Shown: positions 1-64,000 of the stretch, piece after piece | Numbering within the stretch: the first letter of the stretch is position 1 | How the letters are laid out: each line of letters begins with the position of its first letter | NCBI RefSeq assembly: GCF_001625215.2 | Contig: NC_030383.2 | Span: 63,664,949 to 63,728,948, forward strand | Direction: 5' to 3' | Source: Daucus carota subsp. sativus | Taxonomy: Eukaryota; Streptophyta; Magnoliopsida; Apiales; Apiaceae | Length of the DNA: 64,000 bases | Made by a program: the position numbers and the translations under genes | The notes under the pieces: generated by a model | Database searches by the model: none | What the model saw: the letters and a program-made list of their open reading frames with translations, nothing else | What the model was told of the DNA's origin: nothing

Positions 1-275
1 GACTACAAATGATCCTTTTGCCCCTTATTGCCATTTTGTTTAATTAGTACCATTGTAATATCGAGGTCTCGTGATCTTGATTAGCTAAAATGGTACTATG
101 CTAGTTTCAAACAGAATTTTCCTTCCCTACATGTCATTCGGACAAAAGTTTGAAGACATTTTGATTTTTTGATTGGAATATTGTTCAATGACTCAGAGTA
201 ATATTGAGGTCTCGTGTAATCAGACATCTTGATTAGCTTAAGATGATTGGTCTCGTACCTCGACTCAGTCGAAAG

Positions 276-470
276 ATATTAGAGATTTCTTGAGAAATTT
301 TTCTTAAAAATAGTATGATGGTCATTCGATTAAAAAAAACCAAAAGGGGGAGAAGTTTCCATAATGAGAAATTAGGGCGCAAGCTTCAATTAAGCTACAA
401 AAGCAACAAATGTGGATGAAATCCATTATGTTTGAATTACAGCTCTCCGGCTTTATTATAGTGAGATGTG
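276..470 (+). repeat. Dispersed repeat family R1, copy 1
   Basis: This segment shares an extended, interrupted match with 1777-1990 and 4079-4308. Shared phrases in the same order are tagtatgatggtcattcg, gagaaattagggc, gcttcaa, gcaacaaat and ttacagctct. Copies 1 and 3 also share ctttattatagtgag at the right end. All three copies have the same orientation. No terminal repeats or target duplications were identified, so the class is unknown. Confidence 0.65.
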
Positions 471-496
471 GATTGTAGATGTATATAAAGTATGAA

Positions 497-623
497 CTAC
501 TAGAAGAAAAACATCTATTTCTTACTGACCAAAGTGGATTGAAAAAAATCGATAAGAAATAGTCGTGCGGTATTTTTCACCGATGATTTATTTCTTAGGA
601 AATGGTATGTTTTTCTTATAGTG
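497..623. mobile_element. Small CACTA-like MITE
   Basis: The left end reads CTACTAGAAGAAAAACAT and the reverse complement of the right end reads CACTATAAGAAAAACAT. This gives imperfect terminal inverted repeats of the CACTA type around a core of about 90 bp with no coding capacity. No 3-bp target duplication is visible, so the exact ends are uncertain. Confidence 0.4.
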
Positions 624-1776
624 GTATTAATATATTAGTGCATATATACATTGAGCTACAGCCGTTAGCAACTTAAAACTTGAAACTGGTTACTGTGATG
701 TATAAGTATATATATATCTACTTACCTATGATGTATAAATATATGTAAGAAATGTATATATATAATTGTGGTTTGTAAAAATATATTTCAGTGAATACAA
801 GAAAAAAAATGTACTTAAGTCGTCAAACACTGTTGCAGACTTGCGGTCACTCTTATTTGAATTTCGAAAATTATCACTTGCATGCTGCAATAAAAGACCT
901 GTACTATGTTATACACAGTAAATCACTATAAATAATATCCTTGAACCAAAGGAGAAAAGAAGAAGAATTCATTAGAACCTCATTACGAGAAATTAGATTG
1001 TATAAAAACTAACCTCTTTGATAAAAAAACAGACCCAATACTAGATATATAATACCTGGAAAAATTACCTCTATATATACAAGAATAATCTTGTTATGAT
1101 AATTTTTTCTGGGCCAAAAGAAATTATTGTATTTACTGTACAAGGAGGTTATTCTTGTATTGAGGTTATTATAAAGTGTTTATTGCTCTTGAGCTCAAAC
1201 CCTACTGATGAATCCACTATTGACTTTCTAAAAACAGCTATTACAATAGCTGTTTGCACTTGAGTCGGAACACAGATATTACAATAGCATTACAAACATT
1301 CATGAAACTAATATTGAAAGACAAAAACTCAATAGTACTGTTTGAAGCTATTAACTCTCTCAGCATATTGTGCAAGAATCTGCGACATTTGTAATTGTAT
1401 CAAAAAACAGAAGGAAAAAAAAAGCAGCTACTTTAGTTATCAAATAGTTCATGCAGTTGGGCTTCCAGGAATGTCAACTGTTTATATGTTTCAGAAGAGC
1501 CAACACACATACCTATTGGGGAAATATAATATATGTTATATAATTTACACTACATCAAAATTATGATAATCTACCAACAACAGAGAAATTAACAGTAAAA
1601 ATAATTACTTTCATATCACCTTATTAGTTAAGCTAGGTCTTAAGATAAGATCTAATTCTGAATCGAGAAGTTGAGAGGAAAAAAAAAATCAGGACTAGGT
1701 CTTAAGATAAGATTTATTTCATATCACCTTATTTCATGTAATGTAAAAAATTTCATATGCTTCTAAATTTTCTCGT

Positions 1777-1990
1777 CATTGGAATCAAATAGTATAGAGT
1801 CCACAGATAAGAGATTTCATGAGAAAAGTTTTCTTAGAAATAGTATGATGGTCATTCGAATCAAAAGATTTGAAAGGGGGAAGTTTCCCTAATGAGAAAT
1901 TAGGGCACGAGCTTCAATCCAGGTACTAAAGCAACAAATATATATGGATGAAATCCATTTTCTTTAAATTACAGCTCTTCAACCTATGGA
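1777..1990 (+). repeat. Dispersed repeat family R1, copy 2
   Basis: Second copy of the repeat described at 276-470. It extends further left than copy 1, because the 28 bp before 1805 also match the left part of copy 3 (tcattgga...agtcc/ggtcc...agagat). It carries the shared phrases tagtatgatggtcattcg and gagaaattagggcacgagc. Confidence 0.65.
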
Positions 1991-2260
1991 ATTGCTAAAC
2001 GTATCTATCATATATTTTTAAGCTCATATTTGATTACATATACGCCATCGAGGTTCAGGTTCATCATCCTGAACCGGTATCATGCGAATCACTTGCCTTT
2101 TATACTTTGCTAGCCCTAGATGAAACCATTCAATGGATCTCGAATTTGCATGAAGCTGCACCAGAATATCCAAAATTAAGGATTGTGAAGTTATGGATAC
2201 TAACCGGAGTTTTATATGTTCTCTGACATCTATATATCAAAATATATAACAGGAGATTAG

Positions 2261-3000
2261 CACTACAAGAAATGGGAGTAATTTTAACCACAAAAAACTG
2301 GTCGCTTTTAACTAAATTTGACTGCTCGGTCAGTGGTCGTATATACGCTTGTCAGTGCAACAATTATATCAAACATAAGAAATTAATCATATCTACAATA
2401 TTGAAATTATGAAATTACACTTGATAATTTAAAGTGATCTCATGTTTAATTAAACAATGGTGAACATGAAATGGGGGAGTGTTAAAGAGAGGAAGGAGGG
2501 GGAGTGATGGCATAGAAATATTATTGGCGGTAGGGTTGCTAATTTGACACGTGCAAATTCAACTGAGAACATAGAATTTAATATTTTCGACTGGAAATGG
2601 TTGAATATATAATTTACGACTAAAAATAGTTACATTAGTCAAAACTGTTGAATACATTATATTATATTATATCGGAATCGGTCGTCTTTATTATTTTCAA
2701 ACCGGGTTTTGTTGAATTAACTCAAAATGTATTCGAAATTCATTTCTAAATAAGCTGTAAAATTCCCGCAAAATACATAAATTCGACCGATATATATTCC
2801 ATCATTCCCGGTCGATATTTTCCATCATTCATGGCCCTCCTCGTCTTGGCATGTTGCAGTATTGAATTCGACCGATGTCGGTTGAATTTATATATATAAA
2901 TGATTGGATAAATTCAACCGCACATAAAACATAACCAACTATTTATGACCGCATCAAAATTGAAACGATGTTAGTCAAATTTTAGCTTGACTTGAAAATT
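2261..3000 (+). mobile_element. CACTA-like transposon remnant
   Basis: The left end reads CACTACAAGAAATGGGAG, typical of plant CACTA (En/Spm) termini. It is followed by several sub-terminal motifs in both orientations (gaccga, tcggtcg, ggttgaat), as expected for the transposase-binding regions of such elements. A matching right terminus (TTTCTTGTAGTG) was not found, so the right limit is approximate and the element is probably truncated or diverged. No transposase is encoded. Confidence 0.45.
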
Positions 3001-3562
3001 CCTTTAGTTTGGTACGTAAATTTAACAATGTTCCTGAAAATAAAATTGTTATTACTGGTAAAAGAATAGGTGGAGCCAAACCGGCCAAAGATCTTGCATA
3101 TTACTTATCAGCCATTGTTACAGCCAGCGGCCACTTTGACAAATACCCCTGACATCAGGATCAGTTTTTTTTAGCTCTCAAGCTTGATGTTTTAGTTCAT
3201 TAAATCAGCCACCAAGTCTAGCTTGAAGGGATTCTTCAGTAAATTATAAGGATGACTACATCATAATGTTTACTCTTATGATTTTAGCTTACTGTTCCAA
3301 AAAGCTACGGTACTTATAAAACAGTTGTACTAGTACTTCTAAAGAAATTCATGGACAAAAAAAAAAAAAAATTATTTTATTATACAAATATTCGCCATCA
3401 GATAGTGAACAACAAGCTTTCTCAGGTAACTTGAGAGACCTGTTAAAGTACTTCGATGACTGTTCAAACTGTATCAATGTTACAAGACCAAATCACTCAG
3501 CAAACCTTATCCTCCTCCAGGTGTCCTGTAGCTTTTGCGAATATTTCATTGGAACGACATTG

Positions 3563-6500
3563 TCACGCACCAATGGTAGATAATATCTGCCAACAAAAAA
3601 GATGCAAATGAGAGCGTTCATTGTTCACGAAGAGTTGTCTTTTGTATTTGTGTATGTCAACAATCTTTAAAAATCGATTCTGCATTTAGAAATTAGAACA
3701 ATCCATGCTACACAGTCAATGATTTTCTTATGACACTATATGAGGCCAATTCAAGAACTTTGACAGTTGCTCCCAGGACCAAATAATCCATGATGTAGCC
3801 CCAAAAATATCTTATAGCAATCCAATGCATTAAGTTCAGTGAAAGTTCAGACCAAGAATCCCAGACCTTCAGGCAAAGTGCAGCTTATTCTTAAAATTCA
3901 CGTGTGTGCCATATAATTAGAGTTCACAATTGACATTAAGAGGTCAAATTCCATTGTAATGAACTTAACAGGAGGTAGAGAAATCCAAGATACGAAGGTA
4001 ACATCATAATTAACATAAGAGTTAATTTATAAAGCATCCATTTGGGTGATGAAAACCCACTCGAGTGGAGTGGTCCCGTCATTGGACTGAGATAGAATGG
4101 TCCAGAGATGAGAGACATCACGAGAAAATGTTTTGGTAAGTGGTATGATGGTCTTTTGTTACAAAAGATTTGTAAAGGGGAGAAGTATCCGTGATTGAGA
4201 AATTAGGGCATGAGCTTCAACTGAGGTAGGCAAGTAACAAATGGGAACGAAACCGCTTTTCTTCAAGTTACAGCTCTCCAACTTTATTATAGTGAGCTGT
4301 GGGTCACAGTCTCACAAGGGATAAGAATTTGGTGTCACCCAATTCATTTTGTGTAACCTTACATCGAAATAGTGTTGCATTGGAGTGAGTTATACACTAA
4401 AACTTGCACTACATTGGTGTATTAGTTTGGAATTGTAGATGCTCTAAAGACTGAACAAGGTGTTACCTACCTTGTCGGTAAAAAGTCGAAATGCATCCAC
4501 TTCCATTGCTTTATCAAATTCCTAAAAGCAACAAAACGCCATATATTAATGTGACTGAATTGATGTTATGTAATCAGTCTCTTATTAATTTATCAGTACA
4601 ATATGAAAAGGTTAATGGCAAGTAGTTTTTTTCTATCTTTAGCATATCAGTACATACACTTTCAATATCTGCAGAATTTTCTATTTTGCATATGAGTTTC
4701 TGAAGCTCTTCATTCTTCAAAGCATCAATAACTTCGCTCGAAGAAGCTGCAATAATATAGTTTAGTATATATTTAATATTTGAATGTTATAAAAGGTTAA
4801 TGAGAAATACCTATGGACTCAAGTTGTGACTGCTGCAACACTATGCTTGGTTCATCAACAAAGCATGGCCTTTCAACATGCGGATTTGGAGCTAGAAAAG
4901 AGAATTTGTAAATGAAGAACAACTTAATCAGAAACAAATTCAAATTAAGAACTTCGCAAATATTAATATTAATATACGATGAAACATAGGTGCTACAGGT
5001 TTTTACACCTAGTTTTATTAACACGCCTGTAAGCAAACTAATATTATTAGAGCATTGCCCCGCATAAGCAAAGGAGGCCCATTTCAAGTAAAGAATCAGA
5101 AGATCTTGGACTAAGCAAGACACATTAGGGATGTGTAGCGAAGGATGTGCAACAAACAACAAAGAGTGCACTGCAGTTCACTTTAGACTAAGCAGCACCG
5201 AACAGAAGTCAGCATTCAGTGTAACAGTATAGTATTTATAATTTGGCATAACTCATAGTTGAAATAGTAAACCACCTTCACCAGATATGTGATACAATGT
5301 TGTCCCAGCACACCTAGTGGATTTTTATAAGGCAAAACCCAATATAAAAATTCTATATCTGAATCAATGAATGCCAAACTGTTTTTACAATAGATCAAAG
5401 GACCGCCTGGGTCAACTACCATTCCTATAATCCTATGACTAAGCATGGGTTCTGCTTTCAAATTCGTGTTCCTGTATCCCTTTACAAATATAATTATCAG
5501 AATTAAAAAGTTGAATTTGTTGTCGACATATATTTATACATATACTTCATAACTGATTCACTGAAATGAATATCATTTATCATGAATACACATATAGTGG
5601 AGAATATAAGCAAATGCATGTTTTGATAGGTTTTCCAAGCTGACCGATCCCATTACATGATTATCCATGGTGAATTTCAGTTTACAGCAAAAAGAAATCA
5701 TATGATCATAGCACCAAAAATAATATTCTTCAACATTTTACAATAAATAATACTAAAAATTAGAGCTCAAGAATAACGACTCGTACCAAATTTTTTCTCT
5801 GCGGGTACTGCCTCCTTAACGCATGGAATTTCTGCAGTATTTGATTCAATCAACATCAACTTACCACATAAGCCTCAACAATTTGTGCTACCAAAATCAG
5901 ATATGTGCTGATGTGAATGGACACATTACAACTTACAAGGACGCATTAAAAGACCTGACATTGACTCTGGTGTTTTAATTCAATAGAGAAATGTAGATTA
6001 AAAACTTTAGAATCCAGAATAGCATATCCAACTTCCATAAAAATAAAAGATGTGTAAACCCATAAAAAACTTGGTAAAACAACCTCAAGCAAATAAGGAT
6101 ATGCATGTGATGTTAGACCTGCACACCTAGTCGACCTTATAACGAAACCTGATATTATAATCCTATGTCTGCAGAACATTAATTTAAATGACAAAATAGG
6201 CAAAGTATTTATGTAACATATTGACCAGCAAAGAGTACAATTATTTTCGAAGCTATAATGCCTGATTCTTTGTCGAGATCAACTATACAGATCCAGAAAA
6301 TAGATAGCATATCGGCATTAGGAAAAAAAATGTTTATATTGACGAGCAGCTATAAATTTAATTGATCCAAAAAATTTACTGTCTGTCATGAATGCAAGTA
6401 AAGAGAACATAGGCGATGCATACTTATTTAGTATATCGTTGGCAACCAATTTCAATCATGATTATTGGTGCTGGTTCAAGGTTTACAACAAAAAGTCAAT

Positions 6501-7437
6501 AACAGGTACGTATCTCCAAGTGTGATATCTGTCAACAATCTAAAACAAAATAAAAGCAAAGATGCAGAGTTTAAGGAGAAAGACCCTCACCAATTTTTTC
6601 TTCCGCGGGTTCTGCCTCCTCCTTAACGCACTGAACTTCTGTAGATTTGTACAAGTCAAAATGAGCTTTATCATTAAGTTACCAGCTCCCCCTTAAACCT
6701 TAACGTGGTAGGAGGGTTTAATTGAATCATAAATATTTAGCATTTCCTTCACCCGACAACCCATTGTTTGGGATAAAAGTGTGGATCGCTAGATCCTGTC
6801 TCTACAGATAATATTCAGCCTTATGGCCCATATTAAATATTTTTAAGGAATATCAGGTTTACCAGATTAATTTTACAAGAACTCATAAATTAGACATTAA
6901 CTTGTGTCTTAGTTAGACTCGAGTGTAGCAATGTCACGTGTGTGTGTGTGTTACACAGACCAAACCAACTAATTCAGTAATTCTAAACGCTGAACAAGGT
7001 AAACAAATTCTGACACCGTGGTTTCAAATTGATCGAAAAATGCCAATTCTAATCAATTACTTTTGCACATACACAATGCCATTTCTAATAAACACAAAAA
7101 ACAAAATCTTTATATAACCCACATACATTAGCAATTCATATATACAGAATCAAAAAGCAATAAACTCAAAAACCCTTAAAAATCCCACCTTTATGTTTCT
7201 TGAAACAACCCAAAGAACAGCTGCAAAATCCAAAAAATCAAAAAATAATCAAACCCCATCTCAAGATTTTACTAATAAATAAGTCCTGACCAAAAATTAA
7301 CAGAAAAAAAAAATATTATGAGAAAAATAAAAATAAAGAAAGAGGGGGGCTTACTAAGGAATAAGACAAGCAGGGCACTTGTATTTTGAGTCAGCTTCTT
7401 CGCATACTTTGCACTTCTTCTTTGCCGCTCCCACCAT
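3563..7437 (-). CDS. ZNHIT3: HIT-type zinc-finger protein, ZNHIT3-like
   Basis: Eight coding exons on the minus strand: 7437-7355, 7220-7189, 6638-6591, 5831-5787, 4891-4811, 4746-4658, 4521-4471 and 3586-3563. All junctions keep phase and the model gives about 150 residues. The N-terminus has the HIT zinc-finger ligand pattern (CKVCEEADSKYKCPAC, then YCSLGCFKKHK and a final Cys). The C-terminal part (LQKLICKI, then AFRLFTDKILSTIG) matches plant ZNHIT3 proteins as I remember them. ZNHIT3 family members act in the nucleus in box C/D snoRNP assembly. Exons 3 (48 bp) and 4 (45 bp) are tandem duplicates (VKEEAEPAEEK versus VKEAVPAEKK). The protein may therefore carry both, or they may be alternatives. 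The last intron holds a copy of repeat R1. The ATG at 7437 is the first in frame, and the gene family assignment is strong. Confidence 0.85.
4079..4308 (+). repeat. Dispersed repeat family R1, copy 3 (ZNHIT3 intron)
   Basis: Third copy of the repeat seen at 276-470 and 1777-1990, lying in the last intron of the ZNHIT3 gene. It shares gtatgatggtc, gagaaattagggcatgagc, gttacagctctcc and ctttattatagtgagc with the others. Confidence 0.65.
5030..6640 (-). repeat. Tandem segmental duplication inside ZNHIT3
   Basis: Exon 3 (6591-6638) and exon 4 (5787-5831) lie 804 bp apart. The flanking intron phrase gcacacctagt recurs at about 6121 and about 5308, an offset of about 813 bp. A similar offset for exons and intron implies duplication of a unit of about 0.8 kb rather than chance similarity. 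The introns have diverged a good deal, so the event is not recent. Confidence 0.7.
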
Positions 7438-7499
7438 TGATAAGTAAAAATAATCGGCTTATAAGTTGATTTGTTTCAGCTGTTTGGGGGCGTTTCAAG

Positions 7500-8250
7500 A
7501 GGGGGCCAGGGGAAGAAGGGAGAGAGCAGAGACGGTGGTTTTGATTTTGGAGGGACAAAAGTTGGGCTTAAAGCCATTTAACTATGGGCCTGGGTGTTTT
7601 TGTTGGATGGGTTGTTTTCTATTTGATAATGGACTTTATGTGTTTCATGACATTCATGTTGGAGGTAAGGGCCTGGTTAGCGGGTGGTGAAATAAATACA
7701 ATTATCAAATCGAATATTCATTATTTATTTATTTTTGTCATAATTCTCATCATTATTGTTCCCTTTCCCATTTCATATAAACTACCTCTCTTTTTTCGAT
7801 ATCTCAAAATTTTTTATTATATAATTGATTTCTTTGTTTTGATTAAAATGAATAGTAAATAAAGTTGATAAATCTAAATAAATTATTATAAATATTAGAA
7901 ATCATAACATCGTACTTGGTTATGATAATATTTAGGAAAAATATGTAAATAATATTTTTACTCTTTAAACTCATAATTAAAAATACATATAATTTATTTA
8001 AATGACCGATTTGAGATCGTTTGGAGTTTGGTGTCCAACTTATCCATCGAGTTCTAATATTGAATATTCTAGCATTGTTTGTAAATAAAATCCGAAAATA
8101 AGATTATATAGTCAGTCGAATACATAAACTGATTCTAGCATTTAATATAATTTTGGATTTTTTTGAAAATACTCAAGTTATAAAAATTATTTTCAAAAAT
8201 ACGGTACAACTTAATTTGCAACCTCGTTTGGAACTCGTATACATGAAAAT
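7500..8250. other. AT-rich intergenic stretch
   Basis: This stretch lies between the 5' end of ZNHIT3 and the glycine-rich protein gene. It contains overlapping short plus-strand frames (7466-7690 and 7584-7862) with no recognisable domain. I see no convincing gene or transposon ends here. Confidence 0.5.
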
Positions 8251-8259
8251 CAACTGTAA

Positions 8260-8530
8260 TCCTTTTTTTTTTTGACAAAATGCAAATTCATTCCATTAAA
8301 TTAAAACAAGTTTAGTCGAGACAAATCCCCAACTGACAATGCAATCAGGTTGATAAACAATAAAAAGAGTTAAACAAATAGCCGCATTGTTTCCGGACTG
8401 TTTAACCCCCTGAATGCAAGGACTTTTGAAAATGAAAATGAATACAAAAGTTTCTCGAGTAATCCAGCCTACATCAATTCCGAAAATGGTAGCTTCACAC
8501 TAATCAACTACTGTAATCTTAGTTGCAACT
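8260..8530 (-). mobile_element. Probable LINE-like 3' end with poly(A) tail
   Basis: Read on the minus strand, the segment ends in a run of A after TTGCATTTTGTC, a 3' terminus shape common in plant non-LTR retrotransposons. The preceding 200 bp keep a less AT-rich composition than the flanks. No complete domain could be read, so this is a short 5'-truncated relic at best. The class is inferred from the tail only. Confidence 0.35.
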
Positions 8531-8779
8531 TTGTTCGTATTCTTGAAAATAAATCTAAAAACAGAGATATTTTCATAAATTTTCTAATAATTTTTTTATT
8601 CCAGGCCAACAAACTATTACAAAAAATTAAGAAGTACATAACTCAAAACAAAAAAACAAAGTTTCAGAAACCAAACAAATTAGAAACACTTGATTATCAA
8701 GCAACTCACTAAGCCTTAAACAATACTACTACACAAACCATAGCGCCCCATGCAACGTACTTAGTTAACTTAATTAACC

Positions 8780-9229
8780 CTATGGAAGACCTCCAGTGCT
8801 GGCTCCTGCTGCCGGATAGCCACCACCACCACCAACCGCAGGATAGCCACCGCCACCGCCAACAGCAGGAACCCCACCTGCAGCTGGCAAACCACCACCC
8901 GCACCACCACCACTAGGCATCGTCCCAATACCACCCCCAATGCCAGTGCCAAAAGCTGGCAAACCACCACCTGCACTAGGCATTGTGCCAATACCACCCC
9001 CAACGCCAGCCAGGCCCGTCATGCCACCGATGTCTGCACCCGTGCCTACACCGCCCCCAACGCCACCAAAAGGCAAACCATTATTGCCAACCCCGCTGTA
9101 GGATCCAAGACCACCGAAATTGACAACATTTTTTTGGTCATTAAGGCCAGATTTCGCAATGTCTCTTGCTGCAACATTTGCAACAAGTGCAACAAATAGT
9201 AACATGAAGCTTGAAAGCCACTTTGCCAT
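8780..9229 (-). CDS. Secreted glycine-rich cell-wall protein
   Basis: Intronless gene for 149 residues. The first true ATG is at 9229; the frame opens four codons upstream only with a GTG. The N-terminus (MAKWLSSFMLLFVALVANVAA) is a clear signal peptide of about 22 residues. The remainder, after a short DIAKSGLNDQKN segment, is Gly/Pro/Ala/Val-rich. It includes repeats such as GGGIGTMPS (twice), VGGGGGYPA (twice) and GGGLPA. This matches the small plant proteins annotated as putative cell-wall proteins, which are thought to be exported to the wall. The repeats carry no catalytic motif. A TATA-like box lies about 85 bp upstream. Glycine-rich proteins evolve quickly, so only the general class is safe. 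Confidence 0.8.
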   Translation of the reverse strand: MAKWLSSFMLLFVALVANVAARDIAKSGLNDQKNVVNFGGLGSYSGVGNNGLPFGGVGGGVGTGADIGGMTGLAGVGGGIGTMPSAGGGLPAFGTGIGGGIGTMPSGGGAGGGLPAAGGVPAVGGGGGYPAVGGGGGYPAAGASTGGLP

Positions 9230-9309
9230 ATCTGATCTCACTTGCTTCTCAGTTCTTGCTAGCTAGATATGGTATTTTATTTTTGATAACAACTTTTTTC
9301 TGATTCTCG

Positions 9310-9318
9310 TTTTATAGG
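9310..9318 (-). promoter_or_regulatory. TATA box of the glycine-rich protein gene
   Basis: On the minus strand the sequence is CTATAAAAC, about 82 bp upstream of the ATG at 9229. That leaves room for a transcription start near 9285 and a 5' leader of about 55 bases. Confidence 0.5.
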
Positions 9319-9579
9319 CAGATTGGAACAGGGCACATGTTGTAGATTTCATTTAATTTTCGACAGCATTTATTTACGGTTAGCTGGCATTAAATTTCGA
9401 TATTCAATTCGACAGTAATTTGTCATGCTTTTACTACACAGCACGCACAGGTACGAAGTAGTAATTCGTATCTAAAGTTGTGTAGGTGTGGGCATTATAA
9501 ATTGTACTCGTAACGGAATTTAAATTTACCTAGTAGACAGTTATTTTGTCAAACTTATGTCGAAGGCCACTGTTCACCT

Positions 9580-10190
9580 CTCGGAGCATTGGTCGAGCCA
9601 GGAAGGGGGCTAAAATTCAGAGCTATAAAATGATCCAGGTGATATCGCATATCACTTGTTGTCGGATCTAAACAGAATATGAGTTAGTATCGTATTTTCT
9701 TACATGTATGAAGATAACATGCATTATCACGGTGAATAAATCATATTTTAGGAAGATTTAAACTTAAATAAAATATTAATTTTTTTTAAGATGATGACTA
9801 TTTACTTACGAATCTAATGAGTTTAAAATATAATCTGTATATGAGTTCGGATCGAAAATGAACCCTGAATCATATTCAAGTATTCAGGTATTCGGGTAGG
9901 ATCATATGAAAAATAATATGAGGCCTAATATGAGCAGACTCATATCCAGCCAAGATCATATTTGGTTCAAATTTAATATTTGCGCAAGATCTGATCATTT
10001 TTAAAACGGATATGAGGGACATACATCATATTTTCGAACTGAATATAAGATAGGGCACCGGATAGTCCGGATCGAATTACAACCCTACTAATATTTAACT
10101 AATCGTTAGGATTTGAAAAAGAAATTTTACTGAATTTTGAAATTCGGTCCGGCTAGAGCCTCTAGCCCCTTAGGTTCCGCCGCTGTCAAC
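9580..10190. mobile_element. Possible degenerate hAT-like element
   Basis: The left border (gccaggaagggggcta) and the reverse complement of the right border (gcggaacctaaggggcta) resemble each other as imperfect inverted ends of a type seen in plant hAT-like elements. The interior is non-coding, with many catat/atatga words. No target duplication was found. Confidence 0.3.
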
Positions 10191-10325
10191 TATAAATAAC
10201 CAACCTGTGACTCTGTGAGTGTAGAGTGTTACTACTAGTTCGCGTACTGGTATTAAAACATAAGAAAGATGAATTTAGTTTACGGGCATGTGCATGTGCA
10301 GCACTGAGAGCGAACATGCAAGGTA

Positions 10326-10582
10326 CTCCCTCGTCCCCTTTTACATGTCCATTTTGCTTTTCGAGGAGTTAAATTGACCAATTTTTGACTAAACATTACA
10401 AATTATCTACTCATTATTTCTAAAAACTGAAACTTGCATATTAAAATAGACTAAATATACTTTCTAATGGTATAATTTATATTATTTTTCTCAACTATCT
10501 AATACATGTAAAGTTCAGTCAAAATATAATCAATTTGACTGGTCAAAAGTCAAAATGGACATGTAAAAATGGACGGAGGGAG
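10326..10582. mobile_element. Stowaway-type MITE
   Basis: The ends are CTCCCTCGTCCCC and GGACGGAGGGAG, and the inverted similarity continues inward (acatgtccattttg against caaaatggacatgt). The element is flanked on both sides by TA, the target duplication used by Tc1/Mariner-type Stowaway elements. It is 257 bp and non-coding. Confidence 0.85.
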
Positions 10583-10589
10583 TAGTAGA

Positions 10590-11300
10590 TAGTATATATG
10601 AGCCTTGCAGTTGCAGGCATATGCATGACAGCTTGAACTGGCCGGACACTGGATTGAAGTTGAGCAGTATGAAGAGGTTAGTTAGCGCTAGCTGTGAATT
10701 GGGTGAAAACTAAATGCGAATTGGTCAGATAGTCTGCGCTTTCTGCAGTACTACTGCTGCTGCTGTAAAAATTGTCATAAATTCTTTCTCTGCAGCTCTG
10801 CAACCTCAACTATATGATTGTTTCTCTACTGTTTTTCCTTCTGCTCTGTGTAATAAAATATTAGTATTTGTATACGATACTGTTAAATCCCACATCCGTG
10901 AGTTATAAAATGCTAGTAGTGTTGTAACAAGCGCAAATCAGTTCTAAGCGCTGGAGGGAACTTCTAGCGCTTAAGCGATCAAGCAAAATTTTAAGCATAT
11001 CAGTAAGCGTAATACTAACATTTAATCACCCACCGAGTATAAAATCGAAGCAATTTAGACCCCAATTCCATAATGTGTTTTTTAAGACACTGACTAGAAG
11101 CCTTTATAAACAAACCCGAGTCAACAACTAATGTATACCAATAACATATGGCGCTCTAATGATTATAGTAATAGCCTCTGATAAACAGAGGGCCAGCCTC
11201 TTAAAGCGCTTATAGAACAAAATACCAAAAATAAGACTCGGCCATAATAATGCTTAGACAACAAAATTCCAACATCCAAACAGGTAATAATATCATAGAT
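10590..11300. other. Intergenic stretch upstream of the LEA-like gene
   Basis: No gene or bounded repeat was recognised. The 64-codon frame at 10714-10908 has no domain. The stretch may contain the promoter of the LEA-like gene that starts at 11309. Confidence 0.4.
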
Positions 11301-11308
11301 TCGCAAGC

Positions 11309-12112
11309 ATGGCTCTTCGAATTTGCCTTGCAAAAATTCAAACAGGTAATAAAATGATAATTACGCGGAGACATTGGAGCTCAAGGGCATCTGTTGGACT
11401 TGCTCCGAGACCTATCTGGGTAACCAGCACAAATTGTTTACTTTTGAATGATTATTTTTTGCATTTGGTAGTAAACCAAACCAACCGTATTTGAAAGTTG
11501 TGTCAAGTTTTGGATGCAAGCTAACCTTACCCCAAATTATAAGAAAATGAGTTAATGAGTTAAATTTTATTGTGATATATAAAGATGTTTTGATAAATTT
11601 GTAGCAGCTAATTACACAACACGGCTATGCAACTGCAAAATATGATAAAGCAGCAGGAGCCGCGAAAAAAGGAGCCAATGAGACGATGAAAGCTGGCCAT
11701 GATGCACGAAAGCAAGCTACTTGTGCTGCAGAAAATGTAATAACTAAGCATCTCTGATCTCTCTCACACATACATTTTTTATTTTTTTGCTATATAATTC
11801 TGAGAAAATAAATTAATTGAGTAATTATAAGTAGTTGACAGACTTAATTATCGTATGTTGACAATGTTGTGTTTGTTTAATTTGATGAAGGTGGCTAAAA
11901 AAGCGAAAAATGCAGCTGAAAAAGGAAAGGATGTTGCAGAAGAGTTAGCTGAGAAGGCTAAAGAAACTGCTGAAGATGCATGGGATTCAATCAGCAAAAA
12001 CACCCGAAAAATTAAAGATAATCTCTCCGATGTTGTTGATGATGCTAAGGAGGATTTTCTTGAAAAAATTAAGAAACAGGCTGAAATATTCAAAAAATTT
12101 CTGAAAGACTGA
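11309..12112 (+). CDS. Small LEA-like protein, possibly mitochondrial
   Basis: Proposed three-exon gene: 11309-11419, 11608-11736 (or from 11605) and 11891-12112. It is phase 0 at both junctions and gives about 153 residues. Exon 1 is rich in Arg/Ser and lacks acidic residues (MALRICLAKIQ, then ITRRHWSSRAS), which fits a mitochondrial presequence. Exons 2 and 3 encode Ala/Lys/Glu-rich amphipathic helix repeats (YDKAAGAAKKGANETMKAG and AEKGKDVAEELAEKAKETAE), the style of group 4 LEA proteins that protect membranes and proteins in dehydration. Exon 3 is the best-supported part. The start exon is an inference from splice signals. The gene is convergent with the receptor kinase, with 207 bp between the stop codons. 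Confidence 0.65.
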
Positions 12113-12319
12113 TATGTAGCAATCTGAGTTTTTTTCTTCATTCTTGTAATTATCGGTATTTATGTCTTTGCTCGAAATTTAAATCTGTAACACGGTACTA
12201 TTAAAAGGATAAAAGAGACTTAATGTCGAAATACTATCTATTTTTTTCTGAGAAATGAAAATGCAACATCAGAGAATGATCACAATCTTGGAAATCTACA
12301 ACTGATAGATCATTGTTAT

Positions 12320-15300
12320 CTACTTGAGAAACACTTTTGAATTAGAACACGAAGAGTCGAGCAGTGATGATGCAGAGAAACTGGAATTGTTGCTTTTCGA
12401 GTACATGCATTGTCTTGGTGTAGAAGATGGTCCTTCCTTAGCACTGTTATTGATCATCTGTCCCTCACTTGAAGCAGATTCTTTAAGAATCATGTCGATT
12501 TTTGCTCCATCTTCGCGGTCTTGTCTGATCTCTTTCAGCATTGCTGCAACATCCTTCATTGTAGGCCTATCATCTGGAGAATGATTGACACAGAGCAAAG
12601 CCACTCCTAGAGTCTGCATTATTTCCTCAGTTTCGGAGTCTGGCCTGCCTTGTAAACATTGATCGAGCACTCCAATTTTGCCTCTTCTTTGCCTCACAAA
12701 ATCTACAATGTGGAGACCATCTGGAATGGTCGGATCAATTGGTTGTTTTCCTGTCAATATCTCTAACATGACGACTCCAAAGCTGTAAACGTCGCTCTTC
12801 TCTGTTATTTTCATCATGTAGCCATATTCTGCAGCAAGCATACAATAATTTAAGTCCCAACAATAATCAATTGATCTGCAAGGCTGAGGTTTTAGGCCTC
12901 GGTGGAGGCATGTCATTAGTATTTAAATTTCTGTAATTGATCATCCCTAAAAAGAATAAAAAATTCTAAATTGATTATGGAAAATGCAGAGAAAGAAATG
13001 AAAATGCAACTGACCTGGAGCAATATATCCATAAGAACCTGCAAGAGTCGTTGAAGATCGAATAAAATCATTATCATCAACAAGTTTGGCAAGGCCAAAA
13101 TCAGCAATGTAAGGCTCAAACTCAAGACCGATGAGAATGTTATTGGCCTTAATGTCTCTGTGAACAATTGGAGGGACGCAGTCATGGTGCAAGTAGGCTA
13201 TCCCCTGAGCAGCTCCTAAAATTATACGATACCGTGTATCCCACTCCAATTTGCAACCTTTTCTTTCATGAAGTACACTTCCTAAGCTCCCATTAGGCAT
13301 GTATTCGTACATGAGCAATCTCGTATCTTGGTTCCAGCAACAACCTAAGAATTTGACAATGTTCTTGTGTCTGATTGAGCCTAATGTTTTAACCTCAGTC
13401 GAGAAAGAATCACGAACCCCTCTACTAATTTGAACATTGTCCTTTGGACAGTATCTGGATGCTACTGTAGTAGGCCACAGTTTTTTGACAGCAATGACTT
13501 CACCATTGTGAAGTTCAGCACGATAAACTATCCCAGAACAGCCCTTTCCAATCACATTGGATTCAACTAGGCATCTCAATATCTGATCAACTGCAAAATT
13601 TAGCTTTTGAAATGGAGTGAAATGCCAGGGAAATGAACTTCCTCTTCCCATTTCAGAATTACTTTCATCTGTTTCCGCCTTTCGAACCCTTAAAACTGCT
13701 AGTGCACCAAGAATCACCAATGCCACAGTAACCAAAACTAGAAAGGCTATCGCAAGTTTAAGCCTTAACGATCTCCTGGAATTCTTCGGCCCTGACAGCC
13801 CCGTACCTGCATCATTGCTCAAGAAACATGACTCGCGCCCCCTTGAACATAAGCCTTTGTTTCCAGCCAATTCTGATCCAGATAACTGCCTGAAAACCTT
13901 GTTGTCTGGAAGATAACCAGTGAAATTGTTGTAAGAAACATTTAAAGAAACAAGATTGATTAGTCCAGAAAGTGCCATTAGCTCTCCACTGAAAGTGTTG
14001 TGTGAAAGATCTAGTACAGATAGCTTGTTAAGACCAGAAACCTGAGGTGGGATTTCACCAGTTAATTCATTCCAGCTTAAATTCAAAGCAATACTTAGAG
14101 ACTCAATGTTAAACAGCTGTACTGGGATGTTTCCGGAGAGACCATTTCCACTAAGATCGAGCAATTGTAAATTTGAACATTGGCCTAATGATGAGGGGAT
14201 TGAGCCAGAGAAAAAATTTCTAGCAAGCACCAGTCTTTCAAGAGAATCAAGTTGCCCGAGATTCCCTGGAATCGGACCTTTAAACCGGTTCATTGAAAGA
14301 TCCAGGACTTGAAGCTCACTGAGAGAAGAAAGAGTGCTAGGCGGCGAGCCTCCAAGACTATTATTGCTAAGATTTAGCATTTGCAGTTGTGTACATTTAC
14401 CAATCTCATCTGGTACTGGCCCTGTAAGTTGATTTGCAGAGAGGTCAAGAAAACTGATGCTATCAAGTAAGCCAATTTCCTTGGGAATTTCTCCACTGAT
14501 TTTATTACCAACAAGTCGAAGACGAACAAGGGAGCTACAACTACCTATCTCTGGTGGGATAGGACCTGATATCTCATTCGAAATCAAGAGAATCTTTGTT
14601 AGATTTTTCAGCTGAAATAAACCAGGAGGCAAGCTACCAGTAAGAAAATTATGAGACAAGTCCAAAGCTTGGAGGGTTCTGAGACCAGCCAATGATGAAG
14701 GTATAATGCCTTCTAGCTTGTTCTGCCAAGCAAAGAAAACTTCCAGCTCTTTTAGAGTCCCCAACTCCGAGGGAATCAAACCCGATAACTGATTAGTATC
14801 AACCTGTAATTGTACCAGGTTTGTAGCATTGGAAAGAAGTGATGGAATTGAACCAGAGATATTATTGTTACTCAGCATTAGTTCTTGCATATTTGTAAGC
14901 TGACCAAATGAATCAGGAATGCTACCAGACAAAAAATTCAAAGAAAGATCAATTATCTTCAAGCTTTTGCAGTTGCCAATCTCACTTGGAATATCCCCAA
15001 CAAGATTATTTTGCCAAAGCAACATTTTTTCTAGCTTCTGAAGCTGGCCTAATTCCTTCGGAATTGAGCCAGAGAGATCATTTTCATACAAATACAAGTC
15101 AATAAGCTCAGAACAGTTACCTAGTTCATAAGGTATCTCTCCTGATAACAATGTAGTATAAACTGACAGCGTCTGAAGATTGCGTAGCTTACCCAATGAA
15201 GCTGGAATCGACCCTGAAATCTTCGTATCCGCGAGGCCTAAAACAATCAGTTTCTGACAGTTTCCAAGCTCTTCTGGTATCTTCCCTTGAATCTCTTTAT

Positions 15301-15892
15301 TCCCTCCAGCTCTTAAAGACTCCAACTCCAAAAGATTCCCAAGCTCAACTGGAAGAACCCCACTCAACTGATTATCAAAAATCACAAGATTCTTGAGACT
15401 GCTGCAATTTCCAAGCTCCACAGGAACTTCTCCAGTCAACTGGTTTGAGTTTATGATCAAGTCTTCCAGGTTCTGAAGCTGACCAATGGAACTTGGAATA
15501 CTACCAACAAAACCATTTGAACTAACATCAACTGAAACAAGTGAAGCACAATCACCAATCTCAACTGGGATTGTTCCAGTCAGATTAGCCCCAGAAATGG
15601 TCAATTTTTCGAGGAATCGAAGAGAAGACAGATTAGCAGGAAAGGGCAAGGAAAGCTGAATGGACTGAATATCAATTTCAGTAACAAACTTTTGTGCTGA
15701 ACAAGTGACATAAGACCAATTACAAGGACTTGAATCCAAAGGACTCCAATCTGCAAATGCAGGATTTTTCACAGAAGACTTAGCAAGCCAAGAAAGTAAC
15801 ACAGAAACCTCATTGTTTTGTGCAGAAAGAACAGAACATTGTAATACAACAGTGAGTAAAAAGAGGTGATAACAAGCCTTCAACATTGGCAT
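12320..15892 (-). CDS. RGI1: LRR receptor-like kinase, RGF receptor (RGI/RGFR) type
   Basis: Two coding exons, 15892-13015 and 12828-12320, give 1128 residues. The ATG at 15892 is used because the longer frame opens only with GTG. In order: a signal peptide (FLLTVVLQCSVLSA), an N-terminal LRR cap, more than 20 LRRs, a transmembrane segment near residues 713-738, and a Ser/Thr kinase domain with glycine loop GKGCSGIVY, Lys in IAVKKLW, HRDIKANN and DFGLAK. The single intron splits the IAP|EYGY motif. RAGGN near residue 193 matches the RxGG motif known to bind sulfotyrosine of root meristem growth factor peptides in RGI/RGFR receptors. The protein should act at the plasma membrane with SERK co-receptors. 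The kinase motifs look intact. Assignment to the RGI1/RGI2 branch, rather than another RGFR, rests on overall resemblance and on the pectate lyase neighbour. Confidence 0.88.
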
Positions 15893-16019
15893 TTGCAATA
15901 ACCTCAAAATCACAAACTACTCTTCTCTAAGTGTGCATTGGGGCTCACTATATTTCTGTATCTCTACACTCACTTCATTCATAAGCAATCTTCCTCCAGC
16001 TTATAGGAGTAGTATAGCT

Positions 16020-17790
16020 CTCAGTCATTAACCCGAGTTTTATAATAATTTTAACTATCCGATCAAATATTTAATAACGTGTGCAGAAAAATCAAACGAT
16101 ATCTAAAACCCGGATTGGAATATAAACAACTGTGATTATTTTTTCGAAAAATGTGAAGAAAATTTACAACCCACATTATCTCCACCATGTTTGCCTCGGG
16201 GCTATGTGTTGTGTGCTCCCCTTTATTTTATTAAACTGTTTTCTTCATGTACTAAAAAAATTTCAAATGAACATTTTACAGTAGCATGCATGTGTTCTTG
16301 CATGGTTTTCCTCAAAATTACTCAGCAGCAAGGGTGGTTTTTCCTTATTGGTAATCGAGCCTTAAGCTTTGAATTCATCACAAGGTTTGTTAGCAGTTAA
16401 AGTATTCGCTGAAACAATGTATTTTCTAGACCGTACTTTCGAGTGAGATACTTTGGGCAATCTTAAAAAAAGTAATTTCATGCTTAAAGTAAAGAAGTGG
16501 ATTAGAAGTGAGAAATAAATAAGTTAATAAAATATTTGGAAAAGAAGTAGAAGCTGTGAGAGAAAAGCTAGCATTATGAACTTTTTAAAAGTGCTTCTAC
16601 TTTTTTACACAAACGGGTCAAGAAAAGCAAAAGCCAGAAGCGGCTTCTACTTCCACTGTACAAACACACCCATAATTTAGTCTTAATTTCGATTTTTATG
16701 TAGTGATTTATTTTCTATTTTGTGATCTACATTATTTTCAAGATAACTTCATTCTTCAGGCTGAATGATGAGAAGATGAACATGAGTTTACTTTTGTGAT
16801 TATGGGAATTTTTAGGTTTAAGAGAAGGGATTAATGGTAGTAAGTGAGTTTGGCTTCTTAATCAAGCCAGTAGGTATGATTTCCGACAGTTTAAAACACT
16901 AACTTCAAATTTGAGGTTGAAACATGTGACGTGTGAACTCTATTTTGAGCAAGGAATCTTAGAAAATCATAGGAGTAATTCATTAATAAGTGAAATATAA
17001 ATAAAAGTAAAAAGAATATGTTAAACTGAACTCATGTGATTAGTATACTCTATGTATTTTTTTACGAACTCAGTAAGAGTAATGAAACAAGATATCCGGT
17101 ATATTTTTTTTACGAACTCAACTGAATAACAAGATAGAAATAGAGCGGTGAGAATGATGTGGTAGAGTAAATATTTCTTTTACGAGATAGAATGTAAGCG
17201 GATAGAATGATGATAATTTCGTTATCTGAGCGGAATTGTTCCTGTATATAGACTAGCTGCAGATAAATTAAAATTAATCAATCATTATGATGATGTGCAT
17301 CCATATATTAAAATTCAAAGGCACCCCTAATTTCTTGAACATTATACATTGTTTAGTAATTGTGTTCAAGGCTCAAGGCAAAGACCAAAAAGGAGATGAA
17401 GCAAATAATAATCACCTCACCTCCCATACTGAGAGCTCAAAGCTCAAGAACATATAAAATTTGGGAAGCTCCCCAGAAAGGAATCTACTCACATTTTGTT
17501 TTGTCAACACTCCATTTCAGTAGTTTACTTTTATGCTTTTTACACACACTAACACACAAGTGTGTGTTTGAAATCACCATTTTTGCCAGACTTGCTGGAA
17601 AGGCTGCTGAACAAAATGGATGCATGAAATGGGCCTCTTTTGGGCTAGGTTTAACTGATTTGGATCAGTTAGTCTAAGAGATTCTTGTTTTGGCCCAGTT
17701 GAAGTTTATGTTTACTGAAGCATTGCCAACAACCCAACAAGGGTGTCAAAACTACTATGTCATTACATGTTACAAGCATTCATGCAATGT
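16020..17790. other. Intergenic stretch behind the receptor kinase promoter
   Basis: This lies between the receptor kinase start and the pectate lyase 3' end. Apart from the MITE relic at 16440-16680 I see no gene. Short plus-strand frames (16191-16400, 17360-17677) show no domains. Confidence 0.45.
16440..16680. mobile_element. Degenerate Tourist-like MITE
   Basis: The middle matches the better-preserved element at 28438-28675. Both contain aaaagctagcatt, then cttttaaaagtgcttct or cttttataagtgcttct, then a phrase ending in ttacacaaac. Its ends are decayed. Confidence 0.5.
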
Positions 17791-17793
17791 AAT

Positions 17794-17992
17794 CAGGGGG
17801 CGGATCCAGGATTCGAACTTTAGGGAGACACCAAGCAAATTTTCGGAAAACGTCTATATATTTTTAAATTTTGTGGAGGCATTTCTATAATTTTTCAAAA
17901 TTTAGAATGGTGAAAAAATGTAAAAAATAAAAAATAAAAAAAAATTTAGGGGGGACACTTGTCCCCAGTGCCTCTTTCTAGATCCACCCCTA
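17794..17992. mobile_element. hAT-type MITE with 8-bp target duplication
   Basis: The ends are CAGGGGGCGGATCCAGG and CTAGATCCACCCCTA, imperfect inverted repeats of hAT type. They are bordered by a perfect 8-bp duplication, AATGTAAT, at 17786-17793 and 17993-18000. The element is 199 bp and non-coding. It shares most of its interior with the copy at 20593. Confidence 0.85.
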
Positions 17993-18009
17993 AATGTAAT
18001 TGAAAGATG

Positions 18010-18950
18010 GGTCATCTGACAACTGCTTTTTACAGCAATCTTTTCATAATATTTTATCGTTGAAAGACACAATACCTGCTTTTTAATGTGAATGTTTCGA
18101 ATCACGTCGCTTATCCGAGATTTAGACTTTTTGGTATTTTGGTTATAAAAAAGCGCCAGATTTAGACATTTTTTGTATTTTCGTTATAAAAAAGTGCATA
18201 TAGTTTGGTGTCAAGTCACGGATCTTTGTAATCAAAGATACCAGCGACTCCTTTCAGTTGAATGATATCTCTCTCGTTCTATTTACGGGATCGAAAACTC
18301 TGATTTTTACTGACCGGATCAATTAAACTTGAAACAAATTGCATTCTTTCGGTTTTATACTAAGATTGGTGGATAGTAGACCTTACTAACAAAATAAAAA
18401 AGATTGGCGAATAGTTCGTCCCTTCTATGTAAGAAGGAAAGTTTAGAGCTTTAACCCTGTATGAATCGATAGTTTAAAGACTAACAAATGACAGAGATTT
18501 ACAATATGAAACAGAGCAGAGTATAAGCTAGTAAAATCATAATTACATTTCAATTGAAGGGTCTGAGCCCTGAACTCCGAATCGCGTCTACAAATGAAAA
18601 TTTTCTTCGTTTAACAGAAGGATTAATCTGATAAGAAGTAACCGATTTCAAGATGATAAACAATCAAGAGAAGTGGAGGAACAACGCTTCTGTGCCTGCT
18701 CCTTGTATTGCAAATTATCCGTTGAAGCAGGCCAGAGGTTGATCGCGGGGAACAATGGTGTAAATACTTAGTAAAATGATGTGTACATTTACCAAATGAA
18801 GAGACTTGGCTGATACTGACCTGAGCTACTGGACTTGTACTGACTTGGATGTTGCTGTATCGTAATGTATAGGGTAAAGGAAAACCGTAATCTGTTATCA
18901 TCATTTTTTTTTGTAATGGTAATTTTGTGGTTTTCTTTTGACAGATGTTT
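18010..18950. other. Intergenic, 3' of the pectate lyase gene
   Basis: No gene was recognised. The minus-strand frames at 18623-18967 and 18789-19082 run out of the end of the pectate lyase gene in wrong frames. Part of this stretch is probably that gene's 3' untranslated region. Confidence 0.45.
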
Positions 18951-18960
18951 GGGCTTGGTG

Positions 18961-21900
18961 TTAACATTGGCGGCCTCTACGACAGGTAAGAGCACCAGCA
19001 TTAGAGGTAAGAGATCCGACCAAGGAAGAGGACTTTGCGCCCAGACTTGAGGCCCTGGCGTAGCTGGCTGAAGCTCCAGCACCAGATGGAGTAAAATAAG
19101 CTCCGTTGAGCATCAGGTCACCTTCTGATCTCCAATTCCAGTGCCTCCATCTGTGCGCATTTTGATCAACTCTCTTGGTCACCTGCACATTCAAACCAAT
19201 CAGGTTTAAACATTGACACAATCATAGAAATCTGTCTTTCTTGTATGTCCTGTCTTTTTAGACTTTTTTGCTTCATCGACTGACCTCCTTAGCAAAAGGG
19301 TTTGAGGGGGCAAGATATCTGTTTCCCTGGCTGTTTATTGTAGGATCAGCACTGCCTCCAATGGCATACATTTCCCAGTGGGTATAGTCATTGTTTACCA
19401 CATGAAAGTATCCGTGCCTGCACCTGCAAATCAATAATGCATCGAATCAGCACTACTAAATAATTGGTATAATATCATTCCCCTAATTCAAATTTGGTGA
19501 GGGTGGCATTAAATTACCTTGGCATTCTCTGCATAAGGCCCTCTCCGAAATGGTTGTAAGCAATTGTGACCTGCATGACCTTGTCTCTTGCGTAGGTGTC
19601 ACTGTGGCCTAACAGCATCACCTGTTGATATATACTAGTTAATCTACTTGTTTTAGAACGTGATTAAGAATAATGAGAAAATTATGAAAGCATTGGTTAA
19701 TTACCTCATTGTGGTGAGTGAAGTAGTTGTTAGAAATTGTAATTGCAGTCGATCCCATTATAGCATCGACTAGGCCATCAGCACAGTTGGAGAGGGAATT
19801 GTGATCAATCCAAATGTGGCTGGATCCGAAAATGGAGATAGCATCACCATCAGCCATTGTCCTCCAACCGTAATGACTTGGTGAGCTTCGAACCATGGCA
19901 TTGCCAGTCGGTTTACAATCATGGATGTTAAGTCCATGTATAATAATATTTGTGACAAACTGAATAGTAATGCAAGCGCCGTTTGCAATATGGACAGAGT
20001 GTCCTCGGGCATCAATAGTTTTGAAGCTGTTCATAATTAGCTCTTGTTTTAGCGTGATCACCATGCTGCGTTTGAAGACAATCCATAAAGGCTTGTCTTG
20101 GATCACAGCATGACGCAGAGTTCCTGGTCTCGGGTTCACAGGGTCATCATCATTCGGGTCTGTGACAACATAGTACTTGCCATCACGGCCACCAACAGCA
20201 CTGCGTCCGAAGCCAATGGCACAGTTGGCAAGGCGCTTACGGTTACGTGCCCAATTCTGGTCACAGCGCCAGCAATCATCAATAGGGTTCCCTGTACCAC
20301 ATGAAAAAAATCCCAGCTTCCTCCTTTCAGTGCTATTCTTAATTGCCCTGCATATTTCATGAACTCCAGTCAGTTTAGCCAGATCATCATATAATTCTAC
20401 TCAAATCATCATATATTAGCTAAAACATAGGGTCATTGAATCATAAGTATGGCCAGGCATGTCTTGCATTGATCAAAAGCCATTAATACGATGATGTCCT
20501 TCGGATACTGGCATTCTGCAGGATAATCATATTTATTGTTCTCCCATCCATAACATGATCTTAGGTACAATCAGTCCCGTAATGTGACTATCCAGGGGCG
20601 GATCTAGGATTCAAATCTCGAGGGCACCAACCAGATTTTCTGAAAACATCTATATATTTTTAAATTTTGTGGTGATATTTCTATAATTTTTTGTAAAACT
20701 TAGAATGGTGAAAAAATGTCAAAAAAATTTAGGGGAGACACGTTTTCCCCCGTTTCTTACTAGATCCACCCATGTGCCCAACCATGTTCAAAAAGTACAA
20801 TAATGTATCAAATTCACTTTGCGGTAAAACTGCATTACTCTGTAACAAGCCTAAACTTGTCCAGAACTAGAAGCAAAATATTTCATTCTTATACTACTGT
20901 AATCGAATTAAATGCGTAATGTGCGGATCTGTGTGTGAAATTACAAGGACATGTTAGTACCATGGGTAGTCTGGCAAGAAGAACATGAAATAAATGGAAT
21001 GCCATGCAAGAGTATGGAGAACATGGAAGGTCACAGACTCACAGATCACCGCATCTGTAAAGGCATGTGAAATCTAATAGCAGAGTCATGTCGTTTCAGA
21101 AATGTTCATATCATAGAACGGCATCTTTGCTCGAATCATTTCAGATCCACGTACATCTTACTCTCTCGAGAAAGTAATTTTTAGAATAATATATGATCCT
21201 GAAAATCTCTTCTCCTGACATCTAAAGCTTTTGGAAGAATTAGTCATAGTCATAGTATAGTATGAAAATCTCTTCTCCCGACATCTAAAGCTTTTGGAAG
21301 AATTAGTCATAGTCATAGTATAGTATCAGAGTTCAGGCTCACCAGTAACGTATTCACGGAATCAAGATTCAAAGTCCATGGATCTTGAATTTGCAAGAAA
21401 ATAAAAAATTTTAAATTTAAAGTCAAGATCTATGTTGACCAAAAGTTGAAGCAACAAATAAAGCCAAAGAATAAGGGTTGAAATTTAAAGGAAAGGCAAC
21501 TGAGTAGGTGGGAAAATACTGAACAAAATTAAAAATGTTACTACTATGTTCTCCAGAATCTGCATGTGACCCTTCCTTCACATTTATTGAAACCACATGG
21601 ACTCTCAGTGAAAAATTGACTAAATTTCAAGCAACAACAATTAAAATATATCCTGGCAGACTGAAAATAAATATATTTTGTTGTGCTAAATTCATGCAAG
21701 TAGTCAAGTAGAGAGACTTACATGTTCACCATGGTTGCTATTGCTTCAGGATCTTCCACTGCATGCTCATGCCTGCAAAATTAAATTCGACAACACCGAC
21801 AAAATGTTATTTTGTGCATCTCGTATCGATTAGTTTGAATACCTTTATAAACACGAATCAACTAATATAAATTTGTGTCAGAACATAATGTATCATTTTT

Positions 21901-23231
21901 TTTGAAGAAACATAATGAGTTATCATTATAAATACGAATCAACATGTATTCAATCGTGAATAATTTTGTGTCAAAACATATCGGGTTAAGGATTTATTCG
22001 GTATGTATCAGGTATGCATCAAGTTGGGGGTTTGGACGGTTTGAAAAAAATAAGGTACGGGATTTTGGGGCAGTAGTAAAAGCACTGGTTGGCTGGGAGA
22101 CTTAAAGTTAAAGCAGGAGATGCAATATTGCGATGTTTCATAAAGAGCAATCATGTGGACTGATCCCATTTGTAATTAAAAACGACACCGTACGTTCTAA
22201 AACACACAGTGCTCGAGACAATTCCCACCGGAAAAGGAATTTAAGAGATGCCATTGGCTCAAGACCACAAAAGTAGCGAAGAAAAAAAAATCATTTCGAG
22301 TAGCGAAATTACGTAAATAGCCTACGAAAATCTCATTTTACAGACCAAGGATGGATCATGTGAAGGGTAGTCCTATACTTATTAAAAAATATCTGATTAA
22401 TTCATAAAAAACAATTCACCAATTTATCGATTAAATTCCAATTTGATTAAAAATCTTTGATTTATTCAAAAAAATTTGATAAATTATCTATAAATTCTGA
22501 ATCGGTTGGCTTATCGATCAACTGTGATTCCCGATTTCATTTCTACGGTACAGTTATTTAACTACAGATCCAATCTAAGCGGTTCAGATTTTCAGGAAAT
22601 ATAAAATAGAATAAATCCGACGGTCAGGATTCATGCAAATAGAATTGAAAATGCGGGTAAGATACAGAGGAGTAGTACATACTTATGGACTGCCATTGTC
22701 GTGTTGCTTAAGCTCTCCAACGGCGTCGTTCTTTCATCGCTGCAATCACCGGAATCATAGATCAATTTGACGAGAAAAATAATCAGAACTTGACGAAAAA
22801 CAGAGCTCTGTAACTCAATTCAGCTAATATGCTCATGGTAACTTGATTAAATTTTCAAATTCCCAATCTATTGCAATAAAATCAACAAACTTGACAAAAA
22901 ACCGCAATGCACGAGAACGTATCCGGTGTACAATACTCTCACATGTCGAGATAAACAAATTCAACTCAAAAACAGAGATCGCACGGAACATAGTCCACTT
23001 AGTTCAGCTAAAATGCTCATGGTTGCAATAGAATCAACAAACTAAATATGTCGAGTAATACATAACAATGTATAAAAACGTATCCGGTGCACAACACTCT
23101 CGCATGTTATATCGACGTTTAAATACGAACCTCGATTGTGGATGCTCCTCATCAACTAGCACCACAGCTTTGGCACTAGAAAGCAGCAAAAGCATGCAAA
23201 GAACGTAGGATAACCTCAATGAGAGCACCAT
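18961..23231 (-). CDS. Pectate lyase (polysaccharide lyase family 1)
   Basis: Seven exons: 23231-23131, 22739-22683, 21772-21722, 20347-19705, 19621-19518, 19423-19285 and 19182-18961. Phase is kept throughout and the model gives 438 residues. A signal peptide ([16 protein letters not shown]) targets the protein to the wall. The large fourth exon starts the catalytic domain ([28 protein letters not shown]). It also carries the family signatures [19 protein letters not shown] and ADGLVDA. Exons 5 and 6 carry [25 protein letters not shown] and [16 protein letters not shown]. Pectate lyases cleave de-esterified homogalacturonan by Ca2+-dependent beta-elimination. The Asp residues of the DGD and IDH region and the Arg of RMPR are the expected Ca2+ and catalytic residues. 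Nothing appears missing, so the enzyme is probably active. It sits head to tail with the RGI-like kinase, as I recall for At5g48900 and At5g48940. Confidence 0.93.
20593..20774. mobile_element. hAT-type MITE in pectate lyase intron 3
   Basis: Begins CAGGGGCGGATCTAGGATTC and ends near TAGATCCACCCATG. The interior matches the copy at 17794-17992 (tctatatatttttaaatttt, then ttagaatggtgaaaaaatgt). The 8-bp flanks do not match well, so the target duplication has decayed. Confidence 0.7.
21200..21325. repeat. 63-bp tandem duplication in pectate lyase intron 3
   Basis: Two adjacent 63-bp units starting tgaaaatctcttctcc and ending tagtcatagtatagta. They differ at about one base, so the duplication is young. 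Confidence 0.85.
22340..22545 (-). repeat. Dispersed repeat family R2, copy in pectate lyase intron 2
   Basis: Its reverse complement aligns with 38258-38455: aaccgattcagaatttatag, atttatca, atcaa(a/g)gatttttaa. A copy in the same orientation lies at 24270-24465. The family lies outside recognised MITE classes. Confidence 0.65.
22818..23125. repeat. Duplicated segment in pectate lyase intron 1
   Basis: The phrase cagctaatatgctcatggt near 22822 recurs as cagctaaaatgctcatggt near 23004. acgtatccggtgtacaatac near 22917 recurs as acgtatccggtgcacaacac near 23078. Order and spacing (about 160-180 bp) fit a diverged tandem duplication of about 170 bp. Confidence 0.65.
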
Positions 23232-23329
23232 AGTTGTGGAGCCGAGAGCTCAAGCTAGCTTTCTCTCTCTGGATTAATGTGGTTTCTCTCTCTGGAACGA
23301 GGGAGTGGAGTCGAATGAGAGGAGAGGTT

Positions 23330-23338
23330 GTTTTATAG
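23330..23338 (-). promoter_or_regulatory. TATA box of the pectate lyase gene
   Basis: CTATAAAAC on the minus strand, about 100 bp upstream of the ATG at 23231. A CT/GA-rich leader lies between them (ctctctctgg), as is common in plant 5' regions. Confidence 0.5.
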
Positions 23339-23607
23339 AGTAGGAGAGAGTGGGAAAATAGAGGGAGAGATTTTGCGCCTAATTTTGGTGATTAAAGATG
23401 TACAATTGTTAAGTGAAATTAAGACAAGTAAATACTTACTACTCCTATGATTTAACTGGTTTAACTTCATACCTAATTAACTGCCGTTAAACTGATTTTG
23501 CCTCTCCTTTTTGGGGTTTCACACGTGGTAAGTCCGTCGGTCACTCACGTGCGGGATCGGCAAGTGATCGTGTTTCAGTTCAACGAGATCTCACCGGGTA
23601 ATATCTA

Positions 23608-23851
23608 CTCCTCGTTCCATTTAATTCTATACGTTTCTTTTTCACCGCTTGACACGCACTTCAATACTTCTATAAAAAATAGTTCCATGACTTATTTTTA
23701 AATATTTTTTCTGAATAAAAGTAACATTCAAATTTTTATTCAGATTGAAAAAATCTTAAAATTAAATTATGAAACTATATTTTACTGGAGCATTAAAGTC
23801 TGTGTCACGTCCCCGTCCTCCAATGTATATAACTTAGGAGGATGGAGGAAG
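23608..23851. mobile_element. Stowaway-type MITE
   Basis: The left end, after TA, reads CTCCTCGTTCCATTTAATTC. The right end reads GGAGGATGGAGGAAG before TA. The inverted ends are imperfect, and a 244-bp non-coding body lies between them. Confidence 0.65.
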
Positions 23852-23859
23852 TATAAATT

Positions 23860-25630
23860 GTTTGGCTAGACTGATGATGGAAATAATTTTATTTCGAAGA
23901 TCATAATTGTTTTAACAGGATATTTATATTTACAATTAAATATATTAATTTAAATATTATTGATTTATTTGTAAACATTGTATTATGAATTGGCGCCGCG
24001 TGTTGATGCGCAGATGGCGATTATTTTGGGAAGCGTACGGCATTTGTCTTGTTACATAACCGGGGCCGTACTCACAGGTTGGCACTTGACTTATATTTTA
24101 TTTTTATTACATATTTTATTTTATTAAATTATACTACAGTTTTAATCTAGTTAGATGTGTAGCAGTAATTCATAGTTTTATAATAATAAATCAGATATTA
24201 AAATTAAAAAAGTTGAAGATTTAAAAATCAGAAAAATAACACTAAACTCGAATACCACTCCTCAATGTTTTTAAAATTCCTGATTTACTTAAAAATTCGT
24301 GATTAATCACTAATTAATTATTAAAAAAATCATTACACTTTAATTTGATTAAATCTTCGATCTATCAAAAAAAGTTCTGATAAATTTTCAATAAATTCTG
24401 AATCAGTATTTTTTTTCATACTAATTAGTTTTGATTCTCGATTTCTCCGAGCATAATACTATAATTTATTTCAGTCTCTGGCAAATTTTTAATTTCAGTC
24501 GAACTTTGTAATTGAAGCATGAGCAAAAACTGTTCCCAGACAAAGTAATATATGAGATGAATGTGAGTAGGAAGACACTAAATACTGTGACGGTGGTTGC
24601 AATCAGAAAAACCGAATCACACCGACTCGAGAAATAACTCTACCTCCACCTATTTATGACATTCTATCCTCTTAAATGACCCCAACATCTCATACACTTA
24701 CTCTAGTCTCTCTCCATTTCTCCCATCTATCTTAACATGATTGTAAGTCTGAAAACTCAGAGTATATTTATCTCAGGGAGTTTAATTTTTACCGGCACTT
24801 TTTTAAAATATAATTAATCCTAGATATTTATGTTTCTGGAATTGATACTCAACACTTGAACGTGAGTACATAGTAATATTTTATCATCTGTTTACATTAT
24901 TTCCGGATCATATATGAATTTTGTGAATTTTCGTATATAGGACTCGTGAAACATGAAAAAATTACATGAAAAACATTATATTAATCTACAAGATGATACA
25001 GGCTAGTCTGGAAATCAGATGTTTTGGGTAACATCAGAGATTTGGGATGTTTTAGGTCTGATCATCTTCATCCGATCCGTTGATGGTAGTGTTTGATAGT
25101 TAGCGGATTGAGTTTGGCTAAAAAACTAATTTTCAAAAAGTAATCTTGGACAATTTTTTAGGTTAGCGATTTTCATATATGTAATAAAAAAATTAATCAA
25201 ACAGTTATTTACTAAACAGTTTTACAAAAAACTGCTACTCAAAACATTTATTCTAATCAACTAGTCAGAAAATCTAATCTAATCCAATAACTGCTAACTG
25301 TTTTAATTTCTAAACAGGACCATACACGTTTTTTATTAGAACGCTGAAGCAGGTAACTGGGGGATATGATTAGTTTAACAACGTTGGATTAAACAAATAG
25401 AAGCATGGAATTAGTTGATATATTTATGCAACATCAATGTTATGGTGGTATGAAAGATGAGCATGGGTTTTTCCTTTGTCAGTTTGCAGTTCCCAACCAC
25501 GGGCACTGCATGCCGATAATCTGTTTGTCCCCCAGAAGATGGAAATCAATTCATCGTATAGCAGTATAGGTCCATATACATGCAGTTTAATACTAGATGG
25601 TCCCTAAAATGGATTTAAATCTCAAAATGG
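23860..25630. other. Gene-free stretch with an R2 repeat
   Basis: No gene was recognised. It holds a copy of repeat family R2 (24270-24465). Around 24590-24760 it is less AT-rich, but no exon could be supported there. Confidence 0.45.
24270..24465 (-). repeat. Dispersed repeat family R2, second copy
   Basis: Same orientation as the copy at 22340-22545. Shared phrases are tttgattaaa, gataaatt, aataaattctgaatc and gattctcgatttc/gattcccgatttc. Confidence 0.65.
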
Positions 25631-25632
25631 TA

Positions 25633-25944
25633 CTCCCTCCGTCCCAATCAATTCTATACAGTTTCTTTTTTGGGTTGTCCCATCATTTCTATACATTCCC
25701 AAAATAGTAACTTTTTATAATATAAAACACTACTACACCCACTACATTCTCTCACTATCTCCATTCTATAATAATATAAACACTATTATACCCACTACTT
25801 TTCTCCACTATCTCAAATTTATTATTAAATATAAATGGGTCCCACCACTATACTCACTTTTCACCCACCTTTACTCATTTTTTACCCCTTTTCTTGGTCT
25901 CCGTGTCCCAGCCATTTGTATACAAATGACTGGGACGGAGGGAG
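25633..25944. mobile_element. Stowaway-type MITE
   Basis: Ends CTCCCTCCGTCCCAATCA and TGACTGGGACGGAGGGAG are near-perfect inverted repeats flanked by TA on both sides. The element is 312 bp and AT-rich, with no coding capacity. The ends are well preserved, so it is one of the younger elements here. Confidence 0.9.
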
Positions 25945-26558
25945 TAATTCAAGTTAAGGCCACAATATTATTTAGTTATTTTTATTATCAGACACTCCAT
26001 CGCATTATTCTAGTAACGAGTAATGATAATTTTAGGGTGTTGCTAAATACAGTTCATTTTTGCTTTCTGCAGTTCGCAGATATTACAAATATGACCTTAA
26101 CCTTATTAAATGTATCAAACCCTAATAAATATGTGTTGTTGATTACAAGATGTTTACTTCTGACTACTTCTACGTACAAGCTTTGGCTAGATGCATATTT
26201 ACACGTGTATAATACTATGCTATGACACTAATTTGTAAACAATCATTTTCTTACTTTCTTGATTTAAAATTTTAAAATATTTAGATTTTAATTCTAAAGC
26301 ATGCATTCTTTTCAAAAATATATTATAAAATATAATTATCACGTTTCAATAATCTATTAGTTTTGTATATATAATATCATGAATTAATATAATTATTGAT
26401 TATTGATTATTACAGGTTCCATTCACTTTTATAAATTTTAAATACGTTTAAAATTTCGTGCAAAGAGTAATTTTATTCACAAAAAAAAAATTAAAATTAC
26501 AAGAAAAATTATTAAAAATTACTTTCATAATATTTTGTAATTTTTATTTTTGGATGAA

Positions 26559-26560
<2 letters not shown>

Positions 26561-26609
<49 letters not shown>
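26561..26609. repeat. (AT)n microsatellite
   Basis: An almost pure AT dinucleotide run of about 45 bp, inside the element at 26035-27848. Confidence 0.95.
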
Positions 26610-26612
<3 letters not shown>

Positions 26613-26768
26613 TCATATGTTATTTAAATAAAAGAATTTACGTATGCATGCACTTGCAACTAATAAGATATAAGTGTATAATGAATTAATGATGAATCGT
26701 AATTTCCAACTGTTCCATGTTAAAATATTACTGGGATTTTATAATTTTATTTATAAAAATATTTATTA

Positions 26769-27440
26769 AGTCAAATAAAAAATATATGAATAAAACTTAT
26801 ATATCCAAATTATCTTTCTAAATCCTTAATACATATTAAAGGTTCTAGACGAGTTAAAGGTTATATTATAAAAAAATCAAGTATATTCTATTTTAACTAA
26901 TATATTATATGAAACACTAGTGTAAATTTTTTAATATTTTATGTTATAGGGATTTTAGCCCATTTAGCCGTAATGGTAATTAGGGCCCGCCCGGATAGTA
27001 TAGTTTTAACTTGTTTTGATTAAATGAGAATAAACAAAATAAAAAATTAAACACATCGATAAAAAATAAAGAAGTCGATATAATTATATATAGAGTCAAG
27101 TTTTTTAATTATAAATTATACACTAAGTCAAATAAAAACTATATGAACAGATTATGTATAAAAATTATCTTTCTAAATTCTTAATACATATTAAAGGTTA
27201 TAGGCCAAATAAAATTTATATTATAATAAAATCAAGTATTTTTATTTTGACTAAAAAATTATATCAGACACTAGTATTAACTTATTAATAAAATAAAGTA
27301 TTTTATTTATAAAATTATATGTAAAAAATATGAATAAATTTTATTTATACAAATTATCTTTTTAAATTCTTAATACATATTAAGGTTAATGGTCAACTAA
27401 AGATTATATTATAAAAAAATAATCAAATATAGTCTAATAT
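26769..27440. repeat. Three diverged internal repeat copies
   Basis: Copies start near 26769, 27123 and 27310. Each contains, in order, atatgaa, aaattatctt, taaat, cttaatacatatta and gattatatt/ttatattata. The distances between copies are unequal (about 355 and 190 bp). All three are in the same orientation within the larger inverted-terminal element. Confidence 0.7.
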
Positions 27441-27859
27441 AGTCATAAAATTTTAAGTTGTTTAAATTAAAGTTGTGAATGCACAAGCAATTTTTCAACA
27501 AAAACTAAAAAGAATAAAATTAACAAGATGATAACAAATCAAATCTATTTATTAATAAATAAATAATTAGTAGACACACCGACATGAATATATTAACATG
27601 CATGTATGTATTATCAAACAAAAAGAATGTACATATTAAATAATATTCATGCATATGCATCAGTTAATAGTTGAAAAAAAAAATTTTAATATATTAGTTA
27701 ATGCTCGTATACGTAATCCAGTTCACGTGCACAAAAAATTAGGGCAGACTTTGTTTGTTTGCTAACATTAGGCAGAAGTTTAGTAAGGACACATTTGTAA
27801 TCTCCGTGAACTGTACGAAGTAATTTTGAACTGTATTTAGCAACTATGTAATTTTATTA

Positions 27860-28430
27860 TTTGATCATAGATCAATCAGGTCCAATTTAATTAACCATTA
27901 ATTACTAGGATGGTATTATCGAGTCTCGATAATTTCAGCGACTAAGATGCTTTATAGTATAGTTTCAAAAAAAAAAAAAGATGCTTTATAGTAGTTTTAA
28001 CTTAAGTGATTATTATTTTGAATTTGACTCTTATGAGAATTAATCCTGGTCTAAATCTATAATTGTGTGATGGATCGATATCATTTGCACTTCAACTAAG
28101 TGACTCCGTCCAGTTGAAATTTAACAGCCAGAAATTGGTCATTCGGCAGAAAAATTGGCTCATGATGTTGAAATTTAACTATAAATCCACTTACTAACTT
28201 GTCAACGACATGAAACAAAATAAAAAGGAATTCCTCAATCTGCGGTAGACCAATATCTATACGATTTCACCATATCGTGTGCGTGTGTATAACGACGAAG
28301 AAAGTTGCGCCACCGATTAGCTCTTACGGGACAAGCCCGTCAATTAGCGAAAGAAAATGCTAGTTTAGATATCTAATAGTGATTTCCATTTTTTCCCCTC
28401 AAATATCAGTTTATAATATTTTATTTAGGG
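27860..28430. other. AT-rich intergenic stretch
   Basis: No gene or bounded element recognised. A short duplicated phrase, aaagatgctttatagtag, occurs around 27950-27990. Confidence 0.4.
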
Positions 28431-28437
28431 GCCGTTT

Positions 28438-28675
28438 GGATGAACTTAAAATAAGTGCTTATTGCTTAAAATAAATAAGTGGAGTAGAAGTTAGAAGCAA
28501 GATAAGACTTATAAGTGATTAAAGTGTTTGGGAAATAAGCAGAAGTCCTGAGACAAAAGCTAGCATTCCTAGCTTTTTATAAGTGCTTCTTGACTTATTA
28601 CACAAACAGTACAAATAAGTGCTCATAACTTATAATCCCGGAAGCTGAACTTATAAGTGTTCCCCAAACACCCAC
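28438..28675. mobile_element. Tourist/Harbinger-like MITE
   Basis: The left end is GGGGCCGTTTGGATGAAC and the right end is AAGTGTTCCCCAAACACCC. Inward, aataagtg and cttataagt are inverted. TTA flanks both sides (28435-28437 and 28676-28678), the 3-bp target preference of Harbinger elements. Confidence 0.65.
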
Positions 28676-29293
28676 TTAGTCTCACTTATAATAATGAAAC
28701 TTTCTTTATGCACATATCTTAATAGCTATCATATTATTCAAGAAAAAATTTAATGTACGTAACCAATATTTAATTGATTTCACTCGTATTAATAATAATG
28801 AGATCCATGTATATATAAACCATTCAATTAAAAATAATTATTTATTTACTATGTCGTTTAGAGAAAAATTGAAACAAATTTTGAAACATCATTATTCAAA
28901 TGTTAAATACCATGCAGCATTACAAGTATTTTCTTTTCTTTTTTGCTAATTCACCACAAGTTAATTGTGAGTCTAGTGGGGGGTTGAATGATAATCAAAG
29001 TACTAATTGTCATTTCACCATTTGATGAGGAGATGAATCACAAATTCACAATGGCAATCGTGAGTGCACCAAAACAAGCATGGTGGTGCTCCACTCTTTT
29101 AATCTCTCTCATTTCCACACATAACAATTATTAACAAGAAGATTAATGTTTGGAGATATTTTTATTTGCAAGCCAAGTATGGGCAAACACATATATCATT
29201 GCTAGGAGATGCCCATAATTTCTTTGGAGTTGAGATTGACCAACATAAGTGGCCACCTTGTACCACATTAGTACATTGCAGATTGCACCTTTA

Positions 29294-29623
29294 GGTTGTG
29301 TTCACTTGGTTGGAATGGAATGGAGTGGGAATGGAATGAATTTTGTACTCTAACATGAGGTTGATTAGAAAAAATGTGTATAGTTTTCATTCCTTCAATC
29401 ATTCCATTCCTACTATCTAAACTAGATTTCCAACCCACGTGTTCCGGAAGGAATGCTCATTCCATTTCAACATCATGTTTCCTTGTGATCTTTATCACAA
29501 GCAATTTAAATTCATTCGTATTTAGTCATTATTATCTTATACTTTCTTCTTTCTTAATAAAACTTTTATATAATTTTTCATTCCATTCTCCCCTCGTTCC
29601 ATTCAATCCAAATGAACACAACC
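29294..29623. mobile_element. Tourist/Harbinger-like MITE
   Basis: The left end, GGTTGTGTTCACTTGG, is mirrored by the right end, CCAAATGAACACAACC. A perfect TTA duplication lies at 29291-29293 and 29624-29626. It is 330 bp with the inward repeat ggaatggaatgg/ccattccattc. The open frame at 29374-29640 is a by-product of the element. Confidence 0.8.
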
Positions 29624-29639
29624 TTAGTGTTTTATCTTA

Positions 29640-30590
29640 GCCAGTCAAATTCAACAACCAAATGGTTCAACTTGCACCGGGTAGAACGAGGAGGCGGGGT
29701 TTTACTCATAAGCTAAAAAAAGTGTATGGTTTATAAATGAAAATTAATTTATAATTTATATACTTGAATAAATTTTTTAACTTTTATATCTTATTAGATG
29801 TAGAAAAGTCATTTTTAAGTGATTTTATATATTTAAATTTTAAGAAAAACAGTTTAAAAAAATTATGATTTTCAAATTCATAGATTTTGTCTTCCAATTC
29901 GGAATTCAGCATATAACTTCAAAACACTTTTAATAACTTATAAGTTTAAACTAACTTTTCACTTATAATTCATTTCTTTATTTTAACCAATAAGTCACTC
30001 TTTTTAAGCACAGTCAAACGACCTCAATATATTATTACTAAGCCCTTAAATTTATATTAGGTGCTAATTGCTATAATTAAATCCACTCGAATATTCCAGA
30101 CTTTTCATTGTTGTCTATGACTAAAATTTGTGAAGAATTTATTAATATTTCTTTTTCTTTTTAACATCATTAGCCGAATTTAAATCACAAAATTCACATG
30201 TGCTTTCCCATGCCGAATATGGCAAAAATTGCAATATAATCGTTGCAAGGAGCACAAAATATAAGTCTTTAAAATGCGAATCCTGGATGACAATTAATAG
30301 TTGACTATTTAAGAAAAAAGAATAGAATATCAAGCTTACAAATGAATATAAATAATTGTATAGGAAGAAAACAACCTTCTTCTCAAAGAAAATAAATAGG
30401 CTCCATGATGAGGCATGTGAGGTAGAATCTGCCTACTGTCATGAACCCTAATTAATTTCACATGGGCACCTACATGGGTATGTGCATAGCCTATCTATTA
30501 ATTTTTCAAATAATAATCTTGAAATTAATGGTCATTTTGTCATAACCCATACATAAATACATGATCATGTATTACCTAAAAAAAATGATA
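29640..30590. other. AT-rich intergenic stretch
   Basis: No gene recognised. Around 29690-30030, inverted phrases (cataagct, acttataa, caataagtcac) suggest a decayed MITE, but no ends could be placed. Confidence 0.4.
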
Positions 30591-30599
30591 TTACAGAAA

Positions 30600-30730
30600 T
30601 CGTATCTCGGAACTGGTATGTTAATATATCGATTCAGTATTTAATACAGATTCATCCAAGATTTTTGGACAAACCAGAAATTTGTAGTCAAATCAGAATG
30701 TTATCAATAAATTGATGTTATATTTTTAAC
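30600..30730 (+). repeat. Dispersed repeat family R2, partial copy
   Basis: Resembles 38258-38455 through gttaatatatcgattcag, agatttttgga, agtcaaatcagaa and aataaattg, in the same orientation. It is shorter and more diverged than the other copies. Confidence 0.45.
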
Positions 30731-30883
30731 GGGAAGGGGATTTTTAGAGCACAATTGTAGCAATAACTCTGTCTCTGGTGACATCTCCGATGTGAGAATA
30801 AAAACGATTTTTAGAAAAGTAGAAAAAAGAGAGTAAATGAAATTATTTTTAAATATATATTTATCTTATGATTTATTAACTTA

Positions 30884-30910
30884 TAACCCGTGCAAGGCAC
30901 GGGAGCTTTT
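30884..30910 (-). repeat. Helitron-like terminal hairpin
   Basis: On the minus strand, CCCGTGCCTTGCACGGG is a strong hairpin followed by TTATAAGTT. This resembles the 3' end of plant Helitrons, but the closing CTAG is not intact, so it is probably a relic. Confidence 0.4.
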
Positions 30911-31214
30911 TAATTATTTGGAAACTTTTTAAATGGTGTACAAAAATTTTAAGTTATAAATAATAAATTAAAATTTTTAATTAAATAAAATGTGAAATTA
31001 TGATTTGTTTGTAAGTTAGAACTGTTGTAAAGATATATAATTTTTATATGTTGTTGGTATAATTTAACATTTTATCTTAAATTTTAGTTGAATCGAATCC
31101 AAAATATTGAGTTTCCATGATTTAACGGTTGAGTAACTTAATCTTACACATTTGTCTTTAATAATAAAAATATTTATTTTGGATTAAAAAAAATTATACA
31201 CACGTAAAAGACAG

Positions 31215-31391
31215 AATTTGTTTTGGATTCAGAAAAGGAATTATAAACATGAAAGTAGATATCAGTTATCTTATGAAACAGATGTTAATTTTGTTATAAT
31301 TTTATTTGTTCAATATACGATCCAACGGATGATAAGCTTTTGGACCATACAACTATGCGACCAAATTATCTCCCATACGCTTATTATATAT
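31215..31391. repeat. Dispersed repeat R3, copy interrupted by Helitron-like end
   Basis: Aligns with 34868-35055 over about 180 bp. Shared phrases are ttgttttggattcagaaaa, gtagatatcagtt, aatatacgatccaacggatg, gcgaccaaattatct and acgcttattatatata. Similarity stops exactly where CTAGC of a Helitron-like terminus begins. Confidence 0.8.
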
Positions 31392-31392
31392 A

Positions 31393-31430
31393 CTAGCTTA
31401 TACCCCGTACAATACACGGACGGTTAATAT
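31393..31430 (-). mobile_element. Helitron-like 3' terminus
   Basis: Read on the minus strand the segment is CCGTGTATTGTACGGGG, a hairpin, then TATAAGCTAG followed by T. That is the expected Helitron 3' end and insertion context. The other end of the element to the right could not be found. Confidence 0.5.
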
Positions 31431-31818
31431 ATTTGTTATTTTATCCTATATATTTTAAATTTACATAATTGTATTGTAAAAATAAAATTATGATAGAATA
31501 ATGCGGTTAAATAAATGTTTTATTTAACAGTTGGATGAATTCTTCATAATTAAGTCCGTCAAATGGCTAATTAAAAATTAGGTTGAACATATATATTTTA
31601 ACGAGAAAGTTAATTTTTTTTTTTACATGTTATAATTTAAGGAGGCCTATAAACTCAGATATAAACTAACTAATTGAACTTTTGATATTTCGTTATTAAT
31701 AATTAATAATATGATATAAAACATATTATAATTTAAAGGGATGCATGAAACCAAATATCAACCCATCATACTAACCTAAATTTAATGTTTTGGTTTAATT
31801 AATTGATAATAAAAAATA

Positions 31819-32708
31819 GAGCTATATGCAATTGGCACCCCTTATGTTTGGACATAATGCACATTGCACCTAATAGTTCCTAGACTTTTAACCTGTAGAC
31901 ACTTTGCATCCTTTCCGTTAATTTCTGCCGTTATTGTTAATTTTTGCAGGGGCATTTTGGGATATTTAATTATATTTAATTAAAATCAGACCTTTATTTA
32001 AATTTTCAGACCATCTAAACGATATTTTTCGGAAACACTTAAAGAACGAAGGTTGTAGTGAATAAAAAAATCTTCTTAAAACTATAAGTTTCAAAATTTT
32101 CGTAATTCTTTTTATAATTATTCTAAAAAAAATTCAAAAATTAGAAATCTTGTAAAAATGAACAATCGTTTTTAAATAATTATTTATATTTTGAAGCTTA
32201 TTGTTTTAAAAAGATCTTTTTATTCTCTACAACTTTCGTTCTTTAAATTTTTCCGAAAAATATTATTTAGATGGTCAGAAAATTTAAATAAAGGTCTGAT
32301 TTTAATTAAATATAATTAAGGGGGTGTTTGGATGATTGGTGGGAATGGGAATGGGGGGTATGGAAATGGAGGGTATAGGAAATGGTAACCCAAGGGGTGT
32401 GGAGGTATTGATTTACCCTTCACGAGGGAATGAGGTTCCCATTCCAAGCAAAAATTTTACTAATCCAAACACAATGTATGGGTATTAGGTTCTGATTCCC
32501 GTTAACCGAGCTCATTAACCATCAACCAAACGCCCCCTAAATTTCCCAAAATGCCCCTGCAAAAGTTAACGGTAACGGCGGAAATTAACGGAAAGGGTGC
32601 AAAGTGTCCACGGGTTAAAAGTCTGGGGCTGCAAAGTGTATTTTCTAAAACTATTAGGTGCAATGTGCATTATGTCCAAACATAAGGGATGCCAATTGCA
32701 TATAACTC
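31819..32708. mobile_element. Palindromic Mutator-like MITE with 9-bp target duplication
   Basis: The two halves are near-perfect inverted copies of about 320 bp. Left end GAGCTATATGCAATTGGCA pairs with right-end complement GAGTTATATGCAATTGGCA. The match continues inward through tatgtttggacataatgcac, the ttaatttc(t/c)gccgtta segment and aaaatcagacctttatttaa, to a centre near 32150. A perfect 9-bp duplication TAAAAAATA flanks it (31810-31818 and 32709-32717), as for Mutator-type insertions. It encodes no transposase. The right arm is interrupted by a Tourist element. Confidence 0.9.
32320..32537. mobile_element. Tourist/Harbinger MITE nested in the Mutator-like element
   Basis: Starts GGGGGTGTTTGGATGATTGG and ends AACCAAACGCCCCC, with TAA on both sides (32317-32319 and 32538-32540). 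Removing it would restore continuity of the host element's right arm with its left arm. It therefore inserted later. Confidence 0.85.
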
Positions 32709-32984
32709 TAAAAAATATACTATACAATGTTATAAATTCAAGACCTCTGTGGGTCGAATACCAACCGATTCACCAAACTCAACTAACTGACCAACTAACT
32801 GAACGTTTTATTTTCGGCTTTAACAGTGTAATAATATATAATATGTGATATATTTGTAATATTTCTTTTAATGTGAAATCATTAGAGTATTTAAAAATAA
32901 TGTTATTAATGTATTTTGGTTGAATAATATCACATGTTATTTATTAATAATTATATTTAATGATATTATATTTTTATATATATG

Positions 32985-33490
32985 TTGCTTGTGTTAATCG
33001 TAAAAACTCGATTTTTTTTGGTTAGAAAATCTAAAAAAGATAATGCGTTTTGATTAAAAAGATAATTACTATGTTGCTCGATGTTATTTTAGAAGATTGA
33101 GTTTTTTTAGTTAAAAAATATATATAAGATAATTTATTTTAGTTAAAAAGAATAATTAGTTACATAGATAGGCCCGTACTTTGGCCCAGATACCAACCGC
33201 GCAACCTATATAATAATGCTCCCTCTATTTTTTTATTATTTGACATTTAGAGTTTTAGCACACATGTTTAGGTATAAATATGTCGCCCATGTCCGTATTA
33301 ATTGTAAAAGATTGATTTTTTAGTTAGAAAATTTATAAAAAGATAATATATTTTAGTTAAAAAAGTAATTACCATGTTTTTCCTTTTTTTTATTAGAAGA
33401 TTGAATTTTTTAGTCTGAAATATAAGAAAGATAATATATTTTAATCAAAAAGAATAATTGGTTATATAAATAAATCCGTACTTTGGCCCA
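32985..33490. repeat. Diverged tandem duplication of about 300 bp
   Basis: The series gattgattttttagttagaaaa / gataat..ttttagttaaaaa / attagaagattga / aaaaagaataattggtta / ccgtactttggccca occurs at about 33000-33188 and again at about 33300-33490. The offset is about 300 bp. Short further pieces (ggttatatagat) follow at about 33510-33545. Confidence 0.7.
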
Positions 33491-33818
33491 AATTAAAAAA
33501 AAAAAATTGGTTATATAGATAGGCCCAGAATAATTGGTTATATAGATTGACCGACCAAACTTTTAATGTTTCGGCTTTAATAGTACTAGCACTGCTTGAG
33601 AATTTTAAGTCATTAAAATTAAGAGAATCAACTTCAACTTTAAAGATAAAGTAATTAATTTGGCTACACGTTTTAAATTTACCCTACTTGTATCTTTCTT
33701 TCAGATGTTGTATTAATTAAATGAAATATATAAAACAATTGTAACTATCAGTTCCATAAATTTTTACTAATATTAAGTTTCCCAAATGCTTTCCACACGA
33801 GCACAAAAACAATAGTTA

Positions 33819-34132
33819 TAGAGGCGGATCTTGATAGGGGTAAGAGGGGTCAGTCGACCCCCTTAAATTTTTGTCTTTAATTTTAAATAATTACATAATG
33901 TCGTGCAACGGTAAAAAATTACATAATCTGAATATAAAATTTTTTGTTTTCTATTTTATCATTTTGGTATCTACCATTCTAATCAAAGTGGACATGAATT
34001 ATTTATATTGTGATACGGTAAAGAATTACATAATTTAATATTAAATTTTTTTTCCTGTGTTTATTCCAGTTTTTCATCGTTACAAAATATTGTATACGAC
34101 CTCTTATGCTTTCGGAGCTGAATCCGCCACTG
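33819..34132. mobile_element. hAT-type element
   Basis: Left end TAGAGGCGGATC pairs with right-end complement CAGTGGCGGATTCAG. The flanks are near-identical (atagttat at 33812-33819 and atagttaa at 34133-34140, 7 of 8 bases), consistent with an 8-bp target duplication allowing one base of uncertainty. It is about 314 bp and non-coding. Confidence 0.6.
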
Positions 34133-34551
34133 ATAGTTAATAACCAATGTTTCTAAGGAATTTTAATGCTCCAATATAACAATAACAATCAAAAGATGTG
34201 AAATAATCACATATAACTACTCGAAGACCATATCATTAGTCGATGTTCTGGCCAGTGCAATAGTGCAAGAGCCTGTCCACGGTAGTCAAACTACCACCAA
34301 TAGCGACAAAACTCCCGAAAGACAACCCAGCATAAGTCCGCTACGTCTGCAAATTTACATTACAAATTAATACAAATCCACATTATAAATGATCAATATA
34401 AAAGACTGAATTAACAAAATAAAGCAATGTTATGCATGATACAAGTCTTTCCTATCTGATGCTACTTCACTTAATTGATATTTTCAAGTTTTTTTTGCTA
34501 AATATAAATTCACTGATGACTAAAAAAGAACATGGTACAGGTAATACCCTG

Positions 34552-34719
34552 GCGTAAAAAGATTTCACTTAATTGATATGTTCTAAAAAAAATTTATTGA
34601 AAAATTCGATGATGACACCCAAACGTAAAAAGATAGCGTAAAAAGATTTCACTTAATTAATATGTTCTAAAAAAAATTTATTGAAAAATTCGATGATGAC
34701 ACCCAAACGTAAAAAGATA
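34552..34719. repeat. 84-bp tandem duplication
   Basis: Two adjacent 84-bp units beginning gcgtaaaaagatttcactta and ending acgtaaaaagata. They are identical except for about one base, so the duplication is recent. Confidence 0.9.
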
Positions 34720-34867
34720 GCAATCAACTACACATAAAATTAAAGCAATAGTAATTCAAGCCTACCAAACTGAAACAAGTATAAATATATCACTAATAAA
34801 AAATATTATAATTGGTATAAAAAATTGTTTAAGTGGACATCATGTTAAACACAATCATATACTTATA

Positions 34868-35055
34868 TATAGAAAATTGTTTTGGATTCAGAAAAAAGAT
34901 TATAAACATGCAAGTAGATATCAGTTGCCTTATATAATTAGAAGTTAATTTTGTTCAAATCTAACACTGCTTATTTGTTCAATATACGATCCAACGGATG
35001 ATAAACTTTTAGACCATGCGACCAAATTATCTTCCTTACGCTTATTATATATAAG
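34868..35055. repeat. Dispersed repeat R3, uninterrupted copy
   Basis: Partner of 31215-31391. Here the phrase acgcttattatatata continues into agtatataat without a Helitron-like terminus. It can serve as an approximate empty-site reference for that insertion. Confidence 0.75.
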
Positions 35056-35548
35056 TATATAATATAATTAGTATATATTTAAGATCAACCGAAATTTATA
35101 AAAAGAAAAGAGCCAGAAATAATCTCGGCCAGGCCGCAAAAGTGGACTAGCATTGTGGGTATATTTTTTTTTAGCCCAGCAAGATATTAAGAAAATACTC
35201 CAGTCTCCAAATGGCCTAGTTTTGGGCCGTAGAGTAATTCTATTATATGGGCTGGACGTTCATTTTATCTCTCCACCTGACTTGGCTTTTAGAATCCATT
35301 TAAATTTGCATCCAACGATGAATGATTTATGCATCTTTGTCACTTCGTCATTTAACTAGAATTCGAGAAGTATAATTAATAAATTGAACATCTAATATTC
35401 GAGTTCAAATTAAAGAGTTGGCTAGAAATTAAAAGATTGTTTAAATTCGAAACCAGCTTATGCATCTAGTATTGGGGTTCCAAGTTTTGTTTGAACACCC
35501 AAAAATATATTTTGATGTCGTATTATAACGATGAGTACAACTAATTTA

Positions 35549-35938
35549 GAGCAAGTCCAAAAATGTTTTAAATTGATTTCTTAACTAAAATTTTAAGACA
35601 TTTGAAACAAATAAGTGTTCTGACAATAACAATGTCCTGGTGGTGTCTTAACATCATGTCTTATTTTTGAGGCACCACCACGTATGCCTTAAATCATTTT
35701 TATCAATAAAAAAATGATTTTCTTCTATTTGAACACATCTCTCTCCTCTCTCAATTTCATTTCCCTCCAATAATACTTCAAATCTATCACTATTTTAATA
35801 ATAACAAACAATAATAATACATATTGTTTAAGTTGATATACGAGGATGATGTCGTAAATCATTCGAATACTGTTTTTTATTATATTTTTAAGGCATTTGT
35901 TGTTAGGAGTTAAGACATTATTGGACATGGACTTGCTC
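35549..35938. mobile_element. Harbinger-like MITE with TTA duplication
   Basis: Left end GAGCAAGTCCAAAAATG pairs with right-end complement GAGCAAGTCCATGTCCAATA. TTA lies on both sides (35546-35548 and 35939-35941). It is 390 bp. The minus-strand frame at 35725-35997 falls mostly inside it and is not a gene. Confidence 0.75.
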
Positions 35939-36180
35939 TTACATATAGTATCAGACTTGCTCGTACTTAGTTCACATGTCTCTCCTATAGGTATCATGCA
36001 CCATTAGTGAATTGATAAAAATGAATAGGTACATTCATCGAAGCCACTAGAAAACACAACACACCTTTCATTAGCCAAAAACAAGAAACTAAACTAATAC
36101 TCAAAGGGAACACAAATGGTGATGAAAAAAGTAAGAGAAAAACATTACTTTTTGCATTGCATCGATTCTCATCTTTCATC

Positions 36181-36738
36181 TCACAAATGAAGAGACAAAT
36201 CAATTTTCTGATCTTTACCAACACTATCATTATTCCCACTAATACTAACATTATTATTTTGGTACAAAATTTCTTTAGTGAATCCATTTCTTTGCCAGTT
36301 CAACAAGCTTTGCTGATCACCTTCCTCACACTGATATGGACTATTGTTCATGTAATTCCCACCATAGTACACCAGATTCTCAAACCTTGGACCCCCTCCA
36401 TTCGAACCGAACCGATCGAAAAATGGTGACCCTGGCAATGCACAAAGATTGGCTGCATGGGAGGCTATGTAAAGAGAGGGATTGAGTAGGCCAAACTGAT
36501 GATGATTTGGAGTGAAAAACAATGGAGGGGTGTGAAAAGTTGAAGTGAAATTGCAGATTGAAGAGGCTCTTTTCGCCTTTTTCGCCGCAATTCTTTCCTT
36601 CTTGTGAGCATTTTGATGGCCTCCTAGAGCTTGTGAGCTATGAAATTTTCTTGAGCAGAATAAACATGAGAATGACCTTTCTGCAGCTGAGTCCTCTGCA
36701 TTGTTTGGTGATTGGCTCACAATATTCTCAGCATCCAT
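36181..36738 (-). CDS. Single C2H2 zinc-finger repressor with EAR motif (LATE/KNUCKLES type)
   Basis: Intronless gene of 185 residues. One C2H2 finger of the plant type, with the QALGGH signature, lies at residues 25-45 (CLFCSRKF, then [10 protein letters not shown]; ligands C25, C28, H41, H45). A basic run [12 protein letters not shown] follows, which may serve nuclear import. The last residues, DLSLHL, form an EAR motif of the LxLxL class that recruits TOPLESS co-repressors. The middle is Asn/Ser-rich and low in structure. Such factors repress developmental genes. The position near the pectate lyase and RGI-like genes suggests the LATE FLOWERING orthologue (At5g48890 in my recollection), although KNUCKLES-like and ZFP-like members share the same layout. 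A TATA-like TTTTAAATA lies about 200 bp upstream. Confidence 0.85.
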
Positions 36739-37149
36739 ATCTGAAACACAAATTATAAATCAAAGATGAGATTTTTATAATGATAACATAACATGCAACT
36801 TAGATTTATAGTGAAATCTGACCTTCAAGAAGATGACAGGGGAAATGTATAAAAAAAACAGGCAAAGTAGTTGTAAAGAGTTTGAAGTTTGGCTTTTGAA
36901 GTTGATGATGTAAAGTGTAGAAACTAGAAAGGGGTATTTAAAAGAGTTTTTGTGTTGGAAAATGTGAAGCCAAAGGTGGTGGGGTGAGTATATATTAAAG
37001 GTAATGTGATGGTAATGGCAGTTGAAATGCAAGAGGATGTATGGGCTTGGGAACAGAGGATATAAGAAAGAGAAACGAGAAGTATCCCACACCTTTGAGG
37101 GGAGGAACCGGGTACACATGGTGCCTCGAAGTCTCGACTGATCTCGAAA

Positions 37150-37350
37150 AATTAAAATTATAAATTTTTAATACATGATTAATCTACCGCAAGATGTCTC
37201 CCCGATTCAGATTTTCACATTCGATAAATCATTATAATTTTTTCTTAAATGATATGTCATATGATAAATTATATAATACATCTGATTAATCCCCGATCAA
37301 CACCTCCCTCCATTAATCCCAATTCCCGATTTTTACAACCATGATCCCGA
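37150..37350 (-). repeat. Dispersed repeat family R2, diverged copy
   Basis: Its right end, cccgatttttacaacc, is the reverse complement of the left end of the 38258 copy (ggttgtaaaaatcagg). The interior shares gattaat, gattcag and gataaat words. It is more diverged than the other copies. Confidence 0.45.
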
Positions 37351-37359
37351 TTCTTTTAA

Positions 37360-38250
37360 AATCTTGTTTCCGCCGCTGAATTGCTCCAATATATATGCTT
37401 ATTATGCATGGTAAGAGGCAAGGAGAGTTATTGGGGAAGAGATGCATGAATTGGGAAATGGAACATGTCACTCTTTCTGACAGTTTATCTGGTTGGTTTC
37501 ATGGGCACTCAGTTGGGTTTTGCCTTTTGCAGGCATTTCTAATGGTAACTTTCAGTTACTTTGTTTAGTCCATCAGCTATGTTTTGATCACTAATTGTAC
37601 AGTTCGACAATTCTTTTCTTTGTGTTTGACAAAAGCTGAACAAAATTTGTACTCCATGGCCACTAGTACTCCATACTTTTGACATACTGTATATGGCAAT
37701 GTAACACAAAGCTGAACATGGCATAAATGGGAAATGTGTTCGCACTTGAAATCCTAATTTACATATAATGCAAAATACTCTAAATTAGCACACAAGTCTC
37801 GTTAATTTAATCCTAAAAGCACACGTCACACTTACACATGTCTCGTTAATTTAACTTTGAATACTATGTTACAACATGTGTTTGTCAGGAACCCGAACCC
37901 TTTAAGAAACATGACAACTTCTCGACCACTTCAAGTTCTCAATCAGTCTGGCCATGTTTTAAACATTATAAACAAGACAAGATGCTCTATATTTCTATTT
38001 TCTAAACACTGTAGATAGAGGCATTATGTGGGTGGCAATCTCTACTAGCATGGGCAGTGAACAGTCCCCCACTAGGGCAGTGCAGCAGCAGTAGTGGTGA
38101 TGGTGGCCTTCACATTTTAGCAATGGCATAGCATTCTTTTCTTTCTTATCACATGATTCCCCATCCATGCAAATGACCACTCTGCTGTGCTCTCTTTGTT
38201 TTATTTTATTCTTCCAAAAAAAAAAAAAAAACTGCATTTAATAGATTATT
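37360..38250. other. Intergenic stretch upstream of the zinc-finger gene
   Basis: No gene recognised. The minus-strand frame at 37995-38237 contains low-complexity His/Cys runs and no domain. The 37539-37745 frame is likewise without support. Confidence 0.45.
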
Positions 38251-38257
38251 GGATATG

Positions 38258-38455
38258 GTTGTAAAAATCAGGAATCGAAACTAATCAGTTGACATACCGA
38301 TTCAGGATTTATAGAAAATTTATCAGAGATTTCTTGGATATATGAGGATGTTTAGTCAAATGGGAGTGCAATCGGTAGATCAGTGAATTTTTATTTTTTT
38401 TTTTGTAAGAATTAATTGGGGACTTTTTAATAAATCAAGGATTTTTAAAACACTG
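38258..38455 (+). repeat. Dispersed repeat family R2, well-preserved copy
   Basis: Begins ggttgtaaaaatcaggaatc and ends caaggatttttaaaacactg, so the two ends are weakly inverted (gtaaaaatc against gatttttaa). The body aligns with the reverse complements of 22340-22545 and 24270-24465. Confidence 0.65.
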
Positions 38456-38705
38456 CCTATGGGACTAATAGTAACAGCCAATTTTTTTGCACAAAAGTTG
38501 TAAATATGGCTGTGGTCTCCAAATACTTGGGCCTGTTTTTTGGTTTTCTGGTAGTTTAATAGATAAATACATGTCAATCTAGGAAGTACGACAATTTCTA
38601 TATAAATGTAAGAGCTCGATCTAGAAAAACCATAGAACAGAATACAGTGAGTTTAATTTGATCTTACATAATAGTAAAAACGACCTTCTGAATATAGTTT
38701 TATCC

Positions 38706-38821
38706 TCACTGCAACATTACAGAGCCATCTGACATCTCTATGCCAAAGCCATGCAACTTGTCAGTTCTTCCTTTCATAGTCTTTCCACTTTCTGCGAATT
38801 CAGGACTCTCCACAGCAAAAG
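38706..38821 (-). other. Orphan exon-like open segment
   Basis: A 38-codon open stretch ending in TGA, preceded by a possible acceptor (gattag). It has a protein-like composition (FAVESPEFAESGKT, then LHGFGIEMSDGSVM). I recognise no family and found no partner exon. It lies about 1.1 kb beyond the TXNL4B stop, so it could be a terminal exon of an alternative transcript, a gene relic or chance. Confidence 0.25.
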
Positions 38822-39379
38822 CTAATCATGTTCTGCAAATTCACGACAGTCTTCATTGCTAAACAAAATATACTTCTACGAAATATAAGAAGTAGCATCA
38901 TAAATCTTACAAAACCTGATATCTATAGAACAAAACATGTTCTTCATCGGAATTAAAAACCAGTGTATATCTTAGTTTTACAAAAATCGGCTATTACTAG
39001 TGTAATTCTATTGAGATATCTAATATGCAGTTACATAGATATACAACATCAAGACATGTACTTAATGATATATAGGATCAGCTATAGATGTTTTTATTAT
39101 ATTCAATTAGATAAATTCTTGACATATTTTAAATCTGAGTACATCAGACTAGACAAGAATATATGGAGTTAATTCCAGGAAGAACCTCCCAAAAACTTAT
39201 CACCTCCACTAAAATGCAAATTTCTCACAATCCACAACATAGTCCATTTGCTTTGTAATTTAATAATTAGCTTAAAATGATAGCCTCTTCAGTTAAAAAA
39301 AAAAAATTTTGTTCTTCAACACAGATATTTTCACGAGGATACTAAATTGCAAAAAAAAAAAAAACATTTTGGTTCATAT

Positions 39380-39529
39380 TCAGCATAATGTACTAGGTGC
39401 TACATGCTGTTCTCCCCAACTATAGGCTGCTTGATATACATGAGATTTACTTCTTCTTTTCCACTTTGGTTGATTTGCACCATCAAAAACAATATAGAGG
39501 CAACTTAATGTAATAGCTATATTCAGCAT
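39380..39529 (-). other. Possible small ORF of 49 codons
   Basis: The frame starts with an ATG just after a good acceptor-like ttctgcag. It encodes a hydrophobic N-terminus (MLNIAITLSCLYIVF) followed by a basic region (PKWKRRSKSHVY) and ends in TGA. It resembles a short secreted or membrane peptide in layout only. It lies between the TXNL4B stop and the orphan segment at 38706. No family was recognised and it may be chance. Confidence 0.25.
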
Positions 39530-39928
39530 TTCTGCAGAAACTATACTTCTGCTGCATAATTGAAATTATAGCATACATATTGGGATAGATATCAAAGTCT
39601 ATCACTCGTTTAATTCAAATTTATCAAATTAGTCACTAACTTCAAAAATTCAATCAATTTGGTTACCAACTTAAAAATATGTATCAACTTAGTCATTGAA
39701 AAGTTAAAAAAATTGTATTAATTTAGTCATTGGCTGATGGTTTACAGTTTACTTGATACAAAATTTTAAATTAGTAACTAAATTGAGTCAATTTTGAAAT
39801 GAGTGACTAACTTCATATATTTGAACCAAACAAGTGATCCCTTCGATATTTATCCCCATACATATTATACAGCAAAACAATATGCACGGATGATAAAACT
39901 TCATCAGGAGATAAACAGGACTCACCTT

Positions 39929-42812
39929 TTACACATCTTTATACAACAACTGGAACTTTGGTATCCGCTCTGGGGGAAGCGGACAATTTACTATAAGCTT
40001 CCCTTTCATAGCCCCTCTATATATTTCCTGCAAGGAACAAGGTTATTACATATTAATGCATCATAAAGTTTATAAGAAAATAAACACTCTATTTTTAGCT
40101 ATAAGAGCTGAGACACTTTTAAAAAAGTACACAGCTTAAACAGCAACTTGCACCATTCTGTGATGAGCCACTAAATATGCAAAACCAGATGCAGCCAAGT
40201 CCAATATATCAACACTTTTACTCCCTCCAATTTAAATGATAAATAAAAATCCTAGATTTAATAGGGTATTCCGCTAATTTACCCCATAGCAAGCATTTGT
40301 AGGTCTACCCTTAAATTAACTCACCAGAGATATATGCTATAAAATTGTGTTAAATGCTGGCTAAACATAATGAAATTGAATCACTGGTTGCTTAGAAAGT
40401 CCTCTTTTTTGTTATTTGCAAGGAGCTCTGTAGTCATTCTAAGGGTACCCTATTTGCTATGAACTACAGAGATTTATTTTTACAGCATTCAACAAAACAA
40501 GGCTCAACGCATCTAAAATACAAGCAGCGAACCTAACCTCCACAACATCTATAAAATCCTGCTTGCAGTGAAATGCACCAACCCACTTAGTATGATCAGC
40601 ACTCCTGAATACAATACATGACATCAAAATGGTGTTAGAAGCCTAATGTTTCATGAATTATGAAGAATACAAACAGAAGTTTTATGCATATAATGGACTG
40701 ATAAACTGCGTTTAAGAGAACTATTTAAATATCAACAATATCCAGCATGAGGTATCTCAATAAACAAACTGACTGCTTGAATTACAAAACTATAACCACA
40801 ACAACCAGAACGAATTCGTTTAACAAAAGTAAAAGCTAAAAGTGAACACAATGCTTATATATACTGTTCCATAAATTATCCACCAATATCTTGTTCTTTA
40901 CTAGGGAAGTGGTACACATTTTGAAAAGACTCCTGTGAGGCTGTGACCATAGTTTGGTTTATTAATAGATAATAGTATAAATGGAGTTCCAAGACAACCT
41001 ATGCTAAACATCAACACCAATAGTTTTGAAGAAACCCAAGACAAGGAATACTTAAGCAAAAGATAGGATTGTTTGCAAAAATGTCTCATAAACCTCTGTG
41101 ATACCCAGCGAAAGACAAACTGTTAACCTACTTCACTCTAAACAAGCTCGGCCTTCTACCTTTATCGCTGCCATATATTTTTTCTTATGTTCTTGAACTT
41201 TAGAGAACAACAGAAAACTAGTGTCAATAGTAAAAAAAGAAAAGAAAAAGGCAAGTGATTAACTATGTTGTGACACAAAATTTACATATACTCATCGATG
41301 TACTTTTTACATTCAGTAGTCAGACACACATGTCTAAAATAATCAGGCAGTAACTGGCCGAAGTTTTCTGATATCTGTTCATGCATGAAAGATTACTGCT
41401 AGCCAAGTAGGTCCTTCACTTAAATTAGAACCAAATTAACTTTCACAACTCCAAGGGGCTGATTATAAAAGGACGATCGCCCCTAAGAGTGGCTAGAAGG
41501 CTTAGAACAAGAAGTATTCTAAAATATAGTACTGAAAAATCCTAAGATAAAAGGTCTTATAATTTTACCAGCCAACCCTAACCTGAAGACTTACTTATGT
41601 AAAATTTCCGCTACTTCCCATAAATGTAACATATAATCTTATCGGAGCCGGGAAGAACCTTTTTTATAGTTGACTAGTTAGCCAAGATCTAAAAGAGGCC
41701 TACTAAGCATGTTTGTAAGCATCCAGCAATCGAGATCTATCAAGGTTGATAGAAGATTACAATGAAGAGAGATATTCGTCCTGTGCTTTTAGTAAAAACG
41801 ACATAGTTACCATGAAATTCACTTTTGCTCATCGCCTTAGAGTTGAAAAGGTCCTTTCCATGATATTTTGTTTGCACACAAATAAAAACTTTATAGCTAA
41901 ACGACACTGAGTATAATCATCTATAGAATATAATAGAAAAGCATCTTATACACACCACTAACACTAACAGTCGAAATCCATAGTTGTTTTAAAAGCAATT
42001 TAATTACTAATAAAAGTTCAGAACAGAAAAAACATATCCACAAGATGTGTGTGCTTCATATACACATGATACACATATTCACATATTACAATGAATATAC
42101 ACATATTCATATATCAACATCAGTGATCAGACACACGTCACAATGAATTTTTAGCAAAATAGTAGAGATTGTTTGATATATAAAAGAGGTGTACCCTGAA
42201 TCCATCTTCATGTGATGAGCATTAAAGAAGAAAACAGTGGAGGGGATGAAGGTAATGTCAAAATACTTGACATAAACTTGAACGTCTTCGGAATCAACAT
42301 CAACCAGCGCTATACTTGCAAACTTGGACACGTCCCTCTCGGACTTAGAAAGCTGTTTCGTACCCATAAAAAATAGAAAAGATAGATCAATACAAGCTCA
42401 TACAACCTTCAAAGTATTACAATTCCCGAGATCAATGTAAAATCATACGAAAAATGACATACATAAAGAGTTCAACGCAATAATTAACACTATATTGTGA
42501 GCAAATTATACAGTAGATTGCACTAATTTATACGAAATTTGACAAAATCTTTCATCATTAAATAATTGTGTATACAGAGAGAGGGAGAGAGAGAGAGAGG
42601 GAGGGAGGGAGGGAGAGAGAGGGGGAGAGAGAGAGAGGGAGAGAGAGAGGAGGGAAAGAGGGAGGAGAGAGATTACGAACGACGTCATCGAGGAGGAGAG
42701 AGACGGAATCAGTGGAAGTGCCAAAACGAAGAACAAGAACTTTATCAATTGTGTCTCGAATTAGAGTGTCCACTTCTTCTTTCTTCTTCAGCGTTCTCAA
42801 TAAATAGCTCAT
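39929..42812 (-). CDS. TXNL4B: TXNL4B / DIM1-like splicing factor
   Basis: Four coding exons, 42812-42681, 42352-42195, 40604-40538 and 40027-39929, all in phase, give 151 residues; human TXNL4B has 149. The protein starts MSYLLRTLKKKEEVD and carries VLVLRFG, the thioredoxin-fold core FIPSTVFFFNAHHMK, SADHTKWVGAF and the C-terminal IYRGAMKGKLIV. These are the marks of the DIM1/TXNL4 family. This family has a thioredoxin fold without a redox CxxC pair and works in pre-mRNA splicing; DIM1 is a U5 snRNP component and TXNL4B binds PRP6. The sequence is closer to TXNL4B than to DIM1 itself (YLS8 in Arabidopsis). The ATG at 42812 is chosen over the frame opening at 42932 because it gives the conserved MSYLL start. 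The exon 1 donor is inferred as GAC GTC|gttcgt, since it alone keeps phase. Confidence 0.92.
40604..42195 (-). other. Large second intron of TXNL4B
   Basis: An intron of about 1.6 kb with no exon-like insert that I could support. A short actccctcc phrase at about 40220, inside the third intron, may be a fragment of a Stowaway end. Confidence 0.5.
42566..42670. repeat. GA-rich microsatellite in TXNL4B intron 1
   Basis: A compound (GA)n/(GGGA)n tract on the plus strand, which is CT on the sense strand of the gene. It starts about 10 bp after the 5' splice site of exon 1. Confidence 0.9.
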
Positions 42813-43258
42813 CTCTCTCGCGCGCTCAATCTCCCTCTCTTTCTCTCTCTCTCTCTCAACACGCAAAAAACTTCTTTTCTTTCTCAAGGCTTTTTGGTTT
42901 TCAATCACGGCCTGTTTGAAAATGGAAATCATAAATTTTTGTTTTAAATAATTGCAAATAAAATTAAATTTTTTAATGGATCAGTTACATATTTGCATTT
43001 ACCTAATTGATTGTGTTCATTTTTTCTTAGATTTTACTTTTTAGGTATAAAGCCATATTTTTGAAAAATTTATTTGAGAAATTCCATATTTTTCAAAGAT
43101 TTTTTTTGTCGTCGTAATTTTGCAAAAGCTTTTTCAAGGTTATTTCAAAGTGGGAAATTTACCAACCGTCAAAATAATATTCATAACCATAATATGAGAT
43201 TAAAGTCAGCAAGAATAAATAAATATCAATATATATATATATAAAGGAGGATGCGGAC

Positions 43259-43555
43259 GCCTCTAAAATTCCTCGATTCAGTCTTCTGATTTTTCTTAAA
43301 TTTTGGAGAGAAAATATAGTTATAATTCAAAAAATCATGTTCAAGAATTCTAAAGATAATACAATTCTTTTCTTATCGGATTCTAAAGATAATACTCTAG
43401 AATCTAGGTGCCTCTAGAATTCCTCGATTCAGTCTTCTATTTTTCTTAAATTTCGGAGAAAAATTATAGTTATAATTCAAAAAATCATGTTCAAGAATTC
43501 TAAAGATAATACAATTCTTTTCTTATCGGATTCTAAAGGTAATACTCTAGAATCT
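43259..43555. repeat. 150-bp tandem pair inside the Helitron
   Basis: Two units beginning cctctaaaattcctcgattc and cctctagaattcctcgattc, 150 bp apart. They share aatcatgttcaagaattcta and tcttttcttatcggattcta, with only a few differences. Confidence 0.85.
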
Positions 43556-43601
43556 ATTAAAAGACTTCTAACTGGTATAGGAATCTTAAAAGAAAAGAGA
43601 T

Positions 43602-43772
43602 ATAATTCTAAACAGTTAAGAAATAAGAATCTTAAAGAAAAATATAATAGCTAAAATCTATGAAATTCTAAGTAGTGAATAAATAGGAATCTAAAAAAAA
43701 AAAGATAATTCTAAACAATTAAGAAATAAAAATCTTAAAGAAAAATATAATAGCTAAAATCTATGAAATTGG
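43602..43772. repeat. Second tandem pair inside the Helitron
   Basis: attctaaacagttaagaaat at about 43602 recurs as attctaaacaattaagaaat at about 43703. Both continue into aaagaaaaatataatagcta. The period is about 100 bp. Confidence 0.75.
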
Positions 43773-43839
43773 ATATATCTATCCAATTGTAATTATAATT
43801 TTGTCATAATGTAAATGATTCTTGATTAGTATTGTATTT

Positions 43840-44510
43840 CAGGGGAGGGCGGCCCAAATTAATTTTTATCTAAATAATAATAAATTTCCAATCAGTATTA
43901 TGTTTGACGGGAAAACAGCTAAAATAATTTTTTTTATCTAAGTTATAATATCTTTTTTATTCAAACAGACCACAACTTAAAATAATTTTTATCCAATTAT
44001 AATCTTTAACTTTATCATAATTTTTATTAGTATTGTGTTTGACGGTAAGGCGACACCAACTAATATCTATATTATAATGTTTTGTTATTAGCATTGTGTT
44101 CGACAAGTGAGCGGCTCAAACTAATTTTTATCTATATAATTATATTTAATTTTATCATAATTATAATAATTATTGATTAATATTGTCCTTGATAGGAGGC
44201 CGGGTCAAACAATTTTTTTATTAGTATTGTGTTCGACAAAAGGGACACTTAAACAAATTTTTATATTAATTATAATATTTTTTTATTAATGATATGTTTA
44301 ACGGGAACACGATTCAAAATAACTTTTATGCAATTATAATATTATTTCGTATCAAAATTTATAAAAAAGATCCTTTATTAGTATTGTGTTTGAGGGGAGG
44401 GCGGCCCAAATTATTTTTTATCAAAATAATAATAAATTTTCTGTTAGTATTATGTTTGACAAGAAAATAGGTATAACAATTTTTTTATCTAAATTTATAA
44501 TAAATTCATA
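43840..44510. repeat. Degenerate repeat array inside the Helitron
   Basis: At least eight imperfect copies of a unit of roughly 55-85 bp contain attagtattgtgttcgac or a close variant, then a short G-rich stretch (gggcggccca, gagcggctcaa) and taatttttatcta. Unit lengths vary. Confidence 0.65.
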
Positions 44511-44559
44511 ACGCCGCCGCGAAGCGCGGCTTTATTCACTAGTTTCAAATATATGAAAA

Positions 44560-46225
44560 ACAAAAAAGGGGAAGAGCAGGAACTCCTATCAAATTTTGAT
44601 ACAAAGTTCTATAATAATATCATAAGTAAAATCTTTGAGCAACTCAACTCTTAAAAAAATAAAAAACTAAGCAACTCCGGTAACATTTATATAGAACTTT
44701 TAGTTAATTTTTGAAAAATTTGAATATTAAATGAATTCCAACAAGCTTCTAGTCTCTCTTCAATATTGAGGAAATATTTTTACAATTTGCTCTCTTTTCA
44801 TTCTATTAAGAGTTAAAATCATCTCTAGTCAAATTCTATATTTCACCTTTTATACTAAATTTAACCGGGGATGAGCATTCTTCCCCTCCGTACAGAGTCC
44901 TTGACCGACTCAATGCAGAATGTTGCTAAACAAATTCAAATGACAAGGGCAGCAATACTAGTTCATAAAGATCATCAAACAATGAACTAAATGTTAGTTA
45001 CAAAAAATCTCATTATAATGTGTACCACAGAGCACATATACACAAGTGAGTTCTTACAGTGAACCTGACATTCTTGGGCAGAAGTATATTGATCGATGAA
45101 GCAACACCAGATTCTGGATTCCATTGATATATACATTCAGATGCGTAGCCTGACTTAAACAAGATACTAAATATCATATTCACAAACCAAAATATGCTGT
45201 GAAACCTGGATTTTGTTGATATATACATTCAGATGCCTAGCCTGAGTTATGCAATAGGAGCGGTGGGGGCACCTAGTATATTTCAGTTTAAAAACACGAC
45301 AGAGCATCAAAATTATTCCAAGAAAATGGGAAAAAGATGAGCAGGTGTAGTTTTAAGCAACTAACATAAACCAGAGAACATGAGTGATGACTGTAGCAGC
45401 AACAGCACAGGAATAGTTCATCAGTACTACCAATCTACCAGGAGCCTTACCAGCAATGAAACGGAAAGGTAGGGGTTACAAAGGCAGGCTCCTGGCAAAA
45501 AATTCTATACAATGTCCAAGAAACAAACAGCAAATTAACTCCGGATTTGATTTTGAAGGATAATTTCAAAATTCACCTAGCTACAATCTGGAGATCTTTC
45601 CAGAGTCTACCATTGTGTGTAAAAATAGACTTTCAGTGAACTAAAGGTAAAAATCATTCCAAATGCATCCTTAACCTAATATAACATATTTTACAAGTTA
45701 AAAGCCTCTCAAGATAGCAAATCGATTATTGACCTATATTGTGAAGTGAACAGAGCATACAAAGTCATAGAATCATGCTTTGCCTAAACAAATTCACAAA
45801 AAAAAAAAAAAAAAAAAAAAAATCACCCCATTGAAAAAATTTATCTATATTAAATGTCAAGCAACAAGTGCTTGATGTGAACATCTATTAGCACCCGAAA
45901 CTTTTTGACCTCCTATTAGCGCACCAGAAGACAGTAGGGAATCAACGTTTAGAGTAGTCCATTACAAACAGATTGTGAGAAAGGGGAGCAAAAGACATTC
46001 AGCTCGGAAATTCTGCAAAAATTTCTGTAAGTGTAATGATCTACATACATATATGTCAAGTGTGTAAATAGCCAGCAGCATCTCAAATATTTGGTTACAA
46101 AGAACTCAAATTATTCCCAGTTCAAGAACCACATACAAGTGTAATCAATGAAGAATGATTCTGATACTCGCCAAGAGGAGCAGGTTTAGAAGAATTTCTA
46201 AACACGAGCAGCTCCCGTATCTCGG
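44560..46225. other. Unassigned stretch 3' of the FAS1 gene with exon-like pieces
   Basis: No complete gene could be built. On the minus strand there are protein-like open pieces. One is 46109-46255 (with CARPDCPTEIRELLVFRNSS). One is 45354-45486 (with FRFIAGKAPGRLVVLMNYS, hydrophobic). One is about 45056-45158 (with CIYQWNPESGVASSINILLP), bounded by an acceptor-like tttaag and a strong donor, CT|gtaagaac. They share no family I recognise and I could not join them into one frame. A direct repeat of about 43 bp (tgatatatacattcagatgc) lies at about 45122 and about 45213, and an A25 run at 45798-45822. Confidence 0.3.
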
Positions 46226-46450
46226 TGGGACAATCAGGGCGAGCACATAACCAGAACCGGATCCTTATGCAAGTCATTTGTTCTTCTACCTTGCTGTTTG
46301 CAGATTTCCCTTACGGCTCAATCCTCTTCACCAAAATCAGGCCCAACCAATTGCTCAAAATCCGCAGCCATTATCACCCAATCAATTATATATAACCCAA
46401 TATACCCCCTCATCACATCCATCCATCCATTCATTCTACCTTACTCATGA
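46226..46450 (-). pseudogene. Decayed tandem copy of the FAS1 gene 3' end
   Basis: The segment duplicates 46459-46683 with a period of about 233 bp. It includes the last 30 or so codons of the FAS1-like gene and the DNA beyond its stop. The copy still reads VMRGYIGLYIIDWVIMAADF, against VMRGKIVLHIMDGVIMDADF in the gene, and ends with GEED and the same TGA. It has no start or upstream part, so it is a gene fragment and not a gene. Confidence 0.8.
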
Positions 46451-46550
46451 ATTCCCGTACAAGGCATTCTTTTAACCACATAGCAAAAATAGAATCTTTA
46501 TGCAAGGCATTCTTTCTTCTACCTTACTCGTTACAGAATTCCCGTACGAC

Positions 46551-47147
46551 TCAATCCTCTTCGACAAAATCAGGCCCAACCGATTGCTCAAAATCAGCAT
46601 CCATGATCACCCCATCCATTATATGCAACACAATCTTCCCCCTCATCACATCCACTCGTTCACTCCTCACTCTATTAATAACCAACACCCCCTTCTTATC
46701 CTTCGAAACAAACAACCCAAATCCCGACAATGAATCATAATACTTCTCCTTCTCAACATCCACAGACCCCAAAACAATTCTCCTAGGCACAACCGAAAAC
46801 CCCAAAATCCTACTAATTATCGCATAAGTATTATCAAATTTCTCACCAAGAACCAAACTTTCACTCAAATTCAACCTCAGATCCCTCTCAAAAGCCTTTT
46901 GGGACGGCATAAAAACCGTAAAAACCAAATCTTGAGGCAACATGTCAAGCATCATTTCACCAAATTTCCCAATCACATGACCATTTTCTACTTGCAAAAC
47001 ATGATGATTCAACTTTCTGGGCATGATTAAATTCATTTTTACATCAGGGAGCCTAAGAACTGAGATAATTATAACAGATAAACAAGAAACTGTAATTAAA
47101 ACACCAACATAAGCTATTACATTTCTTGAAAATGAGCTTCTCTTCAT
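46551..47147 (-). CDS. Membrane-anchored FAS1-domain (fasciclin-like) protein
   Basis: Intronless gene of 198 residues. A single hydrophobic segment near residues 10-32 (VIAYVGVLITVSCLSVIIIS), preceded by MKRSSFSRN, fits a signal anchor with the remainder outside the cytosol. The remainder resembles one FAS1 domain. FTVFMPSQKAFERD corresponds to the H1 motif, and VINRVRSERVDVMRGKI with VLHIMDGVIM corresponds to the H2 region. FAS1 proteins act in cell adhesion and wall matrix. No arabinogalactan Pro-rich region and no GPI signal are seen, so this is not a classical FLA. The 3' end of the gene is tandemly duplicated just downstream. Confidence 0.75.
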   Translation of the reverse strand: MKRSSFSRNVIAYVGVLITVSCLSVIIISVLRLPDVKMNLIMPRKLNHHVLQVENGHVIGKFGEMMLDMLPQDLVFTVFMPSQKAFERDLRLNLSESLVLGEKFDNTYAIISRILGFSVVPRRIVLGSVDVEKEKYYDSLSGFGLFVSKDKKGVLVINRVRSERVDVMRGKIVLHIMDGVIMDADFEQSVGPDFVEED

Positions 47148-47149
47148 AA

Positions 47150-48340
47150 TGATGGTAAATTAAGAAAAAAATTACAATATGGGATTATCAAGATTTTATT
47201 ACATGGGCTTCATAAAATGAAGATTAAGACAGGACAGGTAGAGATACAAACAATCATGCGTGTATGTATAGTTAAAGTACTCACAGTTTCAACGAGGAAG
47301 ATTGATAACAAACACGTTGACTATGTGTGAAATTCTCTTCCAATGTCCTGCTTAGTGCTTTTTTACCTCCTGCATTTTTCGTTTAAGAGTTTAAAATTAT
47401 CATTTTTTTCTTAATTAATATTCCCTCCATCAGGGCAGATTGGTCAAGTTTTCTTTTCCGTGTCCAACTCTAATGTAAAAAATTTACTGGGACGGATGAC
47501 GTATAGCTTTTACGATACATTTGATAATGATTTTTAAAATTATAATTTCTAATATAATTTTTTTGGCTAAATCTTTCTGAGCATCGAAAGATTTTTGAAA
47601 ACTTGGAGTAGTAAAATATTTGTTCCATGAATGTTAAGAAGGATTTATCCAAAGATATAACTAGGTGTTTGAAAAATAATATATAAAGACGTGATTAAAT
47701 ATTTTATAATAATAATCAGAATAAATAATCATGTAATATCACGATAATTCACATTTGAAAAAAACATCGCAATCAACTGAATTTATACCGTTTCATTTTA
47801 ACAATCTTATTTATTAAAAGAATACTTATATTTTCTAAATTCTTTTACGTTAGATCAAATTTTATAGAAATTTTAATATTAATTTTCATTAACTCGCGAG
47901 ATATATCAAGTTTATATCTCGATTGAGTTTTAGATTACGTATTTAGTCTCTCTTATTTTGTTGTCCCAAACACCCGAATTTGACTCTAACTCAAGAAGTA
48001 TTAGAGTAGAATTTTTTTATGATATTTATTAGAACATATATTTATATACGTCTAAATTATCAGAAAAAAGAACTTTATACCGAAAAAAATCTCACAGGAA
48101 AAAAATTTACAACCGAAATATGAAACATAACACAGCCCATTGTTTAAATAAAAAAAAAATACACAGCCCATAAAAACCAACCAGGCCCATACTTTCAAGC
48201 AAATGACATTTACTGACCTTATCTGAAATTTCACCAACACAAAAATCTATAAATACCAGGGTTTTATCACTTTCACAGACTAGGGTTTTAGGAAAATCTC
48301 CGCACAAATTTCTGTATCTATAATCGAGACAGAAGACGCC
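47150..48340. other. Divergent promoter region between FAS1-like and ALBA genes
   Basis: The region between two oppositely transcribed genes, about 1.2 kb. It holds one short Stowaway-like remnant and otherwise AT-rich DNA. The ALBA 5' leader probably begins near 48270, after a run of gene-poor sequence. Confidence 0.4.
47421..47501. mobile_element. Very short Stowaway-like remnant
   Basis: Ends TTCCCTCCATC and ACTGGGACGGATGACG are flanked by TA on both sides. At 81 bp it is an internally deleted element. Confidence 0.4.
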
Positions 48341-48463
48341 ATGGATAGATACAGAAAAGTGCAGAAAGCGAAGGCAGAGGGCTCGACTAACGAGAACGAG
48401 ATCAGAATCACCTCGCAAGGCTTTGTCCGCAACTATATTAGCTACGCTACTAATCTTCTCCAG

Positions 48464-48505
<42 letters not shown>

Positions 48506-51369
48506 TCCCTCCCTCCCTCTCCCTCTCTCTCCCACTCTCTATCTGTGCTTATTCTTAGTTAATTGAATAGTTGCTTAATAGTTAATAGTTACTAATGTCT
48601 GTGTGATGAGCTTGTTTTTCGTAAATTGATAGAATATTTTGCCTAATTAGTTATGTGTGAACGTCTGTATAATGATGCTTATATTCGTTGTTAACTGAAA
48701 ATTTGCTAGATTAGTTATGTTTATGCTTTAATTTATGGAATATATGTGTAGTTATAGATGAGATTGAGTGATATGCCATTGGTTGATTTCCGGGTTTTAT
48801 CCTGTGTTTTCAGATGATGTTATAGTTGTAATAAGTGTGTACATACTTATGCTTATTGTTTGATAATTGTTAGATTTGTTGATAGGGTTTATGCTTTAGT
48901 TTTTAGAATATTTGTGCTGACAAGATTTGAGTGATAGATGCGATGTTGGTTAATTACTGTTTTACTTGTTTAGTTGACTGGATACTAATATGAGAGCGGC
49001 GGATACTCCTATTTATTATATTTGATTGAATGATGCTTATACATTGTAAAAGTTCAGTACAATGAGGTTGATATTGAATTTGAAGGATGTATATTCTGTT
49101 TACTGAAGGAATCTTGTTAATGCAATTTTTGCTGGTCAGATTGTGAGATTGAATGATTCTCTATTTTATTACCTGTTCTCTCCTCTTGCTGCTTAGGTGA
49201 TTTGATGCTTATAAGTATATGTATATCTATAGGATATTAGGTTGGTAGTTTAAAATTTATATTTGGTCATAGCAATAACTGATTAGTGATTACTGATATG
49301 GCTCTAGCCAGGTGGTGTAGACATTAATTTAACAGAACACTCCATTTCTATGTGCACCTGTGATATTACTTATATATATTCTATCTGGGGTCCAAAATTT
49401 GCATATGGTACTACTACTATCACATATTTCTATTTGTGTGCAGATTCAATTTAAATCAATGAAGTACTGAAACTAAAATTATTTTATCGCAATGAAGTCA
49501 CAGCACCGCAAAATTTATTTGAGTGTTAATATATATTAATTTAACTAAACTAATTTGGAATGGAGTTATATACTAACAAATTATGATATTCAGGAGAACG
49601 ATGGGCGTGAAATTGTACTTAAGGCAATGGGACCAGCAATAAACAAGGCGGTAGCCATAACAGAGATTATAAAGGTTGGTTTTTTTTTGTCATTTAAGTA
49701 GAGTCCCTTCTCCTGTAAGTTGTAATATTGCAGAAATAGCTTAATGCATGTATTCTGGACAGAGACGAATTCCTCAGTTGCACCAAGATACTGTCATCAG
49801 TTCAGTCAACATAGTGGATGTATATGAACCTATTGAGGAGGGTCTTCTGCCGTAAGTATTCCATCTTATTTCAAACATGTTCCCATCAAATACTTTAATT
49901 TTAGGCCTGTTCTTATCAATCTTTGATTATGAAAACTTGCAGCGTGGAGACAAGTCGTAATGTATCAATGATTTCAATTACCCTATCAACTAAGGAGTTA
50001 AACAAGAATTCGCCAGGGTAAATTTATATCTTACTTTAGTGGATAATATACATGAAGCACAATGCATTCTACTGTAATTTCTGTTGTCCCTGGAACTGGA
50101 TGAGTGCTTGAAAATGGCTTGATTTAGAGTTTATGAAATCTGTTTTAGCGACATTTGTTATGTATATTTTAGTAGTACTCGCCTTTTTCATGTATTTTTT
50201 GGTTTTTAGTTTGGTTTGTTTTCATAAGCTACTTGCAAGCAAACTTCAATAAATTAGAGGTCTTCTGCAAATCTTATATGACCTTTATCATTGTGTATAG
50301 GTATCAAGCTCCAGCTACTGCTGAACAAGTGCAACAACAGCAGCAATCAAGAAAACAACGCACTTATCAGCAACAGCAGCCACCAAGGCAACACAATAAT
50401 CAGCATCGGCGACAGAACAATTACCAACAACAGCAGACCTCTAGTCCGCAGAATAATTATCAACAAGAGCAGCCCTCGAAGCCGCGGAGCAATTATCAGC
50501 AACAGCAACCACCAAGGCCGCAGAACACTTATCAGCAACAGCAGCAATCGAGGACACAAAATAACTATCAGCAGCAATCAAGGACACAGAGTAATTATCA
50601 GCAGCAACCTGTTGCTAGACAAGCTCACCAAGGTTATGATGTTGCTGATGAAGGTGTGTTATCAGACATGAACTGCCTTTACTTGTAAACATCAAATTCT
50701 TTATACATTGAATCATATTCAACCCGGTTATAAATTTAGATTCATATGGGCGAGGCCGTGGTGGATCCCGTGGTAGAGGGAGAGGACGAGGCTGGAGTAG
50801 AGGCGGGTATGGTAATTATGAAGGAAATAATCATGGGAACTATGAAGGAAACTATCAAGGTATCTAAATCAATGCACACTTGTCTTTTAGTATATACTGT
50901 TACTTTATATACTTGATTCTTGGTAAATTTCTGTCGGAAACTTCGAATTTCTAAATCTGGGCCAATATGGTGGCTACGGCTGTGCACTATTTGTGCTTTA
51001 CCTCTGTACTGTTTGTACTTTGTATTTTATATGCTGGTTTATTCTGTTTGATATTCACTACCAGCCTGGTAATATCAGTATTGGTACAACAGCTAAATGT
51101 ATAATATCCTTGTGCATGTTTATGGTATAAATGTTATGAGTTAATAGACCACATATGACATAACTACCTATCTAAGACATAATTGCTTGCTAAATATATA
51201 TATTCTGGTTTACACAAATCAGTATGAATCAATAATTCAACATGAATGTATGTTGACAGGTGAGGGAGATGGTGGTGCCCGAGGTGGGGGAAGGGGAAGA
51301 GGTTATGGCCGGAGTCGTGGAACTGGAAGGATGGGAAGCTATGCCAGGGATGATAGCTACCAGAGGTAG
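48341..51369 (+). CDS. ALBA: ALBA-domain RNA/DNA-binding protein with Gln-rich and RGG tail
   Basis: Seven exons: 48341-48463, 49594-49674, 49763-49851, 49943-50017, 50301-50653, 50740-50859 and 51260-51369. All are in phase and give 316 residues. The ALBA fold occupies roughly residues 20-118 (ITSQGFVRNYISYATNLLQ, LKAMGPAINKAVAITEIIK, then the VSMISITLS strand). Exon 5 (residues about 123-240) is a Gln/Tyr/Asn-rich, prion-like stretch built from NYQQQQ repeats. Exons 6 and 7 encode an RGG/GRG box (YGRGRGGSRGRGRGRG). This layout matches the long plant ALBA proteins (the ALBA4-6 group), which bind RNA and enter stress granules and P-bodies. Low-complexity tails of this kind favour condensate formation. 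The first exon begins with ATGGATAGATAC and intron 1 opens with a CT microsatellite. Confidence 0.92.
48467..48540. repeat. CT microsatellite at the ALBA intron 1 donor
   Basis: A (CT)n/(CCCT)n tract starting within four bases of the 5' splice site of intron 1, on the sense strand. Confidence 0.9.
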
Positions 51370-52093
51370 TTGTTGGTGGTGCTTCTGATATGCTATATAG
51401 CAATATATTTGTTTTGCACTATTAGTACTCTATATTGGTGTTTGGCATCTTTAACTTTAGGTTGACAATAGTTTCAAGGTTAAGCATTAATACTAGAGAT
51501 TGATTATTATTAATATTATTTTTTTATGGTGGTGGTCCTGGTGGGCATGCTTTATGTGACTCTTTTCAAAATTGGACTGATGAGGATAGTTTCCTTAAAT
51601 CAAGTTATCTAGTTCTTAATCATCTTCGGAAATTCTATATATTTTCTACCAACAGACTGGAATCTTGATTATATAGTCGCCTAGAGTAGGGATAAAAGTC
51701 TGTACATTTCACCTTCTCGTGATGTATTAATGGGCTTGTTTGATCATAGTTCGCTGTAGTTTTATTGGAGAAGAATAGTTTTTGAGTTGCAACTACTAAT
51801 TCAAGAATTTGAATGATGCCTCTTGTTAGTTAGTCGTGCTTTCCTTACCATAGAACAATGCACAATGATATTCTGTTTCCATATTTCGTTTAAAAACTAC
51901 TGTATATAGATGTAAAGAAAACTGTGGGAGATGGAGTCAAACCATATGGCTAAAGCTCATTTTGTATATTACATTCAGAGTGCCCGCCACGAAATTCTTT
52001 AGATGTTCTGATACTTAGCAGAGATTTGAGGACCGAGTCTGATGACAATTTTTCTTTCGGTAAGATGCTGTAACATATATACCATTGTTTGCC

Positions 52094-52177
52094 TTGTCCG
52101 AAGCTTCACTTGTAAAGCTTGAGCAAATTGGAGGTTTGTCCGAAGCTTCACTTGTAAAGCTTGAGCAAATTGGAGGT
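52094..52177. repeat. Perfect 42-bp tandem duplication
   Basis: Two directly adjacent identical 42-bp units starting ttgtccgaagcttcacttgt and ending ttgagcaaattggaggt. Confidence 0.95.
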
Positions 52178-52510
52178 TAAACAGATGTTGAAATCCAAAT
52201 GAGATACACAAGTTATATTATTATATATGTACACAAATCTAATAAATACAAAGCAATAAGATATTGAGCATGCTTATAAATACTTGTTAAATACTATAAA
52301 TAAGAGATCTTCGATATGCAACATGCAATTAAATATATTGAACTGTATATCTTAAAATGTTTTCGAATATCACATATTTTGAGTACGCCCTTCTAATTAT
52401 GTTATATATTTTGAGGACGCCTTCTAATTACGTGAACGTAATAAGTTTTTCTTAGAGTGTGTTCTCTCATCTAGAAATTTGAAACGCATATTTCATGAAC
52501 TTATATAACT

Positions 52511-52632
52511 ATGGTATTGGATCGTATGGCCGAGCCTTTCTGAGTTGCACGTACAGGAGATGAACAAAGCAATGGTATTGGATCGTATGGCCGATCCTTT
52601 CTGAGTTGCACGTACAGGAGATGAACAAAGCA
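52511..52632. repeat. 61-bp tandem duplication
   Basis: Two adjacent 61-bp units starting atggtattggatcgtatggc and ending gatgaacaaagca. They differ at one position (ccgagcc versus ccgatcc). Confidence 0.95.
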
Positions 52633-52639
52633 ATGTCTT

Positions 52640-53640
52640 ACGCCCTGCTCCCAGAGTAATAAAGAGGGAGGAAAGTAACTGAAGAGGAAGTGAAGTCATA
52701 TAACTTTCACTCCTGTTTGTGCTCCGGAGTTTTTTCAAGAGAGAAAAACAAGTGAAAATAGATATAACTATAACATAATTTCACTCCAAAAGTGGGATGA
52801 AAATGTAAGCACATTTGCTTTCATTTACATTCACTTGCTTTCTCTCTTAATAAAAGTCAGGAGTAGGGAGGAATGGATTAAAGCGTTGCTACATTACCAT
52901 ATAATCATAGCCGGACAGATCTACGATGGTTTTTCTCTAGAATATCAAGTAAATTTTTGAAAAACACTTTTATTATTTGTAATGCTTAAAGTTTTGTTGT
53001 ATATGGAGTTTAGGGTGAACTAAACAGCTTATTTATATCCTTTTCTGCGTTGAAGCAACAACTTTTGAGGGAAATGAGAAAATCGTGAGCTGAGGAAGAA
53101 GCTCATTGTGACTGACCTACCGGTGCAAAACAGGTTAAGCAAGTTTTTTTATGACTTGCCAAATACGGGTACAAAATAAACAGCACAATAAGATATATAT
53201 TGAAGATTGATGTTTTATTTTAATGAATAACTATCGTTGTCTGATTTTGATGTTGGATTATTGTATATAATAAGAAGCAGCCGAGGGACTCGAAATTAAG
53301 ACTTTTCAGAAAATAAAAACGATGTCGTCGCATAAAAGATTTTTAAATTTATCACATAAATTATTTCTTAATTTTTTTCGGGTCATGCGCGGTCGTCTCT
53401 CACTTGTGCTGGCCTAACACAAGCGTAAAGTGTGAACTTGAACGCGAAAAATAAGACATGACAGAACAAAACGTGTTTTGTACTGATTTTTAACTAACAA
53501 TCATGATAAACCGGGTTTTAGCCTAAACCGAACCCACATTGCCTTCTCTCAAACATATTTTCAGCTTCATATCTTAAATCTTTTTCCCTTGAATTCATTG
53601 ATTAAAACCCTGCTCCTATCATTTTCAAATTTTATGAAGA
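52640..53640. other. Intergenic stretch between ALBA and VAMP
   Basis: No gene recognised. The stretch lies between two convergent genes and is AT-rich. Short open frames lack domains. Confidence 0.5.
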
Positions 53641-53642
53641 AC

Positions 53643-53711
53643 GCGGAGTGAAAAGTTGTAATATACCAGTGTTTCGATTTCCCTGCCAACTAAGGAGTTG
53701 AACAAGAATTC
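53643..53711 (+). pseudogene. Fragment of an ALBA gene (exon 4 copy)
   Basis: The 69 bp match ALBA exon 4 and its 5' border. aactaaggagtt(g/a)aacaagaattc is shared with 49989-50012, and the preceding cggag..aagt(t/c)gtaat..a(c)ca(g/a)tg..tt also lines up. Similarity stops at 53711. Orientation is the same as the gene. It lies about 3.7 kb downstream of exon 4 and no other ALBA exon was found nearby. Confidence 0.7.
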
Positions 53712-53719
53712 TTGTATGC

Positions 53720-54500
53720 CCTCCTGGTCGCTCCCCAGGAAGCATGTTGGTGTTGGTGTTAATTAGTAGCAGTAGGGTCCAAGTCCCTGACAAACGATTG
53801 CTGCAATATACCGTCAGCAATTTTTTTCTTGCCTAAAGATATTAATTCTAAATTTTTTATGCGAGTGCAGGAACTAATATGCTTATTCCAGGGTTTTTAC
53901 CTTCCGGAAAAAAACGGTTGATAGTTTGTTAACAATTTTATAATCTGTAACAACACTCATTCACAAATAGGGGTCTCTAAAAAGGTGTCAAATCACCTGG
54001 ACCCTGGTTGATAACTAAATTGTAAGAAGACCGTTTACTCACAACTACAGAGCACCCAATAGTAACATATATAATCAATGCTTATTTCAAAAGTTACCAG
54101 AAAGTGTTGTAGCAAACAATTCAGAAGAGAGCTTAGATAGCTTGTACATGCATCAAAGCCAACCTTTCTCGATTTGAAAGATGAACTAGACAAATGTATA
54201 TCATTAAGATGATAATCAATCATTAAGCATTAGAATCGAAGAATAAATGTAATCAGTCTCCCAAGAATCAAATAATTAGAAAAGAAGCAATGCAGGGAGC
54301 AACCACTAAGAGAGCTAACCTCCTACTATATAACCAGGCAAACAGATCCAAATACAAATTATTGTACAAACCGTCGTAGTTTAGACTATAGCACAAAGAG
54401 CAAAAACTGTGAACCAAAACACCATTGGTGAACAAATACCAACCAGATAATGGAATGCACTGTACCATGTTTGACTGAAGGGGTAACGGACCAAGCACAT
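53720..54500. other. Intergenic and probable 3' region of VAMP
   Basis: No gene was recognised. The part next to 54510 is probably the 3' untranslated region of the minus-strand VAMP gene. The frame at 54268-54615 runs across the VAMP last exon in a wrong frame. Confidence 0.4.
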
Positions 54501-54509
54501 AAGAACCGA

Positions 54510-57361
54510 CTAATTCGAACAGTTGAAGCCACCACAAACTGAGAGAACTATGATAAGAATCAGCGCAATAATAATCCCAAGAACTATCAGCTTTATCTTC
54601 ATATTCTGCAACCACATCTTCCTCCTCAACTGTTGTCCTCCTGTCCTAAAATCTTGTGCCTGTAGCAAGGGTTACATCCATATTAATTTGAGGCCGAATC
54701 ATTAAATTAAATTACATGGACAATGTTATTTCAAACAAAAGAAGAACAAGAAATGTAAAAAGGCATGCAAGTTCTAAAGATGATACATGACAAGGGTTCT
54801 GATATCTGTCGATTAACAGCATTGCATTATGTAAAAGTGTGGTAACCAATTGTGTTCAACAGAATCAACATTAAATATTTAATGTGGTTTAAGTACAAGA
54901 ATGATGAAGCTTGTATGCTGTTTAATCAAATTTCTTTACTTCACAAGCCATCTGAAGTTGGATTATTATAGTAGGATATGTTTTTTGAATATCAGTAAAA
55001 ATGTAAAGACATAACAATATAGCTCTTGTATCTGTCAACAAACATTAGACATCCAACACTTTCTCTAATAAAAATCATCAAAAGCACAGGTACAGAAATC
55101 TAAAAAATGTATAATCACTCACCTGAGAGCGAAGATTCTCTGTTTTATCCACTAGAAGCTCAATCTTTTCTCCACGGTCAAGAACCTACAAGGTCAAACC
55201 TTGTGGTAAATAAATGCATAAGTTACAGCTTGCAGAAGTCATTTACATCTTGATGACTAGTACTAGAAGAAACTTGGCTTACTTCAGCAAATTTTTGACC
55301 ACCTGTTATGGCTTACCTTCTCAATATTCTCCATCATTACTCCTTTGACCTCTGAAACTTGGGCCTTCACCTTTGCAAGCTTACTGATCTCCTCCGGATG
55401 ATCCACACAATACTGCATCTGTTCTTTTTGCTTTGGCCTATATTCATTAAGTGATGATATAACTAAGGACTCCAGGAAAAAAGAGAGAGCAAGAAGAACA
55501 TTAAGGAAGCAGAGTCAAATTACCCAAATTCTTTGTTGAGACTGTTTGCAACAGCTGTTGCAGCTTTACCCCCGCCATATCTCTTGGTAAAATCTTCCTT
55601 TATCCGTTCAAGATAAGCAATAGGCAATTGTCGACCAGCAGATTCAACAGCAACAACACAGTATGCTGCATCACAGAACAGACTAGGTTAGTGCAACTAG
55701 TAATGTACTAAAAGGAAATTCATCACCTACTCAAAAGAAGGAAGCACTAGCAACAACATTTACACTTTCATCATTCATCCACTTTTTGCCTTCTAAATAT
55801 TATTATAGTGTAATCAACTTGTGCATTTTTTAAAAAGTAATCTAAGATGAGCTGCGATTCTTTCCCATAGGTTATTCTGCTTGGTTCTAATATACAGGAA
55901 AATTACAAAGAAATAGAGAACTTCGCACCAGTACTGCATATTGTTCATAGATAAAGCAAAATTTTTATTAAACAGAATGTGAACTTGACAGCGATCATTC
56001 TGAGCAGGAAGAGAACAGCCTACTTATGAAAATTATGAGGAGGATCGAACAAGCTACTTACGAAAAATAGAGCCTTTTCTCTTTGAAAAATGACAGTAAA
56101 TTGAGACAGATACTAAAGTCCCCATCATCTATGTTAGTTGAAAGGAAGAATAATGGATCCAGTACATCAAATTAACCGAGGTTATAAACCACACCAAGTT
56201 GCAGTATAATTAATCAAATTTAATGCAACACTACCAATTAGCATCTAGTCACAGACAAATAAATTATTAAGGAACTTGATAGTGGTATTGACCAGAAGTT
56301 AGGTACACAGATACCCATTAGATTCTTAAACAGAATTATTTCCAATAGCCAATAGCACATATTGCAATATCTTATACTGCATTACATTGACAAATGAACG
56401 AAGAAACAACACATTCCTACTAAAATTTACTTGCTAGCAACAAGATAGATCTTCTCGGAAGCAAATTGTTGCTCATTTGTTTTTCATCTTGGTATATTTA
56501 TTCGATATTATATTCTAATCCTAACATACAGTTGAACTAAAAAATAATTGCACCAACATCGAGTTCTCTAGATCTATCACCAGAACTGCAATCACTAATT
56601 ACCAATACTGCACATACCACAAAAACAGATCACAAAATCAAACAAACATCTAACTTAGCATCATGATCAACAACAACAAAGAATCAAAGTATGTAACAAA
56701 ATCTCTCCATTTTAGCTACGAGGTGCACAATTTTCTCGACTCGAAGAGATTATTTTCGGAGCAGCACAACATGGTGAAGATTAAACTCTCACAAAATACA
56801 ACCGGATAGATAAATAGTTAAACCGACATAGACATAATCATATAATTAATTAAGCAGTACAACAAATATCACGAAAACAGATCACTAATCAAGCAAACAC
56901 CTAACATAGCTAATCAATCAAAACAACAAATTCAAACTACATAACAGATATGTAACAACCACAAACAGATCAGATCAATAAGGCACAGTACATATACATA
57001 ACACACATCTCTAGATCGGCTCTCTCTCTCTCTCTCTACGTCTCGATCTCTCTATCCCTCCCTCTCTTATCTCTCTCATTTCTCCCTCTCCCTCTCCCTC
57101 TCCCATCTCTCTCATTTCTCTCTCTCTCTCTCGAACACAGACACATATACAAGAGAGATAAGAGAACATACTGAAGCCGTTATCGACGAGATAATTGAAA
57201 GTATGACCATCGCAATTATACGTAAACTTGTTATTAGTAGACGGAAGCTTCTGGAGACACTGCGAGGCGATGCTGGTGAAGTTTCCGGTGAACTCCGTGT
57301 ATTCCGACAGAATCACGGTGCCGCGTGCGACGAAGCTGTAGATTAGCGATTGTTGCGCCAT
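54510..57361 (-). CDS. VAMP721: R-SNARE, VAMP721/722-type
   Basis: Five exons, 57361-57172, 55665-55524, 55437-55317, 55185-55123 and 54659-54510, in phase throughout, encode 221 residues; VAMP721 has about 219. The longin domain occupies residues 1-110 ([20 protein letters not shown], then [21 protein letters not shown]). The SNARE helix follows ([36 protein letters not shown]) with the zero-layer Arg in VLDRGEK. A single C-terminal transmembrane segment ([19 protein letters not shown]) ends the protein. Such v-SNAREs fuse secretory vesicles with the plasma membrane and cell plate, pairing with SYP111/SYP121-type Qa-SNAREs. The family is certain. VAMP721 versus VAMP722 cannot be separated, because these are young Brassicaceae paralogues. 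Confidence 0.95.
57021..57132. repeat. CT-rich microsatellite in VAMP intron 1
   Basis: Compound (CT)n with CCCTCT variants on the plus strand, GA on the sense strand, starting about 40 bp into intron 1. A matching GA/CT-rich run also lies in the 5' leader (about 57409-57440). Confidence 0.9.
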
Positions 57362-57499
57362 TGTAAACCCTAGCTTGTAGAGACACAAAGTTTGTATGTA
57401 TAGAGATAGGGGGGAGAGAGAGATGGAGAGAGAGAAGGGGAAGCGTGTTAATGGAGGTAAAGGGAGTAATTTGAAAGAGGAAAGTTGATGGAAATTCAA

Positions 57500-59280
57500 T
57501 ATTTATCCTTTTGACAATTTGACTTTAAATAAATCTTCATAAATTAATAAATTTGATATTTCTAATTGTATTAACCTATTTATTAGAATTTAATTATATA
57601 CAAATTTTAATGTCTAGTTGTTTTTAAGCATTTTGACAAAATTACTTTATTAATAATGAATACTATATCTTAAATAAAAAGAAAAATATTTTTAGTGTTG
57701 TTTTTATATTGCAGACAGTGGAAATTGTATATATCTTTATATCATTTTTTTTATCGATTATATATATAATTATATCATATTTTTTTTAAGATATCTATAA
57801 TTTAAATATTTTTAAAAAATTCTCTCTAATCAGCTTCTTAATTGGAATTTTGTACGATTCAATTTTAGGTAAAATTGGTCAAAATTTATATAATTTATAT
57901 TTAATGATTTAAAGTAATGAATGCAGGGCATGTGAGTTGGCTGGGAATTGGGAAAGCAAGAACTCATGTGATGGCCTACCCACCTGGTCATTTTTAAGGT
58001 ATCTTCAGAGATCTAATTTCATGCCAAAAGTTTATAATATATGTCTATCATTATTGTCTTTTCGGTTCCAATTTTTTTTAATTTATATTGATAGATTAAA
58101 ATATTAAAATTTTGATCAATTGTCTATAACGAAAATTTTTAGAGATTTTTATTTAATACATGTTTTAAGAGAACTTTTATATGTTAAATAATATTTGAGC
58201 ATTGTTTTGAAATATTTATATATAATTACTTTGACTAGTTTATTTATTAAAATTATATATGATACATCTAAAAAAATATAAGAAAAACATTTTAATTAAA
58301 AAATATATATTATTTGAATGTAAAATACTTTTAAAACAAAATTTACTGATTTACCACGTCATCAAAAATTTGAGAAAAGAAAATATAGAGCATACATTTC
58401 AAAATGCTGATTTTACGGTCAGCAGAATTCTAGGTGTTTTTCTTTAAGGGGACACATAGCTTTTTTCCTGTAAATAGACTATAGGTGCTGCAAAGAACAC
58501 TATTTTATTAATACTGGTCCTTTAAGTTACTTATGTTTCATCAAATAATAAAGTATTCTCTGGAAAAAAAATGGAAATTATTTGTAACATTTATTCTTGT
58601 GACAATATTAACTGCCTTATAAATATTTCATTTCCTAAATACATTGTAACATATATACATGGAGTGGATTAATATTATAGCATTATTATATAAGATCTAA
58701 GATTTAATTAGTCTAAGGTATGTTGATATAGTCTCAAAAAATTAGAAAGTCAGATTGTATTAATACACAGAACTCATTCCTTAATCCTTCCCAGTCAAAA
58801 AAAAAGACAAGTCTGGTCAGAATATTAATCAGACCAAGAATTTCTAGAAGCAATATGAATTTTCTTCTGGTACAGCTTACCAATAACAATATCTAACAGG
58901 AGCAGCTGTCAAATGCACCTACATCATCTCTGCATATATCACTACTGGGTTTAAGATCAGAAACCCAGAATACCAGCAAAGTAATGGAAGAACTAAGCCA
59001 ATAGTCGAGTTTTCGATATTGCTGTGGAAAGATATGAAAGAACTAACCAGTCTTCTAGTAGAAGAGATTTTAGATGCATTGATCTCATGATCTTGCAAGA
59101 TGAGGTTCATAAGAGCCGAATTTAAGGGCCAAGTAATTTCCATGACTTTATAGCATTAAAAAAAATGTGAAGTATTCATCAAATTATATTTCGAGGTACA
59201 AAATGCTCTCTGCTCAGTTGTGACTATCAAAAAATACACATACCCGGTTCTTGAATACATTACAACTTGGACAGCTGACT
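57500..59280. other. AT-rich intergenic stretch between VAMP and NSN1
   Basis: No gene recognised. Frames at 58259-58447 and 58919-59143 have no domain and AT-driven composition. The region presumably contains the VAMP promoter and, near 59280, the NSN1 3' untranslated region. Confidence 0.5.
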
Positions 59281-59289
59281 ACTTCCGTA

Positions 59290-62200
59290 TCAATCCAGCT
59301 CAATTGGTGTCTCTAGTTTGCTCCCGGTAGAAGTGTTATCCATGGTATCTGCGTCATTACTGGGAGTGTTAGCCGGGATGTCCTCCTCGTCACTGGCATC
59401 ATCATTCACAGTATCTTTCTTGAAGTAATCCACCTTAAAGTCGTAATCACCTTCCATGTCTTCTGTGGAAGAAGATTTTTTGGCCTTTTTAGCTCTCTTG
59501 TCTGCTTTCCGAACCTTGGTGTCAAGTACACCATCTGCATCATTCAGCTCTGTATTCTTTTGGTCGCCTGCAGTGTGTGCTTTCTTCTCACCTGCATCAT
59601 CTTCATCCATGGGCTCATTGTTGTCACTACCAGTATTTTTACTATGAGCTGTACCTTTCCTTGCAGGCACTGGTTGCGGCTGCAATTCATCCTACACCAC
59701 AAATGATGCTTATTACCCAGAGGTAGAAGATTGTATATGCAAAATTCAACTACTTTAGACTTTACAGGGAGAAAATGCATTAGCTTAGAGATATTCTGAT
59801 ATCCTGTGCTTAAATAGAATGACAGATGCACCCTACCCGTACAAATGATACAAAATGGTTGAGTGAACAACACTACAATGTATACAAAATGAACATCAGA
59901 TACACAATATACATACCTCGATCAACAATACCCCTACATTTTCGAGAAATTTTTTTGAAGAATTATTTTTTTGGGAAAAAATAGAAAGATATTTTTTCTC
60001 ACTAGCTACGGTTGTTACTTGTGAAAACCTATAGAAGACGATATTCCTATACGAACCTCGAAGAGCTTCTCATCAAATGTAAGAGGTCCATTTGCTGGAA
60101 CTTCAACCAGTTGAAAATCTTCTGCAGATTTAAGGTTTTCAATAAATGAGGACTCTGTAGCATATACTTCATCCACATTGAACTTCTTCCCAAGTTCTGA
60201 TATTATATTAGTTTGCATAGGCTCTCCTCCTTCCCTGGTTGGGGGCATTGTGTAATATGGAATTCTACCTGTAAGAAAAAAGGGGTGGGCATAAATTGTC
60301 AACTCACTAGTAATTTACGTTCTCATCCCATTTCATATCATATCTATACCATGCTATGCAAGTTTAATTGTGAAGCATACCCTCATTCCAATCGTGCAAA
60401 ACGATTCTAGCAGCAGCATCAACATCCACAATGCCGCCCTTTTTTAGCTTGCCCCTAGCAGTTGCTACATTTTGAAGAAACTCATCCACCGAGTCAAAAC
60501 TGGGGATCCTGTATAGCATTACCAAGGTTTTGGCAGGGCATAACTTGAAAATTTCCTTTACTGCACAATTCAATGAATTAAGGAAAAAATATTTAGTACA
60601 AACGTAGTCCAAAGACATGACATGATGCCAAGGAATTGGTGACTGAGGGTAAAACAAACCTAAAGAAGAAGTGAAGAAAAATTCTAAGAATGAAGGGTAT
60701 AGTTGGTAAAAAGTTTTTTGGATTTGGATTGTTGCTCCCGCAAGCTATGACTAATAGTTTGATATATTGGTGCACAAACAAACACTAACTATTCAGAGAG
60801 TGGTGTAATCTAGCAGATAATTGCTAAAAAACTTGGTAACAATTAATCGTTGGATCACTAACATTAAAAGAAGTTGGCAAATCAGAAACATAAGTCACAA
60901 AATCAAATTGATTCCAGCAAACTTTAACTGTTTCACAAAGTGGTGTAATCTAAAATCACATCTATCATATAGTTGCTAAGAACTTAGCAACAACTGACCC
61001 TCGAATAACAGAAAGCCACATTTAAACATAGTTGTTGACGAGTTTGAAACATAGTACGTTATCTTTCTTAGTGGTAATGTGTAAGACTTTATTCGAACTA
61101 AAGCATTTCAGCTACAAAATTTCAGCGCAGAAATATTAATTAAACATGTCTACCAGTCACCAATGCGCTTGCAAAATTAGATATTGAGATAGGTACAAAA
61201 TATTACCTGGACTAGTTGGATCATCAACTTTGTCAATTTTCATGCAATTCCTAAGAGCAATGGATGCTTCATTCTCCTCGGATTTTACCATAACAACCCC
61301 TGGGCAATCCAATAATTTAATATTCTTGTCTAATTCAACTTCTTGCATAGACTTTGTCAATCCTGGAGTAGCACTAACATCTACAACGTGACATCTTTTT
61401 AAGCTGTTGATAAGGCTACTCTTCCCAACGTTAGGAAGACCAACAACACCAACAGTGATTGTATTCGTAATCTGTACCAACAAGATGCAATAAGGATCGA
61501 GTAAAAGCAACAGTTCATCAAGGTAATATTGAAAGCCCAAATATGCTCTTCAAGTTCAGAATTTCATTCCTTATATATATTTTCTTGTTTTTTTTTGATA
61601 ACGGGGATAATTACATGAAAGGAGTACGGCATAAAAATTTCAACTATGAACAAGCTAGAAAACAATAGACGGTCTGTTGCAGGTTTACTTATTCCAGCGA
61701 TCAGCATATGAAATATGAAAGAAAAGCAAAAGGTATACAACAGCTACCAATATACCTCACGGCTTTTGGAATATTTTTTCAGTAATTTTGTAAGAGTTTG
61801 GGCTCCAAGGCAGTCACCAGATTCCAGAAGACTGCTTGGTTTTGGAGTCTTTTTGGTCCCCTTTGCAGCATACTTCTTCCCTAGATTTGACTTTTGATGT
61901 TGCGTGCTGCATTTAAAAGCAACAGCTGGTAGTTCCTCCCTAAAATACTTGAGCCACTTCTCTACAGAGACCTTAGGCACAAGATCTGGAATTGAAAGAA
62001 TATGAGATATTTAAATAACAAATATTTAAAAATCCTGATAAGTTTAAGAGTTAAACCAAGTCACTGTAATGATGTGTATATTGCAAGTGGTTACTGAAAT
62101 TACCAATGAAGAGTTATAGTGATTTGCTTTATGATAAGAGTTCCAACTGTAAGATAGGGCCCGTTTTTCTGAGCTTAAAGCCGTGGACTTAAAAGTGATA

Positions 62201-63941
62201 TTGACTTTTAAGTTGATAAAAGTGTGTGTTTGTGTCATAAGTTAATAAGTTCAAATTTGTGTTTGTGGAACAGGGGAGTCTAAGCCAGATCCCAACTCCA
62301 GGATAATTAGCAAGTAATATTTCCAGACTCGATCAAAAAAAGTTTCTTATAAGGTGTGCAGGCAAACACAGCATTGTAATGCAAAAGATAGTTACATTTA
62401 TATAAATAATGACAAATACCAATTTTATTGAGAAGCAATACGAGTTGCTTCTGAGGCCCAGCTTTCAGCACCATCTTTTCTATATCTGCACAGCGTGTAC
62501 CCAGAGGATCACGTGCATCAAGCACTTCCAATATAACATCAGATGCTTCAATGACCTTGGCCAACTCCCTGTAGAAAGCCTTCTCGGGAGTGTCTACATA
62601 AAACCAAGTCTTAGACAAACCGAACACATAACAAGCGGTATTTTCTATTAAAAATAATATGTTCTGCATTGGAATATTGTAGACTAAATAGTCAGCCACA
62701 CACTAATTTACAGAGCAAGACAGAGAACTAATTCATTCAAAGCAAACTATACATGCCGGAATATTGATGCTTCATCACTCTACCAGAAAATTAAATACTG
62801 AATTTATTAATTGTAGTGTAAAGAAAATACATAAACCATCATCTATAGCTAAATGATGTATACACTGAAACTTTTAATAATTTCAAATGTAAATATTAAA
62901 GTATTACTCGGGGGTAAAAAGAATACCCATCAGGGAATATATAATGAAATGATCCTCCTGAAAAAATGCTTAATGGCCACTACAAAGCGAAGGATCTGTC
63001 ATTGATATAAAAGTTATGTATAATCTGCTGGTATCCATACAGAATATCATTTTGGCAATTCGAATCATACTTGGAATATGTCAAATTAAGTCAATATGAT
63101 AGGCATGTTGGCAGAACAATCTGTAATATTTGCGAGATCAAATAATATTAACAATATATTGTAATCCGTTACTTTAATCATTTTACATATTAAGGGTCAT
63201 AATGACAAATTATAGCCACTTGAACTTGATATTATTCACATGTCTTCTGTTTAAAGTTTAACTTAAACTGAACTACTATATATATATTTATATATTCAAT
63301 GGGCAAAAAACAAAAGGGTTTTGTTTCATCAAAAGGTAGTCCCAAATATTAGGGTCTAGATTGTAAATAAATGTTGACTGTTGAGAGGAGAGAAAGATGA
63401 GGGAAAATGTGCATCTATTATTCCATGATATCCATATACAATCATATAACAATCTAAGTGCATATATATAGAAAAAGGCGCACTCTTATCAGATCAAACT
63501 TAGACAACAGTACCCATTAACAATAAAACGTACTTGCAATAATTAAGGACACTTAACAATTGACATTTCAATTTACAACACGAACCAAACAAATGGGACT
63601 TAGATATAGCATTAGAGTGGCCCAACTTATAGCGCAATTATACTTATACTTCCGGTTTCACATTTATACTTCCACCTCTTGTCCTAACATTATATAAGTT
63701 CACAATTGGTCACAATTTCACAGATTATGAGCAGGCTATAATAAAGTCAATGTTAAAATAGAAAGATCATTTATTTTTGAAGGGAAGATGTCACTGTTTG
63801 ATTAAGATAAAAAATATTTGATGGCAGCTTACCTCGAATTTTAACGATGGGTTCAGTTTTAACAGTCTCCTCACCAGCATTTTGTTCTTTTGAAGCATCC
63901 ACATCATCATCCTCTGGCAGGCCCAATTTCCTCTTTCTGGC
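59290..63941 (-). CDS. NSN1: Nucleostemin-like GTPase NSN1 (partial, N-terminus outside the window)
   Basis: Seven exons are visible: 63941-63833, 62593-62420, 61985-61756, 61471-61207, 60560-60381, 60268-60057 and 59691-59290. They are in phase and cover about 523 residues to the stop. The GTPase is circularly permuted: G4 (NKID) precedes G1 (GLPNVGKSS) and G3 (DCPG), as in the YlqF/nucleostemin family. Flanking conserved blocks are [36 protein letters not shown] and IPYYTMPP. The C-terminal exon is Asp/Glu-rich with a Lys-rich run ([11 protein letters not shown]) and [12 protein letters not shown]1 is nucleolar and needed for ribosome biogenesis and meristem and flower development in Arabidopsis. 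The basic N-terminus (perhaps 60-75 residues) lies to the right of the window edge. No defect was seen. Confidence 0.93.
62160..62285. mobile_element. MITE remnant in an NSN1 intron
   Basis: Starts gggcccgtttttctgagctt and contains inverted acttaaaagt/acttttaagt words like those of Tourist/hAT-like MITEs. No complete right end was found. Confidence 0.35.
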
Positions 63942-64000
63942 CTGCAAATTACACAAAAATATATAAATAATTGTATTGCGGAGCTAATCGATAAAACTAT

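Follow-up and report, generated by a model that had tools for sequence, protein, structure and literature searches.

A tandemly duplicated small exon at the end of the HIT zinc finger in a predicted ZNHIT3-like gene of carrot

Of nine reading frames examined in the analysed window, a 64 kb stretch of carrot DNA (33% GC), five belong to genes for an LRR receptor kinase, a pectate lyase, a fasciclin protein and a GTPase, a content that points to plant nuclear DNA; a sixth stretch with a kinase domain is the second exon of the same LRR receptor kinase, and the other frames are either unmatched or parts of these genes. On the minus strand we identified a ZNHIT3-like gene with coding exons running from 7437 to 3563 (Table 1), for which the model, predicted from splice signals, frame and protein match, comprises eight coding exons that are open to a single stop. 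Four of its six internal exons (E2, E3, E4 and E7, with 32, 48, 45 and 51 nt) do not exceed 51 nt, a length that falls within the plant microexon size as given in PMC12409088. Searches for relatives in viral contigs (8 stretches fitting a pattern) and prokaryote genomes (60 stretches) yielded no confirmed case, as expected for a plant gene, and scans against Rfam (gathering threshold) and for tRNAs returned no matches.

Table 1. Coding exons of the predicted ZNHIT3-like gene and the two copies of the duplicated segment (positions within the window).
Feature	Position	Strand	Content
E1 (coding part)	7355..7437	-	start codon at 7437; carries Cys ligands 1-4 of the HIT finger
E2 (32 nt)	7189..7220	-	codes for CSLGCFKKHK
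E3 (48 nt), copy A of the duplicate	6591..6638	-	EVQCVKEEAEPAEEKI
E4 (45 nt), copy B of the duplicate	5787..5831	-	EIPCVKEAVPAEKKF
E5 (81 nt), downstream exon common to the isoforms	4811..4891	-	phase 1 acceptor
E6 (89 nt)	4658..4746	-	
E7 (51 nt)	4471..4521	-	
E8, coding part of the last exon	3563..3586	-	includes the stop codon
Duplicated segment, copy A	6057..6668	-	30 nt upstream, E3 and 534 nt of downstream intron
Duplicated segment, copy B	5250..5862	-	31 nt upstream, E4 and 537 nt of downstream intron

The adjacent exons E3 and E4 are homologous (37 of 45 aligned bases identical, plus one 3-nt gap), and the initial annotation had described them as tandem duplicates with phase 1 at both ends, of which either or both could be spliced in frame. 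The AG/GT borders and frames bear this out: all four combinations of the two exons remain in frame and reach the same stop, with predicted products of 150 (2-3-4-5), 135 (2-3-5), 134 (2-4-5) and 119 (2-5) residues. All four isoforms match the zf-HIT domain (PF04438) with 42.9-43.2 bits (cut-off 24.7), a match that stops at residue 35, upstream of E3 and E4, and therefore does not distinguish between the isoforms; the ZNHIT3 C-terminal domain (PF21373) reaches 12.6-12.7 bits, under its cut-off of 27, in three of the four, the both-exon isoform being unlisted. Over the HIT finger, the isoform with E4 only matches human ZNHIT3 (PDB 2YQQ) with E 2.9e-07 and yeast Hit1 (PDB 2N95) with E 1.5e-06, while the both-exon isoform matches them with E 2.7e-08 and 1.2e-06, respectively. 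Judging by the match to ZNHIT3/Hit1, the gene product would be a box C/D snoRNP assembly factor.

Each of the two exons, as had been noted before, opens with E-x-x-C. In each the Cys lands at H-x4-C after CFKKHK, and E3 or E4 alone could thus supply the Cys that completes the HIT finger. The HIT zinc finger is described as having eight ligands in the arrangement CCCC-CCHC (PMC5460035); with either exon present the predicted carrot product has all eight, the eighth at H-x4-C (ligand positions being assigned by sequence only). The isoforms 2-3-4-5, 2-3-5 and 2-4-5 keep this Cys, whereas the omission of both exons (2-5), in frame as it is, loses the last ligand. The spacing past the His differs from that of human ZNHIT3 (HKEQC, x3) and agrees with the x4 spacing of ZNHIT1 (HQETRC). 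Plant ZNHIT3 proteins presumably carry HKEIPC or HKETPC, in which case E4 would be the older-like copy; against this, the human HKEQC shares its Q with E3.

The likeness of the two copies extends well beyond the exons, into the downstream introns. Alignment of copy A with copy B gives 398 identical columns out of 652 (79 gapped) and a score of 231. Shuffling the segment 300 times gave at most 61, and shuffling a longer stretch 200 times at most 79; the intron part alone scores 157 (maximum 62 in 300 shuffles). With both scores well over the shuffle maxima, the initial proposal of a true segmental duplication stands, as does that of a near-constant offset between the copies, which amounts to 804-808 for the exons and the BLAST match ends and to 813 for the common CACCTAGT motif. 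In relation to a full tandem unit of ~806 nt, the detectable homology ends ~200 nt short; for the missing tail of ~200 nt no homology was detected, its score being equalled in 144 of 300 shuffles, and here a subsequent loss of sequence, an insertion, a replacement or a faster decay has probably intervened. Among six comparisons, two weak matches of intron 2 were found: one with the final part of intron 4 (score 46; 1 of 300 shuffles does as well) and one with the stretch upstream of E4 (score 39; 12 of 300). That the likeness of E3 and E4 is due to chance or to a repeat-element artefact might be entertained in a window that is AT-rich and contains many diverged repeats (at E <= 1e-6, 42 rows, including 8 self-inverted ones), but chance resemblance is contradicted by the shuffles, no third copy of the block or of the exon was found when 3000-7500 was compared with the window at E <= 1e-3, and we regard this explanation as having a negligible probability.

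Simulated pairs, aligned in the same way and matched on score and identity, place the divergence of the copies at ~0.4-0.5 changes per site. Substitution rates in plants lie between 4e-9 and 1e-8 per site and year, and under these assumed rates the duplication would be about 22 to 56 million years old. The exons (37/45 bases identical) differ from the introns (361/528 aligned bases identical) with p = 0.063, or with p = 0.049 when only the first 200 nt of the intron are considered. Between E3 and E4, 3 of ~9 synonymous and 5 of ~33 nonsynonymous sites differ (dS 0.46, dN 0.17; 14 codons, leaving aside the unpartnered E3 codon and the codons split at either exon end); nonsynonymous change compares with intronic change at p = 0.052 and synonymous with intronic change at p = 1.0, which with 14 codons makes for a weak test of constraint. 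Since both copies have kept their AG, GT, frame and Cys while the introns diverged, we consider, with moderate confidence, that E3 and E4 are probably both real, retained exons. In simulations a single copy free of constraint remains intact in 9-20% of cases and additionally holds its Cys in 4-11%, an argument for retention that is inflated in that the exon pair was picked for looking intact.

With regard to splice signals, the predicted pairing of the donor with U1 is -8.6 for E3 and -4.1 for E4, that of E6 being weaker still (-2.1), and the acceptors contain 9 (E3), 7 (E4) and 9 (E6) pyrimidines out of 17, as compared to 11-13 in E2, E5, E7 and E8. The few acceptor pyrimidines of both exons, together with the weak donor of E4, suggest that one of them may be skipped often, although the strengths of donors and acceptors do not settle the splicing pattern of the pair. 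Furthermore, both exons are rich in purines (fraction 0.71 in E3 and 0.62 in E4, against 0.50-0.57 in E2, E5, E6 and E7), as would be enhancer-like sequence, though by the count of purine tetramers (9 in E3 and 5 in E4) E6 equals them with 8.

Taking the above into account, we favor as the likelier explanation an ordinary exon duplication, in which both copies would be coding exons with no enforced choice between them. An old intragenic tandem duplication copied a small exon, its acceptor and ~0.5 kb of downstream intron, and both copies would have remained coding exons that are spliced in. Since E3 and E4 are symmetric (phase 1-1), have lengths that are multiples of three and encode only the last finger ligand and a charged linker, a transcript with E3, E4 or both would yield one complete HIT finger, with a linker of varying length; splicing would then not be mutually exclusive, either both exons being included or one being skipped as a cassette. 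A different possibility, which we hold to be unlikely, is that one copy is disused or spliced only as noise, leaving one main isoform. In its favor, E4 has a poorer acceptor tract and a weaker donor than E3, a lone neutral copy does survive intact in the above 9-20% of simulations, and the neutrality of one copy, under which 7.0-8.4 nonsynonymous differences are predicted, would fit the 5 observed (P(<=5) = 0.16-0.30). Against disuse speak the splice sites, frame and Cys, intact in both copies, and a nonsynonymous divergence below that of the introns at the p value given above.

Less likely still, in our estimation, is the mutually exclusive use of E3 and E4 that the initial annotation had put forward, by which each transcript would carry one finger-closing exon and the two isoforms would differ in the linker and beside the zinc ligand that completes the finger. 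In animals, exclusive splicing frequently accompanies the tandem duplication of exons (PMC9013439, PMC5224494), and both exons have kept the Cys at H-x4-C, which in E4 is of consequence only where transcripts lack E3; however, in the simulations a neutral exon that stays intact retains the Cys in roughly half of the cases (0.42-0.56 by division), so that its retention says little. The mechanisms of mutual exclusion described in PMC6071210 are steric limits, U2/U12 mismatch, frame-dependent decay and competing RNA structures, and in the sequence we found none of them: the intron between E3 and E4 (759 nt) is not so short as to impose steric exclusion, both introns are GT-AG with donors (GTGAGG, GTACGA) that do not look U12-like by eye, and both exon lengths are multiples of 3, which leaves no room for frame-dependent decay. 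The RNA pairings tested do not exceed shuffles either, as those of three candidate docking regions with both downstream introns were matched by 33, 27 and 9 of 40 shuffles, and for those across E3 and across E4 equally good values arose in 43 and 56 of 60 shuffles, respectively. Moreover, in the order of event types given for safflower (PMC8428823), mutually exclusive exons come last of seven. The more specific idea that the plant varies a box C/D snoRNP assembly factor through protein-regulated splicing, which would select one of the two ancient duplicates to provide the closing ligand of the HIT finger together with the linker that follows, is one to which we would assign an even lower probability.

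Ordinary duplication, our preferred reading, would place the pair in a known class of events. Tandem exon duplications with mutually exclusive splicing are well described in animals, and the carrot exons resemble the cases presented in PMC9013439 and PMC6071210 in being adjacent and homologous, in their copied flanking intron, in their similar lengths and in their shared phase. A further parallel is offered by exons Ab and 3 of U2AF1 (PMC5224494), likewise a duplicated pair in a zinc-finger RNA-processing factor, for which regulated, mutually exclusive use is reported; in the carrot pair such use would be only a possibility, and both lengths permit joint inclusion. Unlike the tandem duplications of PMC9013439 and PMC6071210, the pair described here comes from a plant and not from an animal. 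In the open-licence literature covered we found no plant ZNHIT3 exon pair (one may still exist in print), and a passage search of the plant microexon paper PMC8831610 gave no mention of ZNHIT or HIT-type. The pair would illustrate that a duplication can be tolerated where either copy completes a fold, and if splicing chose between the copies, this would be an uncommon type of event for a plant. In our view the exon pair is real and old, it probably has a function, and it belongs to a known kind of event; a choice between finger-closing exons is possible but unsupported.

Several repeats are present in the window. A dispersed, MITE-like repeat of ~230-290 bp occurs in three copies (245-471, 1702-1983 and 4010-4302; 70-83% pairwise identity), one of which sits in the last coding intron of the ZNHIT3-like gene. 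Long palindromes (self-inverted, 67-82% identity) were detected at 10324-10584, 23650-23807, 31966-32319 and 39573-39865, and are possibly MITEs or foldback elements, while direct and inverted repeats form a complex cluster at 26022-27861, to which a stretch 30 kb off (57468-57812) is related. The 3' coding end of the fasciclin-domain gene has a gap-free tandem duplicate of 189 bp (46244-46432 and 46477-46665; 81.5% identical, offset 233), and the copy behind the stop retains the reading frame and a stop codon at the same place.
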